Of a stretch of DNA of 64,000 nt, positions 1-64,000 are shown piece by piece. Source of the stretch: Bordetella sp. (GTDB lineage: Bacteria > Pseudomonadota > Gammaproteobacteria > Burkholderiales > Burkholderiaceae_B). The notes under the pieces are model-generated. The model was given only the letters and a program-made list of their open reading frames with translations. It ran no database searches and was not told the DNA's origin. Location: positions 186,001 through 250,000 of the forward strand of contig CP063810.1 in NCBI GenBank assembly GCA_022818765.1, in the 5' to 3' direction. A program made the translations under genes and the position numbers. Every line of letters begins with the position of its first letter. Positions within the stretch are counted from its first letter, which is position 1.

Positions 1-16
1 TTCTTGCTATTTTTCC

Positions 17-47
17 TTGACAGCAATGCATGATAAAGGCCTAATAT
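17..47 (+). promoter_or_regulatory. Probable sigma-70 promoter of the HU gene
   Basis: A perfect -35 hexamer TTGACA (17-22) is followed after 19 bases by TAATAT (42-47), about 70 bases upstream of the HU start. The spacer is slightly longer than the usual 17, so the exact -10 is uncertain. The position directly before a highly expressed nucleoid protein gene supports the reading. Confidence 0.42.
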
Positions 48-118
48 GCTCTTATATTGGCTAATTATACAATTAATTGATTGTTATAAAATTAACAGTG
101 CCTTTTAGGGGTTTATTA

Positions 119-391
119 ATGAATAAAGCTGAGATTATTAATCATATTGCTAGCGAAGCTGATATTTCTAAAGCGGAAGCAGCTCGTTCGCTTGATGCTA
201 TAATTGGTATAATCAAAGTGACTCTAAGTCGAGGAGAAACAGTTACTTTAGTTGGATTTGGATCATTTTCTGTGTCAATTCGCTCTGCTCGATCTGGACG
301 CAATCCTCGAACTGGTGAGATTATTCATATCAAAGAATCAAAAATTCCAAAATTCAAACCAGGACAAATGCTAAAAGATATTGTTAATTAA
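119..391 (+). CDS. hupB: DNA-binding protein HU (HU-beta type)
   Basis: Small nucleoid protein that bends and compacts DNA as a dimer. The 90-residue product has the full HU/IHF fold. It shows the N-terminal helix pair, the glycine-rich VGFGSFSV strand near residues 45-52, and the GRNPRTGE DNA-binding arm near 60-67 containing the minor-groove intercalating proline. The ATG at 119 is chosen over an upstream in-frame start at 77 because AGGGG (107-111) lies at good distance and the protein then has the normal length. The PRTGE arm and overall length fit HU better than IHF subunits. It is followed by tRNA-Val on the same strand. Confidence 0.93.
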   Translation: MNKAEIINHIASEADISKAEAARSLDAIIGIIKVTLSRGETVTLVGFGSFSVSIRSARSGRNPRTGEIIHIKESKIPKFKPGQMLKDIVN

Positions 392-412
392 TTTTTATTA
401 AAAATTTATAGA

Positions 413-485
413 AGGTGCTTAGCTCAGTAGGTAGAGCGACGTTTTTACAGAGCGTATGTCACAGGTTCGATTCCTGTAGCACCTA
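413..485 (+). tRNA. tRNA-Val, anticodon UAC
   Basis: A cloverleaf folds by eye. The 7-bp acceptor stem pairs AGGTGCT with AGCACCT, the D stem is GCTC/GAGC, and the anticodon stem ACGTT/AGCGT (one T-G pair) carries a 7-base loop TTTACAG giving anticodon TAC. The T arm has GGTTCGATTCC. The discriminator is A485 and the CCA end is not fully encoded (CCG follows). Position 38 of the anticodon loop is G, which is slightly unusual. It lies 21 bases after the HU gene, an arrangement known from Burkholderiales. Confidence 0.95.
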
Positions 486-503
486 CCGTTTTTTATAAAA
501 ATT

Positions 504-1841
<1,338 letters not shown>

Positions 1842-1957
1842 TTATAAATTCTTATATATTGATAATCTGAAATTAAATATTAAACATAATAAATGTGCCA
1901 TGGAAAAGTAAAAAATACAATGAACATTTTTGATTTTTATAGATTTTTAATTTAAAT

Positions 1958-2890
1958 TTAACCAATTAAAAGAAATTCCATTAAAGCTTTTTGCACATGC
2001 AAACGGTTACTTGCTTCATCCCATACTACACTTTTTGATCCATCAATAATATTGGATTCTACTTCCTCCCCACGGTGAGCAGGCAAACAGTGCATAAAAA
2101 TCACATCAGAATGAGCTACTGATATCATTTTTTCATTTACACGCCAATTTTTAAAATCAATGCGCCTTTTATTATTTTCTTTTTCAAAACCCATACTTGT
2201 CCAAACATCTGTATTAATAATATGAGCTCCTTTACAAGCTTCATATGGATCAGAAAATTGTTTAAAGATTTTTGACGGTATGTTGTTAGTTTTTCTTGAA
2301 TCCATCTCATAACCAGGTGGGGTAGAAACATGAAGTGTAAATCCTAGTATTTCTGCTGCTTGAAGCCAGGTGTATGCCATATTATTAGAATCACCAATCC
2401 ATGCAACAATCTTATTTGAAATATTGTCTCGATGTTCAAGATAGGTAAAAATATCGGTTAATATTTGACAAGGATGATAATCATCAGTTAATCCATTAAT
2501 AACAGGAACTCTTGAATATTGAGCAAAACGTTCAATACGTGTTTGTTCGAAAGTTCGAAGCATAATAATATCTACCATTCTTGAAAGCACTTGTGCAGTA
2601 TCTTCAATGGTTTCTGAACGGCCTAATTGTGAGTCATGCAATGTTAAATTTATAGCATGACCTCCCATTTGATATATACCTGCTTCAAAAGAAACTCTGG
2701 TGCGAGTACTTGCTTTTTCAAAAATCATCGCAAGTGTCTTATTTTTTAATGTTATATGCTCACAACAATTTACAAATTTATTCTTAATTAAACGAGCTTT
2801 CTGAAATATATAATAAATTTCATTTAAATTTAAGTCGTTTAATTTTAAAAAATGTCTCAAAGAATGTTTTTTGATTTTTATATTCACCAT
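1958..2890 (-). CDS. argF: Ornithine carbamoyltransferase
   Basis: Makes citrulline from ornithine and carbamoyl phosphate. The carbamoyl-phosphate loop STRTRVSF lies near residues 61-68, HPCQILTD near 140 and the ornithine/catalytic motif HCLPAHRG near 270, all intact; length about 310 residues is normal. An in-frame ATG three codons upstream (2899) is possible. The ATG at 2890 is preferred because a GGA lies 5-7 bases before it, while nothing resembling a ribosome site precedes the first. It lies upstream of argG and probably supplies its substrate in one transcript. Confidence 0.95.
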   Translation of the reverse strand: MVNIKIKKHSLRHFLKLNDLNLNEIYYIFQKARLIKNKFVNCCEHITLKNKTLAMIFEKASTRTRVSFEAGIYQMGGHAINLTLHDSQLGRSETIEDTAQVLSRMVDIIMLRTFEQTRIERFAQYSRVPVINGLTDDYHPCQILTDIFTYLEHRDNISNKIVAWIGDSNNMAYTWLQAAEILGFTLHVSTPPGYEMDSRKTNNIPSKIFKQFSDPYEACKGAHIINTDVWTSMGFEKENNKRRIDFKNWRVNEKMISVAHSDVIFMHCLPAHRGEEVESNIIDGSKSVVWDEASNRLHVQKALMEFLLIG

Positions 2891-3111
2891 AACATCCATT
2901 ATTCATGTTTGTTAAAAAGTTTCAATATTTTTTTCCTATAATCAACAATCCTCAAGTAGATTAAAGAATATAATGGAAGTTATTTTTTATAGTATCCTAC
3001 TTCTTGTGCGTTATTCAGATAAGATAATAAAATTTTTTACAAAAAATATAAATTATGAAAAATATTTTTAAACCATTTAGTTAACTTTAACAGATGAATG
3101 TCCCAATAAAA

Positions 3112-3381
3112 TTAAACTAAAACTGCTGATTTAATTAAATGTGATAATCTTCTTTTTTGCCGAGCAGCTTTATTTTTATGTATAACGTTCTTGTCAGCTA
3201 CACGATCGATTATAGAAGTTGCTTTTTGAAAAAGTTCATTAGCTTTTTTGATTTCACCGGTATTAACTGCCGCATGCACATGCTTAACTGCTGTACGTAA
3301 CATAGATCTCATGCTAGAATTCTTTCGGTTGCGAACAATAGATTGCCTAGCTCTTTTCTGTGTTTGTAAGTTTTTACTCAT
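3112..3381 (-). CDS. rpsT: 30S ribosomal protein S20
   Basis: Primary 16S rRNA-binding protein of the small subunit. The 89-residue lysine/arginine-rich product begins MSKNLQTQKRARQS and carries the family segment RNRKNSSMRSMLRTAVK, followed by helices ending in NVIHKNKAARQKRRLSHLIK. Length is standard. A strong promoter-like sequence lies just upstream (3426-3455), and the broken fecR-like gene lies beyond it on the same strand. Confidence 0.97.
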   Translation of the reverse strand: MSKNLQTQKRARQSIVRNRKNSSMRSMLRTAVKHVHAAVNTGEIKKANELFQKATSIIDRVADKNVIHKNKAARQKRRLSHLIKSAVLV

Positions 3382-3425
3382 ATTATTTTTATAAACCTAT
3401 AATCTGGTTTTTACAAGACGGGCCA

Positions 3426-3455
3426 ATTGTACCAAATAATAATAAAGTTGTACAA
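3426..3455 (-). promoter_or_regulatory. Probable sigma-70 promoter of rpsT
   Basis: On the minus strand TTGTAC (3455-3450) is followed after 18 bases by TACAAT (3431-3426), and then a short GC-rich stretch (GGCCCG) typical of growth-controlled ribosomal promoters. It ends about 45 bases before the rpsT ATG. No other gene on this strand lies between it and rpsT. Confidence 0.5.
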
Positions 3456-3463
3456 ACCTTTCC

Positions 3464-3489
3464 TTCTAATTTTTTAAAAAAAATTAGAA
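3464..3489. terminator. AT-only inverted repeat at the end of the fecR-like gene
   Basis: Twelve-base arms TTCTAATTTTTT and AAAAAATTAGAA are separated by two bases and overlap the stop of the fecR-like gene. The A/T-only stem is weak, so it may be a poor terminator or just base composition. Confidence 0.25.
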
Positions 3490-4634
3490 AATAATTAAAG
3501 ATTTCTGAATTTCGGTCATATCTTTCAAATTGAAAACCTTTAAAATTATCTTTTCATTGAAATTATTTATACTTCTTTTAGAAGAAGGAGGAACTCTAAT
3601 AGATACTCCTAATGGGCCATAATAATGTATAGATATTGGCATGCGTTGTTGCAGTGCACTCAAAGTTGCATTTGTATCATCTAAAGAATAATTTCCAAAG
3701 ACAGGCAAACCACCAGCAGCTGCTGATATACGCAAGGGCCCAGCTCTATAAGGTCGAAGAGCTTCAATTACATCTACTAATGGACATCCATATGCATTAA
3801 TACTTCCTTTTTCCCATGAAGCTTCAGAAACTATTTCTGAACGGGGAATACCAATTTGATAGGAATCAAAACGAACTCCTTTACCTGATTCAACAATTTT
3901 TTTTTCTCCATTTAATGTTTCGATTTGAATAAAATTATCATGAACAGCTACTAGTGTTCTCTGTGCCTGCTGGCGAACCATAAATCTTGATTGATTTGTT
4001 TTAATTATTCCTTGTCCAGTATATACAATCAATGGACGATCTAATTCTTTAGAAACTCTTATGGACAAAGCGCCATTTAATAGATTAATCTGTCGGAGTG
4101 CTTGGTTAAAATTAAAATTAGCTTGGCTTCTTGCATCCAATAATAATTGGCTACCATCCATCAGTTGATAAAAACGACGCTGTCCTGTTGCTGTTGCAAC
4201 ATCAGCTTTAATATTACTAAGAGGATAAAAAGCATTCCCTATATAGATAGTACAAAACCCACCTATTCCAGAATAGAATAGTTTTGTTAGGAAATGACGT
4301 CGAGTTTGCAAGGATGTTTTTGTATGATTTGTTATCGAAGAACCCGAAGATATGTTTTTTTTAGAATCAGCATTTGAATACACTTGCCCCCCCCATCCAC
4401 AAGTGTATTCAAATGCTGATTCTTTTGTTGTAAAATAGTTGCAAAATTTGGATTAATAAGATTCTTAGTAGAATGATTATTAGAATGCCAATTTAGAAAA
4501 GCTATGTAATCTTTCCGAGAAGCTTGTTCTGAATGCAGAGTTATAAGCCATTTTGCTAGTTCATTTATTGTAGAAGTCTGATCTTTTATCACTTTCATCC
4601 TAAAATAATAAATTCTAATTGAAAATATTTTCAT
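3484..4634 (-). pseudogene. FecR-like anti-sigma/signal protein, split by a frame break in a G8 tract
   Basis: Two overlapping frames make one FecR-family protein. The upstream part (ATG 4634, or more likely 4598, MKVIKDQTSTINELAKW) matches the N-terminal cytoplasmic DUF4880 domain (WLITLHSEQASRKDYIAFLNWH). The downstream part (to 3484) has a hydrophobic segment after a TRRHFL stretch, then the FecR domain (LMDGSQLLLDARSQ, VRQQAQRTLVAVHD) and a C-terminal domain ending near VSIRVPP. The break lies at eight Gs (plus-strand C 4387-4394); nine Gs would give one protein of about 371 residues. The tract lies in the loop of a perfect 24-bp inverted repeat. FecR proteins normally control a FecI sigma factor next to them; none is present here. 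The second frame could also start at GTG 4383. Confidence 0.78.
4363..4423. repeat. Perfect 24-bp inverted repeat with a C8/G8 tract in the 13-base spacer
   Basis: The left arm 4363-4386 begins AGAATCAGCATTTG and the right arm 4400-4423 is its exact reverse complement, ending CAAATGCTGATTCT. The spacer 4387-4399 is C8 followed by ATCCA. It lies inside the fecR-like coding region at the exact place where the reading frame breaks. The arms are too long and exact to be chance. Confidence 0.95.
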
Positions 4635-4726
4635 TTAAAAAATTTAATTAGATATAACTACTGCTTAAATATACAAAGTTAAATTCTTTTCTGCTTTTTT
4701 ATAACTTTATGTTTTTAAAAAATTTT

Positions 4727-6259
4727 TTAGACGAAAACCAATAAAAAAAGAATAGAAAAATATGTAAATATCCCAAATATGGAAAATAATAAAAATACCA
4801 TGAATCTTTTTAAATAACTAGATTGCAAGAGAATCCAATTTGTATTTTCGTTTAGATAAAATATCATATAATACAAAGCTATTGATGCTATTGTGAGCTG
4901 CAAAATAAACCTTACCCAACCACTTTTTAAAATTAAAATACCATTTTTTATAAGAATAATAAATAAAAACAAGGCATTGAAACAAGCTCCTAATCCAATT
5001 GAAAGAGCGAGACCAGGATGACCTAGCCAAGGAACAAAAAAAATATTCATTAATTGAGTAATTATTAAAGAATATATTGATATTTTTAAAGGTGTTTTTA
5101 TATTATGCTGCGCATAAAAACCGGTAGCTAATATCTTAACTGCTAACAATCCTATAAGTCCTATAGAATAAGCAGAAACAGCTTTTTTAGTATTAATAAC
5201 ATCAATAACAGTAAATTTTCCATAATGAAAAAATATAGTCACTAAAGCTTCGGAAAATACAATCATTCCAATGGAAATTGGTATACCAAACAACAAAGTA
5301 AGACGCAATCCCCAATCAATTAAACCACTATAAGCATCTCGATTATTTTTTATACTTGCTTTTGAAAGATTAGTAATTAGTAAGGTACTAAAAGTAACTC
5401 CTAATAAAGAAACTGGTAATTCCATTATTCTATCTGAAAAGGATAACCATGTAATCGAACCAGGTTCCAACCTGGTAGCTATATTTGTATTAATAAACAA
5501 AGATAATTGAGCTGCAGAAACACCTAGCAAAGAAGGAATCATTTTCTTCAAAATTTTCTGAACTATTTTGCTTTGGTAAGATTTGTAAAAACTTGAAAAT
5601 AAACAAGGAGTTAAATTAATCCGATATAATGCTAACCATTGTATGATGCATTGCAAAATGCCTCCAATTAAAACTCCAATAGCTAATGAATAAATTGGTT
5701 CTTTGAGAAAATTACGAAATAAAAAATAAAAAAGTATTATCGATATATTTAGAAACATTGGGGTAATAGCTGGAATAAAAAATTTTTTCCAGACATTCAA
5801 GATTCCCGAACAAAATGCAGTAAGAGATATAAATATTATGTACGGAAACATTATTCGGGTCATACATACAGTGATCTCAAATTGTTTTGCTGTTTCATAA
5901 TTTTTGCTTATTCCACTTGCTGCATATTTTATGATGTAAAAAGCATTTACTATTCCTATAATAGTTACAACTGAAACAATTACAGTTAAGAAAAATGCAA
6001 TATAGCTTAATTTCAATCGTATCTTTTTTTTTGAAGTGTTTTGCTGAATTTCCCCAATTATTGGTATAAAAGCTTGAGAGAATGCTCCTTCTGCAAACAA
6101 TCTTCTTAAGAGATTTGGAATTCGAAAAGCTATCCAAAAAGCATCTGTTAATGGTCCAGCTCCAAATGCAAATGCTATTGTAATATCACGCATTAATCCA
6201 GTAATTCTAGAGAATAAAGTAAGCGAACTTATTATTAAAGCTGAATGGAACAAACTCAT
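4727..6259 (-). CDS. murJ: Lipid II flippase MurJ (MviN)
   Basis: Polytopic inner-membrane protein that flips the peptidoglycan precursor lipid II outward. The start MSLFHSALIISSLTLFSRITGLMRD and the segments GPLTDAFWIAFRIPNLLRRLFAEGAFSQAF are diagnostic; about 14 membrane spans are visible. As read, the protein has 510 residues and ends FLLVFV. The usual tail (GFRxxxF) is present in the next frame: adding one base to the A7 run at 4743-4749 gives FFIGFRLKNFLKT and a stop at 4707. So the end is probably one-base-short sequence rather than a real truncation. It lies on the same strand as adk upstream and the fecR-like gene downstream. Confidence 0.94.
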   Translation of the reverse strand: MSLFHSALIISSLTLFSRITGLMRDITIAFAFGAGPLTDAFWIAFRIPNLLRRLFAEGAFSQAFIPIIGEIQQNTSKKKIRLKLSYIAFFLTVIVSVVTIIGIVNAFYIIKYAASGISKNYETAKQFEITVCMTRIMFPYIIFISLTAFCSGILNVWKKFFIPAITPMFLNISIILFYFLFRNFLKEPIYSLAIGVLIGGILQCIIQWLALYRINLTPCLFSSFYKSYQSKIVQKILKKMIPSLLGVSAAQLSLFINTNIATRLEPGSITWLSFSDRIMELPVSLLGVTFSTLLITNLSKASIKNNRDAYSGLIDWGLRLTLLFGIPISIGMIVFSEALVTIFFHYGKFTVIDVINTKKAVSAYSIGLIGLLAVKILATGFYAQHNIKTPLKISIYSLIITQLMNIFFVPWLGHPGLALSIGLGACFNALFLFIILIKNGILILKSGWVRFILQLTIASIALYYMIFYLNENTNWILLQSSYLKRFMVFLLFSIFGIFTYFSILFLLVFV

Positions 6260-6436
6260 AAAAATTGAAACTCAAGATTATTCATTTAAAAAATGTAAAA
6301 TACATTGCAAAATAATGAACTTAATTAATCTATATTTCTATTTTTAATAAAAATTATTTATGCTATTAATATTTTTCAATGTGAACTAGAAAATCTATAG
6401 AGTATATTAATCATCATTTCAATATGAAATTAAGTC

Positions 6437-7087
6437 TTAAATTTTAATGATATTAAGAAGACGATTTTTAACTTTTTCTATTGATCCTGTGCCTAAAACT
6501 TTAAAAAATTTAGGGGCTAAATATGGGTTCAATTTCGATAAAGAAGAATAATATTCAATTAAAGGTTGAGTATTCTTATAATAAGTCAATAAACGTTTTC
6601 GAATAGTTTCTTCAGAATCATCATCTCGTTGAATGAGAGATTCACCAGTAAAATCATCTACATTTTCTATTTTAGGTGGATTGAAACACACGTGATAAAT
6701 TCGACCACTAGACGGATGCAAGCGTCGCCCACTCATGCGTTCAATAATGTTTTTATCAGGAACATCCAATTCAATCACATAATCTAATTTTATTAAGTTG
6801 TTTTTTAATGCTTCTGCCTGAGGAATAGTTCTGGGAAATCCATCAAGAAGATATCCATTTATACAATCTGAAGAATTCAAACGATGAGAGACTATATTGA
6901 TTATTACTTCATCTGGAATTAACTTTCCAGAATTCATAGTGCTTTTTAAGTTAAAAGGATCTCCATTATTCAATGAATTTCTTAACATATCACCTGTAGA
7001 TATTTTTGGGATTTTAAAATATTCTGCAATGAATGTTGCTTGCGTTCCTTTACCAGCACCCGGTGGACCAAGTAAAATAAGACGCAT
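6437..7087 (-). CDS. adk: Adenylate kinase
   Basis: Interconverts AMP, ADP and ATP. The protein of 216 residues starts MRLILLGPPGAGKGTQ with the P-loop at residues 7-15. It has the AMP site (STGDMLR, DGFPRT) and a long LID beginning GRRLHPSSGRIYHV, the long-type lid without zinc cysteines. An in-frame ATG at 7132 exists, but 7087 is preferred because AGGAGA sits at ideal spacing and the P-loop then has its family position. In related bacteria adk follows lpxK, a trm112-like gene and kdsB; here kdsB is absent. Confidence 0.96.
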   Translation of the reverse strand: MRLILLGPPGAGKGTQATFIAEYFKIPKISTGDMLRNSLNNGDPFNLKSTMNSGKLIPDEVIINIVSHRLNSSDCINGYLLDGFPRTIPQAEALKNNLIKLDYVIELDVPDKNIIERMSGRRLHPSSGRIYHVCFNPPKIENVDDFTGESLIQRDDDSEETIRKRLLTYYKNTQPLIEYYSSLSKLNPYLAPKFFKVLGTGSIEKVKNRLLNIIKI

Positions 7088-7717
7088 AGCTTCTCCTAAT
7101 TTAATATTAAGTTGTAAAACGAACAAAATCATTTAATATGACTTGACAAAAAACCAAGTTCGATTTTGTTAATCGAATCATAATTCAGTAAATATTTTAA
7201 ATCTTCAAAAATATTTACTGAATTATGATAAATAGATTATGAATTATAAACATCAATATCATATCTATTTTATATAATATATAAATTCTCTAATAATCAT
7301 CTTCTAATATTCTAAATGATAATAAAATAAAGAAATTTTTTCTAAAAAAATAACAAACATACTATAAATTATAGATTTTTTATTAACTCATTATTTATAA
7401 TAAAAGTAAGAGTAAATATTGCAGAAAAAAGATATAGGATGATTTTATTAGTATCGTAGCTTCACTGCTATATTTGTGGTAATTGTATATAAAGAATTAT
7501 TTTTATGTTCTTGAAAAGATTATCATTTTTTGAATTTATTCAAAGCAAAAGCTCATGACTTTGAATATTAATTAAAATTTTGTTTTATTCATGAGTTCAA
7601 CTTGACTAAGTTTTTAAAATGAGAAATTTTTGTAAAATGCAATCTACCATTAAAATTCCTTAATAAGGGTTTACAGAAAAAGTATTTACTAATAAATGAC
7701 AATGCTAATTGAAAGAT
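7088..7717. other. Gene-free stretch between adk and the trm112-like gene (site of lost kdsB)
   Basis: About 630 bases with no convincing gene on either strand. In Burkholderiales kdsB normally lies here between the trm112-like gene and adk. Reading the minus strand in all frames I found no KdsB motif such as ARxxSxRLPGK, so any remnant is beyond recognition. The only structure is the strong inverted repeat at 7177-7229. Confidence 0.6.
7177..7229. repeat. Perfect 22-bp inverted repeat, 9-base spacer
   Basis: The left arm 7177-7198 (ATCATAATTCAGTAAA...) is the exact reverse complement of 7208-7229 (...TTTACTGAATTATGAT), with spacer AAATCTTCA. It lies about 90 bases upstream of adk in a gene-free region. 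It could be a terminator left from a lost gene or a regulatory hairpin; no T-run follows on either strand. Confidence 0.9.
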
Positions 7718-7882
7718 TCAGTCTAACAATCTAGCTTCACTTTCAATCATAAATGGCACATCGTCTTTTATAGGAAATGCAAGTTTATCGAATAAACAAA
7801 TTAATTCATTTTCAGAACGATTATATTCAAGTTTTTTCTTGCACAATGGGCATACTAGTACATTAATAAATTTAGTTTCCAT
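7718..7882 (-). CDS. Trm112/UPF0434-family small protein (YcaR-like)
   Basis: A 54-residue protein with the family start [20 protein letters not shown], and [25 protein letters not shown] in the second half. Only the CPLC pair of cysteines is present in the N-terminal half, plus one cysteine in ELICLFD, as in bacterial UPF0434 members. The role is not settled; relatives are methyltransferase activators or sit in the lpxK-kdsB cluster. The ATG at 7882 gives the family length; an in-frame start at 7936 would add an unrelated leader. It lies downstream of lpxK on the same strand. Confidence 0.88.
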
Positions 7883-8037
7883 TTTAATGAGTTTTTTTAT
7901 AATTGCTCTATATTTAATTTGAATACATACAACCAATAAAGTATAAATCTTTCAATTTTCAATATATATAATTTTTTATAAAAATTTTATATATTCAATT
8001 TTTAAAATAAAATTTCTGAAATTTTTAAGTGAAATCC

Positions 8038-9039
8038 TTATTTTTTAATATTTGTTTTTGAATTAAGAGTTAGCCAGTCTGATAGATAATCAAAAAAATA
8101 TGGATTAGAAAATCTTGGTTTAACAGGAATCTCCCATAGACGATTATCCTTAAAATTTGAACATTTAATTGAATCTTTAGATGTTATCAAAATTGCATCT
8201 GCAGTTATATTTTTAAATGGGGAATATGAGAAATTATAATGATCTGGTAGAGATAAAGTAGTAGTTGGATAAATTCCAAACGCATTTAAAGATGAGAAAA
8301 AACGATTTGGATTACCAATTCCTGCTGCTGCTGCAATTTTATTAAAAATAGTTTTTGAAGAAAAATCGCTTAATGGTCGATTAGAATGTTTTCCTTCAAC
8401 ATGTCGCGCGAAAGTAAATTCTAACCACATATCTAGATGAAAAACAGTTTTATGCTTATTATAAACACTGTTGATTAATTTATTATGAGCAATTCTGTTA
8501 GTCACAATCACATTAGCTTCATTTAATCTTTCCGAAGGTTCACGTAGTGGTCCTGCAGGTAAAAGTAAACCATTACCTATACCTCGATCATCTTGAATAA
8601 TAATTTCAAAATCTCTGTTTAATTCAAGATGTTGTAGACCATCATCGGATATAATTACATCGGTCTCTGGAAATCGATGTAGTAAAGCTTTTGCTGCTAA
8701 AGCTCTTTTAGGATGTACAGAAATAGGAGATCCAGTAGTACATGATATCAAGGCAGGTTCATCTCCAAAATAACAAGTAGAAAGATTGCCAATACCAACT
8801 CGGGCATGATGACCGACTTTTATTCCATACCCCCGGCTTAAAATTCCTGGTTTCCAACCTCTAGCTTGAAGAGCTTTAACTGCAGCTATAACAAAAGGGG
8901 TCTTTCCTGTACCTCCTAGATAGATATTTCCAATTATAACAACCGGAATCTTGGGATAAAAAATTTGGTCAGAATTTTTTCTAAAAAGTTTTCTTCTTCG
9001 TTTTACTTTACAAGCTGTTAAAATCGAAAGAGGTTTCAT
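8038..9039 (-). CDS. lpxK: Tetraacyldisaccharide 4'-kinase (lipid A 4'-kinase)
   Basis: Phosphorylates the lipid A disaccharide at the 4' position on the inner membrane. The P-loop GGTGKTP lies at residues 42-48, with DDGLQHLELNRDFEI (about 140) and the family segment LLPAGPLREPSERL. From ATG 9039 the protein starts MKPLSILTA, which is already inside the usual N-terminal membrane-associated helix. In-frame sequence upstream reads WNNKNWFSTIM, matching the missing LpxK beginning, but has no ATG, GTG or TTG before a stop. A missing base in the T8 run at 9132-9139 would bring an ATG into frame. So the real start is probably upstream. Confidence 0.92.
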   Translation of the reverse strand: MKPLSILTACKVKRRRKLFRKNSDQIFYPKIPVVIIGNIYLGGTGKTPFVIAAVKALQARGWKPGILSRGYGIKVGHHARVGIGNLSTCYFGDEPALISCTTGSPISVHPKRALAAKALLHRFPETDVIISDDGLQHLELNRDFEIIIQDDRGIGNGLLLPAGPLREPSERLNEANVIVTNRIAHNKLINSVYNKHKTVFHLDMWLEFTFARHVEGKHSNRPLSDFSSKTIFNKIAAAAGIGNPNRFFSSLNAFGIYPTTTLSLPDHYNFSYSPFKNITADAILITSKDSIKCSNFKDNRLWEIPVKPRFSNPYFFDYLSDWLTLNSKTNIKK

Positions 9040-9413
9040 GATAGTGCTAAACCAATTTTTATTGTTCCATTTATCTTGTAGAAAATCATGAAGTTTTCTA
9101 TTTAGAAGATTTCTATAAGATATAATCTCAATTTTTTTTGGTCAAATATATTTCTAAACAACATTGGGAAAAATTAGGAATATCTTTAATAAGGGATGAT
9201 AGAATGATCGTTTATAGTTTATGAATTAAACTAGACAATTAATTATTATTGATAGGTAATGATTACGCTATTTTATATAACTTTTAAAAGTTTTCAAAAA
9301 TCTATTTATGTGATTTTTAAAGATAAAAAATACAATTTTAATCAATTTCAAGATAATAGTATTAAAATGAAAATTTCTGATTAATAACCATCAAATAATG
9401 GAGAATTAATATT
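9040..9413. other. Divergent intergenic region between lpxK and sodB
   Basis: About 374 bases without an intact gene. The part nearest lpxK (to about 9130) probably codes for the missing LpxK N-terminus on the minus strand. The rest shows no recognisable protein. The sodB ribosome site GGAGA is at 9400-9404. Confidence 0.5.
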
Positions 9414-10004
9414 GTGATTCACACTCTCCCGACTTTACCTTACGATTTGGACAGTTTAGAACCTTATATCTCTAAAGAAACATTAGAGTTTCATTATGGA
9501 AAACATCATAGGACGTATGTTTCAAATTTAAATAACCTTATTTTAGATACTAAATTTTCCGATTTGTCTTTAGAGGAAATTGTTAAAGAGTCTTCAGGGA
9601 CAATTTTTAATAATGCAGCTCAGATTTGGAATCATACTTTTTATTGGAATAGTATGTCTCCAGAAATCAATAGTAAAAATCATAAACCTACTGGTAAATT
9701 ATTTGAGTCAATATGCGCACAATGGGGAGATCTTGATACATTTAAAGCAAGTTTTAATGCTTCTGCAATTAGTAATTTTGGTTCAGGTTGGACTTGGTTA
9801 GTAAAAAAAATAGATAATTCTTTAGATATAATCAACACTAGCAATGCTGAAACACCGATAACTACATCTAATAAACCAATATTAACTTGTGATGTTTGGG
9901 AACATGCCTATTATATTGATTATCGAAATGTTCGTCCCAAATACCTGGAAAGCTTTTGGGCATTAGTTAATTGGGAATTTGCAAAACAAAATTTCTCTAG
10001 TTAA
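9414..10004 (+). CDS. sodB: Superoxide dismutase, iron type
   Basis: Dismutes superoxide in the cytoplasm. The 196-residue protein has the metal ligands His27 (EFHYGKHH), His74 (WNHTFYW), Asp160 and His164 (CDVWEHAYY). Gln70 in [11 protein letters not shown] is the signature of the iron form. The start is GTG at 9414 with GGAGA at 9400-9404. A very strong hairpin terminator follows at 10019-10067, so it is probably transcribed alone. Confidence 0.96.
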
Positions 10005-10018
10005 TAATTAATCTTTTA

Positions 10019-10067
10019 AATAATGAAAAGGGGCTTGTGTTTTCTCAGCAAGCCCCTTTTCATTATT
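10019..10067. terminator. Strong, probably bidirectional terminator after sodB
   Basis: A perfect 19-bp stem (10019-10037 with 10049-10067) encloses an 11-base loop. The core is AAAAGGGGCTTG/CAAGCCCCTTTT, giving a G/C block flanked by a T-run in either direction. It is the most GC-rich hairpin in the window and starts 14 bases after the sodB stop. Confidence 0.9.
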
Positions 10068-10164
10068 CATCAATAAAAAATATTTGCAAATGACTTATTT
10101 AATATACAGCTTAATATTTATGATTAAAGATTTAAGTCTAGATTTTCATTTCATTTTAAGAAAA

Positions 10165-10193
10165 TTGACAAGATTTTTCAAATTCTATATTTT
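10165..10193 (+). promoter_or_regulatory. Probable sigma-70 promoter of clpA
   Basis: A perfect TTGACA (10165-10170) is followed by TATATT after 15 bases or TATTTT after 17 (10188-10193). It lies 70-90 bases before the clpA start, downstream of the sodB terminator. Confidence 0.45.
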
Positions 10194-10259
10194 TAATCTG
10201 TTTCGTTGTTATTATTGTTTTTATTTTAGTTAGTTTTTTTATGTGCAACGGAGCTTACT

Positions 10260-12574
10260 GTGATCTCCCAAGAACTTGCAACAAGCTTGCATATGGCTTT
10301 TATCGAAGCTAAATCTTCAAGACATGAATTTATTACCGTTGAACATTTATTATTATCTCTTTTGAATAATTCTTCAGCTATTAATGTTTTACAAGCATAT
10401 GCAATAGATATAAAAGGACTGCAAAAGGATTTATACACATTTGTTATTCGAAATACACCTATAATTCCAAAAAATTCAGATATAAAAACTCAACCTACTT
10501 TGGGATTCCAAAGAGTTATTCAACGTGCTCTTATGCATCAAAATAATTTCAATGAGAATAAAAAAAATGTACTAGTAACAGGATCTATGGCTTTAATGGC
10601 TATTTATGGAGAAAAAGAATCGAAAGCTGTTCATTTTCTAAATATATGGGGAATTACACGTTTAGATGTTGTAAATTTTTTGAAAACAGATAATGAAAAA
10701 CCTGATTTTTTAGAAAATTCAATGCAATCAAGAAAGCCTATTATTAATGATGAATTAGAATCAGATAAAAAATATATAAATCAATATACGAATGATCTAA
10801 ATATAATGGCAAAACTTGATAATATCGATCCATTAATAGGAAGAGAAAATGAAATAGAACAAGTTATTCAAACATTATGTCGCCGAAAAAAAAATAATTT
10901 AATATTAGTCGGTGAAGCTGGTGTAGGAAAAACAGCTATTGTAGAAGGTTTAGCCTTATTAATTAGTCAAGGAAAAGTACCAGAAATTCTTAGAGATTCT
11001 CATATATATGCACTTGGAATAGGATCTTTGCTTGCAGGGGCAAAATATAGAGGTGATTTTGAACACAGATTAAAAACTGTTCTTAAAAATATACAAAATG
11101 ATAAAAATGCTATCTTATTTATTGATGAAATTCATACATTAATTGGAGCTGGATCAACTGCAGGTGGAAATTTAGATGCTGCCAATTTATTAAAACCATC
11201 CTTGTCTTCTGGAGAACTTCGTTGTATTGGAGCGACGACTTATACTGAATTTAGAAATATCTTTAGTAAAGATCAAGCATTATCACGTCGATTTCAGAGA
11301 ATAGAAATTCTTGAACCAACTGTAGATCAAACAATAAATATTTTACAAGGTTTAAAAAACAAGTTTGAGGCATATCACAATATTCGGTATTCTTCTTCGG
11401 CTTTAATTGCAGCAGCTCGACTGTCGAATCAATACATTTTAGGACGATATTTACCAGATAAAGCTATTGATGTAATTGATGAAGCTGGTGCAAAACAACA
11501 TTTATTAACAAATTCACGCAAAAAAAAGTTAATCAAAAAGTCTGAAATTCAACATATCGTCTCAAAAATGACCAGAATTTCTTCAAAAATTATTTCTACT
11601 AATGAACGTAATAAACTAATTGCTCTTAGCAAAGATTTGAAATCTGTAGTTTTTGGGCAAGATGAAGCAATTGATATATTAACAAATCATATTAGAATAG
11701 CTCGTTCTGGATTAGGCAATCCAGAAAAGCCTATTGGTTCTTTTTTATTTTTTGGTCCAACAGGAGTTGGAAAAACAGAGATTGCTCGTCAATTAGCTCG
11801 CATAATGGAAATTGAAATAGTATGGTTTGATATGTCTGAATATATGGAACGCCATACAGTATCTCGTTTAATTGGAGCTCCTCCTGGATATGTAGGATTT
11901 GATCAAGGGGATTATTAACAGATAGTATAAGTAAAAAACCTTATTCTGTATTATTATTAGATGAAATAGAAAAAGCTCATCAGGATATATTTAATATACT
12001 TCTTCAAATTATGGATCACGGCAGTCTATCTGATAATTATGGAAGGAAAATAGATTTCCGGAATGTAATCTTAATAATGACTACTAATGCAGGAGCAGAA
12101 GTATTTACTAAAGGTACTATTGGATTTTCAGATATCCGAACAAAAGAAGATGAGATGACTGAAATTATTCAGATATTCTCATCAGAATTTCGAAATCGTA
12201 TAGATGCTATAATTCGATTTTCAAATTTATCACATAGCACCCTTTTATACATAGTTAATAAATTTCTTGTTCAACTTAAAAATCAATTGTTCGATCAGAA
12301 AGTAAATGTTGTTTTTACAGATTATCTTCGCGAATACATAGTTAAGCATGCATCTAATCTTTCAATGGGAGCTAGGCCAATAGAAAGATTTATTCAAAAT
12401 AAAATTCACAAAATTCTTTCTGAAGAATTATTATTCGGCAGATTAATGCATGGAGGTGAAGTTATTATTAATGTTAATGAAAATGAAAAAATTATTTTTA
12501 ATATAAGTTCAAAAAATTCCCTAATAAATAAAAAAGAATTTGATTTACATTCAATAGGATTATTTAATCTATAA
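10260..12574 (+). pseudogene. clpA: ATP-dependent Clp protease ATPase subunit ClpA, frameshifted in AAA domain 2
   Basis: AAA+ unfoldase that feeds substrates to ClpP. The start is GTG 10260 with CGGAG at 10249-10253. The N domain (SRHEFITVEHLLLSLL), AAA1 with GEAGVGKTA and ILFIDEIH, and AAA2 with GPTGVGKTE are intact up to GAPPGYVGFDQG. The frame breaks at four Gs (11907-11910). With five Gs it reads FDQGGLLTD and continues through Walker B (LLLDEIEKAH) to a normal end, giving about 771 residues. As read, the first frame stops at 11918 without Walker B2, and an ATG-led piece resumes at 12011. The adaptor gene clpS, usually just upstream, is absent. True pseudogene or missing base cannot be decided here. 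Confidence 0.92.
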
Positions 12575-12664
12575 TTCTTAAATATTTTTAGATTTTTAAA
12601 GAAATTTTTGTTTGATGATAAAATTAATTATGGATTGTTAATTATTTACATAAAAATAGTTACT

Positions 12665-12694
12665 TTGACTTTTCCGGTAAGAAAAATTTATAAT
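12665..12694 (+). promoter_or_regulatory. Probable sigma-70 promoter upstream of ubiK
   Basis: TTGACT (12665-12670), an 18-base spacer and a consensus TATAAT (12689-12694). It lies 155 bases upstream of the ubiK ATG, so the transcript would have a long leader. Confidence 0.55.
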
Positions 12695-12849
12695 TGAGAA
12701 CTACTAATTTAGTTTATGTGTATAAACAAATAGTTTTATATTATAAGGTTTTGTATTAAAATCTCACATATTGAATTTTTCAATTGATAGGTTGTGTCTT
12801 TTTTTTAAAAGATAAAAAATATCTTTTTTATTTACTTGTAAGGTTAATA

Positions 12850-13098
12850 ATGGATCGAATCCAGTGGTTGAAAGATTTACAAAAAAACATTGGGGAATTG
12901 ATTAATGAAGGTGGAATTCTTGACATTGAGCAAAATTTCCGAGCATTGTTAACACAAATGTTTAATCAGTTAAATTTGGTAACACGTGAAGAGTTTGATA
13001 TTCAAATTGATCTTTTTAATCATTTACATTCTAAAGTTGAAAAATTAAATGATGAATTAAATAATATTCAAACTCAATTAAATAAGTTAAAAGAATAA
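12850..13098 (+). CDS. ubiK: Ubiquinone biosynthesis accessory factor UbiK (YqiC/BMFP family)
   Basis: A small coiled-coil protein that, in studied bacteria, binds UbiJ and assists aerobic ubiquinone synthesis. The 82-residue protein has the family pattern DLQKNIGELINEG, FRALLTQMFNQLNLVTREEFDIQ, and a C-terminal heptad coiled coil (about residues 50-82). The ATG at 12850 is chosen because AGG precedes it at 12841 and the family starts there; an upstream in-frame start at 12784 adds only a phenylalanine-rich leader. Confidence 0.85.
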   Translation: MDRIQWLKDLQKNIGELINEGGILDIEQNFRALLTQMFNQLNLVTREEFDIQIDLFNHLHSKVEKLNDELNNIQTQLNKLKE

Positions 13099-13292
13099 TT
13101 GGAACAATTTTTTATTTTTATCATATCTGCAAAAATGAGATAAATTTATGAATTAAATAATAAAACAGAATTTTAAAAAGATTCAATATATTGAAACAAT
13201 TTATAAAATATTTAACTAAGAAATTAAATAATAAATTGTAAATAATATTTTTTACCTTTAATTAACAAGTAAGGATTTAGTTAGGAACTATC

Positions 13293-13493
13293 ATGCCTAA
13301 ATTGAAAACCAAAAAAAGTGCTGCAAAACGCTTTAAGGTTCGAGGCAGTGGATCTATTAAACGTGCGAAAGCGTTTAAAAGTCATATTTTAACGAAAAAA
13401 ACTACAAAAGCTAAGCGCCAGTTACGCGGTGTTACTTCAGTTCACAAATCGGATATGCCTCTTATAAAGGCTATGGTTCCTTATGCTTTATAA
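13293..13493 (+). CDS. rpmI: 50S ribosomal protein L35
   Basis: A very basic 66-residue protein starting [24 protein letters not shown], the classic L35 beginning, with normal length. It is followed 12 bases later by rplT. The infC gene that normally precedes it is not here; about 190 gene-free bases lie upstream instead, so the operon has been cut or infC moved. Confidence 0.97.
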
Positions 13494-13505
13494 TGGAGAA
13501 TTACT

Positions 13506-13871
13506 ATGCCTCGCGTGAAACGCGGTGTTGTTGCCCATGCTCGTCATAAAAAAATTATTAATTTAGCAAAGGGTTATCGTGGCCGAAGAAATAATGTCTT
13601 TCGTGTTGCTAAACAAGCTGTCCTACATGCAGGACAATATGCTTATCGAGATCGCCGCAATAAAAAAAGAATATTTCGTTCTTTATGGATTACTAGAATT
13701 AATGCTGCTGTTCGTGAATATGGTTTAACTTATAGTAAATTCATTTTAGGATTGAAAAAAAGCGCAATTGAGATTGATCGAAAAATTTTAGCTGATTTAG
13801 CTGTACATGATAAAACTGGATTTTCTATCATTGTGCAAAATGCACAAGCAGCTTATTCCAATCAAATTTAA
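13506..13871 (+). CDS. rplT: 50S ribosomal protein L20
   Basis: Early 23S rRNA-binding assembly protein. It has 121 residues starting [18 protein letters not shown], with [17 protein letters not shown] and [17 protein letters not shown]. Directly behind rpmI and ahead of pheS, in the common rpmI-rplT-pheST order. In studied bacteria L20 represses its own operon through the mRNA leader; no such structure was identified here. Confidence 0.97.
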
Positions 13872-13935
13872 TATTTTCATTTTTAATTTTTTGTTAATTC
13901 TAAAAATTTTTAACTGTTTTTCCACAAGGAAATGT

Positions 13936-14961
13936 ATGAATTTTGTAGTGCTTGATGATTTGGTTTCTGATGCTGAGTCTAGATTTTCTGCTGCTACTGA
14001 TTTAGTAACTCTTGAAAATGAAAAAGCTTATTTTTTTGGAAAAAAAGGAATTTTCACAAAATTATTCAAGGAAATAAAAAATTTGAATTTTGATGAAAAG
14101 CGTAAACATGGTAATAAAATCAATCAAATAAAAAAAAAAATTGAACATCTTTTAACTAAGTACCGAAAAATTTTCAATGAAGCAGAACTTAACAAACTTC
14201 TAACTGAAGAATCTATTGATGTAACTTTACCAGGACGTGGTACTTCTCTTGGGAGTGTTCACCCAATTATGCAAAGTTGGAAAAGAATAGAAGAAATATT
14301 TTGCTCTTTTGGATTTGATATTATAGATGGTCCTGAAATAGAAGATGATTGGACAAACTTTACAGCATTAAATAATGCATTAGATCATCCTGCTCGTTCT
14401 ATGCAGGATACTTTTTATATAGATATCAATGATGATCAAGGTCTTCCATTACTTCTAAGAACTCATACAAGTCCAATGCAAGTCCGTCATGCGAAAATGA
14501 ATCATCCTCCAATTAAAATAATTGCTCCAGGAAAAACTTATCGAATTGATAATGATTCAACACATTCACCTATGTTTCACCAAATTGAAGGTCTTTGGAT
14601 TTCAGATAATATTTCTTTTTCTCATTTAAAAGGAATTTATACAAATTTTCTTCATTGTTTTTTTGAAACAGATAATATTTCCGTTCGATTTCGGCCATCC
14701 TTTTTTCCATTTACAGAACCTTCTGCAGAAATTGATATGAAATTTACAACTGGTCCGAATAAAAATCAGTGGATGGAAATTTCAGGTTCTGGGCAAGTAC
14801 ATCCAAAAGTTATGTTAAATTTTGGTTTGGATCCTAAACGTTATATTGGATTTGCTTTTGGATCGGGTTTAGAACGTTTAACTATGTTGCGATACGGAAT
14901 AAATGATCTGCGTCAATTTTATGAAGGTGATTTGCGTTTTGCTCGTCAATTCAGTAAATAA
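13936..14961 (+). CDS. pheS: Phenylalanyl-tRNA synthetase alpha subunit
   Basis: Catalytic subunit of the heterotetramer that charges tRNA-Phe. It has an N-terminal coiled-coil arm (about 1-85), motif 2 around [23 protein letters not shown] and motif 3 in [15 protein letters not shown] near the end. The ATG at 13936 is selected because AAGGA (13926-13930) precedes it and the family N-terminus fits; the longer frame from 13807 overlaps rplT. Length is 341 residues. pheT follows after 15 bases. Confidence 0.97.
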
Positions 14962-14976
14962 TTAATCAGGGTATAT

Positions 14977-17421
14977 ATGCAATTTCTTGAATCTTGGTTA
15001 CGTGATTTTATTGATCTTAATATTAATTCCCATGATTTAGCTCATCGTCTAACAATGGCAGGTTTGGAGGTTGAAGAAATAAAACCTATTTCTAAAACTC
15101 TCTCTCCTGATATAGTAGTTGCAAATATTTTAGATGTTTTTAATCATCCTAATAGTACAAGATTAAAAATATGTCATGTTAATGATGGAAATGGTAATGT
15201 TTTAGAAGTTGTTTGTGGAGCATTTAATGCTATTCCAGGAATTAATACAGTTCTTGCTCGAGTGAATGCGAGACTTCCAAATGGAAGTCTGATTTCAAAG
15301 AAAAAAATTCATGGTATATTTTCATCAGGTATGTTGTGTTCAGCATCTGACATAGGATTATTAAATGCATGTGATGAAAATGAAGGACTATTAGAAATTT
15401 CACATAAAGAATTTCCTGGAAAGCCAGTTCAGGAAGTCGTCAATCTTCATGACGATAATATTTTTTCTGTAAATATTACACCTAACCGTGGTGATTGTTT
15501 ATCTATATTTGGAATAGCAAGAGAAGTATCAATTTTAACAGATACCAAGATTTTTGATCCATTGATTAAACCTATAGAAACATCTATAAATGATCGTTTA
15601 AATATTAAAATAGAAGCCACAAATTTATGTGGAAGATTTACAGGCTGTATTATTAGAAATATCGACCAAAATGCATCTACTCCTATATGGATGAAAAAAA
15701 GATTAGAATCTTCAGGTTTTTTTTCTAATTCATCTGTTTTGGAAAATATATCTAATTATGTTATGTTGGAATTTGGTTGTCCAGTTAATATTCTAGATTT
15801 TGATAAAATTCATAACGATATAATTATTCGTTGGGCTAATCACGGTGAAACATTTCAGATACCAAATGGTAAGAATCTTGCTTTGAATCCAAATGTTGGT
15901 GTACTAAGCATTGATAAGAAAATTATGGGGTTAGCAGGTATTATTACCGAACCATCCATAATGGTGAGCAATGTCACAAAAAACATATACATAGGATCAG
16001 CTTTTTGGTGGCCAGATGCCATAGCAAGGAGTTCCAGATATTGCAAATTAAATACCGAATCAAGCTTTCGTTATGAACGTGGTGTTGATTATGAAAAAAT
16101 TCCAGATTATCTTAAGCTTATCACAAAAATGATTCTGAATATCTGTGGAGGAAAAGCGGGATGCATTGATGATCAATGCATAAATCTTCCTAATCAGGAA
16201 TATATTAATCTTCGTCTATCACATTATCATCGAGTAATGGGGATGCCCATTACTCAAAATGAGGTGTCAGAAATTTTTAAAAAATTAAATTTTCATTTTA
16301 ACACTGATCGAGATAATTTTTTTGTAAAACCTCCATCACATAGGTTTGATTTAAAAATAGAAGAAGACTTGATTGAAGAGATTGCAAGAATCTATGGTTT
16401 TGAACATATTCCCAACCTGTTGCCAGTTTCTGAAATAAATATTCAATCTATTAAAAAGAGAAAAGAAACTTACCATAATCAGCATTATTTTCGTTATTTA
16501 ATGGCTATGAGAGGCTACCATGAAATGGTTAATTATAGTTTTGTTAGAAAAGATTGGGAAACAGATTATGTAAATAACACTAACCCTATTAATTTGATGA
16601 ATCCTATTTCAAATCAAATGTCTGTTATGAGATCAACATTGATTCCAGGGTTGGTTTCAAATATTTGTTATAATGCAAATCGAAAACAAACTAGAGTTAG
16701 AGTCTTTGAATTAGGGCGTGTGTTCATAAAAGACCATAGAATTTCAAATTCTTCCTTAGAAACAAGAGGAATTTCTGAGATTATAAAATTATCTGGAGCT
16801 GCCTGGGGTTTAGCTCAAGAAGAGCAATGGGGATTTAAGAATCGACTTATCGATTTTTATGATATCAAATCTGATGTAGAATCCTTATTTGGTTTGCAAA
16901 TAAAAAAACTTAAATTTACAAGTGCATTGCATCCTGCATTGCATCCTGGTCAAAGTGCAATTATTCATTTAAATGGAAAATTTTCTGGTTGGATTGGACA
17001 GTTGAATCCAAAATTTGTTCAGAAATTAAATCTACAATCAGCACCTTTTATTTTTGAATTAAATTTTGATTCTATTTCATCTCAAGAATTTCCGAAAATA
17101 AAAAATTTATCTCACAAACCTATAATTATTAGAGATATTTCATTATTAGTCGATAGTACGATTCAAGCTCAATCTATAATTGATGAAATTCTTTTAATGG
17201 TTGAAAAAAACCCTACATTGTCCATAATACAAAATGTATGCATTATTAATGTATGGTATCCTGCATTAGAAAATAATGAAATTTCTAAGAAAAAAAGTTT
17301 AACATTTAGGTTTCATTTACAAGATTTAAATAATAATTTAGAGGAGTTATTTATTGCTAATTGTCTTAATTTTATTAAAAATAAATTGACATTGATATAT
17401 TCAAATAATTCCCAATATTAA
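14977..17421 (+). CDS. pheT: Phenylalanyl-tRNA synthetase beta subunit
   Basis: Structural and editing subunit, 814 residues. It has the N-terminal tRNA-binding OB fold (FNHPNSTRLKICHVNDGNG, about 50-70), B3/B4 editing segments, the B5 domain, and a C-terminal ferredoxin-like anticodon-binding domain. The HPALHPGQSA segment in the last third is typical. It ends the pheS-pheT operon; ihfA, which usually follows it in proteobacteria, is missing and 311 gene-free bases come next. Confidence 0.97.
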   Translation: MQFLESWLRDFIDLNINSHDLAHRLTMAGLEVEEIKPISKTLSPDIVVANILDVFNHPNSTRLKICHVNDGNGNVLEVVCGAFNAIPGINTVLARVNARLPNGSLISKKKIHGIFSSGMLCSASDIGLLNACDENEGLLEISHKEFPGKPVQEVVNLHDDNIFSVNITPNRGDCLSIFGIAREVSILTDTKIFDPLIKPIETSINDRLNIKIEATNLCGRFTGCIIRNIDQNASTPIWMKKRLESSGFFSNSSVLENISNYVMLEFGCPVNILDFDKIHNDIIIRWANHGETFQIPNGKNLALNPNVGVLSIDKKIMGLAGIITEPSIMVSNVTKNIYIGSAFWWPDAIARSSRYCKLNTESSFRYERGVDYEKIPDYLKLITKMILNICGGKAGCIDDQCINLPNQEYINLRLSHYHRVMGMPITQNEVSEIFKKLNFHFNTDRDNFFVKPPSHRFDLKIEEDLIEEIARIYGFEHIPNLLPVSEINIQSIKKRKETYHNQHYFRYLMAMRGYHEMVNYSFVRKDWETDYVNNTNPINLMNPISNQMSVMRSTLIPGLVSNICYNANRKQTRVRVFELGRVFIKDHRISNSSLETRGISEIIKLSGAAWGLAQEEQWGFKNRLIDFYDIKSDVESLFGLQIKKLKFTSALHPALHPGQSAIIHLNGKFSGWIGQLNPKFVQKLNLQSAPFIFELNFDSISSQEFPKIKNLSHKPIIIRDISLLVDSTIQAQSIIDEILLMVEKNPTLSIIQNVCIINVWYPALENNEISKKKSLTFRFHLQDLNNNLEELFIANCLNFIKNKLTLIYSNNSQY

Positions 17422-17732
17422 CTATCCTTTCTATATGTTATGTGAAATTTTTTTTCAATTGATTGATAGAGAAATTTGAAAGAGTATTTATATCAGGTAT
17501 AAGGGTTTGTGATTTTGAATTTCACTATTTCAATCAAAATTAATTTTTTTTACTTATATGATATTTTTTAATGCAAAATAATGATATATTTTTTATATTG
17601 ATTTATCATCTTTTATTTAGGAAAACTAGTTTCCTCTAAAGGAATTAAGGAAGTTTTTACGTTTTTCAGTTGAATTAAATTGTTTTTGATTTTGATCAAT
17701 TCTTAAAAAATTAGTAAGAGGTAACAACACAC
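17422..17732. other. Gene-free interval after pheT, in place of ihfA
   Basis: 311 AT-rich bases with no recognisable coding region. A small hairpin AGGAAA/TTTCCT with a 5-base loop lies near 17620-17640. No remnant of ihfA was recognised. Confidence 0.5.
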
Positions 17733-17945
17733 ATGCTTCGAAATGAACAAGAAGTATTAATTGATGTATCTACTGCTGCTATGGATACAGGTGGTTATGG
17801 TGTATTTTTAACTGTTACTGCAGAAGGAGGAGCAGAAGTAAGTACTGCTTTTTCCTATCTTGGACTTTGTTCCTCTCTTTATGAAGCTAGGGGGTTAGCT
17901 GAAATTTTTGCAAGAAATTGGGTTGCAGAAAACATTTATTATTAG
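17733..17945 (+). CDS. Small conserved-looking protein of unknown function
   Basis: A 70-residue protein starting MLRNEQEVLIDVST with an AGAGG about a dozen bases upstream. It is acidic to neutral and rich in Gly/Ala/Ser in the middle (TVTAEGGAEVSTAFSYLGL), and ends RGLAEIFARNWVAENIYY. It has no signal peptide, clear membrane span or cysteine motif (one Cys). Its composition looks far less AT-driven than random open frames here, which supports a real, selected gene. I do not recognise the family. An in-frame ATG at codon 17 is an alternative start. Confidence 0.65.
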   Translation: MLRNEQEVLIDVSTAAMDTGGYGVFLTVTAEGGAEVSTAFSYLGLCSSLYEARGLAEIFARNWVAENIYY

Positions 17946-17980
17946 TGGATTTTGATTGTTTATAAAAAAATTATTTCATA

Positions 17981-18655
17981 TTACTCGTTAATTAATTTTA
18001 ATAAATCATCTTTTACAATTTTTATGCTATCTGTGTTCGAAGCAAGTAGTCTTGCTTTTCCTTTTCTATCGAAAATATATATTCCACGACTATGTGTAAT
18101 ATCATAAGAATCACTTCCCATCGTTTCAATATTCTTATCAATAGGTTTATCAATTTGATATGCAACACGATATCGTTTTGCTAAACTCGAGATTTGATGT
18201 TCATTGCCTGTGAGACCCATAATATCTTTGTTAAAAGAATTTAAATAATTTTGTAAATTGTTTGATTTATCTCGATATGGATCGACACTTACAAATAAAA
18301 TTGAGATGTCCTTACTTTTTTCCTTACCTAATTGATCAAGAACAGATGTAAGTTGAGCCATGGTAGTAGGACAAATATCTGGACAGTTAGTATATCCAAA
18401 AAATAAAAGAACAATCTTTCCCTCGAATTTTTTTTGAGTAATAATTTCTCCTCCTGATTTCTCCAAGGAAAAGTTTAAATTTGGTAAATGTCCTTCTACA
18501 TTATATAAATTCCATCGATCTTTATTTCCATTACATGAAATAAATAAAACACAAATCAAAAGAAATAGATATTGTTTCTTTAAAAAAATTCTTGTTAAAT
18601 TTTTGATTATTTTGATTAAATATAAAAAAATTGTATTTAATGAGATATTTTTCAT
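17981..18655 (-). CDS. SCO1/SenC-family copper chaperone lipoprotein
   Basis: Thioredoxin-like protein that helps assemble the CuA centre of cytochrome c oxidase on the periplasmic side. It has an N-terminal hydrophobic segment ending in the lipobox LFIS-Cys41, the metal-binding Cys91-x3-Cys95 (CPDIC) and His188 in DITHSRGIYIFD. Length is 224 residues. The start lies 5 bases after the folD stop, suggesting a shared transcript. Its presence implies a copper-containing terminal oxidase elsewhere in the genome. Confidence 0.92.
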   Translation of the reverse strand: MKNISLNTIFLYLIKIIKNLTRIFLKKQYLFLLICVLFISCNGNKDRWNLYNVEGHLPNLNFSLEKSGGEIITQKKFEGKIVLLFFGYTNCPDICPTTMAQLTSVLDQLGKEKSKDISILFVSVDPYRDKSNNLQNYLNSFNKDIMGLTGNEHQISSLAKRYRVAYQIDKPIDKNIETMGSDSYDITHSRGIYIFDRKGKARLLASNTDSIKIVKDDLLKLINE

Positions 18656-18660
18656 TTTTT

Positions 18661-19536
18661 TTAAAAAAGATATTCAAGGTTTTTTGATTTAAAATAAGCA
18701 GCTTTGATTGTATTAATTAAAAGCATTGTTACAGTCATCAAACCTACTCCTCCAGGAACAGGAGTAATTGAACCAGCGATACTTTTAACAGAATGAAAGT
18801 CAACATCACCAGATAGCTTTCCATGATGATTTCGATTAATACCAACGTCAATAATAATAACACCAGGTTTTATCATGCATTTATTTATTAAATCTGGTTT
18901 TCCAGTTGCTGAAATTAATATATCTGCATATTTAGTTATCATTCCAAGATTTTTTGTATTCGAATTACATAAAACCACAGTAGAGCCTTCATTTAAAAGC
19001 ATCATTGCCAAAGGTCTTCCAACAATGTTACTTGTTCCTACAATTACTACATTAGTTCCACATAATAATATTTTTTCATGCTCAAAAACTTTCATAATTC
19101 CATAAGGAGTACAAGGTTTAAAAAATGGTCTTTGATTCTTTGTTAATAAACCTATATTAATAGGGTTAAATCCGTCAACATCTTTAATTGGTAATATAGC
19201 TCTTGCAACTTTGTGAATATCTATATGTTCTGGAAGAGGTAGCTGTACTAGGATTCCATGAACATTTGAATCCTCATTTAAGAGTTTGATCCTATTTAAT
19301 ATAAAGCTTTCACTTATTTCAGAAGAATAATGTTCTTTAATAGAATTAATCCCAACTTTTTTGCAAGCATTTATCTTATTTCGCACATATACATGTGAAG
19401 CTACATTATCTCCAACCAATATTGTAACAAGGCATGGACGAATATTTTGGCTGCTTATTAACTTATTGACACGATCAGATGCTTTATGCCGAATATTTTC
19501 GGATAATGACAAGCAATCAATAATATGGGAACTCAT
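18661..19536 (-). CDS. folD: Bifunctional methylenetetrahydrofolate dehydrogenase/cyclohydrolase
   Basis: Interconverts methylene-THF and formyl-THF for purine and initiator-tRNA synthesis. It has the catalytic lysine region (YVRNKINACKKVGI), the substrate segment VQLPLPEHI, KPCTPYGIM, and the NADP site VIVGTSNIVGRPLAMML. Length of 291 residues is standard. First of a two-gene minus-strand unit with the SCO gene; a long gene-free region separates it from the divergent aceE. Confidence 0.96.
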   Translation of the reverse strand: MSSHIIDCLSLSENIRHKASDRVNKLISSQNIRPCLVTILVGDNVASHVYVRNKINACKKVGINSIKEHYSSEISESFILNRIKLLNEDSNVHGILVQLPLPEHIDIHKVARAILPIKDVDGFNPINIGLLTKNQRPFFKPCTPYGIMKVFEHEKILLCGTNVVIVGTSNIVGRPLAMMLLNEGSTVVLCNSNTKNLGMITKYADILISATGKPDLINKCMIKPGVIIIDVGINRNHHGKLSGDVDFHSVKSIAGSITPVPGGVGLMTVTMLLINTIKAAYFKSKNLEYLF

Positions 19537-20106
19537 ATACTCCTTTCGTTTTTATAAAAAATTGAATAATATTTCAAAAATTAAAAATATTCTTATATTA
19601 TTTTAAATAAAAATTTGTAGCTACTTCTGCTATCTCTTATAATTTTTACAAGTAATAAGACTCTAAAATCTTTTAAAGATCTAGCTATAGAAATCTAATT
19701 TTCTATCACTTAATTCAGAATCTAAAATAATTTAGAAGATAATTATCTTATTAATCTTTAATATAATTCTACTAATAATTTTTTTTCAAGTATAAAATTA
19801 CTAATTATTTCAATTTTATTTTTTAGAAATATATTAAAGAAAAAAATCCAATAATATTATCTGATTCGAATTCGAACAATAATGAAATTCATGTATTATA
19901 GAAAATTAAAGAGTAATAAAAATAAAATATTTTTTAAATTAATAAATAAATAATTTAGCATTTTATTATATTGAAAATATTAAAATAAAAAATTTATCCT
20001 TTAGAGTTTTTAGATTCTATCAATATTTAATATTTATAAAAATAAAAAAGAAATATTAAATATTGATAAATTTCTAGTTTTCAAAAAATTTATTAGGAGA
20101 TAAATA
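19537..20106. other. 570-base divergent intergenic region between folD and aceE
   Basis: No coding region is supported on either strand. It holds a perfect 12-bp palindrome TTCGAATTCGAA (19865-19876) and the 18-bp inverted repeat at 20018-20068. The aceE ribosome site AGGAGA lies about 8 bases before its ATG. It must hold the promoters of both genes, but no convincing hexamer pair stands out in the A/T background. Confidence 0.6.
20018..20068. repeat. Perfect 18-bp inverted repeat upstream of aceE
   Basis: The arms TATCAATATTTAATATTT (20018-20035) and its reverse complement (20051-20068) are separated by 15 bases. The right arm ends 38 bases before the aceE ATG, so the hairpin would lie in the mRNA leader or overlap the promoter. 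It has no GC core and no T-run, so it is not an ordinary terminator. Confidence 0.88.
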
Positions 20107-22821
20107 ATGACCTCTCTTTTAGAGAAAAAGGTCTTATCAATTAAGATTGACGAAGATGCTCAAGAAACTCAAGAATGGTTAGAAGCATTTTCTGCTGTCA
20201 TAGACCATGAGGGAATAGAACGTGGAAGTTATTTGCTGAATCGTTTAATTGAAAAGGCATATCATTTTGGAATTAAAGTTAAAAACTTTCAAAATACATC
20301 ATATATTAATACAATTTCTTCTAATTTAACATTGAAATATCCAGGAAATCTAGAAATCGAATCTAAAATTCGCTCTTATATACGTTGGAATGCTATGGCA
20401 ATGGTAGTAAGGGCTAATACAAAACATAATCTTCACAATCAGGGAGATGAGCTTGGAGGTCATATAGCTTCATTTGCATCTTTAAATACTATGATTAGTT
20501 GTGGACAGGACCATTTCTGGCATGCTGAGACTGAGAAACATGGAGGAGACCTCATTTATTTTCAAGGACATGCATCACCTGGCATATACGGTCGGGCCTA
20601 TTTGGAAGGTCGATTAACAAGTGAACAAATGGATAATTTTCGTCAAGAGATTGATTCTAAAGGATTATCTTCATATCCTCACCCAAAATTAATGCCTAAA
20701 TTTTGGCAATTCCCAACTGTTTCAATGGGACTAGGACCATTAATGGGAATTTATCAAGCTCGTTTTCTGAAGTATATTCATGCTCGTGGAATTGCAGATA
20801 CAAGCAATAGAAAAGTTTGGGTATTTTGTGGTGATGGGGAAATGGATGAGCCGGAATCTTTAGGTTCTATAACTTTAGCCGCAAGAGAAAAATTAGATAA
20901 TTTAATTTTTGTTGTGAATTGTAATTTACAAAGATTAGATGGTCCTGTTAGAGGTAATGGAAAAATTATACAAGAATTAGAAAGCCTCTTTCAAGGCGCA
21001 GGTTGGAATACTATTAAACTCATTTGGGGTGGATATTGGGATTCTTTACTTGCTAATGATAAGAATGGCATTTTGCAAAGGGTAATGAAAGAAACTTTGG
21101 ATGGTGAATATCAAGCTTATAAGGCTAATAATGGTAAATTTGTTCGAGAAAATTTTTTTGGGAAAGATCCGGAATTGCTAAAATCTGTTTCTCATATGAG
21201 TGATGAGGACATTTGGCGTCTAAATCGAGGAGGACATGATCCATATAAAGTATATGCAGCTTTTAATAAAGCAGTAAACCATAAGAATCAACCAAGTGTA
21301 ATTTTTGCAAAAACCATTAAAGGGTATGGTTTGGGTAAAAAAGGACAATCTAAAAATCCTTCGCATCAACAGAAAAAACTTGATTTAAAAACAATAAGAC
21401 AATTTCGTGACCGATTTCAGATCCCAATACCTGATCATGAGCTTGAATCATTGCCATATTTCAAGCCATCACAAGATTCTCCTGAAATGAAATATTTGCA
21501 TGAAAGGAGAATTTCTCTAGGTGGATATTTACCAAATAGAAGAATAAAATCAGATGAAAAATTTAAAGCTCCACTATTAGATTATTTTAAAAATATACTT
21601 GATCCTACAAGTAATGATCGAAAAATATCTACTACTCAAGCATTTGTATGGTTCCTTAATGCTCTATTAAGAAATAATACTCTAGGTTCTCGAGTGGTAC
21701 CTATTTTAGCAGATGAATCTAGAACTTTTGGAATGGAAGGTTTATTTCGTCAAATAGGTATCTATGCACCAGAAGGCCAAAAATATATCCCTGAAGATAA
21801 ACATCAGCTTTTATATTACAGAGAAGAACATAATGGTCAACTTTTACAAGAAGGAATTAATGAAGCAGGAGCAATGAGTTCATGGATTGCAGCATCTACA
21901 TCATACTCAACAAATAATCGAATAATGATTCCATTTTATATATATTATTCAATGTTTGGTTTTCAACGTATCGGTGATTTAGCTTGGGCAGCGGGCGATA
22001 TGAGAGCTAGAGGATTTTTATTAGGAGGTACAGCTGGACGCACAACTCTAAACGGTGAAGGGTTACAACACGCTGATGGGCATAGTCATATTTTATCTTC
22101 TACAATTCCAAATTGTATTTCTTATGATCCAGCCTTTGCTCATGAACTGGTTGTTATATTAAATAATGGTTTAAAACGAATGATTGAAGACCAAGAAGAT
22201 ATTTATTATTACATAACCATAATGAATGAATCTTATTCCCAACCAGGTTTGAAAAATGGAGATGAAGAAGGCATTATTAAAGGAATGTATAAATTCAGTT
22301 CTAGTAGCAATAACAATAGCCATATTAGAGTACAATTGATGGGATCTGGAACAATTCTTCGTGAAATCATAGCCGCTCAAGAATTACTTGAAAAAGATTG
22401 GGAAATTGCTTCTGACGTTTGGAGTGTAACCAGTTTTACTGAACTGCGTAGAGATGGTCTAAACATAGAACGTCATAATTTATTGAATCCTAAAGATCAA
22501 AAAATTTCATATGTTACGAAACAGTTGAATGAAACAAAAGGGCCTATTATTGCATCAACTGATTATATGAAATTATTTGCAGATCAGATTAGACCTTTTA
22601 TTCCAAAAGGTCGGAAATATCATGTGTTAGGGACAGATGGTTTTGGCCGTTCTGATTTTCGCTGTAAATTGCGAAAACATTTTGAAATTGATCGTTATTT
22701 TATAGTTTTAACCTCGTTAAAAGCTTTGGTTGATGAAAATAAAATAACTATTAATACAATTTCTAAGGCTATTGATAGATATAAAATTAACAAAAATAAA
22801 CCTAACCCACATTATGCGTAA
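20107..22821 (+). CDS. aceE: Pyruvate dehydrogenase E1 component
   Basis: Thiamine-diphosphate enzyme that decarboxylates pyruvate and acetylates the lipoyl arm of AceF. It is the 904-residue homodimeric type. Thiamine-site signature GDGEMDEPESLGSI lies near residue 245, with GHASPGIYGRAYLEGR and YREEHNGQLLQEGINEAGAMSSW. The ATG is preceded by AGGAGA. aceF follows after 11 bases. Upstream lies an 18-bp inverted repeat that may act in control. Confidence 0.98.
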   Translation: MTSLLEKKVLSIKIDEDAQETQEWLEAFSAVIDHEGIERGSYLLNRLIEKAYHFGIKVKNFQNTSYINTISSNLTLKYPGNLEIESKIRSYIRWNAMAMVVRANTKHNLHNQGDELGGHIASFASLNTMISCGQDHFWHAETEKHGGDLIYFQGHASPGIYGRAYLEGRLTSEQMDNFRQEIDSKGLSSYPHPKLMPKFWQFPTVSMGLGPLMGIYQARFLKYIHARGIADTSNRKVWVFCGDGEMDEPESLGSITLAAREKLDNLIFVVNCNLQRLDGPVRGNGKIIQELESLFQGAGWNTIKLIWGGYWDSLLANDKNGILQRVMKETLDGEYQAYKANNGKFVRENFFGKDPELLKSVSHMSDEDIWRLNRGGHDPYKVYAAFNKAVNHKNQPSVIFAKTIKGYGLGKKGQSKNPSHQQKKLDLKTIRQFRDRFQIPIPDHELESLPYFKPSQDSPEMKYLHERRISLGGYLPNRRIKSDEKFKAPLLDYFKNILDPTSNDRKISTTQAFVWFLNALLRNNTLGSRVVPILADESRTFGMEGLFRQIGIYAPEGQKYIPEDKHQLLYYREEHNGQLLQEGINEAGAMSSWIAASTSYSTNNRIMIPFYIYYSMFGFQRIGDLAWAAGDMRARGFLLGGTAGRTTLNGEGLQHADGHSHILSSTIPNCISYDPAFAHELVVILNNGLKRMIEDQEDIYYYITIMNESYSQPGLKNGDEEGIIKGMYKFSSSSNNNSHIRVQLMGSGTILREIIAAQELLEKDWEIASDVWSVTSFTELRRDGLNIERHNLLNPKDQKISYVTKQLNETKGPIIASTDYMKLFADQIRPFIPKGRKYHVLGTDGFGRSDFRCKLRKHFEIDRYFIVLTSLKALVDENKITINTISKAIDRYKINKNKPNPHYA

Positions 22822-22832
22822 GGAAAATAAAT

Positions 22833-24110
22833 ATGAGTGATATTGTAAAGATTACAGTTCCTGATATTGGAGTAGAATCCAGCAAAGAAATACAAGTGAT
22901 TGAAACCCTTGTTTCAATAGGTGATACTGTTAAAAATCAACAAGGGATTATTGTAGTAGAATCTGATAAAGCATCTATTGAAATACCTGCGACTATGTCG
23001 GGTAAAGTGAAATTTATCTATATCAAAACTGGTGATAAAATAATTCAAGGTTCTCCAATTTTAGATTTAGAAATTGAAGATTTAGAAATCAAGATACAAT
23101 CTAGTAAAAATTTAATAAAAAATGAGGAAAATTCAGATGTTTCTTTAGAAAAAACAGGGATAAATCTTCAAAATAATCTTGAATCTAAAGATATTTCATC
23201 ATATGAAAAATTACCTCTTTCTTCACCTACAGTTCGAAAATTTGCACGTGAGCTAGGCGTAAATCTAAATCATATAAAAGGATCTGCTAAAAATAATAGA
23301 ATCACCATAAATGATATTCGTGAATTTGTTAAAAATACTTTAAATAGTAAAAGCACTGCATCCAATAGAAATGATTTACTGGGTATTTCAATATTGCCGA
23401 AAATTGATTTCGAAAAATTTGGGTCAATAGAAATTAAACCTTTATCAACGATGAGAAAGATTATAGGAGATAAGTTACACAGAAATTGGGTAAATATTCC
23501 ACATATTACGAACAATGATGAAGCTGATATTACAGATTTAGAGAACTTCAGAGTTTCTATAAACAAAGAGAATGAAAAACTAGGTATTAAAATCACAATT
23601 CTTGCTTTTTTAATAAAAGCTGTTTCCATTTCTTTGAAAGAATATCCTGAATTTAATTCATCTCTTGATGAAAATAATTTGATTTTTAAGAAGTATTATA
23701 ATATTGGTTTTGCTATCGATATCAAAAAAGGTTTAATTGTTCCTGTAATCAATAATGTTGATCGAATGGGAATTATAGACATAGCAAAAAAAATTAAAGA
23801 ACTTTCCGAAAAAGCAAGAAATTCAAAAATATCTCCCTCCGAATTAGAAGGAGGTTGCTTTTCGATATCTTCTTTAGGAAATATTGGTGGTACATCTTTT
23901 ACACCTATTATTAATTCACCCGAAGTAGCAATCCTTGGTGTTTCTAAAGCCCAATATAAACCCATGTGGAATCAAGAAAAATTTTTACCAAGATTAATGC
24001 TACCTTTATCTTTATCTTATGATCACAGAATTATCGATGGCGCTCTAGCAGCTCGTTTTAATTCGAATTTGATAAAAATTTTAACTGATTATCGAAGAGC
24101 TTTGCTCTGA
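22833..24110 (+). CDS. aceF: Pyruvate dehydrogenase E2 (dihydrolipoyl acetyltransferase), one lipoyl domain
   Basis: Core acetyltransferase of the complex. It has one lipoyl domain with the modified Lys46 (VVESDKASIE), a linker, an E1/E3-binding domain near 127-165 (SSPTVRKFARELGV), and the catalytic domain ending with SYDHRIIDGALAARF. Length is 425 residues; many relatives carry two or three lipoyl domains, so this is a minimal form. No lpdA (E3) follows: the gene ends 23 bases from the convergent argH. Confidence 0.97.
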   Translation: MSDIVKITVPDIGVESSKEIQVIETLVSIGDTVKNQQGIIVVESDKASIEIPATMSGKVKFIYIKTGDKIIQGSPILDLEIEDLEIKIQSSKNLIKNEENSDVSLEKTGINLQNNLESKDISSYEKLPLSSPTVRKFARELGVNLNHIKGSAKNNRITINDIREFVKNTLNSKSTASNRNDLLGISILPKIDFEKFGSIEIKPLSTMRKIIGDKLHRNWVNIPHITNNDEADITDLENFRVSINKENEKLGIKITILAFLIKAVSISLKEYPEFNSSLDENNLIFKKYYNIGFAIDIKKGLIVPVINNVDRMGIIDIAKKIKELSEKARNSKISPSELEGGCFSISSLGNIGGTSFTPIINSPEVAILGVSKAQYKPMWNQEKFLPRLMLPLSLSYDHRIIDGALAARFNSNLIKILTDYRRALL

Positions 24111-24133
24111 TTCATGTCAAAAAATTTAAAAAT

Positions 24134-25561
24134 TTAGGTATCTACTGAATAGTGCTGCTTAAGTATAGCTTTAGCTTCTTCGCGCACACGTTCAGGTGAT
24201 GTACCACCAACATGGTTTCTGGAGAATATAGACCCTTCAAGTGTTAGTATATTTCGAACATCATCATCGATTTTTGAATGATATTTTTTCATTTCATCTT
24301 TGGTTAGATCTTCTAAACCACAACCACGTTTTTCACAATCATAAACAACTTTTGAAACTATTTCGTGTGCATCTCGGAAAGGTAATCCTTTTTTTACCAA
24401 ATAATCAGCAAAATCAGTAGCAGTAGAGAAATTCTTTAATGCAGCTAATCTCATATTATATGATTTTGGTTTAATACATTGCATCATCTTGGTAAAAACA
24501 ATTAAAGTACTTCGAATAGTATCAACTGTATCAAATAACCCTTCTTTGTCTTCTTGATTATCCTTATTATATGCAAGAGGTTGGCTCTTCATGACAGTTA
24601 GTATGGAAATTAAATGCCCATATACTCTTCCTGTTTTACCTCTTGCTAGCTCTGGAACATCTGGATTTTTCTTTTGAGGCATGATAGAACTACCGGTACA
24701 AAACTGGTCTTCTATATCAATAAAGTTTACTTGAGGATTTAACCACATTATCAATTCTTCAGAAAATCTGGATAGATGGGTCATGATTATTGATGCTACT
24801 GCGCAAAATTCAATTATAAAATCACGATCTGATATTGCATCAATTGAATTTTGACACACACCATCAAAACCTAAATTTTTTGCCACTCTATATCGATCAA
24901 TTGGAAAAGATGTACCAGCTAATGCTGCTGATCCTAAAGGCAAATAATTCATATGTTTCCGACAATCTTTAAAACGATAAATATCCCGTTTGAACATTTC
25001 AGCATAAGCAAGAAGATGATGTCCAAATGTTATTGGCTGTGCAACTTGTAAATGAGTAAAACCTGGCATAATTACATCTGCATGTTCTAATGAAAGATTA
25101 GCTAAAACACAAAGCAACTTATTTAGAAGGTTTGTTAAATCATCAATCTCATCACGAATCCATAAACGCATATCTGTAGCTATTTGATCGTTTCTAGAGC
25201 GAGCTGTATGTAATTTTTTCCCAGCATCCCCAATGAGTTCAATTAAACGATTTTCAATATTTAAATGGACATCTTCAAAATCAATTTTCCAAGAAAATGT
25301 ATCATTATTAATTTCAAGAATAATTTGATTTAAACCTTTCTCTATATTTCTTAGATCTTCTATTGAAATAATATTTTGGGTAGATAACATTTCAGCATGA
25401 GCTAGAGAACCCTGAATATCACAGTGTGCTAAACGTTTATCAAATTTTAAAGATGCTGTGTAATTTTTTACCAATTCTGATACAGGTTCTGAAAAACGAC
25501 CTGACCAAGCATATTTTTTCTTTGAAAATTGATTTTGATTAGCTAAAGTTGAAGTATTCAT
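24134..25561 (-). CDS. argH: Argininosuccinate lyase
   Basis: Splits argininosuccinate to arginine and fumarate, finishing the pathway begun by argF and argG earlier in the window. It has 475 residues with [13 protein letters not shown] at the start and the fumarase/aspartase signature [12 protein letters not shown] near residue 295. A perfect interrupted palindrome (25565-25581) lies only 3 bases upstream of the ATG, where a ribosome site should be, and no ordinary Shine-Dalgarno is visible. Confidence 0.97.
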
Positions 25562-25564
25562 ATA

Positions 25565-25581
25565 TTAATTGGACCAATTAA
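25565..25581. repeat. 17-base palindrome directly before the argH start
   Basis: TTAATTGG, a single central A, then CCAATTAA. It is in the 78-base gap between divergent argH and the channel gene and abuts the argH start codon, so it could be an operator or an mRNA hairpin over the initiation region. It is short enough that chance is possible. Confidence 0.6.
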
Positions 25582-25639
25582 AAAATTTTTTGTTAAATAA
25601 CAATCAATTATTGTATTTTAAATCAATCGGAGTTTTTCA

Positions 25640-26923
25640 ATGAAATGGGATAAGTTAGTTAAAGATTTTAGTAATTATATACCTCAGTCTGATTGGATAC
25701 AAACAGTTTTAGTTGCTAGTACTTTAATAGCTATCTTATTATTTATACAATGGATAATAGCGCGTTTAGTTCTATGGATCACAAATCGAATCTTAGTATT
25801 AATCGGATATAAGGAATGGGATGCTATTTTTACAAAGAGAAAAGTATATCAAAATATTTGGTATGCAGTTCCTTTCTTTGTTATATCTACGGGTGTCGAA
25901 TTTATACCCCATATAGATGGGGTAGTTGAACTTATTAGGCGTGTAGCATATTCTGGTTTATGGATCTGCCTTTTCATTGCATTAGCAGGAATACTTGATT
26001 CATTTCAAGATATACATTCTATAAGTATTAAAGCAAAAAATCGTTCCATTAAGGGGTATATACAAATTGGTAAATTATTTTTATTTATAATCTGCACTGT
26101 ATTAGTACTTTCTATTTTAATTGGTCGTTCACTTTTGTGGATGATTTCTGGACTTGGAGCTCTATCAGCTGTCTTATTATTAGTTTTTAAAGATACATTA
26201 TTATCTCTTGTCGCAAGCACACAACTTATTACTAATGATATGTTGCGTATCGGTGATTGGATACAAATGCCACAATCTAATGCTGATGGTTTTGTGCGTG
26301 ATATTGCTTTGCATACTGTTAAAGTTCAAAATTTAGATAATACAGTTACAACAATACCTACATATAAATTATTTTCAGAAAGTTATAGAAATAATCGTCA
26401 AATGTTTGAATCGGGAGGGCGAAGAATTAAACGTACATTGCTTATTGATGCTAGCAGCATTCGTTTCTTAAACTTTAAAGATTATCAAGAATTGAATAGA
26501 TTTGAATTACTGCATGACTATATACAAAAAAAAACCTTTCATTTTCAAAAAGTAGATAATAATTTAGGTGTTTCATCACATGATTCTTCGACAGATAAAT
26601 ATCTTTTGACTAATATAGGAATGTTTAGAGCTTACGCATTAGCTTACCTTAGAGAGCATCCTGAGTTGAGGAAAGATATGATGATGATGGTTCGAATGAT
26701 GGAACCATCTTCAAATGGTATTCCAATAGAAATTTATTGTTTTACAGCATTAACAGCTTTAATAGAACATGAAAGAATACAGGGAGATATTTTTGATCAT
26801 TTTTTAGCAATTCTACCAGAGTTGAAGCTACGATTATATCAACGCCCTTCTGGATCTGAATTTTCAGAAATATTACAACCTATAAGTAGAGTTTATTTGG
26901 AAAATCATCTTAATGATGAGTAA
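25640..26923 (+). CDS. MscS-family mechanosensitive channel (YbdG/MscM type)
   Basis: An inner-membrane protein of 427 residues with about five hydrophobic segments. It contains the MscS pore/beta domain around ISGLGALSAVLLLVFKDTLLSLVAS and IRIGDWIQMPQ-like sequence (MLRIGDWIQMPQSNADGFVRDI). Similar proteins open under osmotic downshock. A good CGGAG lies before the ATG. Keeping a tension valve is notable in an apparently reduced genome. nadE follows 20 bases later and is probably co-transcribed. Confidence 0.88.
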   Translation: MKWDKLVKDFSNYIPQSDWIQTVLVASTLIAILLFIQWIIARLVLWITNRILVLIGYKEWDAIFTKRKVYQNIWYAVPFFVISTGVEFIPHIDGVVELIRRVAYSGLWICLFIALAGILDSFQDIHSISIKAKNRSIKGYIQIGKLFLFIICTVLVLSILIGRSLLWMISGLGALSAVLLLVFKDTLLSLVASTQLITNDMLRIGDWIQMPQSNADGFVRDIALHTVKVQNLDNTVTTIPTYKLFSESYRNNRQMFESGGRRIKRTLLIDASSIRFLNFKDYQELNRFELLHDYIQKKTFHFQKVDNNLGVSSHDSSTDKYLLTNIGMFRAYALAYLREHPELRKDMMMMVRMMEPSSNGIPIEIYCFTALTALIEHERIQGDIFDHFLAILPELKLRLYQRPSGSEFSEILQPISRVYLENHLNDE

Positions 26924-26943
26924 ATTTTTAAAAGGCATTATAA

Positions 26944-28575
26944 ATGAGTATTGTAACAATTGGAATAGCACAAATTAATTCATGTGTTGGTGATTTAGTG
27001 GGCAATGCAAAAAAGATCGAATCGTCTGTACATGATGCATATAAAAAAGGTGCTAATATTGTAATTACTCCTGAGCTTGCTTTAATAGGTTATCCACCAG
27101 AAGATTTATTGTTACAAAAAAGTTTTTTAATGAAACAAAAAAGACAACTTGATATGTTGCAATCTTCTTTTTCATCTTTACAAGGTTTGCATGTAATTAT
27201 TGGACATACTTATTTAAATCAAACTAATAAACTCTTATATAATGCAGCTTCAATTTTTTTAGAAGGAAAATCTTTAGGAGTTTATTGTAAAAGAAATTTA
27301 CCAAATTATTCAGTTTTTGATGAGAAAAGATATTTTAATAAAGGTATCCAACCTTTAATCTTTAAAGTAAAAAACATAACTTTTAGTATAGCTATTTGTG
27401 AAGATATTTGGTTTGATCAAACAATATATAAAGCTGAAACTGATGTCATGCTAGTCTTAAATGCATCTCCTTATAATATTTTAAAAGAAAAAAGGAGATA
27501 TGAAATAGTAGAAAAAATTGTTAAAAACAAAAATTGTACAGTTGCTTATGTAAATATGGTAGGAGGACAAGATGAACTAGTATTTGATGGAAATTCATTT
27601 GTTATGAATAACTTAGGGAAATACATTGCGATGCCTAGTTTTTGTGAAGCAACATATTTAATTAATATTGGCAAATCAGGTGTTATATATCCATCAATAC
27701 ACAATTCTAATTTTATTCAACCTCCTGATACTGTAGAATCCAAAATTTGGAAGGCATTAAAGTTAAGCTTGCAAGATTATTTAAAGAAAAATAGTTTTTC
27801 AAATGTAATGATTGGCTTATCAGGCGGAATAGATTCAGCTCTTGTGTTAGCAATTGCACATGCTGCACTTGGATCTGATAAAATCAAAACAATTATGATG
27901 CCTTCTCCTTATACTTCAGATATCTCAAAAATTGATGCGTTTTGTATGAGCAAACATTTAGGAGTTCATCATATAGAAATTTCGATTGAAACAATGATCA
28001 AACATTTTGAGACAATGATTTTCCCATTTGTAAAAAAAAATTCAAATGAAAAGAATATAACTAAAGAGAATATACAATCTCGTATTCGAGGTTTAATTTT
28101 AATGACATTGTCTAATGATACAGGGAATCTTGTATTAGCAACCGGCAACAAATCTGAAATTGCTACAGGATACTGTACTCTTTATGGGGATACCATCGGA
28201 GGGTTTGCCACAATTAAAGATCTCACAAAAACATTGGTATATCGTTTAGCTAAATGGTCTAACCGATGTTTTGAAAATATTCCATCTCGAATTATTAAAA
28301 GGCTTCCATCAGCAGAGCTCTACCACGGGCAAACTGATCAAGATACCCTTCCATCATATGATATCCTGGATGGGATAATAGAACGATATATGGGAAATAA
28401 CGAATCAGCAAATCAAATAATTTCTGCAGGCTATCCTCATGATATTGTCATGAGAGTCTTAAATTTGATTCATATAAATGAATATAAACGTCGTCAGTAT
28501 CCAATTGGTCCAAAAATTACATCATGTGCATTTGGTAAGGATTGGAGATTTCCAATTACTAATAGATTTAAATAA
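26944..28575 (+). CDS. nadE: Glutamine-dependent NAD+ synthetase
   Basis: Converts nicotinate adenine dinucleotide to NAD+, with ammonia drawn from glutamine. It has an N-terminal nitrilase-type glutaminase domain (TPELALIGYPPEDLL, catalytic Cys in AICEDIW) and a C-terminal synthetase domain with the pyrophosphatase loop GLSGGIDSALV near residue 290. Length is 543 residues. AAGG precedes the ATG. It faces recJ head to tail with a 24-base gap. Confidence 0.96.
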   Translation: MSIVTIGIAQINSCVGDLVGNAKKIESSVHDAYKKGANIVITPELALIGYPPEDLLLQKSFLMKQKRQLDMLQSSFSSLQGLHVIIGHTYLNQTNKLLYNAASIFLEGKSLGVYCKRNLPNYSVFDEKRYFNKGIQPLIFKVKNITFSIAICEDIWFDQTIYKAETDVMLVLNASPYNILKEKRRYEIVEKIVKNKNCTVAYVNMVGGQDELVFDGNSFVMNNLGKYIAMPSFCEATYLINIGKSGVIYPSIHNSNFIQPPDTVESKIWKALKLSLQDYLKKNSFSNVMIGLSGGIDSALVLAIAHAALGSDKIKTIMMPSPYTSDISKIDAFCMSKHLGVHHIEISIETMIKHFETMIFPFVKKNSNEKNITKENIQSRIRGLILMTLSNDTGNLVLATGNKSEIATGYCTLYGDTIGGFATIKDLTKTLVYRLAKWSNRCFENIPSRIIKRLPSAELYHGQTDQDTLPSYDILDGIIERYMGNNESANQIISAGYPHDIVMRVLNLIHINEYKRRQYPIGPKITSCAFGKDWRFPITNRFK

Positions 28576-28599
28576 TTTTATGGAATCATCTTTCCAATT

Positions 28600-30321
28600 T
28601 TATGATTTTTCTATTGATTCGATATATTCAATTTTCAGATAAATTTTAGATTTTCCTTTCCAATCAAATTTTTCTAGACGATAAGCTGCTTTTACATGAT
28701 TAGGAACAATTTCTACTCTGTTAAAACAAATAGCTTCAAAATGAGCGTTTTCCCTTTTCAATAAAAGTTTTAAATGTTTTCCTGATATCAATTTTTGATT
28801 TTGAACGAAAAAATAATCTAAAAATAAAGGATCATTAAATCCAGATCCCCAAATATGTTGTTTCAATAAACTTGCTATTTCAACATTCATATATTCAATT
28901 TCCAATGATCCATCAGTTTCAACAATAGGTAAAACTTTTTTTTGTTTTAATATTTCTTCAACAACATTTTCAAAAATGGAAGCAAAATTTGAGTGATCAC
29001 TTTTATTCAAAGTAAGACCTGCTGCTAATGCATGCCCGCCAAAATTATTAATTAATCCTATATGACGTTTAGAGATCGTATCTAAAATATCTCTTAGATT
29101 AACATCAGGAATTGAACGTCCAGATCCTCTGATTTTACCATTGTCAATAGAAGCAAAAATTATAGTTGGTTTCCAAAATCGATCTTTTAATTTAGATGCT
29201 ATTAAACCTATTACTCCTTGATGCCATCTATGATCATGTATACAAAGAGTATTTTTTTCACTCGATTGATTAATAATTTCATTTGCTGTGTTTATAGCTT
29301 GCTCTTTCATATTTAATTCAATCATTTGGCGTTGTTTATTTATTGAATTCAATTCCTTTGCAATATTCATTGCTTCTTGAAAATCGTCAGTTAAAAGGCA
29401 GTTAATACCTAAAGTCATATCTTTTAGACGCCCAGCAGCATTAATTCTAGGAGCTATTAAAAAACTTAGATCAGAACAAATTGCGTCATTTGGATTACGT
29501 TTAGCTATAGTAAATAATGCTTCTAATCCAGGTTTTAATTTTCCGTTTCTTATTCTTTTCAATCCTTGATAAACTAGTAATCGATTATTAAAGTCTAATT
29601 TTACAACATCAGCCATAGTTCCTAATGCTACTAAATCTAGTAGATTGCTTAATTTAGGACCGCCATGAACAGCATATTTACCACAACGTCTCATTTCCGA
29701 ACGAAGTTCTAACATTAGATAAAAAATTACCCCTACGCCAGATAAATTTTTTGATGGAAATTTACATTCTTTTTGATTTGGATTAACAATGGCAAGGGCT
29801 TCGGGCATTGTATCCCCAGGTAGATGATGATCGGTTATAATCACTCCTATTCCAAGTGAATTTGCTGCATCGACCCCTTCAACACTAGTAATACCATTAT
29901 CAACAGTGATGATAAGATCAGGTTTATAATTTTTTTTTTGTATTAATTTTTCTACAACTGCTATTGACAAGCCATATCCTGTTTCAAATCTGTTTGGAAC
30001 AAAAAAATTAACATCAGCTCCCATATCTGATAAAGCCCGAAAGGCTACAGCACAAGCAGTAGCACCATCGCAGTCATAATCCGCAACGATTAGAATTTTT
30101 CTATGATTTTCTATTGCATTATTTAATATTCTAGCTGCTAATCTAGCATTCGTTAGATTAATTGTAGATGCAAGATTTGATAATTCTAATATAGTATCAT
30201 TGACATTTGAAATACCACGTGCTGCCCATATGCGAGATAACAAAGGATGTATACCAGAATCTTTCAATATTCTGTAATTTTTTACAGAAAAATTTCGTTT
30301 AATTAAACAGGGTAGGACCAC
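28600..30321 (-). CDS. recJ: Single-stranded-DNA-specific exonuclease RecJ
   Basis: 5'-3' exonuclease in recombination and mismatch repair. It has the DHH-family motifs DYDCDGATACAVAF and TDHHLPG, DNGITS, then DHHA1 residues GGHALAAGL. About 573 residues. The start is placed at GTG 30321 because GGAG ends six bases before it; an upstream in-frame TTG at 30333 is possible. Either way it overlaps the end of the preceding gene, so translation is probably coupled. Confidence 0.95.
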   Translation of the reverse strand: MVLPCLIKRNFSVKNYRILKDSGIHPLLSRIWAARGISNVNDTILELSNLASTINLTNARLAARILNNAIENHRKILIVADYDCDGATACAVAFRALSDMGADVNFFVPNRFETGYGLSIAVVEKLIQKKNYKPDLIITVDNGITSVEGVDAANSLGIGVIITDHHLPGDTMPEALAIVNPNQKECKFPSKNLSGVGVIFYLMLELRSEMRRCGKYAVHGGPKLSNLLDLVALGTMADVVKLDFNNRLLVYQGLKRIRNGKLKPGLEALFTIAKRNPNDAICSDLSFLIAPRINAAGRLKDMTLGINCLLTDDFQEAMNIAKELNSINKQRQMIELNMKEQAINTANEIINQSSEKNTLCIHDHRWHQGVIGLIASKLKDRFWKPTIIFASIDNGKIRGSGRSIPDVNLRDILDTISKRHIGLINNFGGHALAAGLTLNKSDHSNFASIFENVVEEILKQKKVLPIVETDGSLEIEYMNVEIASLLKQHIWGSGFNDPLFLDYFFVQNQKLISGKHLKLLLKRENAHFEAICFNRVEIVPNHVKAAYRLEKFDWKGKSKIYLKIEYIESIEKS

Positions 30322-31265
30322 CAAAAACTCCAATTTTTATATATTGATGGAAACCAATATATCCATTTAAAAGAATTAGATAACGTAAGAATTACACGAC
30401 GTGTTTTTCCAAAAAGAAATAATTGAGTTGACTGAAGAGGCAACCCATTAGGTTTGCAAAGGCTTTTAATAAAAGATTTATCTAATTTACTTAAAGCATC
30501 TAACCATGAATACCAATCTTCATCATTATAAGATTGCTTTAATTCATTTAATATATAAGATTCCTCAACTTTTGCTAAACAATTCCAAGGATATGCTCCA
30601 CCATATAACCAAAGCATATTAATAGGTAATAATCCTTTTTCTTGACGTTTTTGATTTATTGGATGTTTATGCCATATTATTTGTACATGATTTAATAAAC
30701 GACGCCATAAAATAAAAAATGAAGATTGACTATACAAAATATTTTCTATTCCATGTTCTGCTATCATAAGTGGACTTACTGAATCTGGTTTTATTTTATC
30801 AGGTATAAATATTCGAATTCTTTCTGCAGAAAGAATCTGTGCTTTAAATCCGAATTCTTTTAAATATGGAAGAATACTATTTATTAAAATTTTTGTTTCA
30901 TTTATATCAAAATTCATTGTTTGAGGATCGAAATTACATGTTGATCCATTTTGCCTAAATAAAAAACTGCCTAATTCACCAAGCCAAATTTGTTCTTGTT
31001 TATTTGAATTAGATAAATGAATATTTGCTAGAAAAGGACCAAGTCCGGAACTTAATTTTTGGTGTTTTTTTGGAACAAATCCATGTTCTTCTAAATCCCA
31101 TGCTTCGAAAGCAGTACAACCAGCCTTCATAGGATCAAAATTTGTTGATTTAAATGAAGCTAGTTGTAACCATTTAAAAAAATAAGGAGCATATTTTGGA
31201 AGAAGTTTTTCCAGATCATATGCTACATTAAATGGAGGTAAGCTATTCGGAATAATGATGCGCAT
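30303..31265 (-). CDS. Conserved betaproteobacterial protein, phosphoglycerate mutase-like in some annotations
   Basis: A 320-residue protein starting MRIIIPNSLPPFNVAYDLEKLLPKYAP. It shows segments WDLEEHGFVP, LGELGSFLFRQ, INMLWLYGGAYPWN, and a tryptophan-rich tail (WFPSIYKNWSFWWS). I recognise it as the gene that typically precedes recJ in Burkholderiales, sometimes called a cofactor-independent phosphoglycerate mutase. The metal-binding motifs expected for that enzyme are not evident to me, so the function should be treated as unknown. Its stop overlaps the recJ start region. Confidence 0.7.
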   Translation of the reverse strand: MRIIIPNSLPPFNVAYDLEKLLPKYAPYFFKWLQLASFKSTNFDPMKAGCTAFEAWDLEEHGFVPKKHQKLSSGLGPFLANIHLSNSNKQEQIWLGELGSFLFRQNGSTCNFDPQTMNFDINETKILINSILPYLKEFGFKAQILSAERIRIFIPDKIKPDSVSPLMIAEHGIENILYSQSSFFILWRRLLNHVQIIWHKHPINQKRQEKGLLPINMLWLYGGAYPWNCLAKVEESYILNELKQSYNDEDWYSWLDALSKLDKSFIKSLCKPNGLPLQSTQLFLFGKTRRVILTLSNSFKWIYWFPSIYKNWSFWWSYPV

Positions 31266-31326
31266 AACAAGAATTATAATATAAATAAAAATTAATTAAT
31301 CATAAACCATTAGTGAGATTTTATCA

Positions 31327-32604
31327 GTGAAAATACCTTATGAAATATGGATCGGGGCTCATTATGCAGGTATAGCTCATCCTTTTTTAAAAATTAGTAA
31401 AAATAGCAGAAGAAAAGATCGTTTTATTTCTTTCATATCAAATATATCAATGATTGGCATTGCTATTGGTGTATCAGCATTAATTATTACTTTATCTGTA
31501 ATGAATGGCTTTCAAAAAGAAGTACGTGACAAAATGTTATCAATGCTTTCTCATATAGAAATCTTATCTCCTAATATTCAATTAAATCATTGGAAAGAAA
31601 TAGCTCAAATAGCAGAGAGTAATTTAAAGGTTCAAGCTACAGCTCCATTTTTTTATTCTCAATCAATCTTGATTTTCAGAGAAAATTTTAAAGGAATTCA
31701 AATAAAAGGCATCAATACTGAATTCGAACATAAAGTTTCTAAAATTCATACCAATATATTAAAAGGAGAATTTAATGATTTAAAAACTGGAGAGTATGGA
31801 ATCATATTAGGAAAGGAAATAGCAGATAATTTTGGAATTGAAGTTGGTAATAATATACTCTTGGTAATTCCACAAAATTCTTTTAATTTATTTAATTTCT
31901 ATCCAAGAATGAAGCAAATGAAAGTCGTTGGAATTTTTTCTTCAGGACATTACGAATATGATTCATCGTTTGGATTTCTCGATATTGAAGATGCAGTGAA
32001 AATTTTTCAAGAGAATGGTACTTCTGGTATACGATTACATTTAGAAGATATGCATCTCTCTAAAAAAGTTTCAATGGAATTAGAACAACTCTTACCTCCT
32101 TATTTAGCAATAAGAGATTGGTCCTATAGTAATCAAATGTGGTTTACAGCAATACAAACAGAAAAGAAAATGATGTTTCTAATTCTTACTTTAATTATAG
32201 CTGTAGCAGCTTTTAATCTTTTATCTTCATTAGTAATGACTGTTAAAGATAAGCAATCTGATATTGCTGTTCTTCGTACGATTGGAAGTGGATCAATAAA
32301 TATTGGATTAATTTTTTTAGCACAAGGTGCAATTATTGGAATAATAGGTACAACAATAGGAATATTTGGAGGTATATGTATAGCACAAAATATCAATTCA
32401 ATTATTTCTTTTATTGAAAGTGTTTTCAATATAGAAATATTCCCTTGTGAAATCTATATTTTTAGTGTTTTACCTTGTGATTTACGTTTTTACGATATTG
32501 CAACTATTTCATCAACATCTATTTTACTATCATTAATAGCTACCATTTATCCAAGTTGGCGAGCTTCTCGACTACAACCTACTCAATTATTGCGATATGA
32601 CTAA
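31327..32604 (+). CDS. lolC: Lipoprotein-releasing ABC transporter permease LolC/LolE family
   Basis: Inner-membrane part of the system that hands outer-membrane lipoproteins to LolA. It starts with GTG and MKIPYEIWIGAHYAG. The first membrane span (FISFISNISMIGIAIGVSAL) is followed by the conserved VMNGFQKEVRDKML, a large periplasmic domain, then three C-terminal spans. Length is 425 residues. It overlaps lolD by 8 bases. A single permease is seen, so the complex may be built on two identical subunits. Confidence 0.92.
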   Translation: MKIPYEIWIGAHYAGIAHPFLKISKNSRRKDRFISFISNISMIGIAIGVSALIITLSVMNGFQKEVRDKMLSMLSHIEILSPNIQLNHWKEIAQIAESNLKVQATAPFFYSQSILIFRENFKGIQIKGINTEFEHKVSKIHTNILKGEFNDLKTGEYGIILGKEIADNFGIEVGNNILLVIPQNSFNLFNFYPRMKQMKVVGIFSSGHYEYDSSFGFLDIEDAVKIFQENGTSGIRLHLEDMHLSKKVSMELEQLLPPYLAIRDWSYSNQMWFTAIQTEKKMMFLILTLIIAVAAFNLLSSLVMTVKDKQSDIAVLRTIGSGSINIGLIFLAQGAIIGIIGTTIGIFGGICIAQNINSIISFIESVFNIEIFPCEIYIFSVLPCDLRFYDIATISSTSILLSLIATIYPSWRASRLQPTQLLRYD

Positions 32605-33313
32605 TAAGCAAATTTTAAATAAAAATATAAACCCAATTTTGGAAAGTTCTAATATTTCTAAATTTTTCAGAGAAGGATCAGATAAGAAAATACAAGTTCT
32701 TAACAATGTTAATTTCTCAATCTCTCATGGGGAAATAATAGCTATTATGGGAGCTTCCGGTTCAGGAAAAAGTACTTTATTACATATTCTTGGTTTACTA
32801 GATATACCTGACAAAGGTTTTGTAACTATAGATGGTGAAAAAACTAAAAATTTATCAGAAAATCAGAGAAATATAATTCGAAATAGAAAACTTGGATTTG
32901 TTTATCAATTTCATCATTTACTATCTGAATTCTCAATATTAGAAAACGTAGCAATGCCTTTAATCATTCGTCGACAAAAAAAATGCAATATTTTAGAAAA
33001 AGCAGAACATATGTTATCTCTTGTTGGTTTATCAAAACGATTAAATTCTTTTCCAACTGAGTTATCTGGAGGTGAATGTCAACGTGTTGCTCTTGCTAGA
33101 GCATTAATTAATAATCCAATATGTGTTTTAGCAGATGAACCTACTGGTAATTTGGATAAAAAAACAGCGAATTGTATATTTGATTTACTAGTCCAAATGA
33201 ACTTAAATTTCAAAACAGCATTTATATTTGTTACACACGATATTGAACTAGCTTCTCTTGCAGATAAAAAATTAATTATGAAACAAGGTAATCTTTTTGT
33301 AAACTCTCGATAA
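32597..33313 (+). CDS. lolD: Lipoprotein-releasing ABC transporter ATPase LolD
   Basis: ATPase partner of LolC. It has Walker A GASGSGKST near residue 53, signature LSGGECQRVALARAL, Walker B VLADEPTGNLD and the H-loop THD; 238 residues. It overlaps the lolC end by 8 bases, implying coupled translation, and tatD follows after 18 bases. Confidence 0.96.
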   Translation: MTNKQILNKNINPILESSNISKFFREGSDKKIQVLNNVNFSISHGEIIAIMGASGSGKSTLLHILGLLDIPDKGFVTIDGEKTKNLSENQRNIIRNRKLGFVYQFHHLLSEFSILENVAMPLIIRRQKKCNILEKAEHMLSLVGLSKRLNSFPTELSGGECQRVALARALINNPICVLADEPTGNLDKKTANCIFDLLVQMNLNFKTAFIFVTHDIELASLADKKLIMKQGNLFVNSR

Positions 33314-33331
33314 TTTTATTCTATAAATGAA

Positions 33332-34147
33332 ATGTTAATAGATACTCATTGCCATTTAAATTCTCCAAAATTTTCCTTTCAAAGAAATCAAATTGCGAAA
33401 ATTGCTTTTGACTTAGGAATTTCTAAAATTCTAATACCATCTTTGAAAAGAGATGATTTTCTGTCTATTAAAAGAATAGCTAAAAATATAAAAGGAATGG
33501 TTTATGCTCTCGGTATACACCCTTTATATGTTAAATTTAGTACAGTTGAAGATCTAAATTTATTAGATCAATCGATTAATAAAGCTATTTTAGATCCTTG
33601 TTTTGTTGCTATAGGAGAAATTGGTCTTGATTTTTTCGGATATGAAAATTCGATTTTAGAAAATATAAAAAAACAAGAGTATTTTTATCTCGAACAATTA
33701 AAATTAGCAGGGAAATATAAACTTCCTGTAATACTACATACTCGAAAATCACAAGATAGATTATTAAAATACATTCGTCAAAATCAATCAAGTTTATCTG
33801 GTGGGATTGTACATGCTTTTAATGGAAGTTTACAACAAGCTCATCATTTTATAGATCAAGGATTTGCACTTGGATTTGGAGGAATGGTTACATATAATAG
33901 ATCAACTTGTATAAGAAAATATGCTTCTCAATTAAAACTTGAAAATATTGTTTTAGAAACAGATGCCCCAGATGGAATTCCATCATGGTTATTTGGTCAA
34001 AATAAAATAAATGAACCTTCTGAATTAGTAAAAATAGCAGAAGTTATAGCCCAACTTCGTGATATATCTTTTGAAGAAGTTTCTTTTGAAACTAGCTTCA
34101 ATGCAATGCGTGTTATACCCCGAATAAATTTAAATTCTATCAAATGA
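33332..34147 (+). CDS. TatD-family metal-dependent hydrolase (YjjV-like)
   Basis: A TIM-barrel hydrolase with ligands in DTHCHL (residues 4-9), GEIGLDFF, VILHTRKS, VHAFNGS and LETDAPDG. 271 residues. Family members act as 3'-5' DNases or on D-aminoacyl-tRNA. It follows lolD in an order known from related bacteria. It is more diverged from the classic TatD than the second copy at 38519-39289 (note DAPDGIPSWLFGQ instead of DSPFLSPEPYRG). Confidence 0.9.
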   Translation: MLIDTHCHLNSPKFSFQRNQIAKIAFDLGISKILIPSLKRDDFLSIKRIAKNIKGMVYALGIHPLYVKFSTVEDLNLLDQSINKAILDPCFVAIGEIGLDFFGYENSILENIKKQEYFYLEQLKLAGKYKLPVILHTRKSQDRLLKYIRQNQSSLSGGIVHAFNGSLQQAHHFIDQGFALGFGGMVTYNRSTCIRKYASQLKLENIVLETDAPDGIPSWLFGQNKINEPSELVKIAEVIAQLRDISFEEVSFETSFNAMRVIPRINLNSIK

Positions 34148-34194
34148 TTTTGGATCGTATAATATATAAAGTATAATACTGCTTTTATTTTGTA

Positions 34195-35790
34195 TTATTC
34201 CCATTCAATAGTTGCTGGTGGTTTGTTAGATATATCATATACTACTCGGTTTATTCCCTTAATTTCATTAATTATTCTAGATGATACGCGCATTAAAAAA
34301 TCATGAGAAAGAGGAGCATAATTAGCTGACATAAAATCTGAAGTCTGTACTGCTCGAATTGCTATAACATTTTCATAAGTCCGATTATCTCCCATAACAC
34401 CAACTGATTTTATAGGAAGAAAAACAGCAAATGCTTGAGAGACATTTTCATATAAACTCTTTCCATTCACTGGATCTTTATTTTTATGAAGCTCTTCAAT
34501 AAGAATTGCATCTGCTTTTTGAAGTAATGTAATAAACTCCTCTTTGACTTCACCTAAAATTCGCACGCTTAAACCAGGACCTGGAAAAGGATGTCTATAA
34601 ACAATTTCTGTCGGCAATCCTAAAGAAATTCCTAAATTTCGAACCTCATCTTTAAAAAGATTTCGCAAAGGTTCTAAAAGTTTTAGACCTAAAATATTAG
34701 GTAACCCACCTACATTATGATGAGATTTGATTGAAATAGACTTTTTGGTTTTACATCCTGCAGATTCTATAACATCTGGATAAATTGTCCCTTGTGCTAA
34801 CCATTTTACTCCTCTCTCTTGTGATGCTATTTTTTGAAAAACTTTAATAAATTCATTACCAATAATTTTTCGTTTTTCTTCAGGATCAAATATCCCTGAC
34901 AATTTTTTTATAAATCTTTGTTTTTCATCAATGTAATGAATTTTTAATCCAATCTTTTCAATTAAAGATTCTTTGATATTTTGTTTTTCATTTAATCGAA
35001 GCAATCCATGATCTACAAATACACAAGTCAGTTGGCTATTAATTGCTTTATGGATTAGAAGCGCTGCAACTGTGGAATCAACTCCACCAGATAAACCAAG
35101 AATAACTTTTTCTTTACCAACTAAATCTCGAATTTTATTTATTTGTTCATTAATATAATTAGGAATAGTCCAATTATTAGAGCATTCACAGATGTGCTGG
35201 ATAAAATTCTTAATTATCTCAAATCCTTTCAAAGTATGAGTTACTTCAGGGTGAAATTGAATAGCATAAAAACGGCGCATTTCATTAGCCATTGCAGCAA
35301 TAGAGCATAATTCAGTAGATGCTATTTTTTCAAATCCTGGAGGTAATTCAGTTACCATATCCCCATGACTCATCCATACTTTTAGTATATTTTTACCGTC
35401 ATTCGAAATAGAATCAAACAAGTCATTGAATAGTCTATTTGTTTTATTCACAACCATTTCAGCATAACCAAATTCTCTAATATTGTTAGAAGAACTAACT
35501 TTTCCCCCAAAATATTGAGCCATAGCTTGCATTCCATAACAAATACCTAATATTGGAATATTAAGCTCAAAAATTAAAGGAGGAATTCTTAAAGAATTTT
35601 CATTATTAATTGAAAAATGACTACCTGAAAGAATTATTCCTCCAAAACCTATTTTTATTTTCTGTCTCAAAATAGAATGACTTATATCACCTGGATATAT
35701 TTCTGAATGAACTCCTAATTCACGTACTCGTCGAGCTAAGAGCTGAGTGAATTGTGAACCATAATCAAGAATGAGTATGCTTTTATGCAT
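34195..35790 (-). CDS. guaA: GMP synthase (glutamine-hydrolysing)
   Basis: Aminates XMP to GMP. It has an N-terminal class I amidotransferase ([16 protein letters not shown], catalytic Cys in [12 protein letters not shown]), the ATP pyrophosphatase loop [14 protein letters not shown] near residue 240 and a C-terminal dimerisation domain ending KPPATIEWE. 531 residues. It lies directly downstream of guaB on the same strand, so the two GMP steps are side by side. Confidence 0.97.
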
Positions 35791-35853
35791 GAATTATATT
35801 TTCAAAAATAAGATTTATTGATTTTAATATATGAGATTATAAATCGAATTAAT

Positions 35854-37311
<1,458 letters not shown>

Positions 37312-37392
37312 TGAAAGATTTCCAAGTAAATTTTTACAATTAAAAATTGGTCATTTTTTAAAAATTAAACAAGTATAAATATTATTTATAAG

Positions 37393-38169
37393 TTAAGATA
37401 TCAATGATAACCATTTATAAGTATTAAATTTTTTATGAGAAAGAGCATTAGCAAACTGTAGAGTTTCATTTCCAATATTTACAGAAGATAAAGAAGCACA
37501 TTCCTTAGAAAAAGAATCAATTATTTTTTGAATAATAAAATCTCTTGTCATATTCGATTGATTTTTTAATGACCCAACTCTCTTAGCTGCACTTTTTATC
37601 CCTTTATCAGATAACTTCTCTCGGCCTATCCGTAAAATTTTAAGCATTTTCCCGATATTCATATTATATGCTATAGTAGCATGATGCAAAACTGCTCCTG
37701 AGAATCTAGCTTGAGCTGATCCTCCAATTTTACCAAATTTAGATTCTATATCATTTATTGGTCTGAACCAGCATTTAATATTTAAATTATTTAATGCTTT
37801 TATGATCCACTGTTCTAACAATTCATAAGATTTTTGAAAACTTAAATTATGAATAAAATATTCAGGAAAGCTTAATGAATAAGTAATTGAGCTTTCCGGC
37901 TCAATAAACATTGCACCACCACCACTTATTCTACGAACAATCTTTACTCCATAAAGTTCAGCTGCTTCTATGTCAACCTCATTATTTAATGATTGAAATC
38001 GTCCTATTACAACAGAAGAAGTTGAAAATTCCCATATGCGTATTGTTGGAGGTCGAAGACCATTTCCTACTTCAGTTGTAATTTGTTTATCCAAAGCAAT
38101 GTGTAAAGCAGGATCTTGAGGTATTGTATGAATTAATTCCCAATTATTATCAATGTAAATATTATGCAT
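37393..38169 (-). CDS. lplA: Lipoate-protein ligase catalytic subunit (LplA-type)
   Basis: Activates lipoate or octanoate with ATP and attaches it to lipoyl domains. The 258-residue protein has the biotin/lipoate ligase fold: VVIGRFQSLNNEVD, the lipoate-binding RRISGGGAMF, and the catalytic lysine segment FGKIGGSAQARFSGAVLHHATI. It lacks the C-terminal accessory domain of E. coli LplA; a separate small gene just upstream (38198-38497) supplies that domain. AceF in this window is an obvious substrate. Confidence 0.88.
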   Translation of the reverse strand: MHNIYIDNNWELIHTIPQDPALHIALDKQITTEVGNGLRPPTIRIWEFSTSSVVIGRFQSLNNEVDIEAAELYGVKIVRRISGGGAMFIEPESSITYSLSFPEYFIHNLSFQKSYELLEQWIIKALNNLNIKCWFRPINDIESKFGKIGGSAQARFSGAVLHHATIAYNMNIGKMLKILRIGREKLSDKGIKSAAKRVGSLKNQSNMTRDFIIQKIIDSFSKECASLSSVNIGNETLQFANALSHKKFNTYKWLSLIS

Positions 38170-38197
38170 ATTAGTAGTATAGTACAGTGTACATTGA

Positions 38198-38497
38198 TTA
38201 CTTTAATATTTTTCGAATTGTTTCAAGAATATCTGAAATTTGAAAGCCAAGAAATTCTGTTTCAATTGGAAGAGTTGATTCTATAATTTTTTTCAATATC
38301 ATATTGCTGATATTTATAGGTAATCCTTCAAAAGATTGATTAATATAATCTAATGCTTCTGGAGGATTTAAGAAAAAATCCCCACTTATTTGAACTTTAT
38401 TAAAGATTCCATTTCCGATATGTAAATCAACAACGATTAATTTACCCCCTGGTACTTTATATTCCCCATGTATTCTGAGATTTGTCTTTTTATTCAA
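38198..38497 (-). CDS. Lipoate-protein ligase accessory domain protein (LplB/CTD-like)
   Basis: A 99-residue protein reading EYKVPGGKLIVVDLHIGNGIF, VQISGDFFLNPPEALDYIN and ending in a helix. This is the pattern of the lipoate-ligase C-terminal domain, which in the archaeon Thermoplasma is a separate LplB needed for lipoate adenylation. It lies 28 bases upstream of the catalytic gene in the same direction, so both probably form one two-part ligase. The assignment rests on motif memory. Confidence 0.8.
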   Translation of the reverse strand: MNKKTNLRIHGEYKVPGGKLIVVDLHIGNGIFNKVQISGDFFLNPPEALDYINQSFEGLPINISNMILKKIIESTLPIETEFLGFQISDILETIRKILK

Positions 38498-38518
38498 TGT
38501 TTTAAAAATTAGTGTCCA

Positions 38519-39289
38519 TTATTGAAATTTTGTTTTATTAAAGAGTCGAAAAAAATTTTCAGACGAGATATTAGCAACTTCTTTTTTTGAAATTCCTCTT
38601 AATTTTGCTATTTTTTCTGCTATTAATGCAACATTAGCGGGTTCGTTTATTTTCCCCCGATACGGTTCAGGAGAAAGGAATGGTGAATCAGTTTCAATTA
38701 ACAAACGATCCAATGGAATATTTCTTGCAACTTCATGCACAACATGTGCATTTTTAAATGTTACAATTCCTGATAAAGAAATAAAAAAATTTAATTTAAT
38801 CACTTTCTGAGCAAAATCTAAATTCTCTGTAAAACAATGCATGACACCAGTCAATGTTTTGGATCTTTCTTCGTTTAAAATTTTTATAACATCATTAATG
38901 GACGATCGGGTGTGAACAATTAAAGGAAGTTTAGTTTGATTTGCAGCTTTAATGTGAGATCTAAATTGATGACGTTGTAATTCTGCCATGTCTAATCTTG
39001 AGTAATCTAAACCTGTTTCTCCTATAGCAACAACTTTTGGATGTTTAGATAAATCGCATAATTCATCAAATTTTGATTGTGCAGAATTTACATAGCAAGG
39101 ATGAATACCAATTGATGCCAAAAGATTTTTATGATTAGAAACTAAACTTATTACAGATAACCATTCCAAATCTGTAGTACTAACTACAAGGGCATGAGTT
39201 ACATAATTCTTTTTCATCCTTATTAGAATATTCGGAATATCATCTCTAAGTTCTGAAACATTTAAATGGCAATGCGAATCAATGTACAT
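38519..39289 (-). CDS. tatD: TatD-family deoxyribonuclease (YcfH/TatD type)
   Basis: A metal-dependent hydrolase of 256 residues with DSHCHLN at the start, GIHPCYV, GETGLDYSR, IVHTRS, MHCFTEN and ETDSPFLSPEPYRG. Packed between holB (2-base gap) and the lipoate ligase pair, on the same strand. This is the second TatD-type gene in the window. Confidence 0.93.
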   Translation of the reverse strand: MYIDSHCHLNVSELRDDIPNILIRMKKNYVTHALVVSTTDLEWLSVISLVSNHKNLLASIGIHPCYVNSAQSKFDELCDLSKHPKVVAIGETGLDYSRLDMAELQRHQFRSHIKAANQTKLPLIVHTRSSINDVIKILNEERSKTLTGVMHCFTENLDFAQKVIKLNFFISLSGIVTFKNAHVVHEVARNIPLDRLLIETDSPFLSPEPYRGKINEPANVALIAEKIAKLRGISKKEVANISSENFFRLFNKTKFQ

Positions 39290-39291
39290 AA

Positions 39292-40347
39292 TTAATATTT
39301 ATTGTTTAAGAAAATATTTCCAAACTTTTTTATTGTAACATAAAAAAAGAACTTCATATTTATTGGATATGTAGCTATTTTTTTTTGTGTTAACAACCAA
39401 TGCGACATATTTATGATACTAGAAAAATCAGTATTATAAACAACTTGTTCTATAGGTTTTTGTAAAATTGGAAAGTATCTTACATTTTCATTACCTACAA
39501 AAATTAGGACTATATCAATACACACCTTTTGTAGGGTATCAATCATTTGATGCACAGAAAGATTTTTGTCACAAATTTTGAATAAATCATCTATTTTAGG
39601 TTGAACATCACGAGCTAAAATATTCAATAGTGAAATTATCCATAGAGGACATGTATTTTTATTTTCTGTTGAGGATTGTAAAGCGGCTATTGGTGCTCCA
39701 CCAGCAGCTGCAAGCCATTCTTTACTTTTTTCTACACCTTGCTTATTTAACCATTTAGAAGCTACTTCTTGATCTGGAATAGAAAGTTTAAATTTTTGAC
39801 AACGTGAAACAACAGTAGGTAACAATTTATCAATTGCAGCAGCAATTATCAGAAATAATGTATTTTTTGGTGGCTCTTCTAATATTTTTAGAAGAGCATT
39901 CCCTGATATCTCATTAAGAGATTCAGAAGGAAATAATATAATAATCCTCCATCCTTCTCGATATGTTGTAGTATTAAACCATAATTCTAATTCACGAATT
40001 TGGTTAATGCGAATTTCTCTAGAAAGAGTTTTATTCTTTTTAGGTTCGATTGTTGAATTAACAATTTTAGATATTTTTGTATGATTTATTTTTATAGATT
40101 CTGGACTTATTAATTTCAGATCTGGATGATTATCATCAGACAACCAATTGCATGAAGAACAAGCCATACAAGGAAAATTATTTTTTGAATTTTCACATAA
40201 TAAGCAAGCAGCTACTGTGAATGCAAAGTTTAATTTTCCAATTCCATGTGAACCATGAATAATCCAAGCATGACCCAAACGATTTTTATTACTTAGGAAA
40301 TTCTCTGCTTCAGCAATTTGCCAAGGTAAAAAATTAAACATTTTCAT
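39292..40347 (-). CDS. holB: DNA polymerase III delta' subunit
   Basis: Clamp-loader subunit. It has LPWQIAEAENFLSNKNRLGHAWIIHGSHGIGK near the N-terminus, a zinc site of four cysteines (CENSKNNFPCMACSSC), and ILEEPPKNTLFLI with the SRC motif VVSRCQKF. The start ATG 40347 is preferred over the longer frame at 40422. In the repaired frame of tmk, the tmk stop overlaps this ATG as ATGA, a typical tmk-holB coupling. 351 residues. Confidence 0.93.
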   Translation of the reverse strand: MKMFNFLPWQIAEAENFLSNKNRLGHAWIIHGSHGIGKLNFAFTVAACLLCENSKNNFPCMACSSCNWLSDDNHPDLKLISPESIKINHTKISKIVNSTIEPKKNKTLSREIRINQIRELELWFNTTTYREGWRIIILFPSESLNEISGNALLKILEEPPKNTLFLIIAAAIDKLLPTVVSRCQKFKLSIPDQEVASKWLNKQGVEKSKEWLAAAGGAPIAALQSSTENKNTCPLWIISLLNILARDVQPKIDDLFKICDKNLSVHQMIDTLQKVCIDIVLIFVGNENVRYFPILQKPIEQVVYNTDFSSIINMSHWLLTQKKIATYPINMKFFFYVTIKKFGNIFLNNKY

Positions 40348-40375
40348 AATTTTTTTGAAATTAATTTCACCATAT

Positions 40376-41002
40376 CTAATGCAAGAATTGACTGAATATC
40401 TTTTTTGATTGTGTCGAATCAATTATATGAATCCTTTCAGGATATAAATTAGCTTGATATAAATAATTATTTCTTACACGTTCAAAAAAAGCTGTTGTTT
40501 CTCTTTCAAATCGATCAAGTTTTTTATTGCTATTATTTAATCTTGCACGAGCCAATTTTAATGGAATATCAAATAACCACGTTTTATCTGGTTTTAAATT
40601 GATTTCTAAATAAGATTCAATTTTTTTAATATGATTTATTTTAATATTTCTTCCACTTCCCTGATATGCATAAGTAGTATCTGAAAAACGATCACAGACC
40701 ACCCAAGTTCCACGATCTAATGCTGGTTCAATTAGAGAAACTACATGTTCATATCTTGCTGCAAGTATTAATAATACTTCTGTTGTTATCTGCATTTTCT
40801 TATTAAGAATTAATTTCCTTAATATTTCACCAATGATAGATCCGCCTGGTTCGCGAGTGCTAATTACATTTATGTTATTAGATTGCAAGAATTTTATTAT
40901 CCAAGATGCATAAGTACTTTTTCCTGCTCCATCTACTCCTTCTAATGTGATAAACCGACCACGCCTAATCACATCTCTGTATTTATAGTTATTTTCTTTC
41001 AT
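40376..41002 (-). CDS. tmk: Thymidylate kinase
   Basis: Phosphorylates dTMP. It has P-loop LEGVDGAGKST near residue 20, the DR[FY] motif CDRFSDTTYAYQG, and LFDIPLKLARARL. As read it ends FSQFLH after 208 residues. One extra base in the T6 run at 40401-40406 gives the family-like tail DIQSILALDMVKLISKKL and a stop at 40344 overlapping the holB start. So the last dozen residues as read are probably wrong. Confidence 0.95.
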   Translation of the reverse strand: MKENNYKYRDVIRRGRFITLEGVDGAGKSTYASWIIKFLQSNNINVISTREPGGSIIGEILRKLILNKKMQITTEVLLILAARYEHVVSLIEPALDRGTWVVCDRFSDTTYAYQGSGRNIKINHIKKIESYLEINLKPDKTWLFDIPLKLARARLNNSNKKLDRFERETTAFFERVRNNYLYQANLYPERIHIIDSTQSKKIFSQFLH

Positions 41003-41355
41003 TTTTTTTAAATTTATTTAGAAAAATTGAGTCTTGTAATTATTTGAGAACAAGTAAAAAATATGATTTTTTAATGATAAATTTAATGAGTAAAAAAACA
41101 CTCTTTGTAAAGTTTAATACTTTACTGAAAAAAGATAACATCCAAATATACATAACTATTCTTAGTTTTTAATATTTTGCAATTTTTGATAGATAATATA
41201 TTGATGTTTTATATAAATTATTATATTTCAAAGATACCTAGCCATTATAACAATTAATTTTTAATTAATTGTTAATAAAATCGATAAAGAAGTATTATCA
41301 TTAGTAATTAATCAGTTAGTTACAATATTTCATTTTTTATTAATTCATTTTATAT
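41003..41355. other. 353-base divergent intergenic region between tmk and ygfZ
   Basis: No gene is supported. It contains a 10-bp A/T-rich hairpin TAACAATTAA/TTAATTGTTA (41248-41274, loop 7), otherwise only low-complexity AT sequence. Confidence 0.5.
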
Positions 41356-42420
41356 ATGAACATTTACTTAAACTCATCTTCAAGAAATTATTTTGATAAA
41401 TTTCCTTTTTATACACCACTTAATAATTATCAAATACTTTCCATAAATGGTCTTGATGCTATAGCTTTTTTAAATAGACAGTTAACACAAGACATCAATA
41501 AACTTAACGAGACTAATGCATTATTTTCAGGTTACTGTACAGAAAAGGGACGTGTTCTTGCAACATGCTTACTTTGGCATCATAAAAAATACACATCAAA
41601 GATAAATGAAGATTTAAATATTTATTGTTTAATACGAAAAGATATATTGCCTTCTTTCTTAAAACGTTTATCTATTTTTGTTTTACGTGACAAAGTAAAA
41701 TTTTACCTTCCTAAACTATATGTTTTAGGATTTGTAGCACCTAAAAAAGATTTAAATAAATTGGAAGATATAATCGAGAGTAAGTTACCTCAAAAAAGCT
41801 GGGAACGTTCTGAAAATTCTTTTGGAACCTGGATTGCAAGTCCTTATACTGGTTCTAATTTTTTTAGATGGTGGTGTATCACTGATACAGAACAATTTCT
41901 GTATGTTGAAGAAAAAATAGGTAGAATTCTAAGTATGCAATCTAAAGATAAACAAAATTTTTGGCATGATTTAGATTTATCATCAGGTTTATTATGGATT
42001 AATTTATCTACACAAAATATTTTTACTCCTCATGCTGTTAATTTAGATTTAATTGAAGCAATCAGTTTTAAAAAGGGATGTTATCCTGGTCAAGAAATAA
42101 TTGCACGCATGCATTATCGTGGAATACCTAAACGGCGTATGTTTTATGGAAGTTTTAACAAGAATTCTGAAATAAAGGATTTGACTAATTTTATTGGAAC
42201 AGATGTTATTAATAATAGAAATTCTGATCAGCCATGTGGAAAAATAGTTGATTTTTCAGAAGTATTAGATAGTGTAAAAATTTTATTCGAGTTGAATTTA
42301 AATTCATTACCTCAATCTGCCAATGAAAACCTTTTCTTACAGAATTCAGGATCCATCATAAAAATTTTAGATCTTCCATATGCTGTACCTGTAATAAATC
42401 TACGGAACGATTCCAAATAA
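41356..42420 (+). CDS. ygfZ: Folate-binding Fe-S cluster protein YgfZ
   Basis: A tetrahydrofolate-dependent protein that helps maturation or repair of some Fe-S enzymes. It has LSINGLDAIAFLNRQLTQDI near the N-terminus and the family signature KKGCYPGQEIIARMHYRG with its single essential cysteine near residue 240. 354 residues. Its last 21 bases overlap the 3' end of the convergent VIT-family gene. Confidence 0.92.
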   Translation: MNIYLNSSSRNYFDKFPFYTPLNNYQILSINGLDAIAFLNRQLTQDINKLNETNALFSGYCTEKGRVLATCLLWHHKKYTSKINEDLNIYCLIRKDILPSFLKRLSIFVLRDKVKFYLPKLYVLGFVAPKKDLNKLEDIIESKLPQKSWERSENSFGTWIASPYTGSNFFRWWCITDTEQFLYVEEKIGRILSMQSKDKQNFWHDLDLSSGLLWINLSTQNIFTPHAVNLDLIEAISFKKGCYPGQEIIARMHYRGIPKRRMFYGSFNKNSEIKDLTNFIGTDVINNRNSDQPCGKIVDFSEVLDSVKILFELNLNSLPQSANENLFLQNSGSIIKILDLPYAVPVINLRNDSK

Positions 42421-43089
42421 AAATCCAACACCAGTAGTTACAACCATTGCTATAATTCCTAATATCGTAATTCTTGCTGTGGCAGGTAAAATGGGAGCTC
42501 CTCCGATCCAAGCAGATAGAATTCCAAGAATGGCTAAGAAAATTACTGAACTAGTCATTACAAATGAAATGATTTTATTAATAGAAGATACCCATGCGAT
42601 AAATAAAGGCAGAAAACCTCCTATTGCAAATGAAGTAGAAGATACTACAGCAGCTTGAATAGGTTGCGCTCGATTATAGATTGAAATGCCAAGCTCATCA
42701 CGCGCATGAGCATCTAATGCATCATGATTCGTTAATTCATTAGCTACTTTATAAGCTAAATCAGATGATAATCCTCGATCAATATAAATTTGAGCTAATT
42801 CTATCAATTCTTCATCAAAGTTATTATTTAAAGAATCTCGTTCTATTTTTAGATCTGCGGCTTCTGTATCAGATTGAGAACATACTGATACATATTCACC
42901 TCCGGCCATTGATAGTGCACCAGCTACCAATCCAGCTAACCCAGAAGTAATAACAGCCTCATGACTAACCTGAGCCCCTGCGACTCCAGTGATTAAGCTT
43001 GCTGTGGAAACAATACCATCATTAGCACCAAGAACAGCAGCACGCAACCACCCAGCCCTAAAAATTCGATGATGATTTTCTAATAACAT
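42400..43089 (-). CDS. VIT1/CCC1-family iron/manganese transporter
   Basis: A membrane protein of 229 residues with about five spans. N-terminal AGWLRAAVLGANDGIVSTASLITGVAGA and MAGGEYVSVCSQSDTEAADL are the family signature, with a central metal-binding acidic helix pair and C-terminal spans rich in glycine. Relatives export or store Fe2+/Mn2+. The 3' end runs 21 bases into ygfZ on the other strand. Confidence 0.93.
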   Translation of the reverse strand: MLLENHHRIFRAGWLRAAVLGANDGIVSTASLITGVAGAQVSHEAVITSGLAGLVAGALSMAGGEYVSVCSQSDTEAADLKIERDSLNNNFDEELIELAQIYIDRGLSSDLAYKVANELTNHDALDAHARDELGISIYNRAQPIQAAVVSSTSFAIGGFLPLFIAWVSSINKIISFVMTSSVIFLAILGILSAWIGGAPILPATARITILGIIAMVVTTGVGFLFGIVP

Positions 43090-43092
43090 ATA

Positions 43093-43428
43093 TTAATAAT
43101 CACTATTAAGTTTCTGAAATTTTTTACCAAGTTTATTAGCACGTCTCCGCCTCGATTCCATAGGATCGAACTTTAATGGTTGATATATTTCAATCCTATC
43201 ACCATTAAATAACTTTGAAGTGGGTGTTCTATTTTCACCAAAAACTCCTACTCCATATTTCCATGGATCTAAATCTTCGAAATAATCTTTCAATTCTGAT
43301 TGCTTGAGAGCATCATCAACTGTGGATTCTTGTGGCAAAATAAGTATTTTTTTCCAAAACTTACTGGATGTGTAGAAATAATAGATGCTAATTAGCAAAT
43401 AATTTTTATTTATTAACATTTCATCCAT
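43093..43428 (-). CDS. RnfH/UPF0125 ubiquitin-like protein
   Basis: A small beta-grasp protein with the pattern LPQESTVDDALKQS, VGVFGENRTPTSKLFNGDRIEIYQPL and a basic tail RRRRANKLGKKF. Start ATG 43428 overlaps the ratA stop as ATGGATGA. In proteobacteria this gene sits with ratA and smpB, as here. Function is not known. Confidence 0.9.
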   Translation of the reverse strand: MDEMLINKNYLLISIYYFYTSSKFWKKILILPQESTVDDALKQSELKDYFEDLDPWKYGVGVFGENRTPTSKLFNGDRIEIYQPLKFDPMESRRRRANKLGKKFQKLNSDY

Positions 43429-43846
43429 AAATAAATTTAGCACGTTTTATAAAACTATCAATAAAACTAGAAGCAATATTATTAAAAATAGGAGAAATAA
43501 GAAATTTTATGATTGTGTTTGAGAAAGTATACTCCATTGTAAAACACACTTTGCAATATTTTTCTGAAAAATCTTGAAATTCCCATTTTCCTGTAAGAGA
43601 AGAAAATGGGCCCTCAACTAATTCTAGGTTTATGTAATTTGGAAAACAATGCTGATTCCATGTACTAAATTTCTGATATATTCCTCTAAAATCAATAATA
43701 ATTGAAGCTAAAATTCCTTGTTCATTCTTATGTTGAATTTTGGAACCTCCACACCAAGGCATGAACTCTGAATATTTATCAACATCAGCAACCAAATCAA
43801 ACATTTGAGCTGAACTATATGGGAGAAAAATAGATTTTTGAATCAT
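43421..43846 (-). CDS. ratA: RatA/COQ10-type START-domain protein
   Basis: A 141-residue protein beginning MIQKSIFLPYSSAQMFDLVADVDKYSEFMPW, the start of the polyketide-cyclase/START family of RatA and the ubiquinone-binding COQ10. In E. coli it was described as a toxin acting on ribosome association; in other organisms it is linked to quinone function. The latter seems the more likely retained role here, but that is inference. ATG 43846 is the family start. Divergent from smpB by 63 bases. Confidence 0.88.
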   Translation of the reverse strand: MIQKSIFLPYSSAQMFDLVADVDKYSEFMPWCGGSKIQHKNEQGILASIIIDFRGIYQKFSTWNQHCFPNYINLELVEGPFSSLTGKWEFQDFSEKYCKVCFTMEYTFSNTIIKFLISPIFNNIASSFIDSFIKRAKFIYG

Positions 43847-43909
43847 AAAATAAAAATTTTTAAAACAGTTAAACAATTAAACTCTACACGCATATTTTAC
43901 TGGCCAATT

Positions 43910-44344
43910 ATGAATATTATTAATAACCGAAAAGCTTTGCATAATTATTTCGTTATAGAACAATATGAAGCAGGTTTAGTCTTAGAAGGATGGGAAGTAA
44001 AGGCAATCCGAGCCGGACAAACACAATTACAAGAAAGTTATATTACCATGAAAAATGGTGAATTTTATATCATAGGAATGCACACCAGCCCTCTACTTTC
44101 TGCCTCTAATCATATCAAACCTGATCCAACTCGATCAAAAAAAATTCTTTTAAGAATAGCAGAAATTAAAAAGTTAATTGGAAAGATTCAAAACCGTGGC
44201 CATACATTAATACCTGTAAATTTACATGTTAATAAACAAGGTTATATAAAACTTAGTTTTATTGAAGGTAAAGGAAAAAGATTCATGATAAAAGAGATGC
44301 TGTTAAAAACAGAGAATGGAATCGTGAGAAAGAAAGAATTTTGA
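43910..44344 (+). CDS. smpB: SsrA-binding protein SmpB (C-tail frame broken)
   Basis: Partner of tmRNA in ribosome rescue. It has NRKALHNYFVIEQYEAGLVLEGWEVKAIRAG and the OB fold up to KQGYIKLSF. The family C-terminus should read KGKKIHDKR..., but as read it turns into GKRFMIKEMLL. One more A in the run at 44275-44279 gives GKKIHDKRDAVKNREW and a stop at 44362-44364, for about 151 residues. That tail is required for function. Start ATG 43910 gives the family beginning; an upstream frame from 43838 overlaps ratA. Confidence 0.94.
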   Translation: MNIINNRKALHNYFVIEQYEAGLVLEGWEVKAIRAGQTQLQESYITMKNGEFYIIGMHTSPLLSASNHIKPDPTRSKKILLRIAEIKKLIGKIQNRGHTLIPVNLHVNKQGYIKLSFIEGKGKRFMIKEMLLKTENGIVRKKEF

Positions 44345-44360
44345 AAACTAAAATTCGATA

Positions 44361-44387
44361 TTAAATATTTTCAAATAAAATATTTAA
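44361..44387. terminator. Hairpin between convergent smpB and qmcA
   Basis: Perfect 11-bp arms TTAAATATTTT and AAAATATTTAA with loop CAAAT. It begins right at the restored smpB stop and ends one base before the qmcA stop, so it could serve both genes. It is all A/T, so its strength is modest. Confidence 0.45.
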
Positions 44388-44388
44388 C

Positions 44389-45312
44389 TCATTTTGTTTT
44401 TTTTATAACATTCATAGCTGTAGCTAATAACCCACTGATATCAGCTATATTTGCTGGAATAACAAGGGTATTTCCCTCTTTTGCTAATTGTCCAAAAGCA
44501 TCAACGAAACGTTCAGCGATTTTTAAACTTGCAGCATCTATTCCTCCAGGTTCTGCAATAGCTTTAGCTACGAAGCTTAGTGCTTTAGTTGTGGCTTCAG
44601 CTACTTCTATAATAGCTAAAGCTTGACCTTGAGCTTCATTAATTTGTGCTTGACGAGTTCCTTCTGAACGGGCAATAGCTGCTTCCCGTTCTCCTGTAGC
44701 GATATTTATTTGCTCTTGACGGCGACCCTCTGAAGCAGCTATGAGAGCTCTCTTCTCACGTTCGGCTGTTATTTGTGCTTGCATAGAACGTAATATTTCA
44801 CTTGGAGGTGTTAAATCTTTGATTTCATATCGCAAAACTTTTACTCCCCAATTTAATGCAGCTTCATCAAGAGCAGATACAATACTTGAATTAATAGTAT
44901 CGCGTTCTTCAAACGTTCTATCCAATTCCATTTTTCCAATAATGGAACGTAATGTTGTTTGAGAAAGTTGAGTAATTGCGGAAATATAATTTGAAGATCC
45001 ATAGGATGCTCTCATTGGATCAGTAACTTGGAAAAATAAAACTCCATCGACTTGCAATTGTGTATTATCACGTGTAATACATACCTGACTAGGAACATCT
45101 AATGGAATTTCTTTTAATGAATGCTGATATGCGATTTTGTCAATAAAAGGGATAATAAAACCTGCACCAGGAGATAATATTCGATCAAATTTTCCGAGAC
45201 GTTCAACAACCCAAGCATTTTGCTGCGGTACTATAGCAATAGTTTTTATAATCAAAACGCTTATAAAAATTACACATATAAGTAATACTATAAAAGAAAG
45301 ATCATCGATCAT
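44389..45312 (-). CDS. qmcA: SPFH-domain (stomatin/paraslipin) membrane protein QmcA
   Basis: It has an N-terminal membrane span, then the SPFH/band-7 domain (IVPQQNAWVVERLGKFDRILSPGAGFIIPFIDKIAY) and an alanine/glutamate-rich coiled coil (AEREKRALIAASEGRRQEQIN). 307 residues. Stomatins of this group form membrane microdomains and pair with NfeD proteins; nfeD lies just upstream on the same strand. Confidence 0.9.
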   Translation of the reverse strand: MIDDLSFIVLLICVIFISVLIIKTIAIVPQQNAWVVERLGKFDRILSPGAGFIIPFIDKIAYQHSLKEIPLDVPSQVCITRDNTQLQVDGVLFFQVTDPMRASYGSSNYISAITQLSQTTLRSIIGKMELDRTFEERDTINSSIVSALDEAALNWGVKVLRYEIKDLTPPSEILRSMQAQITAEREKRALIAASEGRRQEQINIATGEREAAIARSEGTRQAQINEAQGQALAIIEVAEATTKALSFVAKAIAEPGGIDAASLKIAERFVDAFGQLAKEGNTLVIPANIADISGLLATAMNVIKKTK

Positions 45313-45352
45313 TAGAAAGCCTCATAAAATACCTAATTCTGTTTTAAAAATT

Positions 45353-45796
45353 TTATCTATTATCGGATAAAGATTTTGGAATAACAATAAAACGATTACC
45401 TCGAATTCCAATTATTTGATACAAATTATTTTGTTTGTGAAAGCCATAAGCTAATTCAACTTTCCACTGTACTCCATTATGATTGACATGACCTATATTG
45501 TTATCTAACCAATCAGAAATTATTAATATTTTCCCTATATCCATATGATTATTTAGTTTTTCAAAATTATTATCTTTAGTATCAGAATTTTTGAAAAATC
45601 TATTTTTACAAAAAATTAAACTAAAAAGTGAAATTATGCAAAATGAGAAAAATTGCAATTTTAAATTGACAAATGTAGAAACTATTCCTGCTCCAGCTAA
45701 ACCTATTGCAACAAAAATGAGATAAAAAGAACCACTTATAATTTCTAACGTTAAGATCAAGAAAGCTAAACCAAACCATAACCATATATAAATCAA
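45353..45796 (-). CDS. NfeD-family membrane protein
   Basis: It has two or three N-terminal spans (IWLWFGLAFLILTLEIISGSFYLIF) and a C-terminal OB fold (VQWKVELAYGFHKQNNLYQIIGIRGNRFIVIPK). 147 residues. The start is TTG 45796, since an in-frame stop lies just upstream and the family begins at the first span. Partner of the stomatin gene that follows. Confidence 0.85.
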   Translation of the reverse strand: MIYIWLWFGLAFLILTLEIISGSFYLIFVAIGLAGAGIVSTFVNLKLQFFSFCIISLFSLIFCKNRFFKNSDTKDNNFEKLNNHMDIGKILIISDWLDNNIGHVNHNGVQWKVELAYGFHKQNNLYQIIGIRGNRFIVIPKSLSDNR

Positions 45797-46106
45797 TTTT
45801 TACATCCAAAATTTAGATTTTGAGAAAGTTTTTAACGATTGAATCTTTAAAAATATAAATATTTATCAATATCAAAATTAATTAACAGTAAGTGAAAAAC
45901 AAATTAGGTTTATAATTGCATTATAGACATATTATCAGTCGGAGCTATTTTTCCAGATTTGTGGATTAGTTTATATAAAAATATCTTAATACAGATTACT
46001 TCATTGTAAGCTATTAAGTGATTAAATATAATATAATGCAATATTAATTACGAAGATAATTTCATTAATATCAACTTTTACATAATCGAATGAAAAGTTA
46101 AATTTT
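45797..46106. other. 310-base divergent intergenic region between nfeD and bolA
   Basis: No coding sequence, tRNA or strong hairpin was found. A small stem CAAAAT/ATTTTG lies just upstream of nfeD. It presumably holds promoters for both flanking genes. Confidence 0.45.
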
Positions 46107-46382
46107 ATGAACAATAATCTAAAAAATATAAAAATTCCATCAGTTATTCGTATTCGCTTATTAGAACTACAACCAACATATTTAAAGATTGAAGATGAAT
46201 CTCATCTTCATATTCATCATGAAGCTGGAAAAAAAGGAGCTAGACATTTTCATGTTGATATTGTTTCAGGAATTTTTTCCGGTATGAAAATGGTTAGACA
46301 ACATCAACTAGTTTATGATTGTTTAAAAGATTTGATTCCATTTCCAATTCATGCTCTTGCAATAAGAACCAAATCAGAATAA
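46107..46382 (+). CDS. bolA: BolA-family protein
   Basis: A 91-residue class II KH-like protein with LLELQPTYLKIEDESHLHIHHEAGKKGARHFHVDIVSGIFSGMKMVRQHQLVYDCL. The conserved His in HFHV and RHQ/RQHQ region are present. BolA proteins partner with monothiol glutaredoxins in Fe-S trafficking. A parvulin gene follows after 29 bases and may be co-transcribed. Confidence 0.9.
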   Translation: MNNNLKNIKIPSVIRIRLLELQPTYLKIEDESHLHIHHEAGKKGARHFHVDIVSGIFSGMKMVRQHQLVYDCLKDLIPFPIHALAIRTKSE

Positions 46383-46411
46383 AAATTTTTTTAAAAGTTG
46401 AAAGGGCAATA

Positions 46412-47194
46412 ATGAAAATTCTCGCTATCTTTTTTATCTTTTTATTTTTATCAAACGAAGTTATTTGTGAAGAAATAGCAATTGTTAACGGTAAATCTAT
46501 AACTCAAAGTCATGTGAATCAATTTCTGGATTTATTGATTAAACAAGGGGCTGATGATTCAGAAGAACTGCGTGAACAAGTAAAACAAGAAATTATTAAT
46601 CGACAAATCTTTTTACAAGCTGCTTATGAAGCTGGAATACTTGAAAGGGAAGATATCAAATCTGAGTTGAGCTTTGCTTATGAATCTATTCTCGTTCGTA
46701 CATTGATGTCAGATTATTTAAAAGCAAACCCTATTTCAGAAGAAAGTATTCGAACTGAATATGAAAAAATTAAATTAGAGCAAATAGAAACAAAAGAATT
46801 TAAACTTCGTCATATTTTATTAGAAGATGAAAAAACGGCGAATATTATTCTTTCTAAAATCAAGAAAAATAGAAAAAAATTTGATGAACTAGCTCGAAAA
46901 GAGTCTAAAGATTTTGGAAGTTCTGAGAAAGGTGGCGATTTAGGGTGGTCAGTTCCTGAAAATTATGTACTGCCTTTTTCTGAAGCAATCAAAAACCTTA
47001 AAAAGGGTGATATTACAGATAAGTTAGTAAAAACAGAATTTGGGTGGCATATCATTCAGGTTGATGATATTCGTCCTATTGAATTTATTGATTTTGATCA
47101 AGCAAAATCAAAAATTGAGGAAATATTACAAAAACAAAGTTTGGCTTCTTATCAAAAACAATTGATAGAACAAGCCAATGTAGAAATGAAATAA
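46412..47194 (+). CDS. PpiC/parvulin-type peptidyl-prolyl isomerase, periplasmic
   Basis: A signal peptide (MKILAIFFIFLFLSNEVICEE) is followed by a helical SurA-like N domain (about 22-120) and a parvulin domain (about 130-225; LRHILLEDEKTANIILSKI, GGDLGWSVPENYVLPFSEAI, EFGWHIIQVDD). 260 residues. The ATG at 46412 follows AAAGGG (46401-46406) and gives the signal peptide; a longer frame overlapping bolA is a shadow. Likely helps fold outer-membrane or secreted proteins. Confidence 0.92.
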   Translation: MKILAIFFIFLFLSNEVICEEIAIVNGKSITQSHVNQFLDLLIKQGADDSEELREQVKQEIINRQIFLQAAYEAGILEREDIKSELSFAYESILVRTLMSDYLKANPISEESIRTEYEKIKLEQIETKEFKLRHILLEDEKTANIILSKIKKNRKKFDELARKESKDFGSSEKGGDLGWSVPENYVLPFSEAIKNLKKGDITDKLVKTEFGWHIIQVDDIRPIEFIDFDQAKSKIEEILQKQSLASYQKQLIEQANVEMK

Positions 47195-47222
47195 ATAATG
47201 AATGTCTTATTTTTGTGATGTT

Positions 47223-49627
<2,405 letters not shown>

Positions 49628-50356
49628 TTATTGTAATTTAGATGCCATCTTTAGATCTTGCCAAGCAGAAGCTTTTTCTGATGGATTGCGCAATAAATAA
49701 GCAGGGTGATAAGTAACTAAAACAAATATATTGTTATTTGAAATCCTCAATTTATGAATTTTTCCCCGCAAACTAGATACTGTAGAATTTGTATTTAAAA
49801 GAGTTTGGGCTGCAATTTTTCCAATTGCTAGAATTTTTTTAGGATTAATTAAAGAAATCTGCTGATTCAAATATGAAATACATGATGAAATTTCTTGTTG
49901 TGTTGGATTTCGATTTCCTGGAGGTCTACATTTTACAATATTTGTAATAAAGACATCTTGACTTCGGCTTAAGCCGATTGACTTCAACATTTCATTTAGC
50001 AACTGTCCTGAACGTCCCACAAATGGCAAACCTTCATTATCTTCTTGTTCTCCTGGAGCTTCTCCAATAATCATCCATTCACTCTTTATGATCCCAATTC
50101 CAAAAACTGGATTTTTCCGGTTTTTGCAAAGATTGCAAGCTGTGCAAGTTTTAACTATATTTTCCAGTGCATCTAAACTGTTCTGTGGTAATAGTGATGG
50201 AGATATATATTCTTTTTGGAAAATATAGGATTTATTTAACAATTCAAAATTGGAAAAATTTTTTGTACTCTTTTGTTTTCTAGTAAATAATAGATTTTTC
50301 ACCCCAATTTCAGTTAACCATAATTTTTTTAAATAACTAAATTTAAGATTATTCAT
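49628..50356 (-). CDS. Uracil-DNA glycosylase, family 4 (Fe-S type)
   Basis: Removes uracil from DNA. CTACNLCKNRKNPVFGIG provides two of the Fe-S cysteines, then the active-site segment IIGEAPGEQEDNEGLPFVGRSGQLLNEML, VKCRPPGNRNPTQQEISSC, and the late motif VTYHPAYLLR. 242 residues with a variable N-terminal 70. It lies 6 bases downstream of rimI on the same strand. Confidence 0.92.
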   Translation of the reverse strand: MNNLKFSYLKKLWLTEIGVKNLLFTRKQKSTKNFSNFELLNKSYIFQKEYISPSLLPQNSLDALENIVKTCTACNLCKNRKNPVFGIGIIKSEWMIIGEAPGEQEDNEGLPFVGRSGQLLNEMLKSIGLSRSQDVFITNIVKCRPPGNRNPTQQEISSCISYLNQQISLINPKKILAIGKIAAQTLLNTNSTVSSLRGKIHKLRISNNNIFVLVTYHPAYLLRNPSEKASAWQDLKMASKLQ

Positions 50357-50362
50357 AAATAT

Positions 50363-50749
50363 TTATTTTCCATTCTGTTCACATTTATGAAATAATTTTT
50401 CCATTATAAAAGCATCTTCACATAAATTTTTATCTCGGTAATAATTTTTCCTAATACCTATACATTTGTAATTAGATTTTTTGTAAAATGATATCGCAAT
50501 ATCATTTGATGAACGAACTTCAAGTGATATTCCTGAACTTTTTTCTCTGGATTTTTTTTCACACCAATTCAATAATAATGATCCAAAACCCTTTCTCTGA
50601 AAATCTTTTTTGATTGCTATAAGAAGGAGATGACTTAAATCAGGAGTATGCATAACAATACTAAATCCTATTAAAAGATTTCTTTTATCTCTTAATATCC
50701 AAGAATCATATCCAGCAGATATGGCATCATTTAAATTTTTTTTGTCCAT
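50363..50749 (-). CDS. rimI: Ribosomal-protein-alanine N-acetyltransferase RimI (C-terminal part of a TsaB-RimI fusion)
   Basis: A GNAT-fold acetyltransferase for the N-terminus of ribosomal protein S18. It has acetyl-CoA motif A in IKKDFQRKGFGSLLLNWCEKK and SFYKKSNYKCIGIRKNYY. As read it starts inside the domain (MDKKNLNDAISAGYDSW); its true beginning (MTEKDLNEVYLLEQEDQINPW) is at the end of the TsaB frame. One more base in the T8 run at 50736-50743 joins both into a single frame of about 419 residues. Confidence 0.9.
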   Translation of the reverse strand: MDKKNLNDAISAGYDSWILRDKRNLLIGFSIVMHTPDLSHLLLIAIKKDFQRKGFGSLLLNWCEKKSREKSSGISLEVRSSNDIAISFYKKSNYKCIGIRKNYYRDKNLCEDAFIMEKLFHKCEQNGK

Positions 50750-51621
50750 GGATTAATTTGATCCTCTTGTTCTAGAAGGTATACTTCATTTAAATCTTTC
50801 TCAGTCATAATTTGAGGTAACAATTTCAATTTATCTTCAACAAAAGGAACAATTTTTGGATTACCTGTATTTCCCAATTTTTGTTCTGCAATGGTAAAAG
50901 CAACTTTATTCCTTATGTATAATGGCATTAGATCTTTAAGTATTTGTTTTTTATGATGATTTTTAAGAAAGATTTCCTTTCCTAAAATTGCTATATTTTT
51001 TGCACTAGGATAGTATATTGAAGTTTTGAGCCAAGATGAATTTAGATTAGAATTAATATTTTCGATACTCCATGCATTTCCTACCAATACTAAGTTTGGT
51101 TGCTTTTGAAATTTATAAAAAGCATTAACCTTGTTTCTTAACCATGGAACAAGATCATTACAGGCTACTAGTATAGTAGATTGAAGAATATTAAAACCAA
51201 ACTGATACTTAGGATTTACTTGATAAGCAGATAAATATATTTCGTTCATTTTAGCATCTGAAGCAACTACAATTATTTGATCAATTTTTGATTTGCTTGC
51301 TTCTGCCATTGCTAGATGTGATTCGATAGATAAAATTGGAATTTTTAAAGTCAAACTCATTCCATGAGCCAATGAACATGAAAGTCGAGTACCCGTAAAA
51401 GATCCTGGACCTTGTCCAAAAACTATGCAATTTATCGCTTTTTTATCCAAATTTAATTTTTTAAGAATATTATCTATCATATGCAATAAAGATTGAGTAC
51501 TATTCTCTGAAGTTACATCTTCAACAATGGTTATGTTATTAACCTCATCTACTTGAAGCAATGCAACACTGCGCTGTGAGCTTGATGTTTCTAGAGCTAA
51601 CAAATTCAATTTTTCTTTCAT
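50731..51621 (-). CDS. tsaB: tRNA threonylcarbamoyladenosine synthesis protein TsaB, fused to RimI N-terminus
   Basis: The non-catalytic dimerisation partner of TsaD in making t6A37 on tRNA. It starts LLALETSSSQRSVALLQ and has IVFGQGPGSFTGTRLSCSLAHGMS, typical of the ASKHA fold. TsaB itself ends near residue 270; the last twenty or so residues as read are the RimI beginning. No stop separates the two domains, so the repaired product is a TsaB-RimI bifunctional protein. Confidence 0.92.
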   Translation of the reverse strand: MKEKLNLLALETSSSQRSVALLQVDEVNNITIVEDVTSENSTQSLLHMIDNILKKLNLDKKAINCIVFGQGPGSFTGTRLSCSLAHGMSLTLKIPILSIESHLAMAEASKSKIDQIIVVASDAKMNEIYLSAYQVNPKYQFGFNILQSTILVACNDLVPWLRNKVNAFYKFQKQPNLVLVGNAWSIENINSNLNSSWLKTSIYYPSAKNIAILGKEIFLKNHHKKQILKDLMPLYIRNKVAFTIAEQKLGNTGNPKIVPFVEDKLKLLPQIMTEKDLNEVYLLEQEDQINPWTKKI

Positions 51622-51711
51622 AAGTAATTAAAAAATTTAAAAATATTAAGTTTTAAGAAAAATGTACTGATTTTCTAAAGTAAAAATTAAATTTTACAAA
51701 AAAATTAATAA

Positions 51712-51759
51712 GTAACATTTTGTAAGTATCTACTAGCGGTAGTTATGTTACGCTGTTAC
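51712..51759. promoter_or_regulatory. Three TGTTAC/GTAACA boxes upstream of risA
   Basis: GTAACA (51712-51717) in one orientation and two direct TGTTAC copies (51746-51751 and 51754-51759) in the other lie within 60 bases of the risA ATG. E. coli OmpR sites contain GTAACAT/GTTACA cores, so this could be an autoregulatory region. Inference from motif resemblance. Confidence 0.4.
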
Positions 51760-51769
51760 ATTTAGAACC

Positions 51770-52504
51770 ATGACTATACAAAACGCTATTTTATCGAAAA
51801 AAGTTCTTGTTGTTGATGATGATCCTCGTTTGAGAGATTTATTACGAAGATATCTTACAGAACAAGGTTTTAATGTTTTTGTTGCAGAAGATGCTAAAGA
51901 TATGAACAAGCTTTGGCAACGGGAGCATTTTGATTTATTAATTTTGGATTTAATGTTACCAGGAGAAGATGGCTTATCAATTTGTCGAAGGCTTCGTGGA
52001 GGACATGATAATACACCTATCATAATTTTAACAGCTAAAGCTGAAGATATAGATCGTATTGTTGGATTAGAAATGGGAGCAGATGACTATCTTTCAAAAC
52101 CTTTTAATCCAAGAGAACTACTTGCACGAATTAATGCAATTCTTCGACGTCGAGGCACAGAAGAACATCCTGGAGCTCCTAGTCAAGAAAATGAATCAAT
52201 TGCATTCGGACCTTATATGTTAAATTTATCAACACGGACTCTCACTCGAGATGATGAACAAATTTCAATAACAACAGGGGAATTCTCTGTTTTAAAAGTC
52301 TTTTCTCGTTATCCAAAAGTTCCTTTATCTCGAGATAAATTGATGGAATTGGCAAGAGGACGTGAATATGAAGCATTTGATCGTAGTTTGGATGTACAAA
52401 TTTCTCGATTGCGAAAATTGATTGAACCTAATCCTTCAAAGCCAATATTTATTCAAACAGTGTGGGGTTTAGGTTATGTTTTTGTACCAGATGGATGCAA
52501 TTGA
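51770..52504 (+). CDS. risA: OmpR-family response regulator RisA
   Basis: A two-component response regulator. The receiver domain has acidic pocket Asp16-18, phosphoacceptor Asp60 (LLILDLMLPGEDG) and Lys110 (DDYLSKPFNP). The C-terminal winged helix has FDRSLDVQISRLRKLIEP and IQTVWGLGYVFVPDG. 244 residues. Very close to OmpR/RisA of Bordetella by recall. Forms an operon with the histidine kinase 54 bases downstream. Confidence 0.93.
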   Translation: MTIQNAILSKKVLVVDDDPRLRDLLRRYLTEQGFNVFVAEDAKDMNKLWQREHFDLLILDLMLPGEDGLSICRRLRGGHDNTPIIILTAKAEDIDRIVGLEMGADDYLSKPFNPRELLARINAILRRRGTEEHPGAPSQENESIAFGPYMLNLSTRTLTRDDEQISITTGEFSVLKVFSRYPKVPLSRDKLMELARGREYEAFDRSLDVQISRLRKLIEPNPSKPIFIQTVWGLGYVFVPDGCN

Positions 52505-52558
52505 AGTTTTCAATTCATAACTAATATATATTCTTGGTCATATGTCATATATATTAAA

Positions 52559-53914
52559 ATGCCAAGTTTCAATCAAACGTTTATATCCCGCATACGATTT
52601 AGCTTATTTGGCCGAACTTTTTTGCTATTAGTAGCGCTTATGTTAGTTAGTTTAGGTGCGTGGTTAAAGGTTTTTTTAAGTATGGAACTTGGACCTCGAG
52701 CTCATCAAATGGCTCAACGCATTATTACATCAGTAAATATAACTAGGACAGCTCTTATTTATTCCCAACGTGAAGAACATAGTAAATTACTGATAGATTT
52801 AGCTATAAATGAAAGCATTCAAGTTTATCCACGTGAAATTACTGATTTTGCAGAACCTCTTCTTAGGGATGATTATTGGGAAAGGGTTGCTCAACATATA
52901 AGAAGCAGATTTGGATCTGATACTAAAATAGCATGGGGAGTGAATAAAATTCCAGGATTTTGGGTCAGTTTCCAGATAGGAAAAGATCTATATTGGTTAG
53001 TATTTGAACGTGAACAGATTAGTTTAACCGGGAGATTTGAATGGATTGGCTGGGGTATTACTGCTTTAATTCTTTCACTCATTGGAGCAGCAATTAGCGT
53101 TGGTTTTGTTAATCGTCCTCTCTCAAGATTAGCAAAATCAGCACAAATTTTATCTCGTGGAGATACACCAACTCCACTTCCTGAATATGGCCCACAAGAA
53201 ATACGAGCGATTAATACTTCTTTTAACAGAATGGTAAAAGATTTGAAACGAACTGAAATTGATCGAGAACTTATGTTAGCTGGAATATCCCACGATTTGC
53301 GCACTCCATTAGCTCGCATGCGACTTGAAATTGAACTTAGTGATGTATCTCAAGATACGCGTCAAGCAATTGACGAAGATTTAGGACAAATTGATCATAG
53401 TATAGGTCAGCTTATGGAATATGCTCGTCCAGCAAGCAGACCTCCTGAATCACCAGTTGATATTTCCATGGTGATAAGTGAATTATATGAACGAGAACGT
53501 AGCCATACGATTGGAATGGGAGGTTCTCTTGATGCATATATTGAACCAGGATTATGGGCTCGAGTGATTCCATTAAATTTAAAGCGTATAGTAAGTAATT
53601 TAATTGAAAATGCAAGACGTTATGGACGTCCATCTCATGATAACTTACCTCATATTAATCTTAGTTTACACTCTAATGGAAATGTTGTAATTATAGAGGT
53701 ATCGGATCAAGGTCCAGGAATTGATCCGGCAGATGTAGATCGCTTACTTCGTCCATTTTCTCGAGGAGAAGCTGCTCGAACAGGTGTTAGTGGTGCAGGA
53801 CTTGGTCTTGCTATTGTAGAAAGATCTCTAAAACATATTGGAGGTTCTTTAAAACTATTACCTCGAAATGGAGGTGGACTTGTTGCTCGTATAGAATTAC
53901 CAAAATTTGATTAG
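52559..53914 (+). CDS. risS: EnvZ/RisS-type sensor histidine kinase
   Basis: A membrane kinase of 451 residues. It has a span at 20-40, a periplasmic sensor domain, a second span around 160-185, HAMP, phosphoacceptor His245 in GISHDLRTPLARMRLEIEL, then the ATPase domain with N box (NLIENARRYG), DQGPGIDP and GAGLGLAIVERSLKHIGG. All kinase motifs are intact. An A/T hairpin lies in the gap between risA and this gene (52522-52556). Confidence 0.93.
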   Translation: MPSFNQTFISRIRFSLFGRTFLLLVALMLVSLGAWLKVFLSMELGPRAHQMAQRIITSVNITRTALIYSQREEHSKLLIDLAINESIQVYPREITDFAEPLLRDDYWERVAQHIRSRFGSDTKIAWGVNKIPGFWVSFQIGKDLYWLVFEREQISLTGRFEWIGWGITALILSLIGAAISVGFVNRPLSRLAKSAQILSRGDTPTPLPEYGPQEIRAINTSFNRMVKDLKRTEIDRELMLAGISHDLRTPLARMRLEIELSDVSQDTRQAIDEDLGQIDHSIGQLMEYARPASRPPESPVDISMVISELYERERSHTIGMGGSLDAYIEPGLWARVIPLNLKRIVSNLIENARRYGRPSHDNLPHINLSLHSNGNVVIIEVSDQGPGIDPADVDRLLRPFSRGEAARTGVSGAGLGLAIVERSLKHIGGSLKLLPRNGGGLVARIELPKFD

Positions 53915-53941
53915 ATAATACTATATTTAAAGTTTGATATA

Positions 53942-53962
53942 CAATATTATTAAATAATATTG
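53942..53962. promoter_or_regulatory. 21-base perfect palindrome upstream of ahpC
   Basis: CAATATTATT, a central A, then AATAATATTG. A TTGATA/TAATAT hexamer pair (53934-53960, spacer 15) overlaps it. The inverted 7-1-7 layout resembles Fur/PerR-type operators before peroxide genes. Chance in AT-rich DNA is possible. Confidence 0.35.
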
Positions 53963-54003
53963 GGATCGTGTTTCATTGAACAACTTACAAGGAGTTTATT
54001 TAT

Positions 54004-54552
54004 ATGAAAACAGTTGGAGATAAGTTAGAACCTTTTAAAGTAAATGGTGTTAAACCTGGATTTAATAATTATCAAGAAAATGGAGTATCTGCATTTGAAG
54101 ATATTACAGAAAGTTCTTTTCCAGGAAAATGGAAAGTCATATATTTTTATCCTAAAGATTTTACATTTGTTTGTCCAACTGAAATCATCAGTTTTGATAA
54201 ATTAACAAAAAATTTTGAAGAAAGAAATACTATTTTAATGGGAGGATCTGTAGATAATGAATTCGTAAAATTAGCATGGCGAAGAGAACATCCAGGACTT
54301 AGTAAATTAGGTCATTACCAATTTGGTGATACTACAGGATCTTTAGTCGATCAACTTGGCATTCGCAGCAGAAATGAAGGAGTGTCTTTGCGTGCAACAT
54401 TTATTATAGATCAGGATAATGTTATACAACATGTATACGTAAACAATTTGAATATTGGTCGTAATCCAGAAGAAACATTGCGTGTTTTGGATGGTTTACA
54501 AACAGATAAGTTATGTCCTTGTGACCGAAAAATTGGTGAAAAGACGCTTTGA
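54004..54552 (+). CDS. ahpC: Peroxiredoxin AhpC
   Basis: Thiol peroxidase that reduces peroxides. It has peroxidatic Cys57 in PKDFTFVCPTEI, then SVDNEFVKLAWRREHPGL, and C-terminal cysteines 171 and 173 (LCPCDR). 182 residues. This is the AhpC class that works with AhpD or thioredoxin rather than AhpF. AAGGAG precedes the ATG, a palindrome lies upstream, and a terminator follows. Confidence 0.93.
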   Translation: MKTVGDKLEPFKVNGVKPGFNNYQENGVSAFEDITESSFPGKWKVIYFYPKDFTFVCPTEIISFDKLTKNFEERNTILMGGSVDNEFVKLAWRREHPGLSKLGHYQFGDTTGSLVDQLGIRSRNEGVSLRATFIIDQDNVIQHVYVNNLNIGRNPEETLRVLDGLQTDKLCPCDRKIGEKTL

Positions 54553-54558
54553 ATCTAA

Positions 54559-54592
54559 TATATCCCGTCCAAGAAAAACTTGGCGGGGTATA
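54559..54592 (+). terminator. Hairpin terminator after ahpC
   Basis: A stem TATATCCCGTCCAAG / CTTGGCGGGGTATA with one bulged T and one T-G pair encloses an AAAAA loop. It begins 7 bases after the ahpC stop. GC-rich for this genome, but no clear T-run follows. Confidence 0.6.
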
Positions 54593-54636
54593 CATCATCA
54601 TACACGTTCAAGATCTACAAAATAAAACGGAATAAT

Positions 54637-55134
54637 TTATACAAGATGTTTTAATAAAATAATAGCTGTTGCTACAACGCTTTCTTCTCTTCCAACATGT
54701 CCAAATTTCTCGTTTGTTTTAACTTTAATATTAATTTGATTAGGATTAATTTGAAGGTCATTGGATATAGCATTTTTCATTAAAATCGTATATGGCTGAA
54801 TTTTTGGTGATTCAATGCATATTGTTGAATCTATGTTAATAATTTTAAAATTATTAAGTGTTATTTTCTCGAAAGTTCTTTTTAATAAAACTCGGCTATT
54901 TATATTTTTATACTGAGAATCATTATCAGAAAAATGATAACCAATATCATCTAATCCAGCAGCTCCAAATAAAGCATCTATTATGGCATGTAATAACACA
55001 TCTCCATCTGAATGACCAAATAAACCTTTTTTATGAGGTATATTGATACCTCCAATGATCAGAGGATACCCAGAAATCAATGCATGAATATCATATCCTT
55101 GCCCAATTCGGAAATTACAATCATTTATAGCCAT
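54637..55134 (-). CDS. ispF: 2-C-methyl-D-erythritol 2,4-cyclodiphosphate synthase
   Basis: Step of the non-mevalonate isoprenoid pathway after IspD and IspE. It has the metal site RIGQGYDIHAL, GHSDGDVLLHAIIDALFGAAGLDDIG, and the end FGHVGREESVVATAIILL. 165 residues. It overlaps the ispD end by 10 bases, so translation is probably coupled. Confidence 0.96.
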   Translation of the reverse strand: MAINDCNFRIGQGYDIHALISGYPLIIGGINIPHKKGLFGHSDGDVLLHAIIDALFGAAGLDDIGYHFSDNDSQYKNINSRVLLKRTFEKITLNNFKIINIDSTICIESPKIQPYTILMKNAISNDLQINPNQINIKVKTNEKFGHVGREESVVATAIILLKHLV

Positions 55135-55811
55135 TTCTCAATTAACCTAAAATCTTCGGGCCAAGTTATTTTCATATTCATTAATGTCCCTTTAATTAAC
55201 AATGGAGAATATCCAAGCATTTCTACAGCTGAAGATTCATCAGTGATTGAAATATTTCGATCACTGATGAATGACAATGCTTTCTTTAAAATACCAGCAC
55301 GAAACATTTGTGGAGTTTGTGCTAACCATAAATGATTTCTATCAATAGTTTCTATAATACGATTATTTGATTCATTTTTAATTGTATCGGTAATTTGTAA
55401 AGCAAGCAAACCTCCTACAGAGTCTGTATAACATTTATCGATTAAAGAATTTAAATATCTAATGGGAAGTATTGGTCTGACTGCATCATGTATTAAGATC
55501 CAATCATTACAAGCAATGTTAATATTGAATATTGTATTAATAATAGTTGAAACACGTGTCTTTCCTCCATAATTATGAATTGAGACACATGGTAAATCTT
55601 TTAAGATATTCTTTGCCCATTTATCATTTTGAGCTACAGATACAAAAATATGCTTAATACGAGGTTCAGATAAAAGAGACATAATTGTATGTCGTATTAC
55701 TGGTATTCCAGCAAGAAAACGATATTGTTTTGGGCAAGATTCTTTTTCAAAAAATGAAGCCCGATTTCCAATACCTGCACTCGGAACAATTGCAATTAAC
55801 GAATCATTCAT
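55125..55811 (-). CDS. ispD: 2-C-methyl-D-erythritol 4-phosphate cytidylyltransferase
   Basis: Couples CTP to methylerythritol phosphate. It has IVPSAGIGNRASF (normally AAGxGxR), PKQYRFLAGIPVIRHTI, IHDAVRPILP and ETIDRNHLWLAQTPQMFR. 228 residues. First gene of the ispD-ispF unit, divergent from mfd with 35 bases between starts. Confidence 0.95.
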   Translation of the reverse strand: MNDSLIAIVPSAGIGNRASFFEKESCPKQYRFLAGIPVIRHTIMSLLSEPRIKHIFVSVAQNDKWAKNILKDLPCVSIHNYGGKTRVSTIINTIFNINIACNDWILIHDAVRPILPIRYLNSLIDKCYTDSVGGLLALQITDTIKNESNNRIIETIDRNHLWLAQTPQMFRAGILKKALSFISDRNISITDESSAVEMLGYSPLLIKGTLMNMKITWPEDFRLIEKWL

Positions 55812-55846
55812 GTTTATATACCTAGAAATATAGAGATTTTATATAA

Positions 55847-58800
55847 ATGAACACATCATTCACTGATCAATCGGAACTAAGAATTCCATCGAATATAAAT
55901 ATACTTTCAGCATTAAAGTTAGGAAAAAAATTCTCTCGATCTAAACCTCCAGGGTCAAGTGATTCATGGTTACTCGCTGATTTAGCAGAACAAAGAAAAA
56001 CTCCTGATCCATTAGTTATTTTTACAGATAATCCATCAGATGCTAAACGTTTTTTTAATGAAATTTCTGTGTTGTCACCAAATTTACATGTTCATCAATT
56101 ACCTGATTGGGAAACACTACCTTATGATAATTTTTCGCCACATAAAAATTTAATTGCAAAACGTTTGTATACACTATATACATTAATACATAAGAAAATA
56201 GATATACTCATTATTTCTGTATATTGTGCCTTACAACGTATTGCACCTCCTGAATTTTTAAATAAATATACTTTTCATTTTAAGGAAGGTGATTATCTGG
56301 ATAAATCCGCATTGATGAATCAATTCATTTCAGCTAATTATATCAATGTGACTAAAGTTTTAAATCCTGGTGAATTTTGTTTTCGTGGTGGTTTAATAGA
56401 TTTATTTCCTGTTGGGGCAATATTACCATGTCGATTAGATTTATTTGATGATGAAATTGAATCTATTCACACTTTTGATATTAGTTCCCAAAGAAGTCTA
56501 AAAAGAATAACAGAACTTAGATTATTACCTTCTAATGAATTTCCAATGGATAAAAAATCTAGAAATCTTTTTTGCGAACATTTCAGAACTGAATTTAATG
56601 TAGATTCTGTAGTTCATTCCAAAATTTGTCAAAAGGTTAATAATGGAATAATTTTTAATGGAATTGAATACTATTTTCCATTGTTTTTTGAAAAAACTTC
56701 GACAATATTTGACTATCTCTCAGATGGCAGTATTTGCGTAACTATTGGAAATATCGATATTGCAGCTCAAAATTATTTGAATAATATAGTAAACAAACGT
56801 TTTATGTTTATAAAACATGATCAAGAACGGCCTGCATTAGATCCAAAAAAACTTTTTTTAGATAATGAAGAATTATTTAATTGTTTCAAAAAATTCTCAC
56901 GTTTGATTCTTTCGACTCAGAAAGAGTGTGCTGACTTCTCTACAATACCTGATGTTTCTATTTTACAGAAAAACAAGGATCCTATTTTTAATCTTAGGAA
57001 AATTTTAGAAATTGATAAAAAAAGGGTTTTAATATGTGCTGATTCTTTAGGTCGATTAAAGATCATCACCAAAATGTTAAATAATTATAAATTAATGCCA
57101 GAATTAAAATTTAACTCTTTTAAAGATTTCTTAATTTCAAAGACAAATTTTGCTATTTTAGTCGCTCCATTAAATTCAGGATTTTATATAAGAGAACATA
57201 GATTGTTAATTGTTACAGAAAATGATTTATATCCTTTGAATGTTCAATTAGAAAAATATGATAAAAATCATGGAGAATTAACCTTAGGAAATAATAACAG
57301 TAATAATTTTGATTTGATTTTCAAAGATTTATCTGAACTTAGAATAGGGGATCCTATAGTACATAAACAGCACGGAGTAGGACGATATCATGGTTTAGTA
57401 AATATGGATTTGGAAAATGTGAATACTGAATTTCTTCATTTAGAATATGCTGACAATGCTATCCTATATGTTCCAATTACTCAAATTAATACCATTTCTA
57501 GATATAGCAATTCTAATTCAATAGATTCAGTTCCTCTTCACAGGCTTGGATCTGATCAATGGGATAAAGCTTATCGGAAAGCAGAGAAAAGAATTTATGA
57601 TATTGCGGCTGAGCTTTTAAAGCTTTACGCTGACCGTGCTTCCAGAAAAGGTTATAGTTTTAAGATTCCTAAAGAAGAGTATAATATTTTTTCTAGTAGA
57701 TTTAATTATCAAGAAACTCAAGATCAATTAAAAGCTATCCATGATGTGATTAACGATATGTCATCTAAAAAACCTATGGATAGACTAATATGTGGTGATG
57801 TTGGATTTGGAAAAACTGAAGTTGCTTTAAGAGCTGCATTCCTTGCTGTTTTTAATGGTAAACAAGTTGCTTTGTTTTGTCCTACAACTCTTCTTGTTGA
57901 GCAGCATAAAAAAACATTTATAGATCGTTTTTCAGATTACCCGGTAGAGATTGCAGAATTATCAAGGTTTCGTGAAAATAAAGAAATCATAGAAACACTC
58001 GATAAAATTAAAAATGGAAAAATTGATATTATTATTGGAACACATAAAATTTTATCTGAGAAAGTTAATTTTAAAAATCTTGGTTTAATTATTATTGATG
58101 AAGAACATAGATTTGGAGTGCAACAAAAAGAAAAGTTAAAAAATAATATATGTAAAGAGGTTGATGTTTTAACATTAACTGCTACACCTATTCCTCGAAC
58201 TTTAAATATATCTTTAGAAGGTATTCGTGACCTTTCAATAATTGCAACAGCTCCTCAAAAACGTTTATCGGTAGAAACTCTTGTAAAATGTGAGGATCGT
58301 AGTTCCATACAAGAAGCATTATTGCGAGAATTTAGAAGAGGTGGACAAGCTTATTTTTTGCATAATGAAATTGAAACAATTTATGCACGTCAATCTTATC
58401 TTCAAAAAATAATTCCAGAAGCAAGACTTGCAATTGCTCATGGTCAAATGAAAGCAAGCGATCTTGAACAGGTTATGCGAGGATTTTATCAAAATCGTTA
58501 TAATTTACTCCTATGTACAACTATCATAGAAACAGGTATTGATATTCCTAATGCTAATACGATCATTATACATCGCGCAGATCGTTTTGGATTAGCACAA
58601 CTTCATCAATTACGCGGTAGAGTAGGTCGTTCTTATCATCAAGCTTATGCATATTTAATGGTGCCTGATATTAATTCAATTACAAAAAATGCTAAAAAAC
58701 GTCTGGATGCTATTAATTTGATGGGTAAACTTGGCTCGGGTTTTGAGCTTGCTATTCATGATTTAGAGATTCGAGGCACTGGGGATATATTAGGAGATTC

Positions 58801-59344
58801 TCAATCAGGTAATTTTCAAGAAATAGGTTCTTCCTTGTATAACGAGATGTTAAATAAAGCTATAAAATTTATAAAAAATCCTCGAAAATCAAATTCAATA
58901 CATAAAACCATTCACACATGTGATGTGAATTTACATTCATCTACACTATTACCTTCAGATTATTGTTCGGATATACCATCGAGGCTTATTATTTATAAAC
59001 GCTTATCTAATATAAATAATGATAAAGATTTATTTATAATTCAGGAAGAATTAAGAGATAGATTTGGTAAATTACCCCAACCAGTTGAAACCTTATTAGC
59101 TGCTAATAAAATCAGATTGGTTGCAGATTCTTTAAATATTAGTAAAATTGATGCAAATGAATTTCGATTAATAATTCATTTTATGCAAGATACAAAAGTT
59201 AGTCCGACAAAAATTATTCAATTATTGGAAAATAATTCAAATATGAAACTTTTGAATCAAAATCAATTACATATTAATATAAAATCTTTAAATATTAAAA
59301 ACCGAATTCAAATTGTTTTGGAAACATTACAAATGTTTATTTAA
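55847..59344 (+). CDS. mfd: Transcription-repair coupling factor Mfd
   Basis: Displaces stalled RNA polymerase and brings in UvrA. It has an N-terminal UvrB-like region, the RNA-polymerase-interacting domain (GDPIVHKQHGVGRYHGL), helicase motifs with Walker A GDVGFGKTEVALRAA, DEEH (IIIDEEHRFGVQQK), TATPIPRT, the QLRGRVGR box and a C-terminal TRCF domain. 1165 residues, full length and undamaged. Confidence 0.97.
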   Translation: MNTSFTDQSELRIPSNINILSALKLGKKFSRSKPPGSSDSWLLADLAEQRKTPDPLVIFTDNPSDAKRFFNEISVLSPNLHVHQLPDWETLPYDNFSPHKNLIAKRLYTLYTLIHKKIDILIISVYCALQRIAPPEFLNKYTFHFKEGDYLDKSALMNQFISANYINVTKVLNPGEFCFRGGLIDLFPVGAILPCRLDLFDDEIESIHTFDISSQRSLKRITELRLLPSNEFPMDKKSRNLFCEHFRTEFNVDSVVHSKICQKVNNGIIFNGIEYYFPLFFEKTSTIFDYLSDGSICVTIGNIDIAAQNYLNNIVNKRFMFIKHDQERPALDPKKLFLDNEELFNCFKKFSRLILSTQKECADFSTIPDVSILQKNKDPIFNLRKILEIDKKRVLICADSLGRLKIITKMLNNYKLMPELKFNSFKDFLISKTNFAILVAPLNSGFYIREHRLLIVTENDLYPLNVQLEKYDKNHGELTLGNNNSNNFDLIFKDLSELRIGDPIVHKQHGVGRYHGLVNMDLENVNTEFLHLEYADNAILYVPITQINTISRYSNSNSIDSVPLHRLGSDQWDKAYRKAEKRIYDIAAELLKLYADRASRKGYSFKIPKEEYNIFSSRFNYQETQDQLKAIHDVINDMSSKKPMDRLICGDVGFGKTEVALRAAFLAVFNGKQVALFCPTTLLVEQHKKTFIDRFSDYPVEIAELSRFRENKEIIETLDKIKNGKIDIIIGTHKILSEKVNFKNLGLIIIDEEHRFGVQQKEKLKNNICKEVDVLTLTATPIPRTLNISLEGIRDLSIIATAPQKRLSVETLVKCEDRSSIQEALLREFRRGGQAYFLHNEIETIYARQSYLQKIIPEARLAIAHGQMKASDLEQVMRGFYQNRYNLLLCTTIIETGIDIPNANTIIIHRADRFGLAQLHQLRGRVGRSYHQAYAYLMVPDINSITKNAKKRLDAINLMGKLGSGFELAIHDLEIRGTGDILGDSQSGNFQEIGSSLYNEMLNKAIKFIKNPRKSNSIHKTIHTCDVNLHSSTLLPSDYCSDIPSRLIIYKRLSNINNDKDLFIIQEELRDRFGKLPQPVETLLAANKIRLVADSLNISKIDANEFRLIIHFMQDTKVSPTKIIQLLENNSNMKLLNQNQLHINIKSLNIKNRIQIVLETLQMFI

Positions 59345-59351
59345 TTCTAAT

Positions 59352-60227
59352 ATGCAACACATGATAAATTCTTATAGAATAGTTATTCAATCTCCTTATT
59401 TGAAAAATTATCATATTGAATATCTGCTTCCTTATCTTAACAAAGATTCAATAATTGAAAATATTAATCAAACAGCTGCTTGCATAAAAAATGCAGAATG
59501 TAACAAAGATACTAGAATAAAACTTTTTAATTGGGCAAAAGAAAATTTTATTGATATTGCTTTTGTTCAAAATAACAATAAACTTGAAAATTATAAAATA
59601 TTAGCTATAGATATGGATTCAACTCTTATAAATATTGAAACTATAGATGAAATTGCTTGTGTTCTAGGTCTAAGAAAAGAAATTTCGAAAATTACAAATG
59701 CAGCAATGAATGGCTACTGTAATTTTCAAGAAAGTTTGAAGCAGCGTGTTTCTTTGTTAAAAGGTACTCCGATCAGTATTTTAAATGATGTTTATCATTA
59801 CAGGCTTAAATTAAATACTGGTTCAAAAAAATTAATTGATTCAGCTAAGAAAGCTGGACTTATAACCTTATTAATCTCAGGAGGATTTACTTTTTTCACA
59901 AAAAAATTACATAAATTGCTTAATTTTGATATGTCTTACGCAAATGATTTAGAAGTTTTAAATGGTAAAATTACTGGAAATATTAGAGAACCATTACTAG
60001 ATTCATATGCAAAGGCTAAATATTTAATAGATATTTCAAAAAAATATAATATTTCTCATAAAAAAAGAATTGCTGTTGGAGATGGAGCAAACGATTTAAA
60101 AATGTTTAAAGCAGCTGGTTTTTCGATAGCTTATCATGCTAAACCAATTGTTCGAGAACAAGCAAATCATTTCTTAGATTTTTGTGGATTGGATGGAATT
60201 TTAAATTTATTTGATACTACTATATAG
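59352..60227 (+). CDS. serB: Phosphoserine phosphatase
   Basis: Last step of serine synthesis. It has HAD motif I in ILAIDMDSTLINIETIDEIA with the nucleophile Asp, motif II LLISGGFTFF, and motif III-IV GDGANDLKMFKAAG. 291 residues, with a shortened N-terminal regulatory region compared with E. coli SerB. ATG 59352 starts 8 bases after the mfd stop; ATG 59361 is also possible. Confidence 0.94.
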   Translation: MQHMINSYRIVIQSPYLKNYHIEYLLPYLNKDSIIENINQTAACIKNAECNKDTRIKLFNWAKENFIDIAFVQNNNKLENYKILAIDMDSTLINIETIDEIACVLGLRKEISKITNAAMNGYCNFQESLKQRVSLLKGTPISILNDVYHYRLKLNTGSKKLIDSAKKAGLITLLISGGFTFFTKKLHKLLNFDMSYANDLEVLNGKITGNIREPLLDSYAKAKYLIDISKKYNISHKKRIAVGDGANDLKMFKAAGFSIAYHAKPIVREQANHFLDFCGLDGILNLFDTTI

Positions 60228-60246
60228 AGTAAATTAAATGTTTTAA

Positions 60247-60582
60247 CTATCGGAGTTTCTTTATGGATTGTTTCTTAGTTAAAAATATATAAACAAAACT
60301 AGGGTAACCAATAGTTAAATATAAAATTAATGTGACAATGTAAAATTGTAAACTTTTTGGAACAAATTCTCCTGCATTTTTTTCTAAAAATAAACTTATG
60401 AAACCTAGCAGAACATAAAAAATTAACATTTCAGAAAGACGGAACAAGAATAATTTAAAAACAAAAAATTTTTCAGATTTTTTAGATATAAAAAAAATAT
60501 TAGTTTTTTTGTTTAAAATTGAAAAATTAGCAAAAAAAAAGGCTATGATGATAAAAATATATGAGCTATTTCGCACATCCAT
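60247..60582 (-). CDS. DUF2818-family membrane protein
   Basis: A small protein of 111 residues with three hydrophobic segments (IFIIIAFFFANFSIL, LIFYVLLGFISLFLEKNAGEF, FYIVTLILYLTIGYPSFVYIFL). By recall, DUF2818 proteins are found directly after nuoN in Burkholderiales, exactly its position here. Probably an accessory or assembly factor of NADH dehydrogenase, but the function is unproven. Confidence 0.82.
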   Translation of the reverse strand: MDVRNSSYIFIIIAFFFANFSILNKKTNIFFISKKSEKFFVFKLFLFRLSEMLIFYVLLGFISLFLEKNAGEFVPKSLQFYIVTLILYLTIGYPSFVYIFLTKKQSIKKLR

Positions 60583-60588
60583 ACTAAT

Positions 60589-62096
60589 TTAGTAACTTAA
60601 ATAATTATCTTTAAAAGAATTTTCAATAATTTGAATACATATATTCATTAAAGCATCTGGAAATAGACTGAAAAGAATAATAATAATTCCATTTGCATAT
60701 AATAAATATTTTGTTTTAGAAAAAAATACAAGAGATGTATTATTACTTAATACAGGTTTATCAAAATAAACATTTTTGACAATGCGCAAACAATAAAATG
60801 CACTTATCAATGTAAAAAAGATAGCAATTATTGCCGGAATAATATTTCCATTTTCTATCATCAATTGGAAAATTGATACTTTTGAATAAAACCCAATAAA
60901 AGGTGGGATACCTGCAAAGGAAAACATAGAAATCAGGATTAAAACCGCTAAAGAAGAATCATATTGATTTAAACCCTTTAAATCTTTAATTTCTTTATAT
61001 TCATGATCTTCTTTAGATAGAAACAAAAGCACTCCAAAGATTAATAATGCTGATAAACAATAAATAATCAAATAAAATAGTGAAGCTGCATAAGCATTTC
61101 TTGAAACATCATGTCTCGTTGCTATTATTCCAGATGTCAAACCAAGAAAAATGAAACCCATATGAGATATAGACGAATAAGCAAACAGTCGTTTCAAATT
61201 AGTTTGTATTATGGCGCTTAAACTTCCAATAGTTAATGATAATAAAGAAAACATTAATAATGGGTATTCCCAGTTTTTCAAAAAATTGCCAATTATAACT
61301 ATAAAAAATCGAAGCGTTATGGCTATTGGAGAAATTTTGCAATAGAGGCTAAAATAAGCGTTATGGATGTAGCTGAACCTTCATAAACATCAGGAGCCCA
61401 CATATGAAAAGGCGCTAAAGATAATTTAAAAGCTAAACTACATACTACTAATATAACTCCAAATACTAAAATAATATCTGTTTTTTCTTTTAAAGCATTA
61501 ATATTTTTTAAAAAATCTGAAATATCAACAATATCTAAAAATCCAGTAGTTCCATAAATAAGAGACATACCATATAGCAAAAAACCTGATGATAAAGCAC
61601 TAAGAATAAAGTATTTTATTGCTGCTTCAATAGCTATTGAACTACGATGCATAGCTATTAATGCATATAAAGATAAAGCTGTCAGTTCAAGACCTAGATA
61701 AATTATTATTAAATTCCCAGCTGAGATTGTAATCATCTGACCTAGCAAGGAAAACAATGCTAGCAAATAAAATTCTCCGTTTGTAGGAACATTATCTTTA
61801 AATGATATGTATTTTTTACTATAAATTAAAATTACAATCATCATAATTGATGATATTATTTTCAGAAAATAAGACAATTCATCTATGACAATTAGTTTGC
61901 CAAATGCATTTCCTAAAATTCCAGCCTTCCATTGAATTATAAAAAAAATTGTCAAACATGCTAAAGAAAAAATTGTTAATGAAAAAATCAAATTCATTGT
62001 TTTAGAAACAAACAAATCAATTAGCAATATTATTGTAATAAAAACCAGCAATAGAATTTCTGGTCCTGCAAGAACTAAATCAAAATAAGTTAACAT
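60589..62096 (-). pseudogene. nuoN: NADH-quinone oxidoreductase subunit N with one frame break
   Basis: Proton-pumping antiporter-like membrane subunit of complex I. The first frame (ATG 62096, MLTYFDLVLAGPEILLL) runs to APDVYEGSATSITLILASIAKF and stops. The rest (LKNWEYPLLMFSLLSLTIGSLSAIIQTNLKRLFAYSSISHMGF to the end) is in another frame. One more base in the T4 run at 61335-61338 reads AKISPIAITLRFFIVII and joins them into about 502 residues, normal for NuoN. A TTG at 62111 is an alternative start. Confidence 0.92.
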
Positions 62097-62116
62097 TTCA
62101 TTATCAAACAATATAA

Positions 62117-63594
62117 TTATAATTTTTTTGTAGATATATGGGTTAAAAGGTTCTCAACCGAAACATGCATTATATCAGTAAAAACTTTTGGATAGATTCC
62201 CATAAACAGTATTAGAAAAGCCATTACAAATAAAATTAAATATTCATGACAGAAAACATCTGAAATTTTTCTAATATTACTATGCACAATTTCACCAAAA
62301 ATGACCCGTTTTATTAGTAAAAGAGAATATGATGCGCCAATAACCATTGTAATTATTGATAAAAAAGCTACTAAAAAGTTTTGTTTTATTGTGCCTAAAA
62401 AATTAAAAATTCTCCAACAAAACCACTTGTTCCAGGTAAGCCAGCATTAGCCATAGAAAAAAGAATAAAAAATGTTGAAAAATTAGGCATAATTTTAGCT
62501 ATACCTGAATAATCGTCTATATCAAGAGAATGTGTTCGATTATAGAGAATACCAATGGAAAAAAACATTGCAATAGATATAAAACCATGCGAAATCATTT
62601 GAACAATTGCACCTTCTATACTAGATACATTAAGTATAAAGATGCCTAAAGTCACAAAACCCATATGGGAAATAGATGAATAAGCTACTAACCTTTTCAT
62701 ATTATCTTGAACTATTGCTATTAAACCAATATAAATTATTGAAATAAGAGAAAGACCTATTACTAAACTTGAAAAGTTCTTTGATATATCAGGAACAATA
62801 GGTAAAGCAATTCTCAGAAAACCATAAGCTCCCATTTTTAACATAATAGCTGCTAGAATAATAGAACCACTTGTAGGAGCTTCGACGTGAACATCTGGTA
62901 ACCATGTATGTACTGGCCACATTGGTATTTTTATTGCAAAGGTTATTAACAACGCAATAAAAATAAAAAGTTGCTGTGCATATTCCAATTTAGACTTATG
63001 CCATACAAATATTTCAAAGGAGTTTGATACATTTCGCAAATAAATAAAAGCTATAAGCATCAACAAGGAACCAAATAAAGTATATAAAAATAATTTATAT
63101 GCTGCGTAAATTTTATTGTTTCCTCCCCAAGTTCCAATAATGATGTACATTGGAATGAGTGTTGATTCAAAAAAAATATAAAATAACATTCCGTCTATGG
63201 CTGAGAACACTCCAATTGTTAAGCCAGACATAATTAAAAAGGCAGACATATAATGAGATATATTGCTTATAATCATTCTCCAACTTGCCAATACTATAAT
63301 AAGAGTTGTAAAAGCAGTTAGTAATATAAACCAAATTGAAATTCCATCTATACCTATATGATAATTAATTTTGAGGAATTTAATCCAAGTCAAATTTTGC
63401 TCAAACTGTATGTCAGATGTTTTGGAATTAAAACAAAAATAAATAGGTATGGTGACTAAAAATCCTGATATAGAACCTATTAATGCTATATTTTTAATAT
63501 GGTTAGTGTTTCTTATAAAAAGAATAAAAAAACCGAAAACTATTGGAACAAAAATCGATAGAGTAAGCCATGGAATATTATTTATATACATCAT
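62117..63594 (-). pseudogene. nuoM: NADH-quinone oxidoreductase subunit M with one frame break
   Basis: Second antiporter-like subunit of complex I. It starts MMYINNIPWLTLSIFVPI at an ATGATG overlapping the nuoL stop. It includes FFESTLIPMYIIIGTWGG, the LPDVHVEAPTSGSIILAAIMLKMGAYGF lysine helix and PGTSGFVGEFLIF, where the frame stops. One more base in the A6 run at 62397-62402 gives EFLIFLGTIKQNF and continues to 62117, about 492 residues. Only the last spans are affected. Confidence 0.92.
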
Positions 63595-64000
63595 AGCTTT
63601 TCATTTAAAGAAAAAAAAGTCAGGAGAAGCATAATTCCTATAATCATAAAAAATGCATATTGATATATATGACCAGATTGTAAATTCCTTATGTTAGAAG
63701 ATAGTTTAATTATTAAATTGGCTGTACCTTTTACAATAAAACGATCTATTAACTTAATATCAACTATCTTCCATAAAAATAAACCTATTTTTCGAAAGGT
63801 ATAAACAATAATTTCTTCATAGATCCAATCGAAATAATATTTATTTTTAAGTAATTTATATACTTTATAAAAAGTTGATTTTATCGTATTAATATTATTA
63901 GGTTTCAATAAATAAAAATACCAAGATAAAAGCATCCCGAAAATCATAATCCAGAAAGGCAAAGATTTTATTGAATTTAATGAAAAATTTAAATATCCAG
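63591..64000 (-). CDS. nuoL: NADH-quinone oxidoreductase subunit L, C-terminal part (cut by window edge)
   Basis: The frame is open to the window end and reads GYLNFSLNSIKSLPFWIMIFGMLLSWYFYL, then FDWIYEEIIVYTFRKIGLFLWKIVD. This is the C-terminal lateral-helix and final-span region of NuoL. The stop TGA overlaps the nuoM start codon (ATGATG). About 135 residues are visible; the antiporter core lies outside the window. Confidence 0.88.
   Translation of the reverse strand, partial: GYLNFSLNSIKSLPFWIMIFGMLLSWYFYLLKPNNINTIKSTFYKVYKLLKNKYYFDWIYEEIIVYTFRKIGLFLWKIVDIKLIDRFIVKGTANLIIKLSSNIRNLQSGHIYQYAFFMIIGIMLLLTFFSLNEKL

Follow-up and report, generated by a model that had tools for sequence, protein, structure and literature searches.

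A FecR-like gene whose reading frame breaks around a perfect hairpin: a probable homopolymer-length error beside a probable template-switch repeat

Why does the reading frame of a FecR-like gene break at or near a run of eight Gs in the loop of a long, perfect inverted repeat? The original prediction had offered a phase-variable switch, a fold-back mutation that created the second arm, or an assembly artefact. We consider it probable, at roughly three chances in four, that two unrelated things coincide at this locus, namely an error of homopolymer length in the assembly and a real template-switch hairpin in a free linker of the protein. Unprefixed coordinates are those of the window, i.e. the whole stretch of 64,000 nucleotides that was analysed, which has a G+C content of 29%.

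The hairpin, the G8 tract and the frame of fecR

The features of the locus are as follows:

3112..3381, minus strand: rpsT, conserved neighbour
3484..4383, minus strand: fecR downstream fragment, with the membrane segment region and the FecR domain, 299 aa from GTG; matches the domain and the orthologue profile
4332..4634, minus strand: fecR upstream fragment, carrying the start of DUF4880 (cytoplasmic); aligned over 35 residues with the orthologue profile
4332..4452, minus strand: both frames open, with the frame change somewhere inside
4355..4362, minus strand: T8 on the plus strand, read as A8 in the gene, immediately behind the hairpin; second homopolymer possible for the frame change
4363..4386: left arm of the perfect repeat, at the 3' side as the gene is read; found once even with 3 mismatches allowed
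4387..4394, minus strand: C8 on the plus strand, read as G8 in the gene, within the loop; possible frame-change site
4400..4423: right arm of the perfect repeat, at the 5' side as the gene is read
4727..6259, minus strand: murJ, conserved neighbour

The inverted repeat is present as had been claimed, with two arms of 24 nt each (4363-4386 and 4400-4423) that are 100% complementary across a spacer of 13 nt. Also as claimed, no other G/C run in the window is as long as the tract in its loop, the runner-up being a C6 at 1451. Both features are far above chance: none of five first-order Markov shuffles of the window reached a perfect arm of more than 13 nt or a G/C run of 8, and the fold of the gene-strand RNA reaches -38.4 kcal/mol, where shuffles average -15.7 (z -7.8). 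The hairpin is single-copy in the genome when its arms are searched at up to 3 mismatches, and Rfam gave nothing above its gathering score at this position, the best matches being plant microRNA and plastid hairpin models that lie well below their cut-offs. Two more familiar identities were set aside. The arms occur only once and lack exact counterparts in viral contigs, which rules out a repeat element. A scan of 3300-5000, limited to loops of 3-8, found nothing terminator-like, and along the gene it is A8, not a run of Ts, that comes after the hairpin.

The downstream frame codes for a FecR domain (PF04773, E 1.7e-15, 57.7 bits against a cut-off of 24) and scores 326 bits on the orthologue profile, while the upstream frame matches part of DUF4880 at E 0.001 and 19.3 bits, below that model's cut-off of 25. 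The upstream frame ends with a stop at 4332-4334, and the downstream one extends back unbroken as far as 4452. The two hence overlap over 121 nt, which contain the A8 as well as the G8. Since both frames are open throughout this overlap, the frame change is not placeable by inspection of the sequence alone, and each possible position was therefore scored by codon usage and by a profile of 33 orthologues. Codon usage favours a site near 4431, lying upstream of the two arms (log-likelihood 7.9), over the G tract (5.25) and the A8 (0.9); for these three sites the profile gives 349.0, 351.5 and 345.4 bits, respectively. The two measures disagree and neither decides, and the G tract may be regarded as a good candidate among others. 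Hence, of the claim that the frame breaks exactly at the G8, what stands is that the tract lies inside the overlap, whereas the exact site is not established by it. A peptide resembling the conserved ESAW of the orthologues can be read from the downstream frame within the first arm; were it genuine, the break would fall ahead of the hairpin. It sits at an ill-fitting distance and was left unaligned by the profile. The GTG behind the tract, from which the C-terminal part had been proposed to start alone, does exist as a codon at 4383, but nothing shows its use as a start.

Frame breaks across the genome

The break in fecR is one of 14 confirmed frame breaks in 13 genes of this 866,396-bp genome, counting those with both halves assignable to one family (fecR was assigned by its orthologues). 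The remaining breaks are:

clpA, window 11901-11918
nuoN, window about 61270-61330
nuoM, window about 62345-62400
gyrB, L072 2580-2682
recA, L074 9558-9687
glmM, L067 8944-8974
mutS, L067 15287-15823
coaBC, L071 19385-19421
argB, L073 10302-10353
hemE, L036 1499-1511
hemL, L037 1494-1596
tpiA, L032 1494-1518

The names hemL, glmM and argB are presumptive, given from motifs within the matched families. All 14 breaks are of the same phase, one base short modulo 3, and each has a homopolymer of 4 to 8 in its overlap window, the longest run being 4 for clpA, argB and nuoN. Those in gyrB, recA, glmM, mutS (twice), argB and coaBC were seen in eight 20-kb samples of the genome, where many entries of the raw frame-change list are ordinary gene overlaps. 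Four further candidate genes, with frame changes of the same phase, were left out of the count, namely one at L070 7037, one at L074 16413 and two that are presumably yebC and ribF, to judge from their motifs. Half of the eight G/C tracts of 7 or more in the genome lie at breaks (fecR, tpiA, hemE, hemL); the other four sit in open frames of what we assume, again from motifs, to be pgk, glyS, fusA and atpB. An automatic rule flagged 10 suspect frame changes in 224 kb of this genome, two of them of the other phase, as against one in 160 kb of the reduced relative G007 and one in 160 kb of G023, although this rule missed fecR, nuoM and nuoN and may count a few ordinary gene ends.

Because the breaks fall in needed genes (gyrB, glmM, coaBC and tpiA are among those affected), are of one sign and have a homopolymer in every overlap window, we infer a systematic undercalling of homopolymers in long reads. 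This would make the frame break of fecR one of many in the assembly, with the gene in the cell probably intact. According to the Homopolish paper, what polishing leaves of nanopore error consists mainly of frame-shifting indels in homopolymers (PMC8011154). The present breaks would resemble these, as indels that disrupt the frames of many genes at homopolymers, and sequencing error is their most likely cause. The suggestion of an assembly artefact is supported for the length of the tract but not for the hairpin. A point against this explanation is that mutS itself is broken, as a real loss of homopolymer bases would predict.

The breaks could instead be real, this being the genome of a symbiont with decayed repair that accumulates one-base homopolymer deletions, with slippage of the RNA polymerase or the ribosome (here on the G8 or the A8) yielding enough full-length protein. 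Blochmannia and Buchnera are described as carrying real one-base breaks at poly(A/T) tracts that are perhaps corrected by transcriptional slippage (PMC3017870). As in those AT-rich, reduced genomes, the breaks here are of one base in homopolymers; they differ in often lying in G/C runs and in affecting at least 13 genes in the parts examined, whereas in those genomes the tracts are poly(A/T) and 4 to 8 genes are hit in each. The broken mutS and the presence of both an A8 and a G8 in the overlap window of fecR would also suit real breaks. Nevertheless, a run of four, the longest available in clpA, argB and nuoN, is too short for efficient slippage. Moreover, all 14 breaks are of one sign and spread over many genes, and G007, itself reduced, is almost without them under the same rule. 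We therefore regard real breaks as unlikely. Decidedly improbable, too, is the stricter form of this idea, in which one-base breaks are genuine and fixed in many needed genes, at runs of G and of A/T alike, the genome lives by slippage and the G8 loop of fecR is one recoding site among others. In practical terms, homopolymer-associated gene breaks in this genome should not be taken for pseudogenes or switches before read-level checks.

A conserved gene between rpsT and murJ

Within the family, 73 of 268 genomes have a match to the FecR part with an E value of 1e-45 or lower. Of the fetched loci, 33 were checked for neighbours, and all 33 have homologues of both RpsT and MurJ. Among the named genomes, a contig search with alignment A1 gave 69 fecR loci, the closest of them from Achromobacter and Bordetella, where a query with the single protein had found no relative. 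Both neighbours lie within the fetched stretch for 42 of these 69, and in 39 of the 42 a single open frame runs from DUF4880 into FecR; the motif used did not fit in the other three. The gene is a conserved FecR-like gene between rpsT and murJ and not a stray remnant. A limited literature search turned up no study of such a gene at this position, a search for a plasmid relative of fecR gave no match, and there was no second genome of the same genus among 60 relatives.

The hairpin sits in the linker that connects the cytoplasmic part of FecR to its membrane part. This linker varies in both length and sequence among the orthologues and is of a usual length here. None of the 39 orthologue linkers, from proteins about 50% identical to this one, holds a perfect inverted repeat of 11 or more, and their longest G/C run is 6.

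In its domains the protein resembles the FecR of ferric citrate uptake (NF007296, PF04773), with which it shares the FecR domain and a partial DUF4880; it differs in reaching 132 bits on NF007296 against an equivalog cut-off of 385, and in being kept between rpsT and murJ, no fecI or fecA having been found here. A search for sigma-70 region 2 across the genome gave two matches only, RpoD and RpoH, and hence no ECF sigma factor, and a search for a TonB receptor barrel gave none. As far as these searches reach, the classical FecI-FecR-FecA circuit is absent. Achromobacter and Bordetella, too, retain a FecR-like gene flanked by rpsT and murJ, with no sigma factor gene among the fetched neighbours. 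As a separate observation, the RpoH match (L085 1018-1635) starts at profile position 78 of 285, and rpoH may also be split near its start.

These results bear on the idea that fecR is a true decaying pseudogene which, with no sigma factor to hold, is losing its cytoplasmic part first. The lack of a partner sigma factor and receptor in the searches would favour it, as would the region of the cytoplasmic domain adjoining the linker, which no longer aligns to the orthologue profile, and the relative G007, which has no FecR match and just a short gap between rpsT and murJ. Against this, the FecR part is open over 299 codons, keeps its 326 bits on the orthologue profile and is 44-54% identical to its orthologues, being preserved about as well as MurJ (48-51%). 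A decaying pseudogene is accordingly quite unlikely, and we retain the combination of an assembly error in the tract with a hairpin of separate origin.

Origin of the inverted repeat

The ORFs of this genome hold an excess of perfect inverted repeats (arms of at least 13, spacers of no more than 40), with 10 in 224 kb against 1.35 expected from a third-order Markov sequence. The same count gave four in 160 kb against 0.55 expected in G007, three in 160 kb against 0.50 in the relative G005, and none in 160 kb against 0.10 in G023. The fecR repeat falls outside the ORF interiors in this count because of the frame break, and inside them under a looser rule. This excess fits template switching at imperfect repeats, is not peculiar to the present genome, and could merit follow-up in it and the two relatives that share it. 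Such switching is known in E. coli (PMC7202029) and has been considered for the coding palindromes of nematomorph mitochondria (PMC6649704). The fecR repeat resembles both in being perfect, with a short spacer and within a coding region. No imperfect precursor of it was seen, and it differs from the palindromes of the nematomorphs, which reach 284 bp in conserved regions, in its 24-bp arms in a variable linker.

The fecR hairpin is thus probably a quasipalindrome product: template switching during replication at an imperfect repeat would have made the arms perfect, and the result would be tolerated in a linker under little sequence constraint. The event itself is not directly seen because the nearest orthologues are only about half identical. 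This leaves the proposed fold-back mutation plausible for one arm, given that the hairpin is absent from the 39 syntenic linkers; the comparison with relatives that had been suggested for the second arm delivers this absence, but at such divergence cannot date the arms or say which is the older. The hairpin offers a clean candidate case of template-switch mutation within a coding linker.

Perfect arms around a short spacer are also what we would expect of a fold-back joint, i.e. a chimera of assembly or library preparation. Yet the gene runs on at both sides in conserved order, the length of the linker stays usual and shorter perfect repeats are common in this genome and in others, so that a chimeric hairpin is highly unlikely. 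Least credible of all, and left unsupported, is a phase-variable switch in which the length of the G tract toggles full-length FecR or frees a C-terminal part from the GTG at 4383: a long G tract within a gene of an AT-rich genome, at or near a frame break, does invite it, but of the genome's eight G/C tracts of at least 7, four are at breaks, three of these in the housekeeping genes hemE, hemL and tpiA, the remaining breaks are in shorter runs, gyrB, recA, glmM, mutS and others share a kind of break that is thus not confined to a few surface or regulatory genes, no G/C run beyond 6 occurs in the orthologue linkers, and the genome searches found no partner sigma factor or receptor.

Outside long ORFs, further long perfect inverted repeats were seen at 7177-7229 and 20018-20068 in the window and at L068 13127-13184, with arms of 22, 18 and 27, respectively.
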